A model generated the notes under the pieces. It saw only the letters and a list, made by a program, of their open reading frames with translations. It was not told where the DNA came from and searched no databases. Made by a program: the position numbers and the translations under genes. From IMG/VR virus record IMGVR_UViG_3300021960_000266, positions 1 through 34,505 of that record: DNA of 34,505 bases; one strand, given 5' to 3'. Each line of letters opens with the position of its first letter. Positions within the stretch are counted from its first letter, which is position 1. Positions 1 through 34,505 of this stretch are shown here, one piece after another. Source of the DNA: a virus.

Positions 1-227
1 ATTAGTCGACTGAAGGCTGTTAGGCCCCATACTGCTATGCTGTCTTTATGAATTGGCTGTTTTAAAAAACTAAGATACTGTAACCAGTTACTATCGCCTT
101 GTCCACCAAGATTTGTATATTTACAATCTAGTTTTTCTGCTAGTCTGCCTACCCATCCGCCTAAACGAAGTTCATCGTCAGTGCCTTCAGTCCAACTACA
201 TCCTAATGCATAAAGATGTGTTACCAC
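1..227 (-). CDS. SGNH/GDSL-like protein, N-terminal part (runs off the window)
   Basis: The first 75 codons are visible; the gene continues past position 1. The protein starts VVTHLYALGCSWTEG and continues with WVGRLAEKL and NLGGQGDSNWL. The Gly-x-Ser block near residue 10 followed by a Gly/Asn block about 30 residues later resembles blocks I and II of SGNH-fold hydrolases. A GTG start is chosen because an in-frame stop lies just upstream (240-242), and an AGGA sits a few bases before the GTG. The start overlaps the end of the bS21 gene by 7 bases, so translation is probably coupled. A second protein of similar style lies at 24419-25126. Function is a fold-level guess; a structural or glycan-modifying role is possible. 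Confidence 0.6.
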   Translation of the reverse strand, partial: MVTHLYALGCSWTEGTDDELRLGGWVGRLAEKLDCKYTNLGGQGDSNWLQYLSFLKQPIHKDSIAVWGLTAFSRL

Positions 228-460
228 TGATCCTGAGCTTTAGCACGTAGTCTTTTGTAACGTCGAATAGCGGCTTCTTTTTCCTTGCGGCGCTTTGTAC
301 CTCTTGATTCATAGTACTCGCGTTTGCGTAATTCCTGAAGTAGTCCATCATCGGCTACTTTCTTTTTAAATTTACGTAATGCTTTTGTAAAGTCGCCATT
401 GTGTACTACAACATGCAATCCTCTAAGTTCGTCGTCACGTTTGTTTTTGTTAAATTTCAT
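221..460 (-). CDS. rpsU: Phage-encoded 30S ribosomal protein bS21
   Basis: The 79-residue protein matches bS21 over its core: ALRKFKKKVADDGLL (about residues 27-41), then ELRKREYYESRGTKRRKEKEAAIRR, the basic helix that contacts 16S rRNA near the anti-Shine-Dalgarno. bS21 is a loosely bound small-subunit protein involved in initiation, so a viral copy could replace the host protein and bias initiation toward phage mRNA. Length is slightly above the usual 65-75 residues because of an N-terminal KFNKNKRDDELRG extension. A good SD (GAGGA, 4 bases from ATG) is present. The start overlaps the upstream gene by 11 bases. Phage bS21 genes are known from metagenomes and, to my recollection, from SAR11 myophages. 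Confidence 0.93.
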   Translation of the reverse strand: MKFNKNKRDDELRGLHVVVHNGDFTKALRKFKKKVADDGLLQELRKREYYESRGTKRRKEKEAAIRRYKRLRAKAQDQW

Positions 461-842
461 CTAATCCTCGTTTGATGTAGTGTTCTAAAAATTGCAAGTC
501 ATATATACGATTTGCACTAAGTTTATTATACGGGGTAATCCCGTCATTTGTCAAGTAAAAAGTGTTAGGTTGAGAAATAATCCAGCCTGCTATATTTCGT
601 GTTATAGGTGTACAAAAATCAAGATCAATAATTACCATGTTAACTTTTTTAACATGATCAATCATCCAGTCTATTTCTAAATCATCTAAATGATCGTATA
701 GATAGATATTTACTGGAGCAGTAGTAGTTGACAATAAATCACTTACTGCATCTTTTATTTCTTTTTGTGGATGCACTAACATAATGCTGTAAACATCATT
801 GTTAAGTGTGTCTGGCGGAGTTATTAAAGTAATATCACTCAT
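450..842 (-). CDS. Conserved hypothetical protein, 130 aa
   Basis: I do not recognise a function. The start at 842 (MSDITLITPPDTL) is preferred over farther upstream Met codons because it forms an 8-base ATGAGTGA overlap with the stop of the preceding 622-aa gene, a junction used repeatedly in this genome. The sequence alternates hydrophobic strands (YSIMLVHP, NIYLYDH, MVIIDLDFC, TFYLTND), suggesting a small alpha/beta domain of receiver or Rossmann type. No catalytic motif is evident. It lies between the coiled-coil membrane protein and bS21 and is probably translated with both. Confidence 0.75.
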   Translation of the reverse strand: MSDITLITPPDTLNNDVYSIMLVHPQKEIKDAVSDLLSTTTAPVNIYLYDHLDDLEIDWMIDHVKKVNMVIIDLDFCTPITRNIAGWIISQPNTFYLTNDGITPYNKLSANRIYDLQFLEHYIKRGLDEI

Positions 843-2703
843 TGCGTTTTTGTAATTTGCTCCAAAGGCTTGACTCATCTTGTTCATTGTTTTGAACATA
901 AGGCTCCTGATGCCATGGCAAATCTTCATCCTTACCTTTTATATATCTGTCTTTATAGTACTTGATATTCTGTTCTGGATGGTCTGTTTTCCATGCTTTT
1001 TTAGCTGCCTTATAGTCTTCGTCGCCCTCGAGTGTTTCTACAAAATTACTACGTTTTAATTGTTCTTTCTCATCCAGTCTGTCACTGCTTCCTCTTTGTT
1101 GTCCGGCTCCAGTTGTGTTACGCAACTCGGTAGTGGAGTCGTCTTCTTCGGTGCCTCTGGTTTCTCTGGTACTGGCGGTAGTGCTATTTCTATCTGCGGT
1201 CGGTGCATATTCATCATGTTTTTTATCATGGATTTTGTTGTCATTATTATTCTCCTTGCCAGTTTTTGTACTACGGCGCATTTCAAATGTCGCTTGGCTG
1301 GCTATCAGTAATAGAACTGCTAGTGGATCAAATACAAATATTATTGTAATAATTACCCATCTTACAGCTTCTTCTAAAATATCTTGGTCGGTGTCTCCGT
1401 AAATAAATTCAGCAAGATATTTTATAGGTCCTACTTCTGCTTCTAACTTCCTATACTCAGCTTGTAGAGTATACTTGGTTTGTGTCATACTGTCAATGTC
1501 ATTATTGGCTGTTATGATTTTCTGTGTCTGTTCTGTGATTATGGCTTCAACTGTGGCATCCTTGCCTACAGTTAAACTATCTCTTAGTCGTTGTATTAGA
1601 GTTTGACTTGCAACTACTTGTGCATCGGCACTTGCTCTAATACGTGCAATTTCATCTCGGGCTGTTGTAATAATAGGCGATTCGGTATTGCGTACTTCGT
1701 CAATCTTTCCTAGTACTACAAGTTCACGTTCTTTGAGTGCAGGTATCTGTATTTCACGTATGTCTTTAACTACACTTGCTAATCTAGTACGCTCGTTGTT
1801 GACTGTAGTTGTTGCATCTTTACGTATAGTCGCAACCTGTGCATTTAGATCAGTTACAACAATTTTTTGTTGTTCAATCCAAGCATTAGCAGCACGCCTT
1901 GTATTAGGTCCAGCAGCGCCATCAGGATTAGCACCTATTGTACTTTGTGCTTGTTTAATTTGCTCACGCTCATTGCTTGCAATCTGTCCTTCAACTTTTG
2001 TAATCGTTGCATTAATCGTTGAAATTTGTGCAACGATTGTGTCTGCACTACTTGCGTCTACAACAAGACTAGATATTTGTGTTTCGTATTCCTTTGCACT
2101 TGTTTCTAAACGTATAATCTCATCTGTAATATTTGTAAGCTGATCTTCATATGGTGAAGTACGACTTGCATCATCTATTCTAGCATTTTCAATAATACCG
2201 TTCTGTTCGACAATAGCAGGTTCAATGCGTGTGTACGCTGTGTCAATACGCTCTTGCTCTTTGTCAATTTGTTCTTGTATAGCAGTGTTGCCAGTGCCTA
2301 CACTTGCTTCTGCTTCTGTAATACGTTGTTCGGCTCTAGTAATAATTTCAAGTTGTCTAGTAAGGTCTTGTTCAATGCGTTCTATTTGTGCAATGCCTTC
2401 GTTGGCTGCACTAGTTTGTTCAATATGTGCTTTACTTAGAAAGCCAAAGATGCCCATGCTTGTAATAAACATTAATACAACCACAGCAATAGCTAGATAG
2501 TATTTTAGCCACCAACGTGCTTTGTGCCAATACTTGTGCAACCACACTGCTGTAACCAACTTGCCTATTTCTAAAGCACCGCCCATAATAACAATGGGTA
2601 GGGCAGCGGCGGCAAAAATTGCCACTAGTCCGCTGACCGAATAATATATTGCAACGGCACTAATACATAGTGCAGTTATTAAAACTAGTAAACCTAAAAT
2701 CAT
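835..2703 (-). CDS. Coiled-coil multi-pass membrane protein, 622 aa
   Basis: N-terminal hydrophobic segments lie at about residues 1-20, 24-45 and 70-90. A long Glu/Gln/Ile-rich coiled coil follows (about 95-420, with EQIERIEQDLTRQ-type heptads), then a fourth hydrophobic segment near 445-470 (ITIIFVFDPLAVLLLIAS) and a charged, Asn/Thr-rich C-tail with YKDRYIKGKDEDLPW. The layout suggests a large soluble coiled coil anchored at both ends in the inner membrane. The function is unknown; host-membrane remodelling, superinfection exclusion or a lysis-related role are all possible. A late-type CTAAATA box ends 7 bases before the ATG and no SD is visible, so the mRNA leader may be only about 2 nt. 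Confidence 0.8.
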   Translation of the reverse strand: MILGLLVLITALCISAVAIYYSVSGLVAIFAAAALPIVIMGGALEIGKLVTAVWLHKYWHKARWWLKYYLAIAVVVLMFITSMGIFGFLSKAHIEQTSAANEGIAQIERIEQDLTRQLEIITRAEQRITEAEASVGTGNTAIQEQIDKEQERIDTAYTRIEPAIVEQNGIIENARIDDASRTSPYEDQLTNITDEIIRLETSAKEYETQISSLVVDASSADTIVAQISTINATITKVEGQIASNEREQIKQAQSTIGANPDGAAGPNTRRAANAWIEQQKIVVTDLNAQVATIRKDATTTVNNERTRLASVVKDIREIQIPALKERELVVLGKIDEVRNTESPIITTARDEIARIRASADAQVVASQTLIQRLRDSLTVGKDATVEAIITEQTQKIITANNDIDSMTQTKYTLQAEYRKLEAEVGPIKYLAEFIYGDTDQDILEEAVRWVIITIIFVFDPLAVLLLIASQATFEMRRSTKTGKENNNDNKIHDKKHDEYAPTADRNSTTASTRETRGTEEDDSTTELRNTTGAGQQRGSSDRLDEKEQLKRSNFVETLEGDEDYKAAKKAWKTDHPEQNIKYYKDRYIKGKDEDLPWHQEPYVQNNEQDESSLWSKLQKRNE

Positions 2704-2710
2704 CGTGTAG

Positions 2711-2717
2711 TATTTAG
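2711..2717 (-). promoter_or_regulatory. Late-type promoter box CTAAATA
   Basis: CTAAATAC lies immediately after the SleB-like gene's stop and 7 bases before the 622-aa gene's ATG. It matches the recurrent late-promoter motif of this window. Confidence 0.45.
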
Positions 2718-2718
2718 C

Positions 2719-3210
2719 CTATTCCCACCTATAGAATATATGCGCACCTATTCTACCAACTAGTTGTAGTGTCTTAGCCCACCGTGGCTCCACATATGTA
2801 GCGTGATAGTGTGTAGAACCTTCGGTAATGCCACGAAATTTGTTTTCTTCAACCATATTCCATGCAATACCTTGTGCTTCCACCCAGCGATCTTGATCCT
2901 GCGGTCTGTCATGTTTCCCATCACAATACCAACTAAACTGACATTTGTTACGCTTCATAGAGCCATCAGCATTTTGCAAACCTTGCTTGACTACTTTGCA
3001 AATTGTGTTAGGATAACGTGTGTCTTGTACACGATTCATAACAACGTCTGCTACTGCTGCTTGGTCTGCTAGATTGCTTCCTCTTGCTTCGTAGTAAATG
3101 TTAAGTGCCATACATTGCACTTGAGGAAATAGTTTTTCTAATTCGAAGTTCTGTGCTGGCGCCGGGCTGGCCACAAAGAATAGCATTGCTGCTGCGATAT
3201 ACTGTTTCAT
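2719..3210 (-). CDS. Secreted cell-wall hydrolase, SleB/CwlJ family (endolysin candidate)
   Basis: A Sec signal peptide (residues 1-19, MKQYIAAAMLFFVASPAPA) precedes a Hydrolase_2/SleB-type domain. Family hallmarks are visible: ALNIYYEARGS (Glu41 is the predicted catalytic acid), AAVADVVMNRV, and later CQFSWYCDGK, STHYHATYVEPRWA and GAHIFYR. This family cleaves peptidoglycan glycan strands (lytic transglycosylase or amidase activity is reported for different members). A signal peptide fits an exported endolysin or a virion-associated murein hydrolase. The SD GAGG lies 6 bases before ATG. Its stop is 15 bases from the next start. Confidence 0.88.
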   Translation of the reverse strand: MKQYIAAAMLFFVASPAPAQNFELEKLFPQVQCMALNIYYEARGSNLADQAAVADVVMNRVQDTRYPNTICKVVKQGLQNADGSMKRNKCQFSWYCDGKHDRPQDQDRWVEAQGIAWNMVEENKFRGITEGSTHYHATYVEPRWAKTLQLVGRIGAHIFYRWE

Positions 3211-3235
3211 GTTTTACCTCAATGATTGTTTTTGT

Positions 3236-3589
3236 TTATCGACGCATACTTGAGATGTCTTTTGCATCTTCTTTTCTGTCTGCGAATACTGGTACCATAT
3301 TACTTTTGTGCATAGTTGCAATACCTAGCAACTGACGCTCGCCTGAATACACCATGGACTCTTTTGCTGGGCCGTGTCCTGCAATCTTGTTGCCTAGTGG
3401 TACTGTATCTCTTGTTTTGTAATTTGGTATTTCGTTGGTGTGTTGTGCTTTGCTCTTTCCTACACCCATCTTTACAAGCCACTGCTCGTGTTCAGCTTGT
3501 GCTTTTTGTAGCTTCTTACTCTTGCTTTGTTTCTGTTTACGATTGTAACGAGTGGTGGTCATATAAGGACCAACTAGTTGCATAGTCAT
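3236..3589 (-). CDS. Small basic conserved hypothetical protein, 117 aa
   Basis: The protein begins MTMQLVGPYMTTTRYNRKQKQ and is rich in Lys/Gln/Arg over residues 14-45, then carries conserved-looking blocks (NYKTRDTVPLGNKIAG, YSGERQLLGIATMHKSNMVPV). I recall similar short proteins in other marine phages but no assigned role. Its SD (AGGAG, 7 bases before ATG) sits in the 3' arm of a 12-bp hairpin that also looks like a terminator for the upstream nuclease gene, with a sigma70-like promoter starting RNA inside the loop. Expression is therefore likely to depend on that promoter rather than on read-through. Confidence 0.78.
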   Translation of the reverse strand: MTMQLVGPYMTTTRYNRKQKQSKSKKLQKAQAEHEQWLVKMGVGKSKAQHTNEIPNYKTRDTVPLGNKIAGHGPAKESMVYSGERQLLGIATMHKSNMVPVFADRKEDAKDISSMRR

Positions 3590-3593
3590 AAAA

Positions 3594-3638
3594 AAACTCC
3601 TGCTAATGTTTCTACTCTAAGTAATATAGCAGGAGTTT
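3594..3638 (-). terminator. Hairpin plus U-run between nuclease gene and 117-aa gene; also masks the SD
   Basis: A perfect 12-bp stem (3594-3605 with 3627-3638) has a 21-nt loop and is followed on the minus strand by seven T residues reaching the ATG at 3589. It qualifies as an intrinsic terminator for RNA coming from the nuclease gene. The downstream arm contains the AGGAG SD of the next gene. Confidence 0.7.
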
Positions 3639-3651
3639 ATTTGTTTGTCAA
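3623..3651 (-). promoter_or_regulatory. Sigma70-like promoter embedded in the hairpin
   Basis: TTGACA (3646-3651), 17-bp spacer, TATATT (3623-3628). The predicted start near 3616 lies in the hairpin loop, so RNA from this promoter lacks the 5' arm and cannot form the hairpin. Confidence 0.75.
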
Positions 3652-3654
3652 CCT

Positions 3655-4134
3655 TTATTTTGCCATTTTAGCAACTGCGGCATCATAGTCTTCGCGACTT
3701 ACTACACCCTCAGTTAGTAGACGCTCACGGTTTGCCATATGTGCGGCTTGTGTATCGTCTTTTGAACCACCGAAGTAAGGAACGCAATGTCCTTCCATTT
3801 CCATAATCTCTGTTACTCGTTTCATTTCGCCGTTGTAGTCTACTTTGAAGTCTCCTAAGATACGTCCAAACTTGCCCTTCATATCTTCGCCATGCTTGTC
3901 TTCAGTAGTAATAAGTTTGCCGCCGTGCTTCATAAGTTCTTTTAGTCTTGCTTTAGCTGCTTCGCCAAACAAGTCTTCTACTCTATCACTTGTGCGTGAC
4001 TCAGGCGTGTCAATACCCATGATGCGTACACGCTCGTCTTTTAAACAAACACCAAATCCTAGATCGATATCTACGTCGACTGTGTCCCCGTCGACTACTT
4101 TAATGACGGTTACGTCATATTCATTCTGTTGCAT
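3655..4134 (-). CDS. Thermonuclease-like (SNase-fold) nuclease
   Basis: The protein of 159 aa has the staphylococcal-nuclease signature VVDGDTVDVDIDLG (residues 13-26) and RVRIMGIDTPES (35-46), followed by KFGRILGDF (88-96). By comparison with S. nuclease these supply the Ca2+ ligands (Asp/Asp-Thr), the general base Glu45 and two Arg residues (35/37 and 91). No signal peptide is seen, so it acts in the cytoplasm or virion, perhaps in host DNA degradation. SNase-fold nucleases are common in marine T4-like phages. A late-type box overlapping an inverted repeat lies upstream. The gene ends just before the promoter/hairpin of the 117-aa gene. Confidence 0.9.
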   Translation of the reverse strand: MQQNEYDVTVIKVVDGDTVDVDIDLGFGVCLKDERVRIMGIDTPESRTSDRVEDLFGEAAKARLKELMKHGGKLITTEDKHGEDMKGKFGRILGDFKVDYNGEMKRVTEIMEMEGHCVPYFGGSKDDTQAAHMANRERLLTEGVVSREDYDAAVAKMAK

Positions 4135-4147
4135 TGTTGTGCCCTCT

Positions 4148-4173
4148 CTAAATAATGTGCCCGTATTATTTAG
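4148..4173 (-). promoter_or_regulatory. Late-type promoter box inside a 9-bp inverted repeat
   Basis: CTAAATAAT (4165-4173 read on minus) is mirrored by ATTATTTAG (4148-4156) with an 8-bp gap. The first arm contains the CTAAATA box (4167-4173). The second arm falls within the first ~15 nt of the predicted mRNA, upstream of the nuclease ATG. Confidence 0.5.
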
Positions 4174-4177
4174 CCAT

Positions 4178-4204
4178 AAAAAAAGACGCTCCGAAGAGCG
4201 CCTT
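4178..4204 (-). terminator. Intrinsic terminator of the porin-like gene
   Basis: On the minus strand an 8-bp stem (one G-T pair) closed by a C(TTCG)G tetraloop is followed by seven T residues. It lies 20 bases after the porin stop. Confidence 0.9.
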
Positions 4205-4224
4205 TAAGTTGTTGTGTGTTTAAC

Positions 4225-5016
4225 TTAGAAGTTGAACGATACACTTGCTGTTGGAGCAAAGTCTTCTGTGTCTACATTATAGTTTGCACCTGCTGTAAAT
4301 GTTGCGCCATTTACATCTACTTCGTACTCACCACCGATGTTTTGTAGTGCATCTGTGTCGTCACCGTTTAGGTATGCTGTTAAGCCGCCACTGGTTACTA
4401 CACTTTCAAAACCAAATACTTCTGCATCCATGTCGTATGTTGCTGCACCACCTAGCGATGCTACGCCAAGATCAACGCCTGCAACGCCTGCACCTAGTAC
4501 AGTGTTTTCACTGTCCATGTTATAGTCTGCCGCTGCTGTTAAAGAAATAACGTCACCAAATGTAAAAGCACCTTGTACATTACTTACGTCTGTGATGTCT
4601 GTTGTCCAGTCTGTAAGACCAACTGCTACACTTACTGCACCTGTTGTTACTTGTAGTGACTCAGTCATTGCTGGTGCTGCTAGTGTTTGCTCACCTTCAG
4701 CGCCTGGCATTACACCATTGTCATCACCAAATGCCATTGCTAGGCCATTTAATGATGTACCAACTGTCCAGTTGTCTAATGTTACAGCGTTGCCGTCTGT
4801 TGCACTAAAGTCTAAATCTACAGTTGCCATTCCACTTACGTCTACACCTAGGTCAAGACCCATTGTTCCGCCAATTTTGTCGTTTGCTGTTTCAGCAAAG
4901 TCGAGTGATACTTCACCTGAGATAACAGGACCAGCTGCCGGTGCTGCTGTGTCTTCTGCTTGTGCTACACCAGCAAATGCCAATGCTGCGATTGTTGTAA
5001 TAAATACGTTACGCAT
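4225..5016 (-). CDS. Porin-like outer-membrane beta-barrel protein
   Basis: A signal peptide (residues 1-20, ending GVAQA) precedes a mature protein of about 243 residues made of alternating short beta strands with Gly/Asp/Asn turns (GEVSLDF, GTMGLDLGVDV, GALSVAV-type, YEVDVNGATFTAGANYNVD). It ends in VSFNF: the terminal Phe with alternating hydrophobics is the BAM recognition signal of outer-membrane proteins. This argues for insertion in the host outer membrane, not for a virion part. Family-level similarity is to small alphaproteobacterial porins. It has its own late-type promoter, a 5'-terminal hairpin and a strong terminator, so high expression is expected. Roles could be nutrient entry or receptor masking. 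Confidence 0.78.
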   Translation of the reverse strand: MRNVFITTIAALAFAGVAQAEDTAAPAAGPVISGEVSLDFAETANDKIGGTMGLDLGVDVSGMATVDLDFSATDGNAVTLDNWTVGTSLNGLAMAFGDDNGVMPGAEGEQTLAAPAMTESLQVTTGAVSVAVGLTDWTTDITDVSNVQGAFTFGDVISLTAAADYNMDSENTVLGAGVAGVDLGVASLGGAATYDMDAEVFGFESVVTSGGLTAYLNGDDTDALQNIGGEYEVDVNGATFTAGANYNVDTEDFAPTASVSFNF

Positions 5017-5054
5017 AATAATTTCCTTCTTGTTTTGTTATGTGTTCATAAAGT

Positions 5055-5081
5055 AAAGGGCAAGTTCAACGCTTGCCCTTT
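5055..5081 (-). promoter_or_regulatory. 5'-terminal stem-loop of the porin mRNA
   Basis: A perfect 10-bp stem (5055-5064 with 5072-5081) with a 7-nt loop begins about 4 nt after the predicted start site at about 5084. There is no T-run, so an mRNA-stabilising element is more likely than a terminator. Confidence 0.6.
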
Positions 5082-5089
5082 CACTGTTT

Positions 5090-5097
5090 TATTTATA
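5090..5097 (-). promoter_or_regulatory. T4-late-type promoter TATAAATA for the porin gene
   Basis: This is an exact TATAAATA match. The leader to the ATG at 5016 is about 70 nt and includes the stem-loop and an AAGGAAA SD. Confidence 0.7.
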
Positions 5098-5164
5098 ACA
5101 TACTTTAGTAAAAGTGCAACCTTTTAGGTGAATCTTTACTAAGAGTGTGTTCTCTTTGCAACAG

Positions 5165-5386
5165 TTATCCGCCGCCTTGGAAACTGCCATCGCTGGCTCT
5201 GTACCAATTCTTTTGGTTGTGTATTCTACCTAGCAGTTCTTGTATCTCACGCATTTCTTCATGCAGTTGTACAGATACATCACCTTGTGCAATAGCCAAG
5301 CCTCTGCGTCCTGCTTTTGCTCTCAGTGCTGATTCAATAACTTCAATGTCACGAATTGATAGTTCAAACTGTTTGTTTGGTTTCAT
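5165..5386 (-). CDS. Hypothetical protein, 73 aa
   Basis: No function is recognised. The start MKPNKQFELS at 5386 is supported by a 4-base ATGA overlap with the stop of the 52-aa membrane protein gene and an upstream AGG. It is predicted mostly helical (IRDIEVIESALRAKAG, SVQLHEEMREIQELLGRIHNQKNW), ending in a Gly-rich tail. The central part with Asp/Glu-Leu spacing could form a short coiled coil. It is the last gene of a three-gene set from the promoter at 5927-5955. Confidence 0.7.
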   Translation of the reverse strand: MKPNKQFELSIRDIEVIESALRAKAGRRGLAIAQGDVSVQLHEEMREIQELLGRIHNQKNWYRASDGSFQGGG

Positions 5387-5541
5387 TCTAAACCTATACA
5401 AGGAATAATGATTGATTGTTTACAACTGTCTGGATAAGCAATAGCTGCGCCTAATATAGGCAAGCCTACCATCATAATAGTAATAATCAAGAATGCCCAG
5501 CCTAAGCCTTTTGTTGTGCAATAGTTTATTTGTTCACTCAT
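5383..5541 (-). CDS. Small single-pass membrane protein, 52 aa
   Basis: MSEQINYCTTKG is followed by a hydrophobic segment (about residues 14-36, WAFLIITIMMVGLPILGAAI) and a short polar tail with two Cys (SCKQSIIIPC). Both ends are locked to neighbours: the start makes an ATGAGTGA overlap with the preceding gene's stop and the stop makes an ATGA overlap with the next start. This is strong evidence that the short frame is real. The function is unknown; with the neighbouring two-pass protein it may form a small membrane complex (for example an exclusion or lysis factor). Confidence 0.75.
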   Translation of the reverse strand: MSEQINYCTTKGLGWAFLIITIMMVGLPILGAAIAYPDSCKQSIIIPCIGLE

Positions 5542-5893
5542 GCTCGCCACCATTTGCACGACCGTTGTACTTGCGACCTGATTTCAAGATGTTGTTGAGT
5601 GACTCTGGATTGTTTTCTGCTTGGCGGAATGTTACAACTGTAATTGTAATACCACTAATAAGCAATAGGTGGAATGCTGCGCTGAGACCGAAAGCCACAT
5701 AACTTCCTACCATTACTGCAAAGATACCACTCCAGATAAAGAATAGACACTGGAAGATCATATGTCCTACCATAGGGTCTAAATTTCGTAGTGGTGACTT
5801 TTCTACTGTCATTACACTGTCCCACATTTCACGTGGAATATTTATAAGTTCTGATATTGTGGTTGCCCAGCCAATGGGTTTTGGATTCTTCAT
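5534..5893 (-). CDS. Two-pass membrane protein, 119 aa
   Basis: An amphipathic N-terminus (residues 1-43, PREMWDSVMTVEKSPLRNLDPMVGH) leads into two hydrophobic helices (about 45-65 and 68-88) and a charged C-tail. I recall similar proteins in marine T4-like phages without an assigned function. SD AGGAG precedes the ATG and a sigma70-like promoter lies 35-60 bases upstream, so it is probably expressed early or in the middle phase. Confidence 0.78.
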   Translation of the reverse strand: MKNPKPIGWATTISELINIPREMWDSVMTVEKSPLRNLDPMVGHMIFQCLFFIWSGIFAVMVGSYVAFGLSAAFHLLLISGITITVVTFRQAENNPESLNNILKSGRKYNGRANGGEHE

Positions 5894-5926
5894 AGTTTTC
5901 TCCTGTGTGTCTTTTAGTGTGTACTA

Positions 5927-5955
5927 TATATAGCATAAAAAAATACAGAAGTCAA
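5927..5955 (-). promoter_or_regulatory. Sigma70-like promoter for the membrane-protein trio
   Basis: TTGACT (5950-5955), 17-bp spacer ending TGC, TATATA (5927-5932). The -10 lies in a CTATATATAG palindrome. Confidence 0.7.
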
Positions 5956-5969
5956 CCATATAAAGTGTG

Positions 5970-6374
5970 TTAAAGTGTAGCAGGCATGGTAAACAGAGCT
6001 CTTACATCATGTGGCTCTTCAACAACAAGCGGCTTACGTGCAAAGATGCACCACTTGTATGCAAACATTGTGTCTTTGGTTGTACAAAATTCTCTAAAAC
6101 TTGTGCCTGTGGTGTACACATCATCTACAACCATCCAAGGATGATCGCCGGGTGTTACATACTTTTCCATAGCATACTGTAGAGGCAAGCCGCCACGTGG
6201 AATACCAACTACCTTGCTAAAAGGCTCCTTCTGGTAGTCCATGATCATACGTGCTAGTCCGTCCCACCATTCAGGGCGTATAGCATCGCACTCAATCTTC
6301 CATGCTAGTTTGTTTCCTGCGTGACTAATAAAGTCTCCGACTTCAAATAAATTTGCACTAGTGTGATACGGCAC
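5970..6374 (-). CDS. Phosphoribosyltransferase-family protein
   Basis: The 134-residue protein has the PRPP-binding signature WMVVDDVYTTGTSFREF (about residues 80-96) and the upstream VVGIPRGGLPL (55-65), which in type I PRTases is the pyrophosphate loop. It would transfer a base or related group to or from PRPP in the cytoplasm; the base specificity cannot be read. At 134 aa it is shorter than orotate or hypoxanthine PRTases. The start is GTG at 6374: a perfect AAGGAGG SD lies 7 bases upstream and the start overlaps the aldolase stop by 17 bases. It is the last gene of the five-gene operon headed by the BMP protein, which suggests nucleobase or nucleoside salvage. Confidence 0.85.
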   Translation of the reverse strand: MPYHTSANLFEVGDFISHAGNKLAWKIECDAIRPEWWDGLARMIMDYQKEPFSKVVGIPRGGLPLQYAMEKYVTPGDHPWMVVDDVYTTGTSFREFCTTKDTMFAYKWCIFARKPLVVEEPHDVRALFTMPATL

Positions 6375-7179
6375 CGCAGGCCTCCTTTATCATTTTAATA
6401 TTTTGTGATATCTTTGCATTAAACTCTGCATCTGTCAAGTTGTAGTTTAACCCTTCGCTTAATGCTCTACTAAAACTTGCTGTGATGTCGCTATTCATTG
6501 ATAGTCTGCGACATGCTTCTTGTGTAGCATATCCGCCACTTAGGAACACAACTTTTTCTACATTAGGAAACACTGTGAGATTGTGATATAAGTTGGGTAC
6601 TTCCGGTGGTGTTAGTTTAAGGATACATTTACCTGGATATTCATCTAAGAACTCTTGTAAGTGATACATAAGAGCATCTTCGACTTCGCCTTTGATAGGA
6701 TGGTCAATAGGTACTTCAGGTTCAATGATTGGTACAAGTCCATGCTCCCAAATAGTACGAGCAAGTGTAAACTGTTGTTTGAGTACAGGATGTACCATGC
6801 CTGTACCGTGTACAATGCTACGCATCTTTGTACCATAAATCTTAGGACCAATGCCGTTTGTAGCAAACTCCAACATCTGCTTTACTGGAAACTGTTTGAG
6901 TGTTCCGTCAGCATCACAGCCACTGTCAATCTTTAGGAACGTGTCAATACCTTTTTCATCCAAGATGTTAACCATGCCACGTGTAACTGTGTCTTGGTAG
7001 AGGATTGCTCCCCAGATGTTTTTGTCGTTGAAGTCAGGACTGTTGACCATTCTAAGACGCATAGCATGAACTTTCTCCATCTTGTCTGCTTCTGTGTACG
7101 CTTGTCCGTAGCGTTCTAGTACGCCACCTGTTGAACCACCACTGTGATCCATTGCTGCAATAAATCTATGATCACTCAT
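6358..7179 (-). CDS. fda: Class I fructose-1,6-bisphosphate aldolase (FdaB-type)
   Basis: The 273-residue protein matches bacterial class I (Schiff-base) aldolases of the Staphylococcus FdaB kind along its length: FIAAMDHSGGSTGGVLERYG, GAILYQDTVTRG, KIYGTKMRS, GLVPIIEPEV, ILKLTPPEVPNLY (Lys near residue 188 is the likely Schiff-base lysine), VVFLSGGYA and ITASFSRALSEGL. It would cleave or form fructose-1,6-bisphosphate in glycolysis or gluconeogenesis. The start at 7179 is preferred because it forms the ATGAGTGA overlap with the HAD gene's stop and has an AGGAGA SD. It is an auxiliary metabolic gene and could feed carbon toward pentose phosphate during infection. Confidence 0.92.
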   Translation of the reverse strand: MSDHRFIAAMDHSGGSTGGVLERYGQAYTEADKMEKVHAMRLRMVNSPDFNDKNIWGAILYQDTVTRGMVNILDEKGIDTFLKIDSGCDADGTLKQFPVKQMLEFATNGIGPKIYGTKMRSIVHGTGMVHPVLKQQFTLARTIWEHGLVPIIEPEVPIDHPIKGEVEDALMYHLQEFLDEYPGKCILKLTPPEVPNLYHNLTVFPNVEKVVFLSGGYATQEACRRLSMNSDITASFSRALSEGLNYNLTDAEFNAKISQNIKMIKEACGAVSH

Positions 7180-7510
7180 ATGACTCTCCTGTTTCACGGA
7201 AGAAGTTTTCACTCCAAAATGCTTTGTCGTCAATCCATACATCGTAGTTTTCTTTTTTGCCTACACTAAGTTCATGATACTTTGCTCCCCAACCATCTAA
7301 TTGATTTTTGGTTAAGTCGTAATAGTCAACGCCACTAACACAACCTCTTGCTGTCATGTATTTGATTGTGTGTCCTGCATCGTATAATGCATTTACTCGT
7401 GCAATGCGTTCTGGCATTGGTATATGATTAGCATAGTCTTTTTTGCCGCCGCTGTCAGGTATGATTACTTCTTTACAAATTGTTCCGTCAATGTCAATTA
7501 CATATTTCAT
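7172..7510 (-). CDS. HAD-superfamily phosphatase, 112 aa
   Basis: HAD motif I is DIDGTIC (residues 6-12, nucleophile Asp6 and acid Asp8), motif II KYMTARG (50-56, Thr/Ser position) and motif IV VWIDDKA (91-97). There is no cap domain, as in small polynucleotide- or sugar-phosphate-type phosphatases. The substrate is unknown; position between an oxygenase and an aldolase suggests a phosphorylated sugar or nucleotide. The start is one base after the oxygenase stop and the end overlaps the aldolase start. Confidence 0.85.
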   Translation of the reverse strand: MKYVIDIDGTICKEVIIPDSGGKKDYANHIPMPERIARVNALYDAGHTIKYMTARGCVSGVDYYDLTKNQLDGWGAKYHELSVGKKENYDVWIDDKAFWSENFFRETGESYE

Positions 7511-7511
7511 T

Positions 7512-8375
7512 TTAATAACTCTGTGCTAGGCGCCACATCAAATACTCTTTTGATTCGATAGGCGGATACTTTGCTGATTCACCTTTGCGTAGGTTGAATA
7601 CTTGTGTGCCTGGTGTAGGATCTACAAAATGTGGCATACTATAACGCTGTTGATGTATGTGACTGTTGACTACACGATGTTTAGTACTTTTAAAATAATC
7701 GTTAGTCCAACGCTGTAGTAGATCGCCAATATTACAAACAACGCCATTGTCCGCATAGGGTACTGGGTGCCAAGTGCCATTAAGGTCTTGAACTTCGAGT
7801 CCTGGTACATCGTTAATCTGCCAAAGTAAAGTAATAGTACCGTAGTCACTATGTTCTCCTATTCGCATTTGCTTGTTTTCAACAGGTCCGTTATATGCTG
7901 GATAATGAATAACTCTTGTGGTGTTAAACGGTTGCATATGAGAATCTACAAGTGTAGTACCGGTATCTAAAATAGTATCAAACTTTTCTAATATCTTTAG
8001 TGTAAGTTTATCTGCAATGTCGATACTTTGTAGTGCTGTTGCTTTAAATCCAGTTAGTTCAGTAGGCCAAAGGTCTTCTGGCATACGTGTATTGTTGTAG
8101 TTAAAACTTTCTTTAATATCCTTAGGTGCAGTAGGGTCTACATTTTCGTCACCTACCATACTGTAACCTAAATTAGTATCTGGGTTATAAGGATAGTTTT
8201 GCTTTACATCCATTGGCAGTTCAAAGAACGCTTTCATTTGTTCTTGCCAACTTTTCATATCATCTTGCTCTACTGTGTTTAGAGCATTTGTGAACACGGC
8301 GAAGCCTACTGTTGTGTAGGCTTCGTCAATGCGATCTAAAGCGTCTGATGCTTGTAAATCAATTACTGGAATCAT
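7512..8375 (-). CDS. 2-oxoglutarate/Fe(II)-dependent oxygenase, isopenicillin-N-synthase-like
   Basis: The 287-residue protein has a DIOX_N-type N-terminus (IPVIDLQASDALDRIDEAYTTVGF) and the 2OG-Fe(II) core. Iron ligands are His175 and Asp177 in GEHSDYGTITLL and His233 in STKHRVV; Arg244-x-Ser246 (RYS) is the usual 2-oxoglutarate carboxylate clamp. Such enzymes hydroxylate or cyclise small molecules, or hydroxylate bases; the substrate is unknown. Members are common in marine T4-like phages. It is coupled to the BMP gene by a TAATG junction. Confidence 0.9.
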   Translation of the reverse strand: MIPVIDLQASDALDRIDEAYTTVGFAVFTNALNTVEQDDMKSWQEQMKAFFELPMDVKQNYPYNPDTNLGYSMVGDENVDPTAPKDIKESFNYNNTRMPEDLWPTELTGFKATALQSIDIADKLTLKILEKFDTILDTGTTLVDSHMQPFNTTRVIHYPAYNGPVENKQMRIGEHSDYGTITLLWQINDVPGLEVQDLNGTWHPVPYADNGVVCNIGDLLQRWTNDYFKSTKHRVVNSHIHQQRYSMPHFVDPTPGTQVFNLRKGESAKYPPIESKEYLMWRLAQSY

Positions 8376-9454
8376 TAGTTAGGAACCTGTGATGTAATGC
8401 CTTCAACATAAAACATCATAGTGTCTAGTTGCTGTCTAGTTGCTACTTCGCCTTCTTTCAGGAACACTGTTCCGTCTTGCTTGTTAATTGGACCTGTAAA
8501 TCCAAACAACTCGCCTGCGCTAATAGCATCTTTTACACGCTGTGCTTCTGCTTGTACATCAGCTGGCATGTTAGCAAACGGTGCCATTTGTACAGCGTCT
8601 TCGTTCATGTGTCCAAAGTAATCGCCTGTTTCCCATGTACCGTCTAGCACTTGTCCTACTTTCCTAATATAGTAAGGACCCCAATTATCAATAGTTGCTG
8701 TCAATTGTGCGTTAGGAGCAAACTTCATTTGATCACTTGCTTGTCCAAAGCCAAGTACACCAGCTTCTTCTGCCGCTTGTAGTGGAGCAGGTGAATCAGT
8801 ATGTTGTGCTACAATGTCACAACCCTGTTGGATCATAGCCACTGCCGCATCTTTTTCTTTGCCTGGATCATACCATGTGTATACCCAAGTAACTTTTAGG
8901 TCTACATCTGGATTCATTTTCTTTGCACCTAGATAGAATGTGTTGATTTCACGCATAACTTCTGGGATTGGAAATGAAGCAATATAACAAATGGTGTTTG
9001 TTTTTGTCATCATACCAGCAATAATGCCTTGTACGTGTCTTGCTTGATATAGTTTTAAGCCGTAGTTGGCAGCATTTTCTGATTGCTTATAACCTGTAGC
9101 ATGTTCAAACTTTACGTCTGGAAACTTCTTTGCCACTGACATCAGTGGATCCATATATCCAAATGATGTAGCAAAAATAATGTCATTGCCTTGTAGTGCT
9201 AGTTGTGTCATTACACGTTCAGCATCTGCTCCTTCTGGCACACTTTCGACAAATGTAGTTTCTACTCTGTCTCCAAATGCTTCTTCTACTTGTTGACGAC
9301 CAATGTCATGACGATAAGTCCAGCCGTGGTCTCCTGTTGGGCCAACGTAAACGAAGGCTGCTTTTACTTTGTCCTTTGGTTCATCAGCTAATGCTGACAT
9401 GCCGAAATACCCCATCAACATAATCGATGCGGTTAATAATTTAAATAGTTTCAT
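8375..9454 (-). CDS. BMP-family periplasmic substrate-binding protein (PnrA-like)
   Basis: The 359-residue protein has a cleavable signal peptide (residues 1-23, ending SALA) with no lipobox Cys, so it should be soluble in the periplasm. The mature sequence follows the BMP/PnrA family: KVKAAFVYVGPTGDHGWTY, QLALQGNDIIFATSFGYMD, FEHATGYK, YQARHVQGIIAGMM, QQGCDIVAQHTDSPAPLQAAEEAG, QLTATIDNWGPYYIRKV. Family members deliver purine nucleosides (or, in some lineages, other small solutes) to ABC permeases. No permease or ATPase is present here, so it would have to use a host ABC transporter. It heads the operon; SD AAGGAAA. The operon promoter may be the tmRNA promoter, since no other one is seen in the 50 bases between. 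Confidence 0.9.
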   Translation of the reverse strand: MKLFKLLTASIMLMGYFGMSALADEPKDKVKAAFVYVGPTGDHGWTYRHDIGRQQVEEAFGDRVETTFVESVPEGADAERVMTQLALQGNDIIFATSFGYMDPLMSVAKKFPDVKFEHATGYKQSENAANYGLKLYQARHVQGIIAGMMTKTNTICYIASFPIPEVMREINTFYLGAKKMNPDVDLKVTWVYTWYDPGKEKDAAVAMIQQGCDIVAQHTDSPAPLQAAEEAGVLGFGQASDQMKFAPNAQLTATIDNWGPYYIRKVGQVLDGTWETGDYFGHMNEDAVQMAPFANMPADVQAEAQRVKDAISAGELFGFTGPINKQDGTVFLKEGEVATRQQLDTMMFYVEGITSQVPN

Positions 9455-9558
9455 TAAAATGGTTTCCTTTGTGTGTGTGGATGTACTTTAACCTATGTCT
9501 CATCCGTAATAGCAGGCCCGTTCTGTTACCAGGTGGAACCCATACCCTGCTTGCCTAT

Positions 9559-9600
9559 TTAGGCAGCAATTGCCATTGCTGGCGCATAATTGTCATTTGC
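9559..9600 (-). other. tmRNA proteolysis-tag reading frame
   Basis: The resume codon GCA (9598-9600) opens 13 sense codons giving ANDNYAPAMAIAA, then TAA (9559-9561). The AND-N start is typical of alphaproteobacterial tags; the hydrophobic AIAA end is the expected ClpXP/ClpAP-type degron. Confidence 0.92.
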
Positions 9601-9680
9601 AATTATAGTTGTTGACCAATAACGCAGTCATCCGGTAAACTCCACTTCACTACAACACCTGTCGATCCTAGTTCAGCCCC

Positions 9681-9734
9681 ATCAAAAGCACATCCTTCAA
9701 CTTGTAACCAACCTGTTCTTCCAGGATGTGCTTA
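9681..9734 (-). other. tmRNA intervening segment with 10-bp hairpin
   Basis: The segment between mature 3' CCA and mature 5' GGGG folds into a perfect 10-bp stem (9724-9733 with 9686-9695) with a 28-nt loop. Such a segment is removed in permuted tmRNAs. Confidence 0.85.
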
Positions 9735-9800
9735 TGGTGGAGCTGTGGGGTACTGCCCCCCAGTCCAGTATGCGTTCACGTTGCTTCAACGTTTACAGTC

Positions 9801-9831
9801 TATTTATAACACAGATTTAAAAACATGTCAA
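9801..9831 (-). promoter_or_regulatory. Dual promoter for tmRNA: sigma70-like and TATAAATA
   Basis: TTGACA (9826-9831), 17-bp spacer, TATAAA (9803-9808). The -10 is part of an exact T4-late TATAAATA (9801-9808), so both host and late phage polymerase could use it. Confidence 0.75.
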
Positions 9832-9840
9832 CCATGAAAA

Positions 9841-9848
9841 TATAAATA
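9841..9848 (+). promoter_or_regulatory. T4-late-type promoter TATAAATA for the radical SAM gene
   Basis: An exact TATAAATA is followed by 5 bases and then the ATG. With T4 late-promoter geometry the first transcribed base is the A of the start codon. Confidence 0.6.
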
Positions 9849-9853
9849 GTTGT

Positions 9854-10717
9854 ATGAGACGATTTAGTATAGGCGATGCAGCTTTCAATATAAGTATGAC
9901 ATGCAATCTTACATGTGACGGATGTGAAAGTTTTAACAACTACAATTTTAAAGGACAAGTAAAGTTTGCAGACTATGCCAACTACTATAAAGAATGGAGT
10001 AAAAAACTTGATATTGAAATTGTTACTATTCACGGCGGTGAACCATTTACAAATCCAGACATATTGAATTGGGTTGTAAATTTAAAAAAGTTATGGCCAA
10101 CTGCTGATGAGTATTATGTAGCAACCAATGGCACCATACTACGTAACAAGATTAAAGTTGCAAGACAAATTATCGATCAAGGATACTTTATAAATGTATG
10201 TGTTCACGATCCTGAAATGTACAGAGATATACGTGCTCAATTAGAAGAAGTATTAGAACCGTATAACTTTTTAGTACGCAAAATGGATATTGGGTACGAA
10301 TACTACGACGAATACACTGATCAAATATATGGAATATTAGAATACAATTATCATTTTAAGAAAAGCGCCATCGATTATATAAAAGACAAAACATGGTACA
10401 TGCATCGTAGCGATCCTGTTCAAGCATATAAAACTTGTTTAGAAGATCTTAGTCCTTGTAACTTCTTTCATAAAGGATTGTTGTACCAATGTCAATTGAC
10501 AGCATTACGTGATGATTTGTTTTTGCAATTTAGTATTGAACCCGAGGCAGTTGACTTGCTAAAGAAATACAAGTACGGTGACCCATTTGACTCTATGGAT
10601 AAACTACGCAAGTTTTTTAGAACTCATAACTCGCCAATTCCACAATGTACACTGTGTCCAGGTTGCAATGACACACACCCTATATTTCCAATGGCTAAAA
10701 AGAAAATTAAGTTTTAA
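9854..10717 (+). CDS. Radical SAM enzyme, 287 aa
   Basis: The N-terminal strand FNISMTCNLTCDGC carries the CxxxCxxC cluster motif (Cys17, 21, 24) that binds the 4Fe-4S cluster and S-adenosylmethionine. TIHGGEPFTNPDI (58-70) is the GGE motif contacting the SAM amino group, and ATNGTIL is a further core strand. The C-terminal part has additional Cys (TCLEDLSPC, and QCTLCPGC near 268-275) that could bind an auxiliary cluster as in SPASM/twitch proteins. The substrate is unknown; peptide or RNA modification are typical. It stands divergent to the tmRNA, has no SD, and is predicted leaderless. Its stop abuts the stop of the next minus-strand gene. Confidence 0.87.
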   Translation: MRRFSIGDAAFNISMTCNLTCDGCESFNNYNFKGQVKFADYANYYKEWSKKLDIEIVTIHGGEPFTNPDILNWVVNLKKLWPTADEYYVATNGTILRNKIKVARQIIDQGYFINVCVHDPEMYRDIRAQLEEVLEPYNFLVRKMDIGYEYYDEYTDQIYGILEYNYHFKKSAIDYIKDKTWYMHRSDPVQAYKTCLEDLSPCNFFHKGLLYQCQLTALRDDLFLQFSIEPEAVDLLKKYKYGDPFDSMDKLRKFFRTHNSPIPQCTLCPGCNDTHPIFPMAKKKIKF

Positions 10718-10936
10718 TTACCACTTAGTGGCACGTACCTTATTAATGTTTCTCTGTGATTTAATTGCATTCATACAACTTAGTATGCGTCTCGATTTTT
10801 GATGGGGTCTATGATAACCATTTTTACTCTGCCAAGTTTTATCTTGTTCCATTTCTTTAGCTAGTTCTTTGGCCAACAATGTTTCAATGTACATTAAATC
10901 TTCATCGCCAAGGTTGTTAAACTCTTTTGACACCAT
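10718..10936 (-). CDS. Hypothetical basic protein, 72 aa
   Basis: The start at 10936 (MVSKEFNNLGDEDLMY) is chosen for its AGGAGA SD 7 bases upstream; the frame is open farther up but would cover the whole preceding gene. The protein is acidic-helical at first, then basic (KNGYHRPHQKSRRILSCMNAIKSQRNINKV). The C-terminal block looks nucleic-acid binding. Function is unknown. The start overlaps the end of the 68-aa gene by 20 bases. Confidence 0.65.
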   Translation of the reverse strand: MVSKEFNNLGDEDLMYIETLLAKELAKEMEQDKTWQSKNGYHRPHQKSRRILSCMNAIKSQRNINKVRATKW

Positions 10937-11123
10937 TGTGAAATCTCCTATTATATGCTTGTTCAAAACCGTCTTCATAATCATATAACGGAGCCCCATT
11001 GCACCCGTCTGCCCATAACCTTTTAAAATAACCATCAGCCGATTGCAATGCTGTAGCATCACTTTCAGCAATATGACCTTTTACCATCCAAAACAACCTA
11101 TAGGCTTCTTTGTGTTCTATCAT
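10917..11123 (-). CDS. Hypothetical protein, 68 aa
   Basis: It starts MIEHKEAYRLFWMVKGH and is predicted helical with several aromatic residues (GYFKRLW, LYDYEDGFEQAYNRRF). No family is recognised. TATAAATA at 11129-11136 is 5 bases from the ATG and there is no SD, so a leaderless mRNA is predicted. Confidence 0.65.
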   Translation of the reverse strand: MIEHKEAYRLFWMVKGHIAESDATALQSADGYFKRLWADGCNGAPLYDYEDGFEQAYNRRFHNGVKRV

Positions 11124-11128
11124 ACTGC

Positions 11129-11136
11129 TATTTATA
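11129..11136 (-). promoter_or_regulatory. T4-late-type promoter TATAAATA
   Basis: An exact TATAAATA lies 5 bases before the ATG of the 68-aa gene, the same spacing as at the radical SAM gene. Confidence 0.6.
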
Positions 11137-11167
11137 TTAGGTGATAGTTGTTGGCGCTAACAAAGAT

Positions 11168-11431
11168 TTAAGCGCCTTCAGGAAAGAACCAATACAGCAA
11201 TCCACCACCCGAGTCAATTTCTTTTTCAAGTTCTTCAGTTCGCATGTAATTAATAGTTTGTCCATGCACTTGTATTGCCCACATATCACCTGGATCGTAA
11301 AAAGCAACGCCTTCCATTGCATTTCGACGAAACGTAATAGCACGATAGGTTAACTCGTCATCTGCCTCGTAGTGCGGCGGAATGCCATAGTTACTCATAA
11401 TGTATTTTTTTAAATCAGCTAGTGTGTTCAT
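11168..11431 (-). CDS. Hypothetical protein, 87 aa
   Basis: MNTLADLKKYIMSNYGIPPHYEADDE is followed by a beta-rich stretch (TYRAITFRR, AFYDPGDMWAIQVHG) and an acidic end with GGGLLYWFFPEGA. The function is unknown. An AGAGGAA SD lies upstream, with AATAAATA (11452-11459) as a weak promoter candidate. The stop lies inside a GGCGCT/AGCGCC 6-bp inverted repeat (no T-run). Confidence 0.7.
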   Translation of the reverse strand: MNTLADLKKYIMSNYGIPPHYEADDELTYRAITFRRNAMEGVAFYDPGDMWAIQVHGQTINYMRTEELEKEIDSGGGLLYWFFPEGA

Positions 11432-11457
11432 GTTATCAATTCCTCTACTGTTATTTA

Positions 11458-11640
11458 TTACATATCTCTTTTCTTGTCCTGAATTTCTTTACGACGATCG
11501 GATATTAGATCTTTCATTTCAGTCAAGGCTTGCCTAGCACGAACAGCTGATGCTTTTACTCCGCTTTCAAACTTTTCACTTTCTTTGATATAGATATCAA
11601 CAGCCAGCATAAGCTCTTCGTGTAGACTTTTCTTTTCCAT
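11458..11640 (-). CDS. Histone-H1-like (Hc1-type) small basic protein, 60 aa
   Basis: The C-terminal block KFESGVKASAVRARQALTEMKDLISDRRKEIQDKKR resembles the conserved helix of bacterial Hc1/histone-H1-like proteins (pattern GxKAAGTRARKAL.ELKKL...RKEIQ). The N-terminus is a helix (LHEELMLAVDIYIKESEKF). Such proteins bind and compact DNA; in a phage it could act on host nucleoid or newly made DNA. It is coupled to the deoxyribonucleotidase gene by a TAATG junction. The assignment is by remembered pattern only. Confidence 0.6.
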   Translation of the reverse strand: MEKKSLHEELMLAVDIYIKESEKFESGVKASAVRARQALTEMKDLISDRRKEIQDKKRDM

Positions 11641-12143
11641 TACTTGCCTGTGTATGCATTATTAAGATTGACCTTTAGGTCCAACAAGCTGTCTTGGTTT
11701 GCTTGATACCTAATACCAATGCCGCCTTTGTTGCGCCAACGGTCGATGTTACTAGGTTTATCATCAACTAAGATGTTTGGTTCTCCTGTAATTTTATCAA
11801 CTGCATATGCTTCTTTAGCACCAGTAAAAATAAGGTTATGTATTTGCGGCATGAATCCGTATCTAGTTAGCCATACACGTTTATGATACGAACTGTTGTC
11901 TTTGTCTCCACGCAACGGGCTTGAACAAATGCCATACTCGTCACCTGCAAGTTCTCTACAGTGATCAACTAGTTCTTGGCTTGTTGGAAACAGCTCAAGT
12001 GTATCAAAAAAGTTTGTGTGTTTAAGTGCCATGATTGAGCCATCGCGATCTGGTAAGTCTTTCCAGTGTGCTACGTTATAAAAACGCTCAATACCACCGA
12101 AGAAGTCAGCAATGACTCCGTCCATATCTAAATATAATTTCAT
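11640..12143 (-). CDS. 5'(3')-deoxyribonucleotidase-like HAD phosphatase
   Basis: The 167-residue protein has HAD motif I YLDMDGVIADFFGG (residues 4-17, Asp6 and Asp8), SSPLRGD as motif II, a Lys in FTGAKEAYAVD, and ILVDDKPSNIDRW as motif IV. The order and length match the NT5C family, which dephosphorylates deoxyribonucleoside monophosphates in the cytoplasm. In a phage this would release nucleosides or tune dNTP pools, complementing NrdAB. A sigma70-like promoter and SD (GAGAGG) lie directly upstream. Confidence 0.88.
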   Translation of the reverse strand: MKLYLDMDGVIADFFGGIERFYNVAHWKDLPDRDGSIMALKHTNFFDTLELFPTSQELVDHCRELAGDEYGICSSPLRGDKDNSSYHKRVWLTRYGFMPQIHNLIFTGAKEAYAVDKITGEPNILVDDKPSNIDRWRNKGGIGIRYQANQDSLLDLKVNLNNAYTGK

Positions 12144-12175
12144 GTGTGCCTCTCTATTTGCCTAAATTATGCTTT

Positions 12176-12203
12176 ATTATAACATAGGAGACTGCGTTGT
12201 CAA
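12176..12203 (-). promoter_or_regulatory. Sigma70-like promoter of the deoxyribonucleotidase gene
   Basis: TTGACA (12198-12203), 16-bp spacer, perfect TATAAT (12176-12181). An imperfect dyad (CCTATGTTAT / ATAATTTAGG) flanks the -10. Confidence 0.8.
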
Positions 12204-12211
12204 CCAGTTTA

Positions 12212-14521
12212 TCACCAAGGTAGTGCAATATTGTATGCGTATAGTACTCCGGTTTTGTCTGCTACGTATAGTTTTGTTCCGTATCCATTATACCATATCG
12301 AAGTTGGTTTGTTATTTGCTATCATTGGAATGTCTACACTTTCTATTGCTGTGATAGTACCGCCTAAATCCCACGGAGTGCTATTTTCAAACAAATGCAA
12401 CTTTCGTTGATTAGTTACAAACAATATATATTTTCCGTCGTGACTAACCTCAAAGCCAGTTATTTGATAATCGTCGCCAACTGGTATTTCGTGAGTTCCT
12501 CCACGTGGTATTACAAACTGCGCATTAGTTCCAGTATCAAGAGTCCATCCGCCTGTTGCATTTTCTACACTAGAGTTAGTTGAAGTCATTTGTCTTAACC
12601 AATAGATTTCTGGAGATGAAAAATCACGTAACAATACAAATAATTTATAGTCAATATTATTATTACCGTCTGCATCTTGTCTATAACGAAGATCAATAAC
12701 ATCCGTTGCTGCTCTATTAAATGTTGCATCACCTGCTGGGCCATTATCTTCTACCCACGATGTAATATTTCTTGTAGACGGTGGACCGAGAGCAGCAAAG
12801 GGAGACGGAGGTTCGCTTGATATATATGTCAAGTGGTACTCTCTGGATTGTCCAGTGCCTTCGGTTTGAATTGTAACAGCCCTCTTATCTGTAGTACTAG
12901 TCATACCATGCATAGGCCAGCTGTTGTGACTGGTGTTTTCTTTATAACCAAAATCTGACAAGCCGCTGTTGCCTAAGTCGTCTTGGTTGAAGCTCCATGT
13001 TTCTCTTAACAAAGTACCCGTGCCGTATTCTTTGAAAAAACTTAAATATCTAGAAGGAGAATTATAGTTTAAATTATTTTCCATTAATAAAGCATTTGAG
13101 TTTAAATAATAAGCTGGTAGGTTTGTCTGCCTAGTTCCGGTCATTATACCTAACGTTTCGTTTGAACCTCTTGCAGGAAGGAAAGTCAATGTACTCATAT
13201 CATAAGGTGTGCTCAATGCGCCTATATGTAGTGTATTGCCTGTGCTCCACCCTTTGATAAGATAAAAAATAGATCCTGCCGGATCGCCGTTAGGGAACAC
13301 GCCGCCATTTAAATCTTCATTCCATGCCATTCCTACCATTAAGGCATCTCCATGGACATCACTTAAAGTGTGACTAACTACAGTCTCTGTTGATAGTGTG
13401 CTTAAATCAAAAGGTGTACTCATAGTTTTTGTTCTAAAACTCCAATCTTGTAGGTCATTACAATAAACTACTTTTGTTCCGTCATCGGTGATATAACCGC
13501 CAAAGAATTCACTTGAAGTATCTGATTGCGTAGGTGTTGAAGACATAGTAGTCAAGTCGTAGCCTGTGCTTAATGTATATTTAAATAGTCCGCCGCCGGT
13601 ACCATCTGTACCAACTATTAATTCAGTACCGTTACTATTAAATTTTAATAATGTTAATGTGCTACTAAAAATACTAATTCCATAACCACCAAAAGTAGTT
13701 GTCTGTGTGGGTGTAGTGTTAATTGATGTAATATCCCATGCAGTATTAAGAGTGTATTTTTTAATATAGTTTCGTGTTGAACCAAGTTTAGCTGTTATAA
13801 TAGTTGTACTATCAATATATATTGTATGTGTTCCTACATCATTTTGAGTAGGCATAACCTGTTGTTGTTGTGATTCAAATAGTCCTTGCCGATTTTGTAG
13901 CCAGTCAGGATCTGCATCAGTATCGCCTGGAAAAAATCTAAAATTAGATTGATAATACTGTTGGCCGGCGTTGACTGCGGAAGATGCAATAAATCCTCTA
14001 TTGTTTGGCATAACACTAGGATTGTAAATGATCTCTCCAAGGCCGCTAGACCCTACACTCTTTAATCCAGTAGCTTCTAAGCCATGTAGTCGAGGTCCTA
14101 CACCGATACTTGGGTACTCGATAGTAGAAATTTTATATAGTCTTGGATTAACACTTGTATTATTAATAGTAACCGATACTGATGTTGCTAAAACATCAGT
14201 ACCTGGTGTATTTTGAATGTACGTATATAGTTCTACTGTAAAAGTTTCTGCATCATCTTCAAAGCTACTAGCGTCTGCGGTAGGAGTAATTGTAAAAGAA
14301 GCAGCATTACTGTTAATAGTTATTACTCCATTTGTGTCATCTAGCTCACCTTGATTACTTGCTTCCCAGTATAGATCTGTTCCATTAGATACATTAGTTG
14401 TAGTCACATTGAACGTTAATGCACTTCCTTCGTCGATATTGTTAGCTGTTGGAACAATTGCATAAGTGCTATTGTATCCGCTTGATCCAGATGCTGCCAT
14501 GAGCATTTTGGTTATAATCAT
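12212..14521 (-). CDS. Tail-fibre/adhesin with N-terminal Ig/Calx-like domain and beta-propeller repeats, ~769 aa
   Basis: The start at 14521 (MIITKMLMAASG) gives an ATGA overlap with the upstream fibre gene. Residues ~20-130 form a Calx-beta/Ig-like domain (NNIDEGSALTFNVTTTNV, DDAETFTVELYTY). The rest contains repeated blades with the motif LSTxxDxSTxS: LNTAWDITSIN, LSTGYDLTTMS, MSTPFDLSTLS, LSTPYDMSTLT and NSTPWDLGGT, typical of propeller-like phage and marine surface proteins. It probably binds a host surface receptor at the distal tail. It is the last gene of the long chain starting at nrdB. The two-fibre arrangement (structural fibre, then adhesin) resembles T4 gp37/gp38-like layouts in position only. 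Confidence 0.83.
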   Translation of the reverse strand: MIITKMLMAASGSSGYNSTYAIVPTANNIDEGSALTFNVTTTNVSNGTDLYWEASNQGELDDTNGVITINSNAASFTITPTADASSFEDDAETFTVELYTYIQNTPGTDVLATSVSVTINNTSVNPRLYKISTIEYPSIGVGPRLHGLEATGLKSVGSSGLGEIIYNPSVMPNNRGFIASSAVNAGQQYYQSNFRFFPGDTDADPDWLQNRQGLFESQQQQVMPTQNDVGTHTIYIDSTTIITAKLGSTRNYIKKYTLNTAWDITSINTTPTQTTTFGGYGISIFSSTLTLLKFNSNGTELIVGTDGTGGGLFKYTLSTGYDLTTMSSTPTQSDTSSEFFGGYITDDGTKVVYCNDLQDWSFRTKTMSTPFDLSTLSTETVVSHTLSDVHGDALMVGMAWNEDLNGGVFPNGDPAGSIFYLIKGWSTGNTLHIGALSTPYDMSTLTFLPARGSNETLGIMTGTRQTNLPAYYLNSNALLMENNLNYNSPSRYLSFFKEYGTGTLLRETWSFNQDDLGNSGLSDFGYKENTSHNSWPMHGMTSTTDKRAVTIQTEGTGQSREYHLTYISSEPPSPFAALGPPSTRNITSWVEDNGPAGDATFNRAATDVIDLRYRQDADGNNNIDYKLFVLLRDFSSPEIYWLRQMTSTNSSVENATGGWTLDTGTNAQFVIPRGGTHEIPVGDDYQITGFEVSHDGKYILFVTNQRKLHLFENSTPWDLGGTITAIESVDIPMIANNKPTSIWYNGYGTKLYVADKTGVLYAYNIALPW

Positions 14522-16944
14522 GACATTGCGTCTCCGGCTTGAAACCCAAACCAAGTCGTACCGTTGTATGTAGTAAACACATAAATGTCTAGTTCTCCAT
14601 TATTTGGCACGTCAGGCTGAACGCCACCAGACCATAATACACTAGACGGCCAAGTAATGCTAAAACCTGGATTACTTGTGCTCCTAGCTAGATATAATGT
14701 AAAAGATTCAACTCCAGATGAATATCCTTGAAATATAAAAGTTATATTGCCGGTTGCTGATATAAAAATATGGTTTGCACTACTAGTATCTAGAAGCTTT
14801 GTTCCTGAAACAGTGCCTTCGCTGTTAAAAAATTCAGTTACATTAGAATTTAAATTAATATTGCCTGTGCCGTTTGCAGTAATGTCAATATCACCATTAG
14901 TTGTTGAAGTAGTAATATCATATGTTTGTACGTCAAGGTTACCACCTAACTGTGGCGATGTATCACTTACAACATCGCCGCCGCCGCCATCTGTAATTCC
15001 ATATCCAGCAAGTGTTGTTGGTGTTCCTGTTAGATCAGAAAATGCAACACTTGTAAGATAGTTACTATCGTTTGTCCACTGGCTGATGTTACCACTTTTA
15101 TTTGTTAATGTATCAGTTGAACTTGCTGTAAATACAATGTCACTTGTTAATGCAAAGGTTCCTGGTGTTCCACCTGGTATACTATGAGTGTTAATTGTAC
15201 CTAAACTTGTAATATCATATGTTTGTGCATCAAGGTTACCGCCTAGTTGTGGAGTAATATCATCGAATACACTAGCAATTCCTTTTGATATCCAAATGTA
15301 ATCGCCGGTGCCACTGTTTAAAGTTGGATCCCAACCTAGAACGTCACCTGTGCCTGCAGTACTTGTATTTAAATGCGCATCTACACTTGCATCTGCATAT
15401 CCTCCTCCGCCACCGGAAATATCAGAAAGTAAGGCATAGGTACCTCCGCTACCTGTAGGAAGAGTGTGTCCGTTTAAACTACCAGTAATTGTAACGCCAT
15501 CGTTGCTGGTTGCTAATCGTTCATTATTGTCATAGTATAATGTACTTGCTGAATTATTAAACTGAGCAAATTTACTTCCACCTGAATTTTGGATAATAGT
15601 TGTAGAGGATATAATTTTTGTTGTACCAGAGCCGTCGCCAGCTCCTGTGTCTTTTATAATACTATCGGTGCCATCGTGAAATATTTCAAAATCTGCCGAT
15701 GCACCTAATGCTAGTTTGCCATTATCAGCAAAGGTAATACTACTACCATTTGCAACAGGTGTTGTGATAAATCCTGCATCATTAGTTAGATCGCTATTAT
15801 TAAGTCCTGATATACCTGTAATGTATCCGCTATCATTGTTTAACTGGCTTATATTTTCGCCATTTATACTAGTAAGATAGCTGCTCAAGTCAGGTGGTGT
15901 ATATTGAAATTGCCCATTTACATTATTATAAGATACATTGCCTGACCCACTTGCGGCTGCACTAGCAATAAAACTTAAACTGTTTAATTGTATGTACCCT
16001 GGGTTACTAAAATTAACAGTAATGTTACCTTCTAAATCACTAGTTGTTGATATAGAAGTTCCGCCGTTGATAGTAAGTGTTTCGCCTCGAGAAATACTAA
16101 CGCTAGAAGAATCGTCTGCTGTAATATTAAAAACATTATCTTCAATACGACTAAACCTATCTATAACTGTAGTTGCAAAATTTGGATCGTCTCCTAATGC
16201 TGCTGCTAGTTCATTTAACGTATTTAATGCACCAGGAGCACTATCAATTACATTAGCAATAGCACTATCAATATTTGCTTGATTAACTCCGTCAGTGATA
16301 CCAAATCCTGCTAAAGTTGTAGGCTTGCTTGTTAAATCGGCAAAAGCCACACTAGTTAAATAACTACTCAAATCAGGTGGAGTGTAATCAAATTCACCAG
16401 TAGTGTCGTCATAGGATAACGCTGCTGTTCCTACTGAATTTGTTGTTACACTAATCTCTGTTAAATTAATATAGTTAGCATCATTTGTAAATGCACTTAC
16501 ATCCGTAGGAACTCCTGTAAGACTACTAAATGCAAAATCTTGTGTAAAACTATTTGTGATTGTTATACTATCAGCTGCATCATCTGTTGAGATAGAAATG
16601 TTTGTTCCGGCTACTAAAGTGACTGTATCTGTTTTACTATCTGCATCAATACTTGTTTGCCCAGAAACTGCAAAGGTACTAAAGGCATTTTGATTTATTT
16701 CGCCGGTTGCTTGAGAAGCTGCAAGTTGATCCCAGCCTAAACTAGTATACCCTTCGAACAAATTAAGTGAACTATTATATCTTAAAGCACCTAAAGTAGG
16801 AGAACTATCACGCTCAGCTGTGCTGCCAATTGGAATTTGTACAGAGCCAGATTCACTTGTGCGTGGAGCAATAGCATCAAAGTTATTATCCATTTCTGTA
16901 TAGGTTAACGCTGAACCTTTAGTAGAACGTTTTATTACAGCCAT
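14518..16944 (-). CDS. Large tail-fibre protein, 808 aa
   Basis: The N-terminus (MAVIKRSTKGSALTYTEMDNNF, then IGSTAERDSSPTLGALRYNSSLNLFEGY) is the usual virion-attachment module of marine phage fibres. The shaft has repeats: YLTSVAFADLTSKPTTLAGF and YLTSVAFSDLTGTPTTLAGY (both followed by GITDG), two PQLGGNLDxQTYDIT segments, and several FTNDANYI/LNNDSGYI units. The C-terminal ~120 residues form a beta-rich head ending NGTTWFGFQAGDAMS. It is a trimeric fibre by analogy with T4 gp37-like proteins. Both ends are coupled: TAATG with the 78-aa gene and ATGA with the propeller gene. Confidence 0.88.
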   Translation of the reverse strand: MAVIKRSTKGSALTYTEMDNNFDAIAPRTSESGSVQIPIGSTAERDSSPTLGALRYNSSLNLFEGYTSLGWDQLAASQATGEINQNAFSTFAVSGQTSIDADSKTDTVTLVAGTNISISTDDAADSITITNSFTQDFAFSSLTGVPTDVSAFTNDANYINLTEISVTTNSVGTAALSYDDTTGEFDYTPPDLSSYLTSVAFADLTSKPTTLAGFGITDGVNQANIDSAIANVIDSAPGALNTLNELAAALGDDPNFATTVIDRFSRIEDNVFNITADDSSSVSISRGETLTINGGTSISTTSDLEGNITVNFSNPGYIQLNSLSFIASAAASGSGNVSYNNVNGQFQYTPPDLSSYLTSINGENISQLNNDSGYITGISGLNNSDLTNDAGFITTPVANGSSITFADNGKLALGASADFEIFHDGTDSIIKDTGAGDGSGTTKIISSTTIIQNSGGSKFAQFNNSASTLYYDNNERLATSNDGVTITGSLNGHTLPTGSGGTYALLSDISGGGGGYADASVDAHLNTSTAGTGDVLGWDPTLNSGTGDYIWISKGIASVFDDITPQLGGNLDAQTYDITSLGTINTHSIPGGTPGTFALTSDIVFTASSTDTLTNKSGNISQWTNDSNYLTSVAFSDLTGTPTTLAGYGITDGGGGDVVSDTSPQLGGNLDVQTYDITTSTTNGDIDITANGTGNINLNSNVTEFFNSEGTVSGTKLLDTSSANHIFISATGNITFIFQGYSSGVESFTLYLARSTSNPGFSITWPSSVLWSGGVQPDVPNNGELDIYVFTTYNGTTWFGFQAGDAMS

Positions 16945-17180
16945 TATGTTTGTTCTCCGTTATCATTGTAGTATTTACCCACATATGAATTTAGAGAATT
17001 TCCAACTACACCAGGATTGTCTTCGATGTAATCAAATGTTGTATACTCAAACAGCTCTTGTTCGGATTCAGTTAATGCTGTGTTAAACACATAGGTTTGT
17101 GCTATCAAACTTGCTTTAATTACCGGATCGGTCTCTGCTGCAATCTGAGCCAGTAAACTAGCATAGTTTGGATTTGCCAT
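16944..17180 (-). CDS. Small tail-associated hypothetical protein, 78 aa
   Basis: MANPNYASLLAQIAAETDPVIKASLIAQTYVFN is helical, then ELFEYTTFDYIEDNPGVVGNSLNSYVGKYY. The function is unknown. It sits between the PAAR protein and the fibre with TAATG junctions on both sides, so a tail-tip or fibre-assembly role is likely. Confidence 0.75.
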   Translation of the reverse strand: MANPNYASLLAQIAAETDPVIKASLIAQTYVFNTALTESEQELFEYTTFDYIEDNPGVVGNSLNSYVGKYYNDNGEQT

Positions 17181-17473
17181 TAGTCATTTACCAACACAGA
17201 CGCAACACCGTTGAGAGCCGAGTTTGCTGGAAAACTACCATGTCCTCCTGTGGCATCGCCTTGCCTATGAACAAGTTGATCTTCACAGTATACATCTGGA
17301 CTTGTGCCTGCTACTGGATCGCCACATGCTGTTGCATCTCCAGCTCTAATTACATTACCTAATCCAGCAAATACGCTGGTTTGCGAGGCAACATATTTTG
17401 TTTGGTGAAAAGGATTTGGAGTAGGACTTGCGTGTCCTACATGTTTATATTTGTCAGTAACTAACTGAGGCAT
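17180..17473 (-). CDS. PAAR-like tail-spike tip protein
   Basis: The 97-residue protein has the repeated PAAR-fold pattern: VIRAGDATACGDPVAGTSPDVYCEDQLVHRQGDATGGHGSFPANSALNGVASVLVND, i.e. two G-D-x-[ST] turns, His residues (HRQGD, GGHG) for metal binding and the final strand. PAAR proteins cap the VgrG/gp5-gp27-like spike and sharpen it for membrane piercing. SD TAGGAG is 5 bases before the ATG. It supports a contractile-tail phage. Confidence 0.8.
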   Translation of the reverse strand: MPQLVTDKYKHVGHASPTPNPFHQTKYVASQTSVFAGLGNVIRAGDATACGDPVAGTSPDVYCEDQLVHRQGDATGGHGSFPANSALNGVASVLVND

Positions 17474-17481
17474 TTATACTC

Positions 17482-17772
17482 CTAGGCCATTTGAATGCCT
17501 GTGGTGCTGGTCATATATTGCTTGGCCATTTCTGGTTCTGTTTTGCACACAAACATTACTGTACTCTTATTTAGCGGCACTTTTGCATCCTGTGCAATAG
17601 TAAATGCAAACGGTGCTAGGCCCATTCCTTGCTGTGTTGCCATTAGTGCAAGAGGTTTGCTGACTGTAATAGTCTTATCGTTTTCTTCAACAAAACGTGC
17701 AACAACTTCGTCGCCGCTGGTTGTTTTGATTGTAATTGTATCGTTTGTTTTATATGGTGCTTCGATAATCAT
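17482..17772 (-). CDS. Sm/LSm-like-fold protein, 96 aa (tentative)
   Basis: IIEAPYKTNDTITIKTTSGDEVVARFVEENDKTITVSKPLALM has the strand order of an LSm barrel (strand with G-x-E/V-V-x-G-like Sm1, then D-x-x-I-x-L), followed by LAPFAFTIAQDAKVPLNKSTVMFVCKTEPEMAKQYM. A Sm-like protein attributed to marine cyanophage has been structurally described, and this may belong to that group; RNA binding is not shown. It is coupled to the sulfotransferase by TAATG. Confidence 0.6.
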   Translation of the reverse strand: MIIEAPYKTNDTITIKTTSGDEVVARFVEENDKTITVSKPLALMATQQGMGLAPFAFTIAQDAKVPLNKSTVMFVCKTEPEMAKQYMTSTTGIQMA

Positions 17773-18410
17773 TAGTATCCAAATCTTTCTTTTGTTTTTC
17801 TAAACTTATTAAGTATATATTCTAAGTGAATGTCAGCTATCTTTAAGTCTGGGTAGTCATAAACGTTTTCTGAATCGTTCTTTGCATTGACCTTTGTAGT
17901 AGACAGTAATGGTTTAAGAAATTGGTTTGAACTAGTTGTACCTAGTCTTACTATTTCCATAGTATCTACATATTCATCGCCAATATCGTGTACACAATGC
18001 TGAAAGAAAGCATGATCGTGGTGTGGAACAGGCCTCTTTATATCAACAAGTTTTGTATTATCGTATTGTTTTACCAAGTCCATATGCACATCAAATGTGT
18101 ATTCAGTTACTAGTTTTTTATAGCGTATATTTACAAAATCTTTGGTTTCAGTGAAGTTGTGTTGATAATGTCTCCAGTAATGCCAATAACCACTAATAAA
18201 TCTTTCTATTGGATCGCGAACTAAAATATACATCGGCTGGCTGGGTTTAAAACGCTTCCTGTATTCCTTTTCACTGGTTCTTCCTGCTGATGGATAAGCT
18301 GAATTGTGCTCGTGCCAAGCATAGCCTTTGGGCATTGTCTGTCGCAACATAGTAGTGCCACACTTGTTAAAGAAAAACAGTACGCCGTCATTGTTGTGTA
18401 AGAATGCCAT
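17772..18410 (-). CDS. Sulfotransferase-family protein, 212 aa
   Basis: The 5'-phosphosulfate loop is recognisable as FFFNKCGTTMLRQ (residues 12-24) and the 3'-phosphate site as MYILVRDPIERFISGYWHYW (60-79, Arg65 and Ser73). This places it with carbohydrate-type (Sulfotransfer_2) enzymes that move sulfate from PAPS to a hydroxyl. The acceptor is unknown; host surface glycan or a virion glycan are options. The ATG directly follows the stop of the 29-aa gene (TAAATG). Confidence 0.82.
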   Translation of the reverse strand: MAFLHNNDGVLFFFNKCGTTMLRQTMPKGYAWHEHNSAYPSAGRTSEKEYRKRFKPSQPMYILVRDPIERFISGYWHYWRHYQHNFTETKDFVNIRYKKLVTEYTFDVHMDLVKQYDNTKLVDIKRPVPHHDHAFFQHCVHDIGDEYVDTMEIVRLGTTSSNQFLKPLLSTTKVNAKNDSENVYDYPDLKIADIHLEYILNKFRKTKERFGY

Positions 18411-18500
18411 TTATTTTTTACGTTTTTTAGTAATCTTTGTTGCTCTTTTTGCAGCAACTTTCATTTTAGTTTTTGTTGCTCGAGGTTTACGAAGTGCCAT
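18411..18500 (-). CDS. 29-aa very basic peptide
   Basis: This short frame reads MALRKPRATKTKMK then VAAKRATKITKKRKK: about half of its residues are Lys or Arg and none is acidic. It fills exactly the gap between glutaredoxin (TAATG junction, 1-base overlap) and sulfotransferase (stop immediately followed by ATG), which argues that it is translated. A nucleic-acid or ribosome-binding role is plausible but not shown. Confidence 0.68.
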   Translation of the reverse strand: MALRKPRATKTKMKVAAKRATKITKKRKK

Positions 18501-18751
18501 TATAAACTGTATCCTGTTCCGTTATATCCAGTGTCTTCTAAATACGATAACATCTCTTGGTATCCACCAACTTTAGTTCCGCCTACAATAATTTGTGGAA
18601 ATGTTCTAGCATTTGGAAATGTTTCAAACACTTGTTCTCTAGTAAAGTCTACATCTAATTGTTTGTAGGTATACTCGTACTGCCGTGTTTCGCATAAGCT
18701 CTTTGCTCTATTACAAAACGCACAGTTTTCTTTGCCCCAAATCTCAATCAT
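18500..18751 (-). CDS. grx: Glutaredoxin
   Basis: The 83-residue thioredoxin-fold protein has the active site CAFC (Cys10, Cys13), TFPQIIV with the cis-Pro (Pro52) and VGGYQEM for glutathione binding. It reduces class Ia ribonucleotide reductase at the expense of glutathione. It is coupled to nrdB by an ATGA overlap, the same partnership as in T4 (nrdC) and host nrd operons. Confidence 0.95.
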   Translation of the reverse strand: MIEIWGKENCAFCNRAKSLCETRQYEYTYKQLDVDFTREQVFETFPNARTFPQIIVGGTKVGGYQEMLSYLEDTGYNGTGYSL

Positions 18752-19875
18752 AAACTAAAGCCTTTGAACGTATCTTTTTCTACATCTTGCTTTGTACCGC
18801 CTGACACATAACTTGTAATTTCTGTTTCTTGTGGAGCAACTTGCACGTCTGCACCTGAGATCCATTTCTGTGTCCACGGTAGTGGGTTAGCTTTTTGATT
18901 GTATGGCGATTTAAGATTTACGTTTGTCATTCTACGTGTACAGATCCATTCAATATACTGTCCTAATAGTTCTGTGTTTAGTCCAATCATCGAGCCATCT
19001 TTGAACAAGTACTGTGCCCATTGCTTCTCTTGGTCAACAGCATCAACAAACATTTGAATACATTCTTCTTCTGTTTCTTTTGCAATCTTAGCATAATCTG
19101 GGTCATCTGTTTTAAGAATCTTTAGTAGCATCTGTGTACTTGCAAGGTGCAAGTTTTCATCACGTGCAATTAGTTTGATAATCTTAGCATTGCCTTCCAT
19201 TTTCTTTAGTTCGGCAAATGCCCAACTACATGCAAAGCTCACATAGAAACGAACACCTTCAAGAATGTTAACACTCATTAATGTAAGCCACAAGTTCTTT
19301 TTTAGTTCGTACAAGTCTACAGTAATCTTCTTACCATTAACTGTGTGTGTACCTTCACCGAGTAGGTTATACCACATGCTCTGTTCGATCAAGTCGTCGT
19401 AATACTTTGAGATATCTCCAGCACAATCTACAATCTCTTCGATGTCCATTAGCTCGTCAAACACTTTGCTTGGATTACTATAAACATTACGAATAATATG
19501 TGTGTAAGAACGACTGTGAATTGTTTCACTAAATGTCCATGTTTGGATCCAGTTTTCAATCTCTGGTAAACTTACAATAGGAGCAAATGCTTCTACTGGT
19601 GCTCTGCCTTGCACACTATCCAGCAGGATCTGACGCTTTAGATTTGATGTAAAGATATGACGTTCATGATCAGTAAGTGATTTAAAGTCTTTTGAATCTT
19701 TAATGATATCAACTTCTTCTGGTCGCCAAAAGAAACCAAGTTGCTTGTCTGTTAGCCCGTCAAAGCTCTTGTACTTTAATGTATCGTAGCGTTGGATAGT
19801 CGGACCGCCCGACGGATCTAAAAACGCTAGAACTTTTGTGTGATCAGTTTTGTTTGTTGTATCAAAAACGCTCAT
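18748..19875 (-). CDS. nrdB: Ribonucleotide reductase class Ia, beta subunit
   Basis: The 375-residue protein carries the diiron/tyrosyl-radical site of class Ia enzymes: Asp86 (LLDSVQGR), Glu117 and His120 in SETIHSRSYTHIIRN, radical Tyr124, a Glu in NILEGVRFYVSF, and Glu/His in LIARDENLHLAS. It pairs with NrdA to reduce ribonucleoside diphosphates. The sigma70-like promoter just after the nrdA stop gives it separate transcription. SD AAGGA lies upstream. Downstream genes follow without a break through the tail fibres. Confidence 0.97.
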   Translation of the reverse strand: MSVFDTTNKTDHTKVLAFLDPSGGPTIQRYDTLKYKSFDGLTDKQLGFFWRPEEVDIIKDSKDFKSLTDHERHIFTSNLKRQILLDSVQGRAPVEAFAPIVSLPEIENWIQTWTFSETIHSRSYTHIIRNVYSNPSKVFDELMDIEEIVDCAGDISKYYDDLIEQSMWYNLLGEGTHTVNGKKITVDLYELKKNLWLTLMSVNILEGVRFYVSFACSWAFAELKKMEGNAKIIKLIARDENLHLASTQMLLKILKTDDPDYAKIAKETEEECIQMFVDAVDQEKQWAQYLFKDGSMIGLNTELLGQYIEWICTRRMTNVNLKSPYNQKANPLPWTQKWISGADVQVAPQETEITSYVSGGTKQDVEKDTFKGFSL

Positions 19876-19894
19876 GTGTGTATCCTTTTTTTAA

Positions 19895-19923
19895 GTTATA
19901 GCATACGTTTTCTAGTTTGTCAA
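19895..19923 (-). promoter_or_regulatory. Sigma70-like promoter of nrdB
   Basis: TTGACA (19918-19923) begins right after the nrdA stop TAG; 17-bp spacer ending TGC; TATAAC (19895-19900). Confidence 0.8.
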
Positions 19924-22233
19924 CTAGATAACGCAGGTTTCGCAATATTCGTCTTCGACGTCAGCTGATTCAAGTTCTGGTAGAGCTTCGGTGCCTATCA
20001 TTTTATTAATGTCTATTTCGCCCTGGCCATCGTGTGTGTTAAAATAATATAGTTGCTTACCACCGTATTTATAAAACATCAGTACGTGTTGTAGCATTGT
20101 ACTCATTGGAATCTTTTCGTCATCATAAAATACAGGATTATAACTTGTGTTTACACTGATCCCTTGATCGATATACTTTTGTAGCACTGCCATAATTTTT
20201 AAGTAGCCTTCTGGTGACTGTTGATCCCATAGTAAATCATACTTGTTCTTTAGTCGTTTGTACTCAGGTACAACCTGTTTAAGAACACCATGCTTTGATT
20301 GCTTCACACTAATTAAACTACGTGGAGGCTCAATGCCGTTGGTTGCATTTGCAATCTGCGCACTTGTTTCACTTGGCATAAGAGCCATTAGTGTACTATT
20401 ACGAATACCTGTTGCTTTAAGTTGCTCACGTAGTCCTTTCCAATCCATACGCTCGACATGCGGAATTAATTCGTCTAAGTCTTTCTTGTATGTTTGGTTA
20501 GGTGTAATACCATGTCCGTATTTTGTTTCCATGTTGCCACTTGGTGCTCCAAACTCTGCTGCTAGGTCTGCACTTGCTTTGATTAGATAGTAACTCCATG
20601 CTTCTGCATACTCATCAACAAGTTGTAGCCCTTCAGAATCAATGTTCTGATAATCAAGTCCATTCTTGGCTAACCAATATGCAAAGTTAATAATACCAAC
20701 ACCTAAAGGACGGCGCTTCTCTGTAGATAACTGCGCTGCTAGGATAGGATAATGTTGATAGCTTAACAGAGCATCTAGTCCACGCACTGCAAGTCTTGCT
20801 ACACGTTCAAAGTCTGTAGGAGATTTAACATTACCCCAATTGATTGCACTCAGTGTACACAAACTAATTTCGCCATCAGGATCATCAAAGCTCTTTAGTG
20901 GCTTTGTTGGTAAGTCAATTTCGGCACACAAGTTTGACTGTCTAATAGGCGCAACCTCAGGAAGGAAACTGCCGTGGTCGTTGGCATTGTCTACATTCTG
21001 TAAATAAATGCGTCCTGTGTTCTTGCGCTCTTCCATAAAGCTACCAAACAATTGTGCTGCTGGAATAGTTTTCTTGCGCAGTCTTGTGTTGCGTTCTGCT
21101 GTTTCATAAAGTTCACGGAACCTATCTTGATCGGCAAAAAATGCATCATACAATCCTGGTACATCACTAGGCGAGAAAAGAGTTATATCGCCGCCTGTAA
21201 CAAGTCTTTCATACATTAGTTTATTAAACTGCACACCGTAGTCCATATGACGCACACGGTTTTCTTCTGTGCCTTTGTTGTTCTTTAGCACTAGCATTTC
21301 TTCTGCTTCTAAATGCCAAATAGGATAGTAAATTGTAGCTGCGCCGCCACGTACACCGCCTTGGCTACACGACTTAGTTGCTGCTTGAAACATTTTATAG
21401 AAAGGAATAATACCTGTGTGGTATGCATCTCCCTTACGAATAGGCGAACCAATAGCACGGATGCTGCCGCCGCCGATGCCAATGCCTGCTTTTTGACTTA
21501 CATACTTAACAACACTGCTAGTAGTAGCATTAATACTGTCAAGACTATCATCAGTTTCGATAAGAACACAGGAACTAAATTGACGCTGTGGAGTTCTAAC
21601 GCCAGCCATAACAGGAGTAGGCAAACTAATATCATGGAGTGATACAGCATCGTAGTACTCCTTTACCCATGTTAGTCTAGTTTCTGCTGGATAGTCAGCA
21701 AATAGTGTTGCTGCTATTAGTATGTAGCACATTTGCGGTGTTTCAAAGATTTCACCACTGACTCTGTTTTGACACAAATACTTTCCTCTTAGTTGCTCCA
21801 TAGCAACATAGGTTAGGTTTTCATCTCGTTCGTGTTTAATAAAACTGTTAATTTTATCCCATTCGTTGTCGTCGTATTTTGTAATCAATTCAGGATCGTA
21901 AAACCCTGCTTCGATATTACGTTCAACTAATTCTTTTACATGACAAGGATCGTAGCCGTCATAGACTTCTTTGCGTAGTGCATAATTGATAAGTCTGCCG
22001 CCAACATATTGATAGTTAGGATTTTCTTCACTGATAAGATCTGCTGCTGCTTTGATAAGAGTTTCTTGTATTTCGCTAGTCTGCATTCCATTGTAAAATT
22101 GAATTTGACTTTTAATTTCTACCTCGCTTGGGCTAACTCCTGTAATATCGTTACATGCATAAAATACTACTTTGTGTAGCTTTTCTACGTCTAGTGTTTC
22201 TTTATCGCCGTTGCGCTTGGTAACTTGAATCAT
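19924..22233 (-). CDS. nrdA: Ribonucleotide reductase class Ia, alpha subunit
   Basis: The 769-residue protein has an N-terminal ATP cone (residues 1-90, allosteric activity site) and all catalytic residues aligned three positions before E. coli NrdA: Cys222 (SSCVLIE), Asn434/Cys436/Glu438 (SNLCAEID), Cys459 (SLCTLS), and the C-terminal shuttle pair EYCETCVI. It is full length with no intein or split. It makes deoxyribonucleotides for phage replication. SD GAAGGA lies 9 bases before the ATG. A CTAAATA box (22262-22268) overlaps the stop of the upstream gene but may be coincidental. Confidence 0.97.
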   Translation of the reverse strand: MIQVTKRNGDKETLDVEKLHKVVFYACNDITGVSPSEVEIKSQIQFYNGMQTSEIQETLIKAAADLISEENPNYQYVGGRLINYALRKEVYDGYDPCHVKELVERNIEAGFYDPELITKYDDNEWDKINSFIKHERDENLTYVAMEQLRGKYLCQNRVSGEIFETPQMCYILIAATLFADYPAETRLTWVKEYYDAVSLHDISLPTPVMAGVRTPQRQFSSCVLIETDDSLDSINATTSSVVKYVSQKAGIGIGGGSIRAIGSPIRKGDAYHTGIIPFYKMFQAATKSCSQGGVRGGAATIYYPIWHLEAEEMLVLKNNKGTEENRVRHMDYGVQFNKLMYERLVTGGDITLFSPSDVPGLYDAFFADQDRFRELYETAERNTRLRKKTIPAAQLFGSFMEERKNTGRIYLQNVDNANDHGSFLPEVAPIRQSNLCAEIDLPTKPLKSFDDPDGEISLCTLSAINWGNVKSPTDFERVARLAVRGLDALLSYQHYPILAAQLSTEKRRPLGVGIINFAYWLAKNGLDYQNIDSEGLQLVDEYAEAWSYYLIKASADLAAEFGAPSGNMETKYGHGITPNQTYKKDLDELIPHVERMDWKGLREQLKATGIRNSTLMALMPSETSAQIANATNGIEPPRSLISVKQSKHGVLKQVVPEYKRLKNKYDLLWDQQSPEGYLKIMAVLQKYIDQGISVNTSYNPVFYDDEKIPMSTMLQHVLMFYKYGGKQLYYFNTHDGQGEIDINKMIGTEALPELESADVEDEYCETCVI

Positions 22234-22264
22234 TCTTTCTTATCCTTCTATCAATGTTTGGTAT

Positions 22265-22690
22265 TTAGTATTCGTTCGGTAACGAATATACTGATTCGAC
22301 AATTAAATTGTCGGGCAAATTTTCTTTTTTAATGATGCTTCCTCGGTCATACCCAATCACATTATCGTCAACAAAAAACAAGTAATGCGAAGTGGATCTA
22401 TCTTTGTCTTGTGTAATATGTATCTCTTTGACACTATTAGAAAAACGTTCAGTTAACCCTAAAGTGTACCCAATTCCTAAAATATATCCAAACTCATCGT
22501 ACTTGTTTTCTTCAAGCAATTCCCAAGGAGTTGGCCAGTTTTCTGGAGTGTAAGGATCAATACAAAAAGCAGATATTGGCGCAGTATTATATAGTTCTAC
22601 TGTGCTTTTAAAAGGCTGTTCATCTGTTTCTAGATGTTGTCTAAAATCATACCAGGCACGAAGCCGGTCTTCAATATTTTTATCAAACAT
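22265..22690 (-). CDS. Conserved hypothetical protein, 141 aa
   Basis: The start at 22690 (MFDKNIEDRLRAWYDFR) directly follows the tailspike stop, and there is no SD, so reinitiation after the tailspike is likely. It is a mixed alpha/beta protein, Trp/Tyr rich (PENWPTPWELLEENKYDEFGYILGIGYTLGL). No family is recognised. Its position after the tailspike suggests an assembly chaperone or tail accessory protein. Confidence 0.68.
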   Translation of the reverse strand: MFDKNIEDRLRAWYDFRQHLETDEQPFKSTVELYNTAPISAFCIDPYTPENWPTPWELLEENKYDEFGYILGIGYTLGLTERFSNSVKEIHITQDKDRSTSHYLFFVDDNVIGYDRGSIIKKENLPDNLIVESVYSLPNEY

Positions 22691-22692
22691 AA

Positions 22693-24402
22693 CTACGCAC
22701 GTACACGGTAAGAGTAAGTGAATAGGTCTTCTGTTAATGGCGTTAGGTTTTTGCACTTAACAACAATACTAGGCGACAGCGAACCATCAATGTCGTCTGT
22801 TGTTGCTGAAAACACAAAGTTTGCTAGATATGCTGTATCGCCTTGAAAATCAGTTGTTTGATTTACTAGCAAGGTAGTGTTGTTACTATCGTAATGAAAT
22901 TCCATAGTTCCTGTCTGTCTTAAATAAATGTCTGCATCTACGCCGTTTACTCGTTGACCTTCGTACAAATAGTCTAAGTAAACAACTCCTTCATTATACA
23001 ACGGTAACTTCAAGATGTCAACCGGATCTGTGCCACCATCTACTTGTGTATTACCAATAGTAATTGAATGGCGTGTTTTGTTATCAAAGTTTACTCTACC
23101 TGCAACATCTGCTATGTAGTTGGTGCCAATGTGTGGATCAACAATACTACTATCGCCAGCTGATCTGTGAGGTGACAAACGTAGTGTTCTTTGGAAATGG
23201 TCATTGATAGTTGCATTGTCCATATCATTTGTAAAACTAATAACAGGTGTAGTACAGTTGCCTTCGTCGCCACCGTCGTTGCCACAGTTTAGGAATGTAT
23301 TGTTTTGACTGGTGTTATAGTTTCCATTTTCAAATAGTAGTGTGTCTCTATAGACTAGATCAAATTTACTATCTTGAATAATATTATAACTAGGTCCAGT
23401 TGCAAATCCATTTGCACTGTTCAATGATCCTTCGCCCATTACAAATGCTTTCCAGCATATGCTTACATTAATATTTGTCCATACATTTTTGTCAGCATCG
23501 TGAGGTGCTTCGACAATATGATAGAAGTTATCGCAATCAATATTTGTAAATGTGTTTTCAATACACTGTGCATTACCAGTGCCGACCATATCAAATACTA
23601 CATGAAAACTTTCATCAGCATCGCCAAAGTCGCCGCCGAATGTCCATACACCTTCAATTTTTAAATCACTAAAGTTACTACGGGCAACTTCACGCATTTG
23701 GAATACTGCACTATATCTATTATTGCGTAGTGTCATTCCGCTAATATTATTATGTCTTACTTGTGTTGTATCAGCACTTGTTACTGGAACTGTTTGTGCT
23801 AGTCCTGTATAAACACCAGGCTGAGCATTACCATTAGCAAACGCAAACATTGGTTTTGTATTTGCGGTAGCTGAGTTATCTGCTTCGGTGTACAATATTG
23901 TTTTGCCAACTCCGTCACCAACTAAACTTACAAGTGGTGGAATGTAGATTGTACTGCGTAGAATATATTCACCTGCTGGCACCTTAAGAGTTACTTTTTC
24001 TTTGCTTACTAGACTACGTAAATAGAGTGCATCAATTGCTGCCTGAAATGCTGGAGCATCGTCAGTACCAAGTCCATCGCCGACTGCACCAAAGTCAATT
24101 ACTGTTGTTGTAGCATCAAGTTTGGCTTCAAGTGTTTGTGCTACTTTTGCAGTTGATCCCCATAGGTTGCTGGTGTTTTTATAGATATAAGAATTGGCTA
24201 ATGCAAATATATCACTGTGTTGTGTAAGAATTTCAGTATTACCAACTGCTGGGGCGCCTTCGCTAACTGCACCGTTACCGACATACATCTTTTGTGTATC
24301 AATTGCCCAACCTAGCTCTCCTGAAGCTAGTTGTGGAATACCAATTTCAGTTAATTCTCTACCGCGTCTGTTCTGTATTCGAGAAATTTGAACAATGGCC
24401 AT
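22693..24402 (-). CDS. Tailspike with pectate-lyase-like beta-helix, 569 aa
   Basis: The N-terminal ~60 residues (ISRIQNRRGRELTEIGIPQLASGELGWAIDTQKMYVGNG) are the short attachment module seen on many phage fibres. Residues ~95-180 have the Pectate_lyase_3 start: VIDFGAVGDGLGTDDAPAFQAAIDAL, TLKVPAGEYIL, GDGVGKTIL. Then come coils rich in Asn/Thr/Ser turns (ISGMTLRNNRYSAVF, NTFTNIDCDNFYHIV, NTFLNCGNDGGDE), typical of a right-handed beta-helix. It probably binds or depolymerises a host polysaccharide; catalytic residues cannot be assigned. SD TAGGAG; a GATAAATA box lies 27-34 bases upstream. Confidence 0.85.
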   Translation of the reverse strand: MAIVQISRIQNRRGRELTEIGIPQLASGELGWAIDTQKMYVGNGAVSEGAPAVGNTEILTQHSDIFALANSYIYKNTSNLWGSTAKVAQTLEAKLDATTTVIDFGAVGDGLGTDDAPAFQAAIDALYLRSLVSKEKVTLKVPAGEYILRSTIYIPPLVSLVGDGVGKTILYTEADNSATANTKPMFAFANGNAQPGVYTGLAQTVPVTSADTTQVRHNNISGMTLRNNRYSAVFQMREVARSNFSDLKIEGVWTFGGDFGDADESFHVVFDMVGTGNAQCIENTFTNIDCDNFYHIVEAPHDADKNVWTNINVSICWKAFVMGEGSLNSANGFATGPSYNIIQDSKFDLVYRDTLLFENGNYNTSQNNTFLNCGNDGGDEGNCTTPVISFTNDMDNATINDHFQRTLRLSPHRSAGDSSIVDPHIGTNYIADVAGRVNFDNKTRHSITIGNTQVDGGTDPVDILKLPLYNEGVVYLDYLYEGQRVNGVDADIYLRQTGTMEFHYDSNNTTLLVNQTTDFQGDTAYLANFVFSATTDDIDGSLSPSIVVKCKNLTPLTEDLFTYSYRVRA

Positions 24403-24418
24403 GTTATACTCCTAGTGA

Positions 24419-25126
24419 TCATTTTAAGTATTTATCCAATCGTCCTGATTGCACCCAATCGCCGTAACCGTTTTCTTGCGCAAGTTTTGTAGTGTGATAC
24501 GGAGTTACTTCGGTTTGCTCCCAAGTGTGTGGACTCAATGGATAATCATCTATAATATTTTTTGCATCCATTGGTAGTAAATCGTTTAACCTAGGGGTTA
24601 TCTGTAGGTCTGGTGCTGGGAAAAAAACAAAAGGTATTCCACTTTTAACTAGGGTAACCCATGTACTGTGTATAATCCAAGCATCTTGGTCTGCTTTGGA
24701 TCTCCATTCATAATTCTTAACAAAGAATCCTTTTATATTTTTAGCAACCTTTGGTGCATTGTGTTGTAGCAAACTAGTTAAACTGTTTGAAATAATGCTT
24801 GGATGTTCTTTAAAGCGTGGATCCAAACTACTAACATCTTCCATCCCGCGATAATTAAAATCAAACAAGCTAGGAGGGTGTCCTTGGGCTCGTTCGGCTT
24901 TGATTTCTATTCTATCAGATAGAGTTGAACTCCAAAAAATAAAGTCAACTCTATCTTCAATAAGCTGATCGATTTGATATCTTATAAGTGTGTTACTAGC
25001 ACCGCTTCTGGCAAATGTCTTATAGTTGGTAACATAATGTTTAGCAAGATGCTGTGTAAAGTGTTGATCAGGATAGTCTTGTCTTGCAGACATATAACTA
25101 TCTCCTGCTACTCCAATTGTTTTCAT
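24419..25126 (-). CDS. SGNH/GDSL-like protein, 235 aa
   Basis: IGVAGDSYMSA (residues 3-13) matches SGNH block I (GDS, Ser nucleophile), FARSGASNTLIRYQI matches block II (Gly/Asn), and DFIFWSSTLSDRIEI a block III-like strand; a His near the end (PHTWEQTE or YHTTKLA) could be block V. If active, it would be an esterase or deacetylase on glycans, in keeping with its place before the tailspike. The start overlaps the nuclease stop (ATGA). Confidence 0.68.
   Translation of the reverse strand: MKTIGVAGDSYMSARQDYPDQHFTQHLAKHYVTNYKTFARSGASNTLIRYQIDQLIEDRVDFIFWSSTLSDRIEIKAERAQGHPPSLFDFNYRGMEDVSSLDPRFKEHPSIISNSLTSLLQHNAPKVAKNIKGFFVKNYEWRSKADQDAWIIHSTWVTLVKSGIPFVFFPAPDLQITPRLNDLLPMDAKNIIDDYPLSPHTWEQTEVTPYHTTKLAQENGYGDWVQSGRLDKYLK
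24429..24436 (-). promoter_or_regulatory. Late-type promoter GATAAATA for the tailspike
   Basis: GATAAATAC lies within the last codons of the SGNH-like gene, 27 bases from the tailspike ATG. Confidence 0.5.
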
Positions 25127-25806
25127 CCATGTTTCTCATAATACTGGCGGCAGCGATTCCACCACTCTTGTTCCCATTCTGCAAACTCATCTGGCCACAA
25201 GTCAAACTGCTGATACTCCAAGCCGCGACTGCACATAAAGATGTGTCCTTCACGTATGTCTGTACCATGCACTTCGTTATGTCCTAGTGCATATGCTGTA
25301 AGCTGTAGATAGTAGTCTTCTACCCACTCAGGCTTCTTAGGCTTGTTGGTTTGCTTAAAATCCATTATGCAGGGGTTGCCTTTGTATACGCCTACTAGGT
25401 CAGTTGTGCCTGCATAGATACCAGGGACATAAAGTGGAACTTCACTGCCCCAAATCTCATCTACATCTCCCATAGCTTCATCACGTATTACACATGCCAT
25501 TTGATATGCTTGTTGTGCATATGGATTACTGCCTGCACTCTCTGTCCATACACCATTGTCTACATAGTCTTCAAGGTACTTGTGCATACGTGTGCCTACG
25601 CCGCTGGCTTCAGTAACAATCTCTTGTGCTTTCTTTTCGCCTACACGTTTCTTCCAAGCAATGAGATGACTCATGTCTTTGGTGCCGCTAAGGATTGTTG
25701 TTACACTTGCTACAGGAGGTCCGCCGGGTGCAGCGTATCTGCGCTTGCCGCCAACTTCAACACGCTTGAGTTTCTCATACGTATACTTGGGTTTTATTAA
25801 TGTCAT
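25123..25806 (-). CDS. PD-(D/E)XK nuclease, RecB/Cas4-like
   Basis: The 227-residue protein has the RecB-family nuclease motifs in order: His75 in GTRMHKYLED, Glu122 (WGSEVPL), Asp136 in AGTTDLVGV, Asp149-x-Lys151 in CIMDFKQT, and the QxxxY motif (Gln168, Tyr172 in YLQLTAYAL). It would degrade DNA ends with a divalent metal, in recombination or host DNA breakdown. Homologues are common in marine T4-like phages. The promoter is so close that the mRNA probably begins at the ATG. Confidence 0.92.
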   Translation of the reverse strand: MTLIKPKYTYEKLKRVEVGGKRRYAAPGGPPVASVTTILSGTKDMSHLIAWKKRVGEKKAQEIVTEASGVGTRMHKYLEDYVDNGVWTESAGSNPYAQQAYQMACVIRDEAMGDVDEIWGSEVPLYVPGIYAGTTDLVGVYKGNPCIMDFKQTNKPKKPEWVEDYYLQLTAYALGHNEVHGTDIREGHIFMCSRGLEYQQFDLWPDEFAEWEQEWWNRCRQYYEKHG

Positions 25807-25811
25807 ACTTT

Positions 25812-25840
25812 ATATTATAATAGGATCAGGCATTTGTCAA
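25812..25840 (-). promoter_or_regulatory. Sigma70-like promoter of the PD-(D/E)XK nuclease gene
   Basis: TTGACA (25835-25840) with TAATAT (25812-25817, 17-bp spacer) or TATAAT (25814-25819, 15-bp spacer). The start falls at 25805-25807, on the ATG. Confidence 0.75.
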
Positions 25841-25841
25841 C

Positions 25842-26120
25842 CTATAGTTTTTTGCCAACGTTGGTTGCTTTCTTGGCCATTTTACCAACTTTATCTTTGT
25901 CACGCTTTTTATCTTTAGGATCTAAGTCGTCAACTTCACTTGTTTTTAATTCAAGTGTATCTTGTGTAAAGTCTTTGATAAGTTCGTTTACTCTGTTGTC
26001 ATTATCATATGCACTTTTTAGCATATCATAATTAAACTGCGGAGCGCCCATGTTTAACATGTACTCGTTAATTTCATCCATTGTAATAGAAGTTTGGCCC
26101 TTGTCTTTCAACAGGGCCAA
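25842..26120 (-). CDS. Downstream half of a likely -1 frameshift pair (helical protein)
   Basis: The frame contains TSITMDEINEYMLNMGAPQFNYDMLKSAYDNDNRVNELIKDF, a helical domain, and a basic C-tail (DPKDKKRDKDKVGKMAKKATNVGKKL). No ATG or GTG start precedes the conserved-looking region; the only candidate is a TTG at 26120 without an SD. The frame stays open upstream (VTEAVRTDKLYQV) into the A-run at the end of the 254-aa gene. Expression by -1 slippage, giving a 359-aa fusion, is the best explanation. Otherwise it starts at the TTG or by reinitiation. Function is unknown. Confidence 0.65.
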   Translation of the reverse strand: MALLKDKGQTSITMDEINEYMLNMGAPQFNYDMLKSAYDNDNRVNELIKDFTQDTLELKTSEVDDLDPKDKKRDKDKVGKMAKKATNVGKKL

Positions 26121-26130
26121 TACTTGATAG

Positions 26131-26168
26131 AGCTTGTCAGTTCTGACAGCTTCAGTTACTTTTTTTTT
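26131..26168 (-). promoter_or_regulatory. Candidate programmed -1 frameshift signal (A AAA AAG)
   Basis: On the minus strand an A9 run ends in the slippery heptamer A AAA AAG (26165-26159) in the zero frame of the 254-aa gene. The stop TAA follows at once. A 7-nt spacer leads to a hairpin (26151-26131, AGCT/AGCT plus GTC/GAC with a bulged A). Confidence 0.6.
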
Positions 26169-26920
26169 GAAAGTGTTTTTGCTAATTTACGTGGATCTAC
26201 TGATTCACGCTGTGCTCTTTCGTCTGGCAAGTCTTCGCCGCCAGCTGCTGGTTCGGCTGCTGCCATATCATCCATGTCGTCCATGTCCATATCGCCTGTG
26301 TCGCCCATGTCATCAGTTGGTTCCATATCCATGTCCATATCGTCCATGTCCGGATCAGCACCCATCATGTCATCGCCGCCTTCGCCTGTGATTTGTCCTA
26401 CGCCTGCTGTTAGTGCAACACGAGTTGATTCCATTGCACCATACAAACTATCTAGTGCTGGCTTGATAGTGTTGGTAAACTGTTCGCTTGCTTCAGCACC
26501 CATTTCGTCACGGATTGCATCAGCTAGTTCTAGCATGGACTCTGTTTGCATTTCCGCTGTGTCTTCCATCCAACCAGTTAAACGATCAACCATTTCTTTA
26601 GCTGCCATTACTAATTCAGCTTGGTCTTCTGCACCTTCGTTGACTTGTGATTCTTCTGGGATTTCAATATCACCACGTTCACTAATCTCTGCATTTAGTA
26701 CGTCAAGCATTAGTTTTGATTTTTGATATGTTTCGTTGTGAACATTATCAAAACTTTCATTTGTTTCTACATTGAATACTTGTGTACGTAATTTATTACG
26801 AGCAGTTTGTAGTTGCTCTAAAGTAAATTTTCCTAGGTTTAGTTTAGCGCCGAAGCGTTTTGCTAGACTTTCATTAAGTGTCTTAGCTGTTACTGGTTTT
26901 GCAAATTCTGAAATAATCAT
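26156..26920 (-). CDS. T4-like conserved protein with acidic Met/Asp-rich tail, 254 aa
   Basis: The N-terminal ~150 residues are helical (AKTLNESLAKRFGAKLNLGKFTLEQLQTARNKLR, MVDRLTGWMEDTAEMQTESMLELADAIRDEMG). I recall close relatives in cyanophages near head genes. Residues ~185-230 are a low-complexity Asp/Met repeat (DMDDMDMDMEP type). The end is RKLAKTLSKKK. It may be a scaffold- or head-associated protein; this is inference. SD AGGATGG and a GATAAATA late box lie upstream. Its last codons hold the frameshift heptamer. Confidence 0.75.
   Translation of the reverse strand: MIISEFAKPVTAKTLNESLAKRFGAKLNLGKFTLEQLQTARNKLRTQVFNVETNESFDNVHNETYQKSKLMLDVLNAEISERGDIEIPEESQVNEGAEDQAELVMAAKEMVDRLTGWMEDTAEMQTESMLELADAIRDEMGAEASEQFTNTIKPALDSLYGAMESTRVALTAGVGQITGEGGDDMMGADPDMDDMDMDMEPTDDMGDTGDMDMDDMDDMAAAEPAAGGEDLPDERAQRESVDPRKLAKTLSKKK
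26254..26357. repeat. Low-complexity Asp/Met coding repeat
   Basis: Repeats of tccatgtcc/tccatatc units on the plus strand encode the acidic Asp-Met run of the 254-aa protein. This is a region prone to length change. Confidence 0.75.
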
Positions 26921-26947
26921 GGGTCCATCCTGATGTTTTATTAAAAG

Positions 26948-26955
26948 TATTTATC
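26948..26955 (-). promoter_or_regulatory. Late-type promoter GATAAATA
   Basis: GATAAATAC lies 28 bases before the ATG of the 254-aa gene, next to the stop of the 140-aa gene. Confidence 0.55.
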
Positions 26956-26956
26956 A

Positions 26957-27379
26957 CTAGTGTTTTAAAATGTACGATTCTAGATCTGTATTAATACTAT
27001 CTAACTTGGATTTTGCTAATTCTAACCTAGTTTCTAGTATAAATTTCCTACTTTCGTCAGTAGTTCTACTAATGATGTATGAATAATGCATTGCATCATT
27101 TAAGTGTTTTGCTGCAATGTGATCTTTTTGTTGTAATTGATCAATTCGATGTCCACCAAGACTAGCTTTGGCAATTGCTAATGCGCCGTGTTTGGTGTCT
27201 GCTGTAGAAACTGTAGCATTATCGTCAGTGTCTACAATTATATATCCGTGTTTTGTACTACGACGAACAATCATCTTTCCAATACGTATTGTCTTGCCTT
27301 CTTTATAAGGCAATGTGTATTGAGGAATAATTTTATCTACTAAACTTTGTAGTTCGTCTGCTGTGTTACGAGTGCTCAT
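26957..27379 (-). CDS. Conserved hypothetical protein, 140 aa
   Basis: The start MSTRNTADELQSLVDKI at 27379 overlaps the end of the 68-aa gene. The N-terminal half is beta-rich (KTIRIGKMIVRRSTKHGYIIVDTDDNATVSTADTK) and the C-terminal half helical (ALAIAKASLGG, HYSYIISRTTDESRKFILETRLELAKSKLDSI). I recall similar proteins in T4-like marine phages without a role. It lies in a block of head- or assembly-like genes. Confidence 0.7.
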   Translation of the reverse strand: MSTRNTADELQSLVDKIIPQYTLPYKEGKTIRIGKMIVRRSTKHGYIIVDTDDNATVSTADTKHGALAIAKASLGGHRIDQLQQKDHIAAKHLNDAMHYSYIISRTTDESRKFILETRLELAKSKLDSINTDLESYILKH

Positions 27380-27572
27380 GTCCAACAACCAATAAGGCTC
27401 CTTTATAATTGACTTTAGAAACTAGGCTTTTACGTACTAGATTGTCTAGGACAATCTGTTCACGTTCAGTAAAAAACTCAATATAACACGGTTTTTCTAA
27501 CTTGTCAAGCAAAGACTTTTCTTCGTTAGTTGTGTATATTTCAAATCCTTTTACTAGTTCATTCAATTTCAT
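27366..27572 (-). CDS. Conserved hypothetical protein, 68 aa
   Basis: MKLNELVKGFEIYTTNEEKSLLDKLEKP is followed by FTEREQIVLDNLVRKSLVSKV, which reads like a small winged-helix or regulatory domain. No function is recognised. The start overlaps the preceding gene's stop by 4 bases (ATGA) and its end overlaps the next start by 14. Confidence 0.68.
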   Translation of the reverse strand: MKLNELVKGFEIYTTNEEKSLLDKLEKPCYIEFFTEREQIVLDNLVRKSLVSKVNYKGALLVVGHEHS

Positions 27573-28132
27573 TGTTCAGCGGCCCTCTGTAAATCTGCAC
27601 TTTTGTAAGTCATTTTCTTTGGTTCGCCTGGCTTGGCTTGTGGATCTTCAATTTCAACTTCGTCACCTTGTGTACGTGTTACTTTGAAGTTCTTCTTGCC
27701 GCCTGGAGTATTGGTTGGTAGTTTTATTGCTTTGCCTACCTTTAAAGCTGGATCGCCACCCATTGTTTTAGCACCTTGTGTAGCACTTGCTGCACCTGGG
27801 TTGATTGGTGCTTTGCCTGATGTTGGAGCAGGCTTTGCTGTTGCTGGTTGAGTACCAACTTTAGCGTTTGGATCATTTGTAGGTGCTTCGTCGTCATCAC
27901 CGGCTACTGCATTATATGCCCCTTTTGCCACATTGCCGACACCTTTAGCAACACCCTTTGCTGCTTTGTATGCACCCTTGGCTGCAAGTTTGCCAACACC
28001 TAGTGCTGCCTTGCCTGCAAGTTTTCCAACGCCGCCAACTGCGGCTCGAGCTACACCACCTGCAATAGCAGGAATAAGAGGAAGTATTTCATCCAACTGT
28101 TCTTCTTCTTTTATAAACTCGTGTGCTCTCAT
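27569..28132 (-). CDS. Ala/Gly/Lys-rich protein with IP-like N-terminus, 187 aa
   Basis: The N-terminus MRAHEFIKEEEQLDE resembles the capsid-targeting peptide of T4 internal proteins (MKTYQEFIxE type). Residues 16-80 are an Ala/Gly/Lys glycine-zipper-like stretch (AGGVARAAVGGVGKLAGKAALG, then AAKGVAKGVGNVAKG), which is membrane-active or packing prone. A Pro/Thr linker and a small beta domain follow (FKVTRTQGDEVEIEDP). It could be an internal capsid or injected protein; this is inference. It overlaps the downstream gene by 4 bases. Confidence 0.68.
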   Translation of the reverse strand: MRAHEFIKEEEQLDEILPLIPAIAGGVARAAVGGVGKLAGKAALGVGKLAAKGAYKAAKGVAKGVGNVAKGAYNAVAGDDDEAPTNDPNAKVGTQPATAKPAPTSGKAPINPGAASATQGAKTMGGDPALKVGKAIKLPTNTPGGKKNFKVTRTQGDEVEIEDPQAKPGEPKKMTYKSADLQRAAEQ

Positions 28133-28434
28133 CTTTTACTCTTACGCCTTCTTTTTGGTTTGATACTAGTTTTGTTTAAATTGTAAACACGTTTAGTTGT
28201 TGGTCTTCTTACAGTTCTGCTTCTGTTGATTGCTTGTACACTGCTTTTACTTCTACGTGTTCTTTTTAGACTAGTACTTTTCTTTTGCGATACTGGTGTT
28301 GAGCATGTTGCAGGTTTAGCCACCACACGACCTTTTTTAGATCCGCTGGTGCAACGATACTTGCGCTTAACGCCGCCTTTGCTATCTCTTGCCCATACTT
28401 GGGTGTAGCTTTCTATGATTTCTGCATATCTCAT
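28129..28434 (-). CDS. Very basic Cys-containing protein, paralogue A, 101 aa
   Basis: It starts MRYAEIIESYTQVWARD and then has KRKYRCTSGSKKGRVVAKPATC followed by a Lys/Arg/Ser-rich tail ending KPKRRRKSKR. It shares QVWAR...KYRCT.G..KGRVVAK...C with the adjacent 97-aa protein. The two Cys and the basic character suggest nucleic-acid binding, perhaps a zinc-ribbon half site or disulfide. It is coupled to both neighbours by ATGA overlaps. Confidence 0.72.
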   Translation of the reverse strand: MRYAEIIESYTQVWARDSKGGVKRKYRCTSGSKKGRVVAKPATCSTPVSQKKSTSLKRTRRSKSSVQAINRSRTVRRPTTKRVYNLNKTSIKPKRRRKSKR

Positions 28435-28724
28435 CGTTTGTTCAAAGTCTTTAGGCGCTTGCTTGCTGGATTAACTCTTTTTGTTTTTCTTGCTTTACGA
28501 GCCATCTTGGAGCCCAGTCTGCGTTTAGTTTGTTTAAATCTAACACTAGCTTTAATATTCAAAGGTGCATAGCATTGCGACATCTTTGCAACTACACGGC
28601 CTTTGCGTCTGCCGGCAGTACAACGATACTTTCGTACAGTTTTCTTTCCAGAACGAGCCCAGACTTGTTTTTCGTCTAGTTCTTCTGATTCAGATGGTGT
28701 TAGGGTAAATTCTCTAATAAACAT
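28431..28724 (-). CDS. Very basic Cys-containing protein, paralogue B, 97 aa
   Basis: It starts MFIREFTLTPSESEELDEKQVWARSG, continues RKYRCTAGRRKGRVVAKMSQC, and has a tail of KQTKRRLGSKMARKARKTKR and NPASKRLKTLNKR. It is a tandem paralogue of the next gene with the same Cys-containing core but a different tail. GATAAATA ends 4 bases before the ATG with no SD, so a leaderless or nearly leaderless late mRNA is predicted. It may be a DNA-condensing virion protein; the function is not established. Confidence 0.75.
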   Translation of the reverse strand: MFIREFTLTPSESEELDEKQVWARSGKKTVRKYRCTAGRRKGRVVAKMSQCYAPLNIKASVRFKQTKRRLGSKMARKARKTKRVNPASKRLKTLNKR

Positions 28725-28728
28725 AAAG

Positions 28729-28736
28729 TATTTATC
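28729..28736 (-). promoter_or_regulatory. Late-type promoter GATAAATA abutting the ATG
   Basis: GATAAATA, then CTTT, then ATG of the basic protein gene. Confidence 0.6.
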
Positions 28737-28743
28737 AGTTGAA

Positions 28744-28983
28744 TTAAAGTTGCATTAAAATTACAACAATAGTTGATAATAGTCCAGCTACTATAGTTCC
28801 AGCGGCGCCAATAATAACTTTGGTAAGTCCGGCTTGTCCTGCTTGCATTTGAGCAGCAATACCATCAAGTTTTTCTTCAACCTTGGTTAGACGTCCGTCC
28901 AATTGCTCATAGCGCAGCGCACACAGATCTACGTGTGCTTCAAGTGATTCTTTTTCTAACTGGGTTGATCCGATGGTTGACAT
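28744..28983 (-). CDS. Tail-anchored coiled-coil membrane protein (XhlA-like; holin candidate)
   Basis: The 79-residue protein has a helix with heptads (LRYEQLDGRLTKVEEKLDGIAAQM) followed by one C-terminal transmembrane segment (about residues 56-78, VIIGAAGTIVAGLLSTIVVILM). This order matches XhlA-type haemolysin/holin-associated proteins. With the SleB-like hydrolase at 2719-3210 it could take part in lysis, though the genes are far apart. GATAAATA at 29049-29056 is a possible promoter. It could also be an unrelated membrane anchor. Confidence 0.68.
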   Translation of the reverse strand: MSTIGSTQLEKESLEAHVDLCALRYEQLDGRLTKVEEKLDGIAAQMQAGQAGLTKVIIGAAGTIVAGLLSTIVVILMQL

Positions 28984-29054
28984 TTAAACTCCATAATAAT
29001 TAACGTCGGTAGCCTATATTTTGTGTGTTTAAATGCCTTTAGTACTTTTATTTA

Positions 29055-29429
29055 TCATTCAACTGTTGAAAAATATGTGTTAATCTTGTCGCCTTTGGTA
29101 TAAAAAGCATTTGTTTTAATAGTTTCATCTAGCTCAGGTATAATTGGAATCATATGCATATCTTCTATTAATTGTTCAATACTATGAGCATCGGTTAAAT
29201 CAAACTCAAAACATAACTTCCATAGTCTATGGTCGCCTTTGTATCCAAAAGACATTTTAGATATATCTTGTACACCAATAGATGAATCAATAACAATTGG
29301 GTTGGCTCTAATTCCAATTGTCTGTATTACAGATTGATAATTTTGTTGTTGATGTATTCTAAATTTATCATCGCCTCGTCTAGCGTGAGTTTCAGTAATA
29401 TCAATTAATGTATACATATTAAATATCAT
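29055..29429 (-). CDS. Hypothetical protein, 124 aa
   Basis: MIFNMYTLIDITETHARRGD starts the frame (a second Met at residue 5 is also possible). The sequence looks alpha/beta (SVIQTIGIRANPIVIDSSIG, DHRLWKLCFEFDL, SIEQLIEDMHMIPIIPEL). No function is recognised. TTAAATA ends 4 bases before the first ATG and no SD is present, again predicting a leaderless mRNA from the first ATG. Confidence 0.68.
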   Translation of the reverse strand: MIFNMYTLIDITETHARRGDDKFRIHQQQNYQSVIQTIGIRANPIVIDSSIGVQDISKMSFGYKGDHRLWKLCFEFDLTDAHSIEQLIEDMHMIPIIPELDETIKTNAFYTKGDKINTYFSTVE

Positions 29430-29433
29430 AACG

Positions 29434-29441
29434 TATTTAAG
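29434..29441 (-). promoter_or_regulatory. Late-type promoter CTTAAATA abutting the ATG
   Basis: CTTAAATA, then CGTT, then ATG (29429). It lies right after the bidirectional terminator. Confidence 0.45.
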
Positions 29442-29445
29442 TCAT

Positions 29446-29480
29446 AAAAAAAGGGTCCAGTAAAAACTGAACCCTTTTTA
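29446..29480. terminator. Bidirectional intrinsic terminator
   Basis: An 8-bp stem (29453-29460 with 29467-29474, one G-T) is flanked by A7 on one side and T5 on the other. On the minus strand it ends the 83-aa gene's transcript with seven T residues. Confidence 0.85.
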
Positions 29481-29517
29481 GTGTGACGCCTGCCACGTTC
29501 CTAAGGTAAGGAATTAT

Positions 29518-29769
29518 TTAAGCTGCAAAAGTTGCTACTAGTGTGATACCAGATACTGCTTCTGCGCCGCCTGGTCCACCTTGTACTGCAACGTGGTTGC
29601 CGTCTGCTACACCTTCAACTGCTGCGATTGTTCCGCCGTATGTTGTTGTGATTGAATCACATGCTGCTGCTACTGTGATTGTACCTGTTGCTACTGCATA
29701 GATGTATGTTGTTGGTCCTAGACCACTCTTTGCAACTACTGCTGAGTTTGGGTTTGATACTACTGCCAT
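29518..29769 (-). CDS. Small Ala/Gly/Thr-rich protein in its own transcription unit, 83 aa
   Basis: The protein is nearly all small residues (MAVVSNPNSAVVAKSGLGPTTYIYAVATGTITVAAAC ... GPGGAEAVSGITLVATFAA), beta-rich and without charge clusters, the composition of a structural coat or decoration protein. It has its own late-type promoter, a 5' stem-loop, an ideal TAGGAG SD and a strong terminator, which is the architecture of a highly expressed gene. A head-decoration or similar virion role is inferred. Confidence 0.78.
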   Translation of the reverse strand: MAVVSNPNSAVVAKSGLGPTTYIYAVATGTITVAAACDSITTTYGGTIAAVEGVADGNHVAVQGGPGGAEAVSGITLVATFAA

Positions 29770-29793
29770 TGTTTTCTCCTAAATCTTAATGAC

Positions 29794-29829
29794 CTGCACA
29801 CTCTGTGCAGTTTTATATATTGTATTTAG
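29794..29829 (-). promoter_or_regulatory. Late-type promoter CTAAATA with 5' stem-loop
   Basis: CTAAATAC (box 29823-29829) is followed, about 7 nt into the predicted mRNA, by a 7-bp hairpin CTGCACA-GAG-TGTGCAG (29794-29810), then the SD and ATG. Confidence 0.6.
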
Positions 29830-29872
29830 TCTTTGAGACAAAAATAGGGGTAAAACGGTTCAAAAACGGGTG

Positions 29873-30622
29873 TTAATGTTTTATTAATGATTTTATACGG
29901 TTTAAATGCTTATCGCCTAGCGATTCTGTAGGTTCAACCTTTTTTGCTTTCCATGCTGACTTTGGATTGTCGTCTGCTTCAAACTTGTCTACTATTGCTT
30001 GTGCATTTGGATTAGCTTTAACAATTGATTCTACACTGCCTAAGTCAGCTGCTTTAGCATTGTCACCTAATAGCATTTTTGCAATTTCATCTGTATTGTT
30101 TGAAACTAATTCATTTGTTTCTCTGTTTACCAAACCAATGTACGGGCTCCACTTCATGCCTTTTTCTTTTGCAAGTGCAGCAACCATCATCTGTTTGTGT
30201 ACACCCTTGTAAGGTGAGCCGCCTGGAATATCGTGTACATGAAACTTCTGTGCTTTATCACCACCTGGAACAACCATAATGTCTACTTGTTGGCCTGCTC
30301 CGCCAATGTTAGTTTTTACATGTACGATTTGTCCTGTTTTACGTGTTTCAAATCCTGCTGCTTGAAATGCCTTTTCTAATTCAATTCTAGCATTTTTAGC
30401 ATCAGCAACACCAAAGTATTTTGCCATTGCACCTGCATCAGCAATCATATCCAGGTCGCCTGACATCTTACCTGCTTGAGGTGTAGCGCCCGACCCAATA
30501 GGCAAAGCCTTTACGCCTGTCTTGCCCATTACACTGTCAATTTGTTTTTGAATAGCAGGAATTATCTTTTGGTCAAAGTTTGACGTGCCTTGGAATATAT
30601 TTCCGCCTTCGTTAACAATCAT
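29873..30622 (-). CDS. Nucleotidyltransferase-fold protein (Pol beta superfamily)
   Basis: The 249-residue protein has the NTase signature: LPIGSGATPQAGKMSGDLDMI with Gly43-Ser44 and the Asp56-x-Asp58 pair, and QQVDIMVV with the third Asp (114). These bind two metals and a nucleotide. The C-terminus ends in GDKHLNRIKSLIKH. It could adenylylate or otherwise modify RNA, protein or small molecules; the substrate is unknown. It is coupled to the upstream 83-aa gene by an ATGA overlap. Confidence 0.82.
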   Translation of the reverse strand: MIVNEGGNIFQGTSNFDQKIIPAIQKQIDSVMGKTGVKALPIGSGATPQAGKMSGDLDMIADAGAMAKYFGVADAKNARIELEKAFQAAGFETRKTGQIVHVKTNIGGAGQQVDIMVVPGGDKAQKFHVHDIPGGSPYKGVHKQMMVAALAKEKGMKWSPYIGLVNRETNELVSNNTDEIAKMLLGDNAKAADLGSVESIVKANPNAQAIVDKFEADDNPKSAWKAKKVEPTESLGDKHLNRIKSLIKH

Positions 30623-30870
30623 CTTTTGCTCTCTTTAACTTTATCGATACCTACTTTAAATTTACGTGGATTGTTACCACGGATACTATTTAGGAAGCGT
30701 CTCTCAAGATCGTTTGCTGTTTCTGCATCATATGTTTCGTGTAATCTTTTAATAAGGTTACATGCGCTCTCTATTAGATTTGTGCCAGTTGTTTGTAAAA
30801 AGTCGTCATTCAGATTCTTACTGCCAATGTGACTCAGTTCTTCAAGTATACCTCTAGTTCGTTTTCTCAT
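30619..30870 (-). CDS. Conserved hypothetical protein, 83 aa
   Basis: It is helical and basic at both ends: MRKRTRGILEELSHIG, LIESACNLIKRLHETYDAETANDLERRFLNSIRGNNPRKF. The NDLERRFLNSIRG block is the sort found conserved in marine T4-like phages, but no role is known to me. SD AAGGAAA; a CTAAATA box lies 20-26 bases upstream. Confidence 0.72.
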   Translation of the reverse strand: MRKRTRGILEELSHIGSKNLNDDFLQTTGTNLIESACNLIKRLHETYDAETANDLERRFLNSIRGNNPRKFKVGIDKVKESKR

Positions 30871-30889
30871 TGTTCTGTTTCCTTATGTG

Positions 30890-30915
30890 TATTTAGTTAT
30901 ACCGATTAATAAATA
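30890..30915. promoter_or_regulatory. Divergent late-type promoters
   Basis: CTAAATA on minus (30890-30896, toward the 83-aa gene) and AATAAATA on plus (30908-30915, toward the lipase) lie back to back within 26 bp. Confidence 0.5.
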
Positions 30916-30938
30916 TTGTTATAAGTGAGGGCTTGAAA

Positions 30939-31700
30939 ATGATAACAGAAATGACATTCCATGAGCGTAGTCTCCTATTTGCTAACTTAGCTAGTATAGC
31001 ATATAATGATGACATAGAGCAAGTAAAAAAACTTGTACGTAAACTTGGTTTTACCACAGTAGAATTTTATAACAAAGACGGAGCACAGGCATACCGTTTT
31101 ATGAACAAGATAGATTTAGTAATTGCTTGTAGAGGAACACAACCAACAGAATTTAATGATATAAGTGCAGACTTAAAAGCGATGCCAGTTGTTGCTGAAA
31201 CAGTAAGCAGAGTACACAGAGGCTTCAAAGCAGAAGTAGACGAGCTATGGCCTATGATAAGCGAAGACCTAGCACGTAAAACTAATCGAGATAAGGAAGT
31301 TTGGTTTTGTGGACACAGTTTAGGTGCTGCAATGACAACTATTATGGCAAGCAGATGCAACTGTGATGTTGACATGCCTGATATACAGGAAGTCTACACA
31401 TATGGTAGCCCAAGAGTAGGATGGCGTGGTTATTGTAATAGTTTAAATGTAGCACACCATCGCTGGGTTAACAATAATGATATTGTTACTAGAGTACCAC
31501 TAAGAGCAATGGGCTACATACATCACGGTACCGAGCATTACATGAATGCACACGGACTTGAGCGCAAACTTACTACATGGCAACGTGCTAAAGATCGTTG
31601 GCGTGGTATGTGGATGGGTATCAAGCAAGGCGGTGTTGATAGTTTTAGTGACCATTCAATGACAAACTATATTGCTAACTTGGAAAAAATGCAGGGCTAA
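30939..31700 (+). CDS. Class 3 lipase-family hydrolase, 253 aa
   Basis: The alpha/beta-hydrolase core shows VWFCGHSLGAAMTTIMA (nucleophile Ser127 in GHSLG), VYTYGSPRVGW, then NNNDIVTRVP (Asp181) and MGYIHHGTEHYM (His near 195), the Ser-Asp-His triad of Lipase_3 proteins. The first half has DLVIACRGTQPTEFNDISADL, the family's oxyanion strand. No signal peptide is seen, so it acts in the cytoplasm, on inner-leaflet lipids, or at lysis. Start ATG 30939 is taken because GAGG lies 8 bases upstream; an upstream TTG is too close to it. The stop lies inside the terminator hairpin of the opposite strand. Confidence 0.87.
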   Translation: MITEMTFHERSLLFANLASIAYNDDIEQVKKLVRKLGFTTVEFYNKDGAQAYRFMNKIDLVIACRGTQPTEFNDISADLKAMPVVAETVSRVHRGFKAEVDELWPMISEDLARKTNRDKEVWFCGHSLGAAMTTIMASRCNCDVDMPDIQEVYTYGSPRVGWRGYCNSLNVAHHRWVNNNDIVTRVPLRAMGYIHHGTEHYMNAHGLERKLTTWQRAKDRWRGMWMGIKQGGVDSFSDHSMTNYIANLEKMQG

Positions 31701-31713
31701 CCATTGGCCCTGC
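31684..31713 (-). terminator. Intrinsic terminator of the phosphate-transporter unit / small RNA
   Basis: On the minus strand a 7-bp GC-rich stem GCAGGGC/GCCCTGC (9-nt loop) is followed by A and six T. It overlaps the lipase stop codon. There is no T-run in the plus direction. Confidence 0.82.
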
Positions 31714-31748
31714 TCGTGCTTATTACGTAGCAACCCGGTTGTATCAAC
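31684..31748 (-). ncRNA. Candidate ~65-nt small RNA downstream of the phosphate transporter
   Basis: A complete sigma70-like promoter (31755-31783) is followed, 64 bases after its predicted start, by a strong intrinsic terminator with no reading frame between. The 3' ~15 nt are antisense to the lipase gene's end. It may instead be just the transporter mRNA's 3' UTR. Confidence 0.45.
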
Positions 31749-31783
31749 TATTAATATATAACAGTTGATACAATCATTGTCAA
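31739..31783 (-). promoter_or_regulatory. Sigma70-like promoter inside a perfect 11-bp inverted repeat
   Basis: TTGACA (31778-31783), 17-bp spacer, TATATA (31755-31760). TTGTATCAACT arms (31739-31749 and 31763-31773) flank the -10 with 13 bp between. Confidence 0.55.
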
Positions 31784-31786
31784 CCT

Positions 31787-32758
31787 TTAAAATCCGTTTG
31801 GTACAATAATATAATGGATCATTAGTACTAGTGCAACACTTGCACCTAAGCCTACCATCATCTTACCAAAGTCCTTTGCTACCAACGGAAACACACTCTT
31901 TGTTTTCTTCTTGCCAAAGTATGTTGCCATAGCCAACTCACGTCCTGCTAACAAGCCTACGAACACCCATGTCGTACTCATAGGAATGTCATTCAGCTCT
32001 TTGAAGAAGTACAAGCACAACCAATAGAACAAGTCAATCAGTGTTGCTGACCTTACATATCTTGTGTTGTGTTTCTCTAATACAATCTGTTGTATCTTGC
32101 CGCCTCGTTCTTTGAACATAAAGAACAAGCCTACAACAAACACTCCACTAATAAACACCATTAGGTCTGCTGGAACTTGTCTTGGTAAGAACACTGCAAT
32201 GTTTGCAATGTCATGTGACAACCAAGTCCACCACAAGCCTCCTGTTGCTACCCATTGTGCTATTCGCCAATAGGTTTTGTTGCTTTCACTTACTGGCTTT
32301 GTTTCGTCATACCATTTGCCAAAGTATTTGTGTATTGCAAACCATACTACATATGCAAAGCCTGCTGCAACACCGTAGCCCATAATTGATTTCATAAGCA
32401 TCTTCTCAAGCACAAAGGTACTAGCGAACACTGACAGCACCAAGAAACTTGTGCTAACTGGTACGCCCATTCTAGTTAGTGCAACTAGGATAAGAGGTGC
32501 GGCTGCATGATACCATTGTACTTCTTGCCATGGAATCTTATTAAGTCTGCCGTAACTGATGTCTCCACCGTTCATCATCCAGCCATACCATAGTGTAGCC
32601 AATAGAACAGCACTTGCTGCTGCCCATAATGTTTTGTAGTTGAATCTCTCATTGTTTGATGCCATCCATGTACCGAGAGTTTGTACTGAATCATTGGCTA
32701 TTACTGCATAGGCAGCAAGTAGGAACCCGATGAGGCTCCATAGAGTGAGTGCGTCCAT
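31787..32758 (-). CDS. pit: PiT-family inorganic phosphate transporter
   Basis: The 323-residue membrane protein (about 8 hydrophobic segments) shows the inverted PHO-4 repeat: ANDSVQTLGTW (21-31) with VPVSTSF (99-105), and SHDIANIAVFLPR (181-193) with IPMSTTWVF (258-266). These are the GANDxxN and P-x-S-T-T signatures of phosphate:cation symporters. It would sit in the inner membrane and raise phosphate uptake during infection. It is shorter than host Pit proteins (about 400-500) and lacks the long central loop. SD AAGGAG; 5' leader of about 60 nt with two hairpins. Confidence 0.9.
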   Translation of the reverse strand: MDALTLWSLIGFLLAAYAVIANDSVQTLGTWMASNNERFNYKTLWAAASAVLLATLWYGWMMNGGDISYGRLNKIPWQEVQWYHAAAPLILVALTRMGVPVSTSFLVLSVFASTFVLEKMLMKSIMGYGVAAGFAYVVWFAIHKYFGKWYDETKPVSESNKTYWRIAQWVATGGLWWTWLSHDIANIAVFLPRQVPADLMVFISGVFVVGLFFMFKERGGKIQQIVLEKHNTRYVRSATLIDLFYWLCLYFFKELNDIPMSTTWVFVGLLAGRELAMATYFGKKKTKSVFPLVAKDFGKMMVGLGASVALVLMIHYIIVPNGF

Positions 32759-32762
32759 AATA

Positions 32763-32830
32763 TTCTCCTTTGCTTGACGGCTTTACCCCGTCGCTCACAT
32801 TTGAGTAACTGTATGTTACAGGCTATTTAC
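32763..32830 (-). promoter_or_regulatory. Late-type promoter and structured leader of the phosphate transporter
   Basis: GTAAATA (32824-32830) is followed by two potential hairpins: GTAAC-ATACA-GTTAC and GACGG-GGTAAAG-CCGTC, then AAGGAG. No known riboswitch class is recognised. Confidence 0.5.
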
Positions 32831-32871
32831 TAAAAAGTCAACAAAAGATTTGTAACAGTTTTGTGACAACA

Positions 32872-32879
32872 GATAAATA
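32872..32879 (+). promoter_or_regulatory. Late-type promoter GATAAATA for the DUF1127-like cluster
   Basis: GATAAATAGACTGG lies about 100 bases before the 63-aa gene. The leader contains CGTTG-AAAAGA-CAACG and a GGAG SD. Confidence 0.5.
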
Positions 32880-32979
32880 GACTGGCCAGAAAAGAGAAGT
32901 TATTCACACCTTCGACCTGACACGTTGAAAAGACAACGGGCGCACGCCATAAAATGCATCATTACATTTGGAGAAAACA

Positions 32980-33171
32980 ATGACAACTATAGCAAACGTG
33001 CTAGGTAGTGTAATGACTGCGGTCAGACTACCAAGAAGAAGAACAGGATTGATGCACATTAATTCTAACCTTGAAACTTATGTTAAAACAGAATTTCAAA
33101 AAGGCGATCAAGCATACGTACTAGACTGTATGCTGCGTGGAGACACTCTCGACAGACGTAACATAGTGTAA
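32980..33171 (+). CDS. Small protein, 63 aa, first of the DUF1127-like cluster
   Basis: MTTIANVLGSVMTAVRLPRRRTGLMHINSNLETYVKTEF, then YVLDCMLRGDTLDRRNIV. The MTT.AN / RRR beginning resembles the neighbouring DUF1127 protein, but the C-terminal domain is not a clear DUF1127 match. The ATG at 32980 is chosen for its GGAG SD (an upstream in-frame TTG overlaps that SD). A 10-bp hairpin follows the gene at 33199-33233. Confidence 0.68.
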   Translation: MTTIANVLGSVMTAVRLPRRRTGLMHINSNLETYVKTEFQKGDQAYVLDCMLRGDTLDRRNIV

Positions 33172-33198
33172 GCTAACGCCTGCGCAGATACGCACACT

Positions 33199-33233
33199 TG
33201 CATTACACGCATATCGTCTTTGTGTGTAATGCA
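33199..33233 (+). other. 10-bp perfect hairpin in the intergenic region
   Basis: TGCATTACAC (33199-33208) pairs with GTGTAATGCA (33224-33233) across a 15-nt loop. There is no immediate T-run (TTTTT comes 14 bases later), so it is either a weak terminator or an RNA-processing/stability element. Confidence 0.6.
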
Positions 33234-33256
33234 CTTGTTCTCACCGGTTTTTCATG

Positions 33257-33263
33257 TTAAATA
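33257..33263 (+). promoter_or_regulatory. Late-type promoter box TTAAATA
   Basis: TTAAATA lies 75 bases before the DUF1127 ATG. The leader ends in AAGGAAA. Confidence 0.4.
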
Positions 33264-33338
33264 TAGTTGTAGAAGGAGTAAAACTAACGGTTGTTAGACT
33301 CGGATCACACATATACATATATACAAGGAAAATAAAAA

Positions 33339-33599
33339 ATGACTACATTGGTAGCAAACACATTCGAAATGGTTAGACTAAACGGCATTGCTAACTTTTT
33401 CAAAAGACTAGGTGCCGAATTCAAAAGACGCAGAAATATTCGCGAAACAATCAAAACACTATCAGCTCTATCAAATCATGAACTTAACGACATTGGTATT
33501 GCTCGCGGAGACATTTGGCATATTGCAAATCAATCGTTTCCAAAAGCATTAGGCGGCGAAGCTGTAGAAGCAAACCGCAACTTGAGAGGTTGGGTATAA
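33339..33599 (+). CDS. DUF1127-family protein, 86 aa
   Basis: The core RRNIRETIKTLSALSNHELNDIGIARGDIWHIA (about residues 31-63) is the DUF1127 signature (R..T...L..L.D.EL.DIGI.R.DI). The family is widespread and abundant in alphaproteobacteria. Members have been linked in Agrobacterium to growth, aggregation, and carbon and phosphate metabolism, in part through protein or RNA binding (established knowledge as I recall it). Here an N-terminal extension (MTTLVANTFEMVRLNGIANFFKRL) and C-tail are added. It joins the next gene through TAATG. It was likely acquired from the host. Confidence 0.87.
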   Translation: MTTLVANTFEMVRLNGIANFFKRLGAEFKRRRNIRETIKTLSALSNHELNDIGIARGDIWHIANQSFPKALGGEAVEANRNLRGWV

Positions 33600-33772
33600 T
33601 GACTACACTAGTAATGAACTATACTGTAAATCCTTTTTGGACTGCACTTAAATCTTTTGGTCGTGGAGTATGGGCTTTTGGTGAATCAGCAGGCAGAGCA
33701 AGAGCAGCCGCTGAACTACATCGTCAAGGCTACCACGAAGCTGCAAAACGTTTGATGTTGGAGAGCAAATAA
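33599..33772 (+). CDS. DUF1127-related small protein, 57 aa
   Basis: MTTLVMNYTVNPFWTALKSFGRGVWAFGESAGRARAAAELHRQGYHEAAKRLMLESK: the RARAAAEL.RQGY.EAAK.LM end is the motif of short DUF1127-associated proteins. The ATG at 33599 overlaps the stop of the previous gene (TAATG). The N-terminal MTTLV matches its neighbour, consistent with tandem duplication. Confidence 0.75.
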   Translation: MTTLVMNYTVNPFWTALKSFGRGVWAFGESAGRARAAAELHRQGYHEAAKRLMLESK

Positions 33773-33906
33773 TGTTTAAGAGATTTATGAAAGCAATGGA
33801 ATACAGAAGTTACTGTATGGCCATAAGAGAACTAAGAAGCAGAGGCATGTATAAACAAGCTAATGAGATTTCAGAGTTCAAACACAATATGTATCCTACA
33901 CATTAA
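33772..33906 (+). CDS. DUF1127-related small protein, 44 aa
   Basis: MFKRFMKAMEYRSYCMAIREL then RSRGMYKQANEISEFKHNM. The IRELRSRGMYKQA part parallels AAELHRQGYHEAA of the preceding gene. A TAATG junction (33770-33774) couples it to that gene, so it is likely real despite its length. It is very basic. Confidence 0.65.
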   Translation: MFKRFMKAMEYRSYCMAIRELRSRGMYKQANEISEFKHNMYPTH

Positions 33907-33910
33907 TAGG

Positions 33911-33939
33911 TTGACAAATACTAAATAAAACGTTATATT
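33911..33939 (+). promoter_or_regulatory. Sigma70-like promoter
   Basis: TTGACA (33911-33916), 17-bp spacer, TATATT (33934-33939). GTTAT/ATAAC arms flank the -10. It is followed by a TAGGAG SD and the 98-aa gene. Confidence 0.78.
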
Positions 33940-33978
33940 AATAACACTACACATTCACACACACATAGGAGAAATAAA

Positions 33979-34275
33979 ATGAATGAACAACTAACAAAAC
34001 AATTTGAAACATTTGCTGACATGATGAAGACAGCAATGCCACAAGTAAAAGCCAACAAGAATGGCTATGAAATCCGTACAAAGGTGCTAGAGATGGCACA
34101 AGGTAATGTATGGAATGACTATCATGCAAAGTTTGCAGGATGGGAACAAACCGTAAAACGTGATCAAGAAACTGGTGAAGTCGTTATGAACGTGAGTATG
34201 CCAGAAGTACCTGGAGCAGATGCAGTATTAGAAGCAGCTGATAAGTTTTATGCGTTTGTAAGTGGTAAGAAGTAA
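33979..34275 (+). CDS. Conserved hypothetical protein, 98 aa
   Basis: MNEQLTKQFETFADMMKTAMPQVKANKNGYEIRTKVLEMAQGNVWNDYHAKFAGWE is followed by VKRDQETGEVV and MPEVPGADAVLEAADKFYAFV. I recall very similar proteins in marine T4-like phages; function is unknown. It is helical and soluble. It has its own strong promoter and SD (TAGGAG), with a hairpin downstream at 34317-34346, so it is probably an abundant early protein. Confidence 0.8.
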   Translation: MNEQLTKQFETFADMMKTAMPQVKANKNGYEIRTKVLEMAQGNVWNDYHAKFAGWEQTVKRDQETGEVVMNVSMPEVPGADAVLEAADKFYAFVSGKK

Positions 34276-34316
34276 AGATTATTAGGACATAGTCCCGAAA
34301 TACATTTAAACTAGCA

Positions 34317-34346
34317 GCCCCTGCGTTAGAAATAGCGTGGGGGTTA
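34317..34346 (+). terminator. Terminator-like hairpin between convergent genes
   Basis: CCCCTGCG/CGTGGGGG gives an 8-bp stem (two G-T) with a 14-nt loop, followed only by TTAATCTTT. It is a weak terminator by sequence, but correctly placed between convergent genes. Confidence 0.55.
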
Positions 34347-34350
34347 ATCT

Positions 34351-34505
34351 TTAGAAGCCTTGTTCAAGATTATTCAAATGCGATTGCTTATTTTTCTCGT
34401 GTAGAATGCCTTCACTAAACACACCAATAAACTGTGTGCCTGCTGATCCTTTGACTTGGAACTCAATGTCTGTGCATTCATCATACACAAACGGCACCTG
34501 TCTGT
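34351..34505 (-). CDS. C-terminal part of an unidentified protein (runs off the window)
   Basis: The last ~50 codons read RQVPFVYDECTDIEFQVKGSAG, then TQFIGVFSEGILHEKNKQSHLNNLEQGF, stop TAA at 34351-34353. Beta-rich, with no recognised family. The other two minus-strand frames are broken by stops. Confidence 0.6.
   Translation of the reverse strand, partial: RQVPFVYDECTDIEFQVKGSAGTQFIGVFSEGILHEKNKQSHLNNLEQGF

Follow-up and report, generated by a model that had tools for sequence, protein, structure and literature searches.

A permuted two-piece tmRNA gene with a putative fused early/late promoter in a phage genome fragment

Does a tmRNA-like sequence in a phage genome fragment represent a working ribosome-rescue gene maintained by the phage, or a piece of host ssrA picked up in passing? 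The window analysed here takes in all 34,505 bases of an IMG/VR virus record (a ~34.5-kb fragment from a marine phage), whose genes for NrdA and NrdB, a tail fibre, PAAR, an exonuclease, an endolysin and one virion protein place the tmRNA in a phage setting. The fragment also encodes a DUF1127 protein (33339-33599, Pfam PF06568).

A permuted tmRNA gene occupies about 9511-9796 on the minus strand (Table 1). ARAGORN calls one permuted tmRNA (tmRNA*) at 9468-9830 (minus) with the tag ANDNYAPAMAIAA, and the Rfam alpha_tmRNA model (RF01849) matches end to end over 9511-9835 (minus) at 133.4 bits (E 1.8e-36), with tmRNA_permuted (RF04321) at 122.6 bits; the curated cut-offs are 50 and 47 bits. Folded alone, the RNA gives z = -3.86 relative to shuffles. 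The match is not due to chance. The acceptor piece precedes the coding piece and ends in an encoded CCA; its 3' strand pairs with GGGGCTG (9680-9674) at 7 of 7 positions, including G3-U. The T-stem (TGGGG/CCCCA) is paired 5/5 and encloses the T-loop GGCAGTA, the alphaproteobacterial form that is also found in host genes. The tag reading frame has the resume codon, stop and -AA end of alphaproteobacterial permuted tmRNAs. A sequence-only reading had proposed just such a complete tmRNA, with the G3-U pair in a 7-bp acceptor pairing; every part that it named lies where it was placed, the alpha_tmRNA search that it called for succeeds, and the acceptor, T-arm and P2 pairings on which it staked the identification all hold.

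Table 1. Features of the tmRNA locus and its neighbours in the window
Feature	Position	Strand	Details
BMP/PnrA-like nucleoside-type ABC substrate-binding protein	8375-9454	-	Pfam PF02608, E 2e-48
Coding piece	9511-9680	-	acceptor 5' strand GGGGCTG, P2 3' strand, tag frame, 3' domain with ACCTGGTAACAGAA
Tag frame	9559-9600	-	ANDNYAPAMAIAA; 13 codons 9600-9562, TAA 9561-9559
P2 outer helix	9796-9791 / 9640-9635	-	GTAAAC / GTTTAC
Intervening segment	9681-9734	-	10-bp closing stem; predicted to be removed on maturation
Intervening end stem	9733-9724 / 9695-9686	-	AAGCACATCC / GGATGTGCTT, 10 bp
Acceptor piece	9735-9796	-	P2 5' strand, T-arm, acceptor 3' strand, discriminator A, encoded CCA (ARAGORN, Rfam, position check)
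Encoded CCA	9737-9735	-	position check
Acceptor 3' strand	9739-9745	-	CAGCTCC, read 9745-9739
T-arm	9746-9762	-	within acceptor piece
TATAAATA, putative T4-type late promoter doubling as -10	9801-9808	-	17-nt spacer to TTGACA
-35 element TTGACA, sigma-70 type	9826-9831	-	position check; kept in sibling loci L325, L326, L327, L329, L331
Radical SAM protein, divergent	9854-10717	+	same neighbour in sibling phages

Two-piece phage tmRNAs have been described before, in the marine T4-like Methylophilales phage Melnitz (MZ577095; Buchholz et al. 2022, PMC9004378) and more widely: among 18,146 phage genomes counted in 2021, 402 had a tmRNA, which was two-piece in 53 isolate phages, 50 of which are aquatic (PMC9004378), a tmRNA database from 2025 has 79 phage entries (PMC11915505), and IMG/VR yields well over 100 distinct two-piece phage tmRNAs. 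The earlier remark that phage tmRNAs are rarely reported was thus overstated, and the window tmRNA, complete and situated inside a phage genome fragment at a locus common to sibling phages, is a further example of a described type. The Melnitz tmRNA, likewise a two-piece permuted RNA of alphaproteobacterial type, scores 106.7 bits with alpha_tmRNA and has the same fused promoter, TTGACA...TATAAATA. It differs in its tag (ANDNYVPVDYALAA), its longer intervening segment (142 nt) and its surroundings, with a glutamine riboswitch just downstream and PhoH region neighbours where the window has the BMP gene downstream and the radical SAM gene upstream. Pelagibacter phage HTVC008M (NC_020484) also has a permuted tmRNA (Rfam, ARAGORN; alpha_tmRNA 83.8 bits), unannotated in its record, but its tag is ANFNEYALAA and no fused promoter was found there.

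The suggestion that the phage has a tag of its own stood up as well: ANDNYAPAMAIAA is absent from the 391 Rhodobacterales and 385 alphaproteobacterial genomes searched. Nearest to it is the Rhodobacterales tag, from which it differs in Tyr5 and Ile11; among the listed GTDB genome matches to ANDNxAPAMAxAA, all are Rhodobacterales wherever the title is specific to the level of order, family or genus. Tyr5 occurs in such a tag in none of the 385 alphaproteobacterial genomes, and Ile11 in one of the 391 Rhodobacterales genomes (391 being the genomes searched, not those carrying an APxM tag). The ssrA genes of Rhodobacterales (tag ANDNRAPAMALAA or similar) share the permuted form, the T-loop GGCRGTA and G3-U with the window, but have a different promoter, Arg/Lys5 with Leu/Val11 in the tag, and alpha_tmRNA scores of 294-311 bits in three sampled genomes, against 133.4 for the window; the best bacterial relatives overall reach 294-312 bits, and other phage tmRNAs lie in a range similar to the window's. 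The host is not evident from the fragment, and naming Rhodobacterales, as the tag hints, was considered and dropped because the Melnitz precedent indicates no obligatory match between tmRNA type and host.

Across divergent phages the tags keep an AN(D)N start and a hydrophobic-Ala-Ala end, the hydrophobic residue in nearly all and the -AA part being a built-in selection of a tag finder that demanded AA. Ends with Ile or Met, rather than Leu or Val, account for 28 of 111 distinct phage tags versus 3 of 115 Rhodobacterales genes. This shift could point to selective tagging, i.e. host proteins sent to proteolysis for their amino acids, as the Melnitz authors suggest, or degradation changed by the altered tag end. 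However, the Rhodobacterales sample was picked by tag pattern, the phage tags share descent, and a change to Ile or Met is a conservative one. We know of no means by which a tmRNA would choose host proteins, and consider both readings unlikely. In some short phage tmRNAs (L022, L033, L046, L048, L054, L059 and others) the tag begins 47 nt past the 5' end of the coding piece, seemingly leaving no room for pseudoknot PK1.

Conservation was assessed in 133 distinct phage tmRNAs from pattern-fetched viral loci, chosen by sequence anchors and not by pairing. G3-U is present in all 133. The T-stem is 100% paired, versus 72% when 3' strands are re-dealt, and the acceptor stem 99% versus 89%, its first four pairs being fixed on one side because the anchor required GGGG. 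Such re-dealing overstates significance because phage tmRNAs share descent; double changes, which affect four of the five pairs in the T-stem and two of the seven in the acceptor, are nonetheless direct. The end stem of the intervening segment has a median length of 10 bp, versus 6 in shuffles. One tmRNA is interrupted: in a 150 kb record (L436:330-1120, also the source of locus L286) it is broken just past the T-arm by ~600 nt carrying an ORF without known family, followed by a substitute acceptor piece with T-loop TTCGATA and then by a coding piece with intact tag ANDNYAPEMAIAA.

In an unrooted tree (~217 columns) built from 75 phage tmRNAs and 43 from alphaproteobacteria, the phage set falls on one side of a single branch with support 100/100, or 98/88 after 31 AT-rich or low-scoring bacterial relatives were added and three long branches removed; nine low-scoring bacterial genes that could not be anchored were left out. 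A single origin of the sampled phage tmRNAs is favoured by this alignment, though not proved. Because of their separate branch, and of the G3-U, T-stem and tag kept under compensatory change, the sequences indicate that the sampled phage tmRNAs are maintained viral genes and not host fragments. The rival account is an integration scar, in which a piece of ssrA was gained by imprecise excision and lost its function; ssrA often serves prophages as an attachment site. Exchange with temperate phage has been raised for Melnitz by its authors (PMC9004378). Yet the window gene is whole, its promoter has been replaced by a phage-type one, its pairs covary by compensation across phages, and the phage tmRNAs split from the bacterial ones on one branch, so that a scar is most improbable.

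The promoter had been proposed from the sequence as usable by both host and late polymerase. Its two elements are present with a 17-nt spacer, and the fused type, which we define as TTGAC-N15..19-TATAAATA (a sigma-70 -35 with a T4-type late -10), is conserved in many phages. The motif and fixed distance of a T4-type late promoter are seen; the 34.5-kb fragment contains no late sigma factor gene. By the spacing of T4 late promoters, the transcript is predicted to start at 9796/9795, where pairing in the tmRNA begins. TATAAATA occurs upstream of 83 of the 129 distinct phage tmRNAs with sufficient upstream DNA (2.7 expected), accompanied in 76 by TTGAC at -35 spacing. The fused form was found in none of 120 bacterial tmRNA genes and none of 31 further low-scoring ones, two of which have TATAAATA alone. 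Across ~2 Mb of phage loci, the -35 is present at 88 of 95 TATAAATA sites preceding a tmRNA; of the 228 other sites no more than 9 have it, and among these nine a minimum of five do precede a tmRNA, either missed by the regular expression (L035, L037, L067, L244) or interrupted (L286). TATAAT, by comparison, precedes phage tmRNAs at 21 sites, with a -35 at only one. Counted over entire phage records (up to 230 kb), fused promoters number zero to two in each. Since TATAAATA across the window is not above chance (6 versus 3.4 expected), the support for the promoter is the comparative test; a generic sigma-70 scan made no call at the site because it demanded T at -10 position 6.

The fused promoter also precedes a conserved stretch of ~250 nt in L056 (minus strand, plus coordinates ~2667-2400), with a counterpart in L091; it shows compensatory stem changes and a folding z of -3.4, and this candidate phage RNA matches no Rfam family. 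On the minus strand of L278, a second fused promoter and then an apparent remnant of a tmRNA 5' end lie ahead of a lipase-like ORF, with an intact tmRNA elsewhere in the locus. In the window, TATAAATA recurs at 9841-9848 (+) and 11129-11136 (-), each 5 nt ahead of an ATG (9854, 11123). Possibly these are leaderless late genes, which is unproved because an N2 spacing is common across phage loci besides N5 and N4.

Between the RF01849 3' end and the BMP gene, which lies 56 nt downstream, a terminator scan found no terminator-like site, and tmRNA and BMP gene are probably co-transcribed. Six distinct phage loci (the window, L040, L085, L250, L252 and L261) have a BMP/PnrA-like gene immediately after the tmRNA, and porin-like genes follow it in many others; a search for the BMP gene in isolate phages returned only unannotated faecal records. 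Among viral contigs linked by the radical SAM gene, L323-L327, L329-L332 and L334 have a tmRNA in the same position and orientation, with quite different sequences and with tags that differ from the window's. L328 and L333 have no tmRNA at that place, so the gene is not essential to this phage group.

Anatomy, conservation, compensatory change, the promoter association, a separate phage lineage and the absence of SmpB from the phage records examined form the basis for our account of function. None of 17 phage records, among them the complete genomes of Melnitz and HTVC008M, yielded an SmpB gene, so host SmpB must serve. That the phage brings no SmpB would also suit an interfering tmRNA, one that blocks host trans-translation through competition for SmpB or ribosomes; as a precedent, an inhibitory tmRNA without a tag is reported for phage DS6A (cited in PMC11915505). 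An inhibitor would not need the full tag frame, stop and -AA end that are kept in the window and nearly all relatives, however, and interference is very unlikely. We put at roughly 0.82 the probability that this is instead a functional phage tmRNA gene with an early and late promoter, dependent on the host for processing, charging and rescue, and beneficial through sustained rescue. From the same basis we infer its course during infection. The transcript would begin at the acceptor piece, read early by host sigma-70 RNA polymerase and later, from the same promoter, by the phage T4-type late polymerase. Host tRNA-processing enzymes would excise the intervening hairpin, leaving two pieces joined via the acceptor stem, and host alanyl-tRNA synthetase would charge the RNA through G3-U. 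Carried by host SmpB to stalled ribosomes, it would append ANDNYAPAMAIAA and free them, the tagged protein passing to host ClpXP-type proteases. The phage would probably gain from sustained rescue while transcription in the host shuts down and the host's chromosome is broken up.

The window thus adds one more phage that would bring its own ribosome-rescue RNA, and such RNAs appear to be a maintained viral lineage. Newly added here are the separation of the phage tmRNA lineage from alphaproteobacterial tmRNAs, the tie between the fused promoter and the tmRNA, and the Tyr5/Ile11 tag; we found no description of the fused promoter in the open-licence papers searched. The Melnitz tmRNA promoter was described as early only (PMC9004378), whereas the fused promoter predicts expression both early and late. 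We see an even chance that the tmRNA has its own promoter class in a broad set of marine phages, a class nearly missing from the rest of their genomes, with the RNA made from the first minutes through to lysis. If so, such infections would have a core need for ribosome rescue that is continuous and uses a viral tag.
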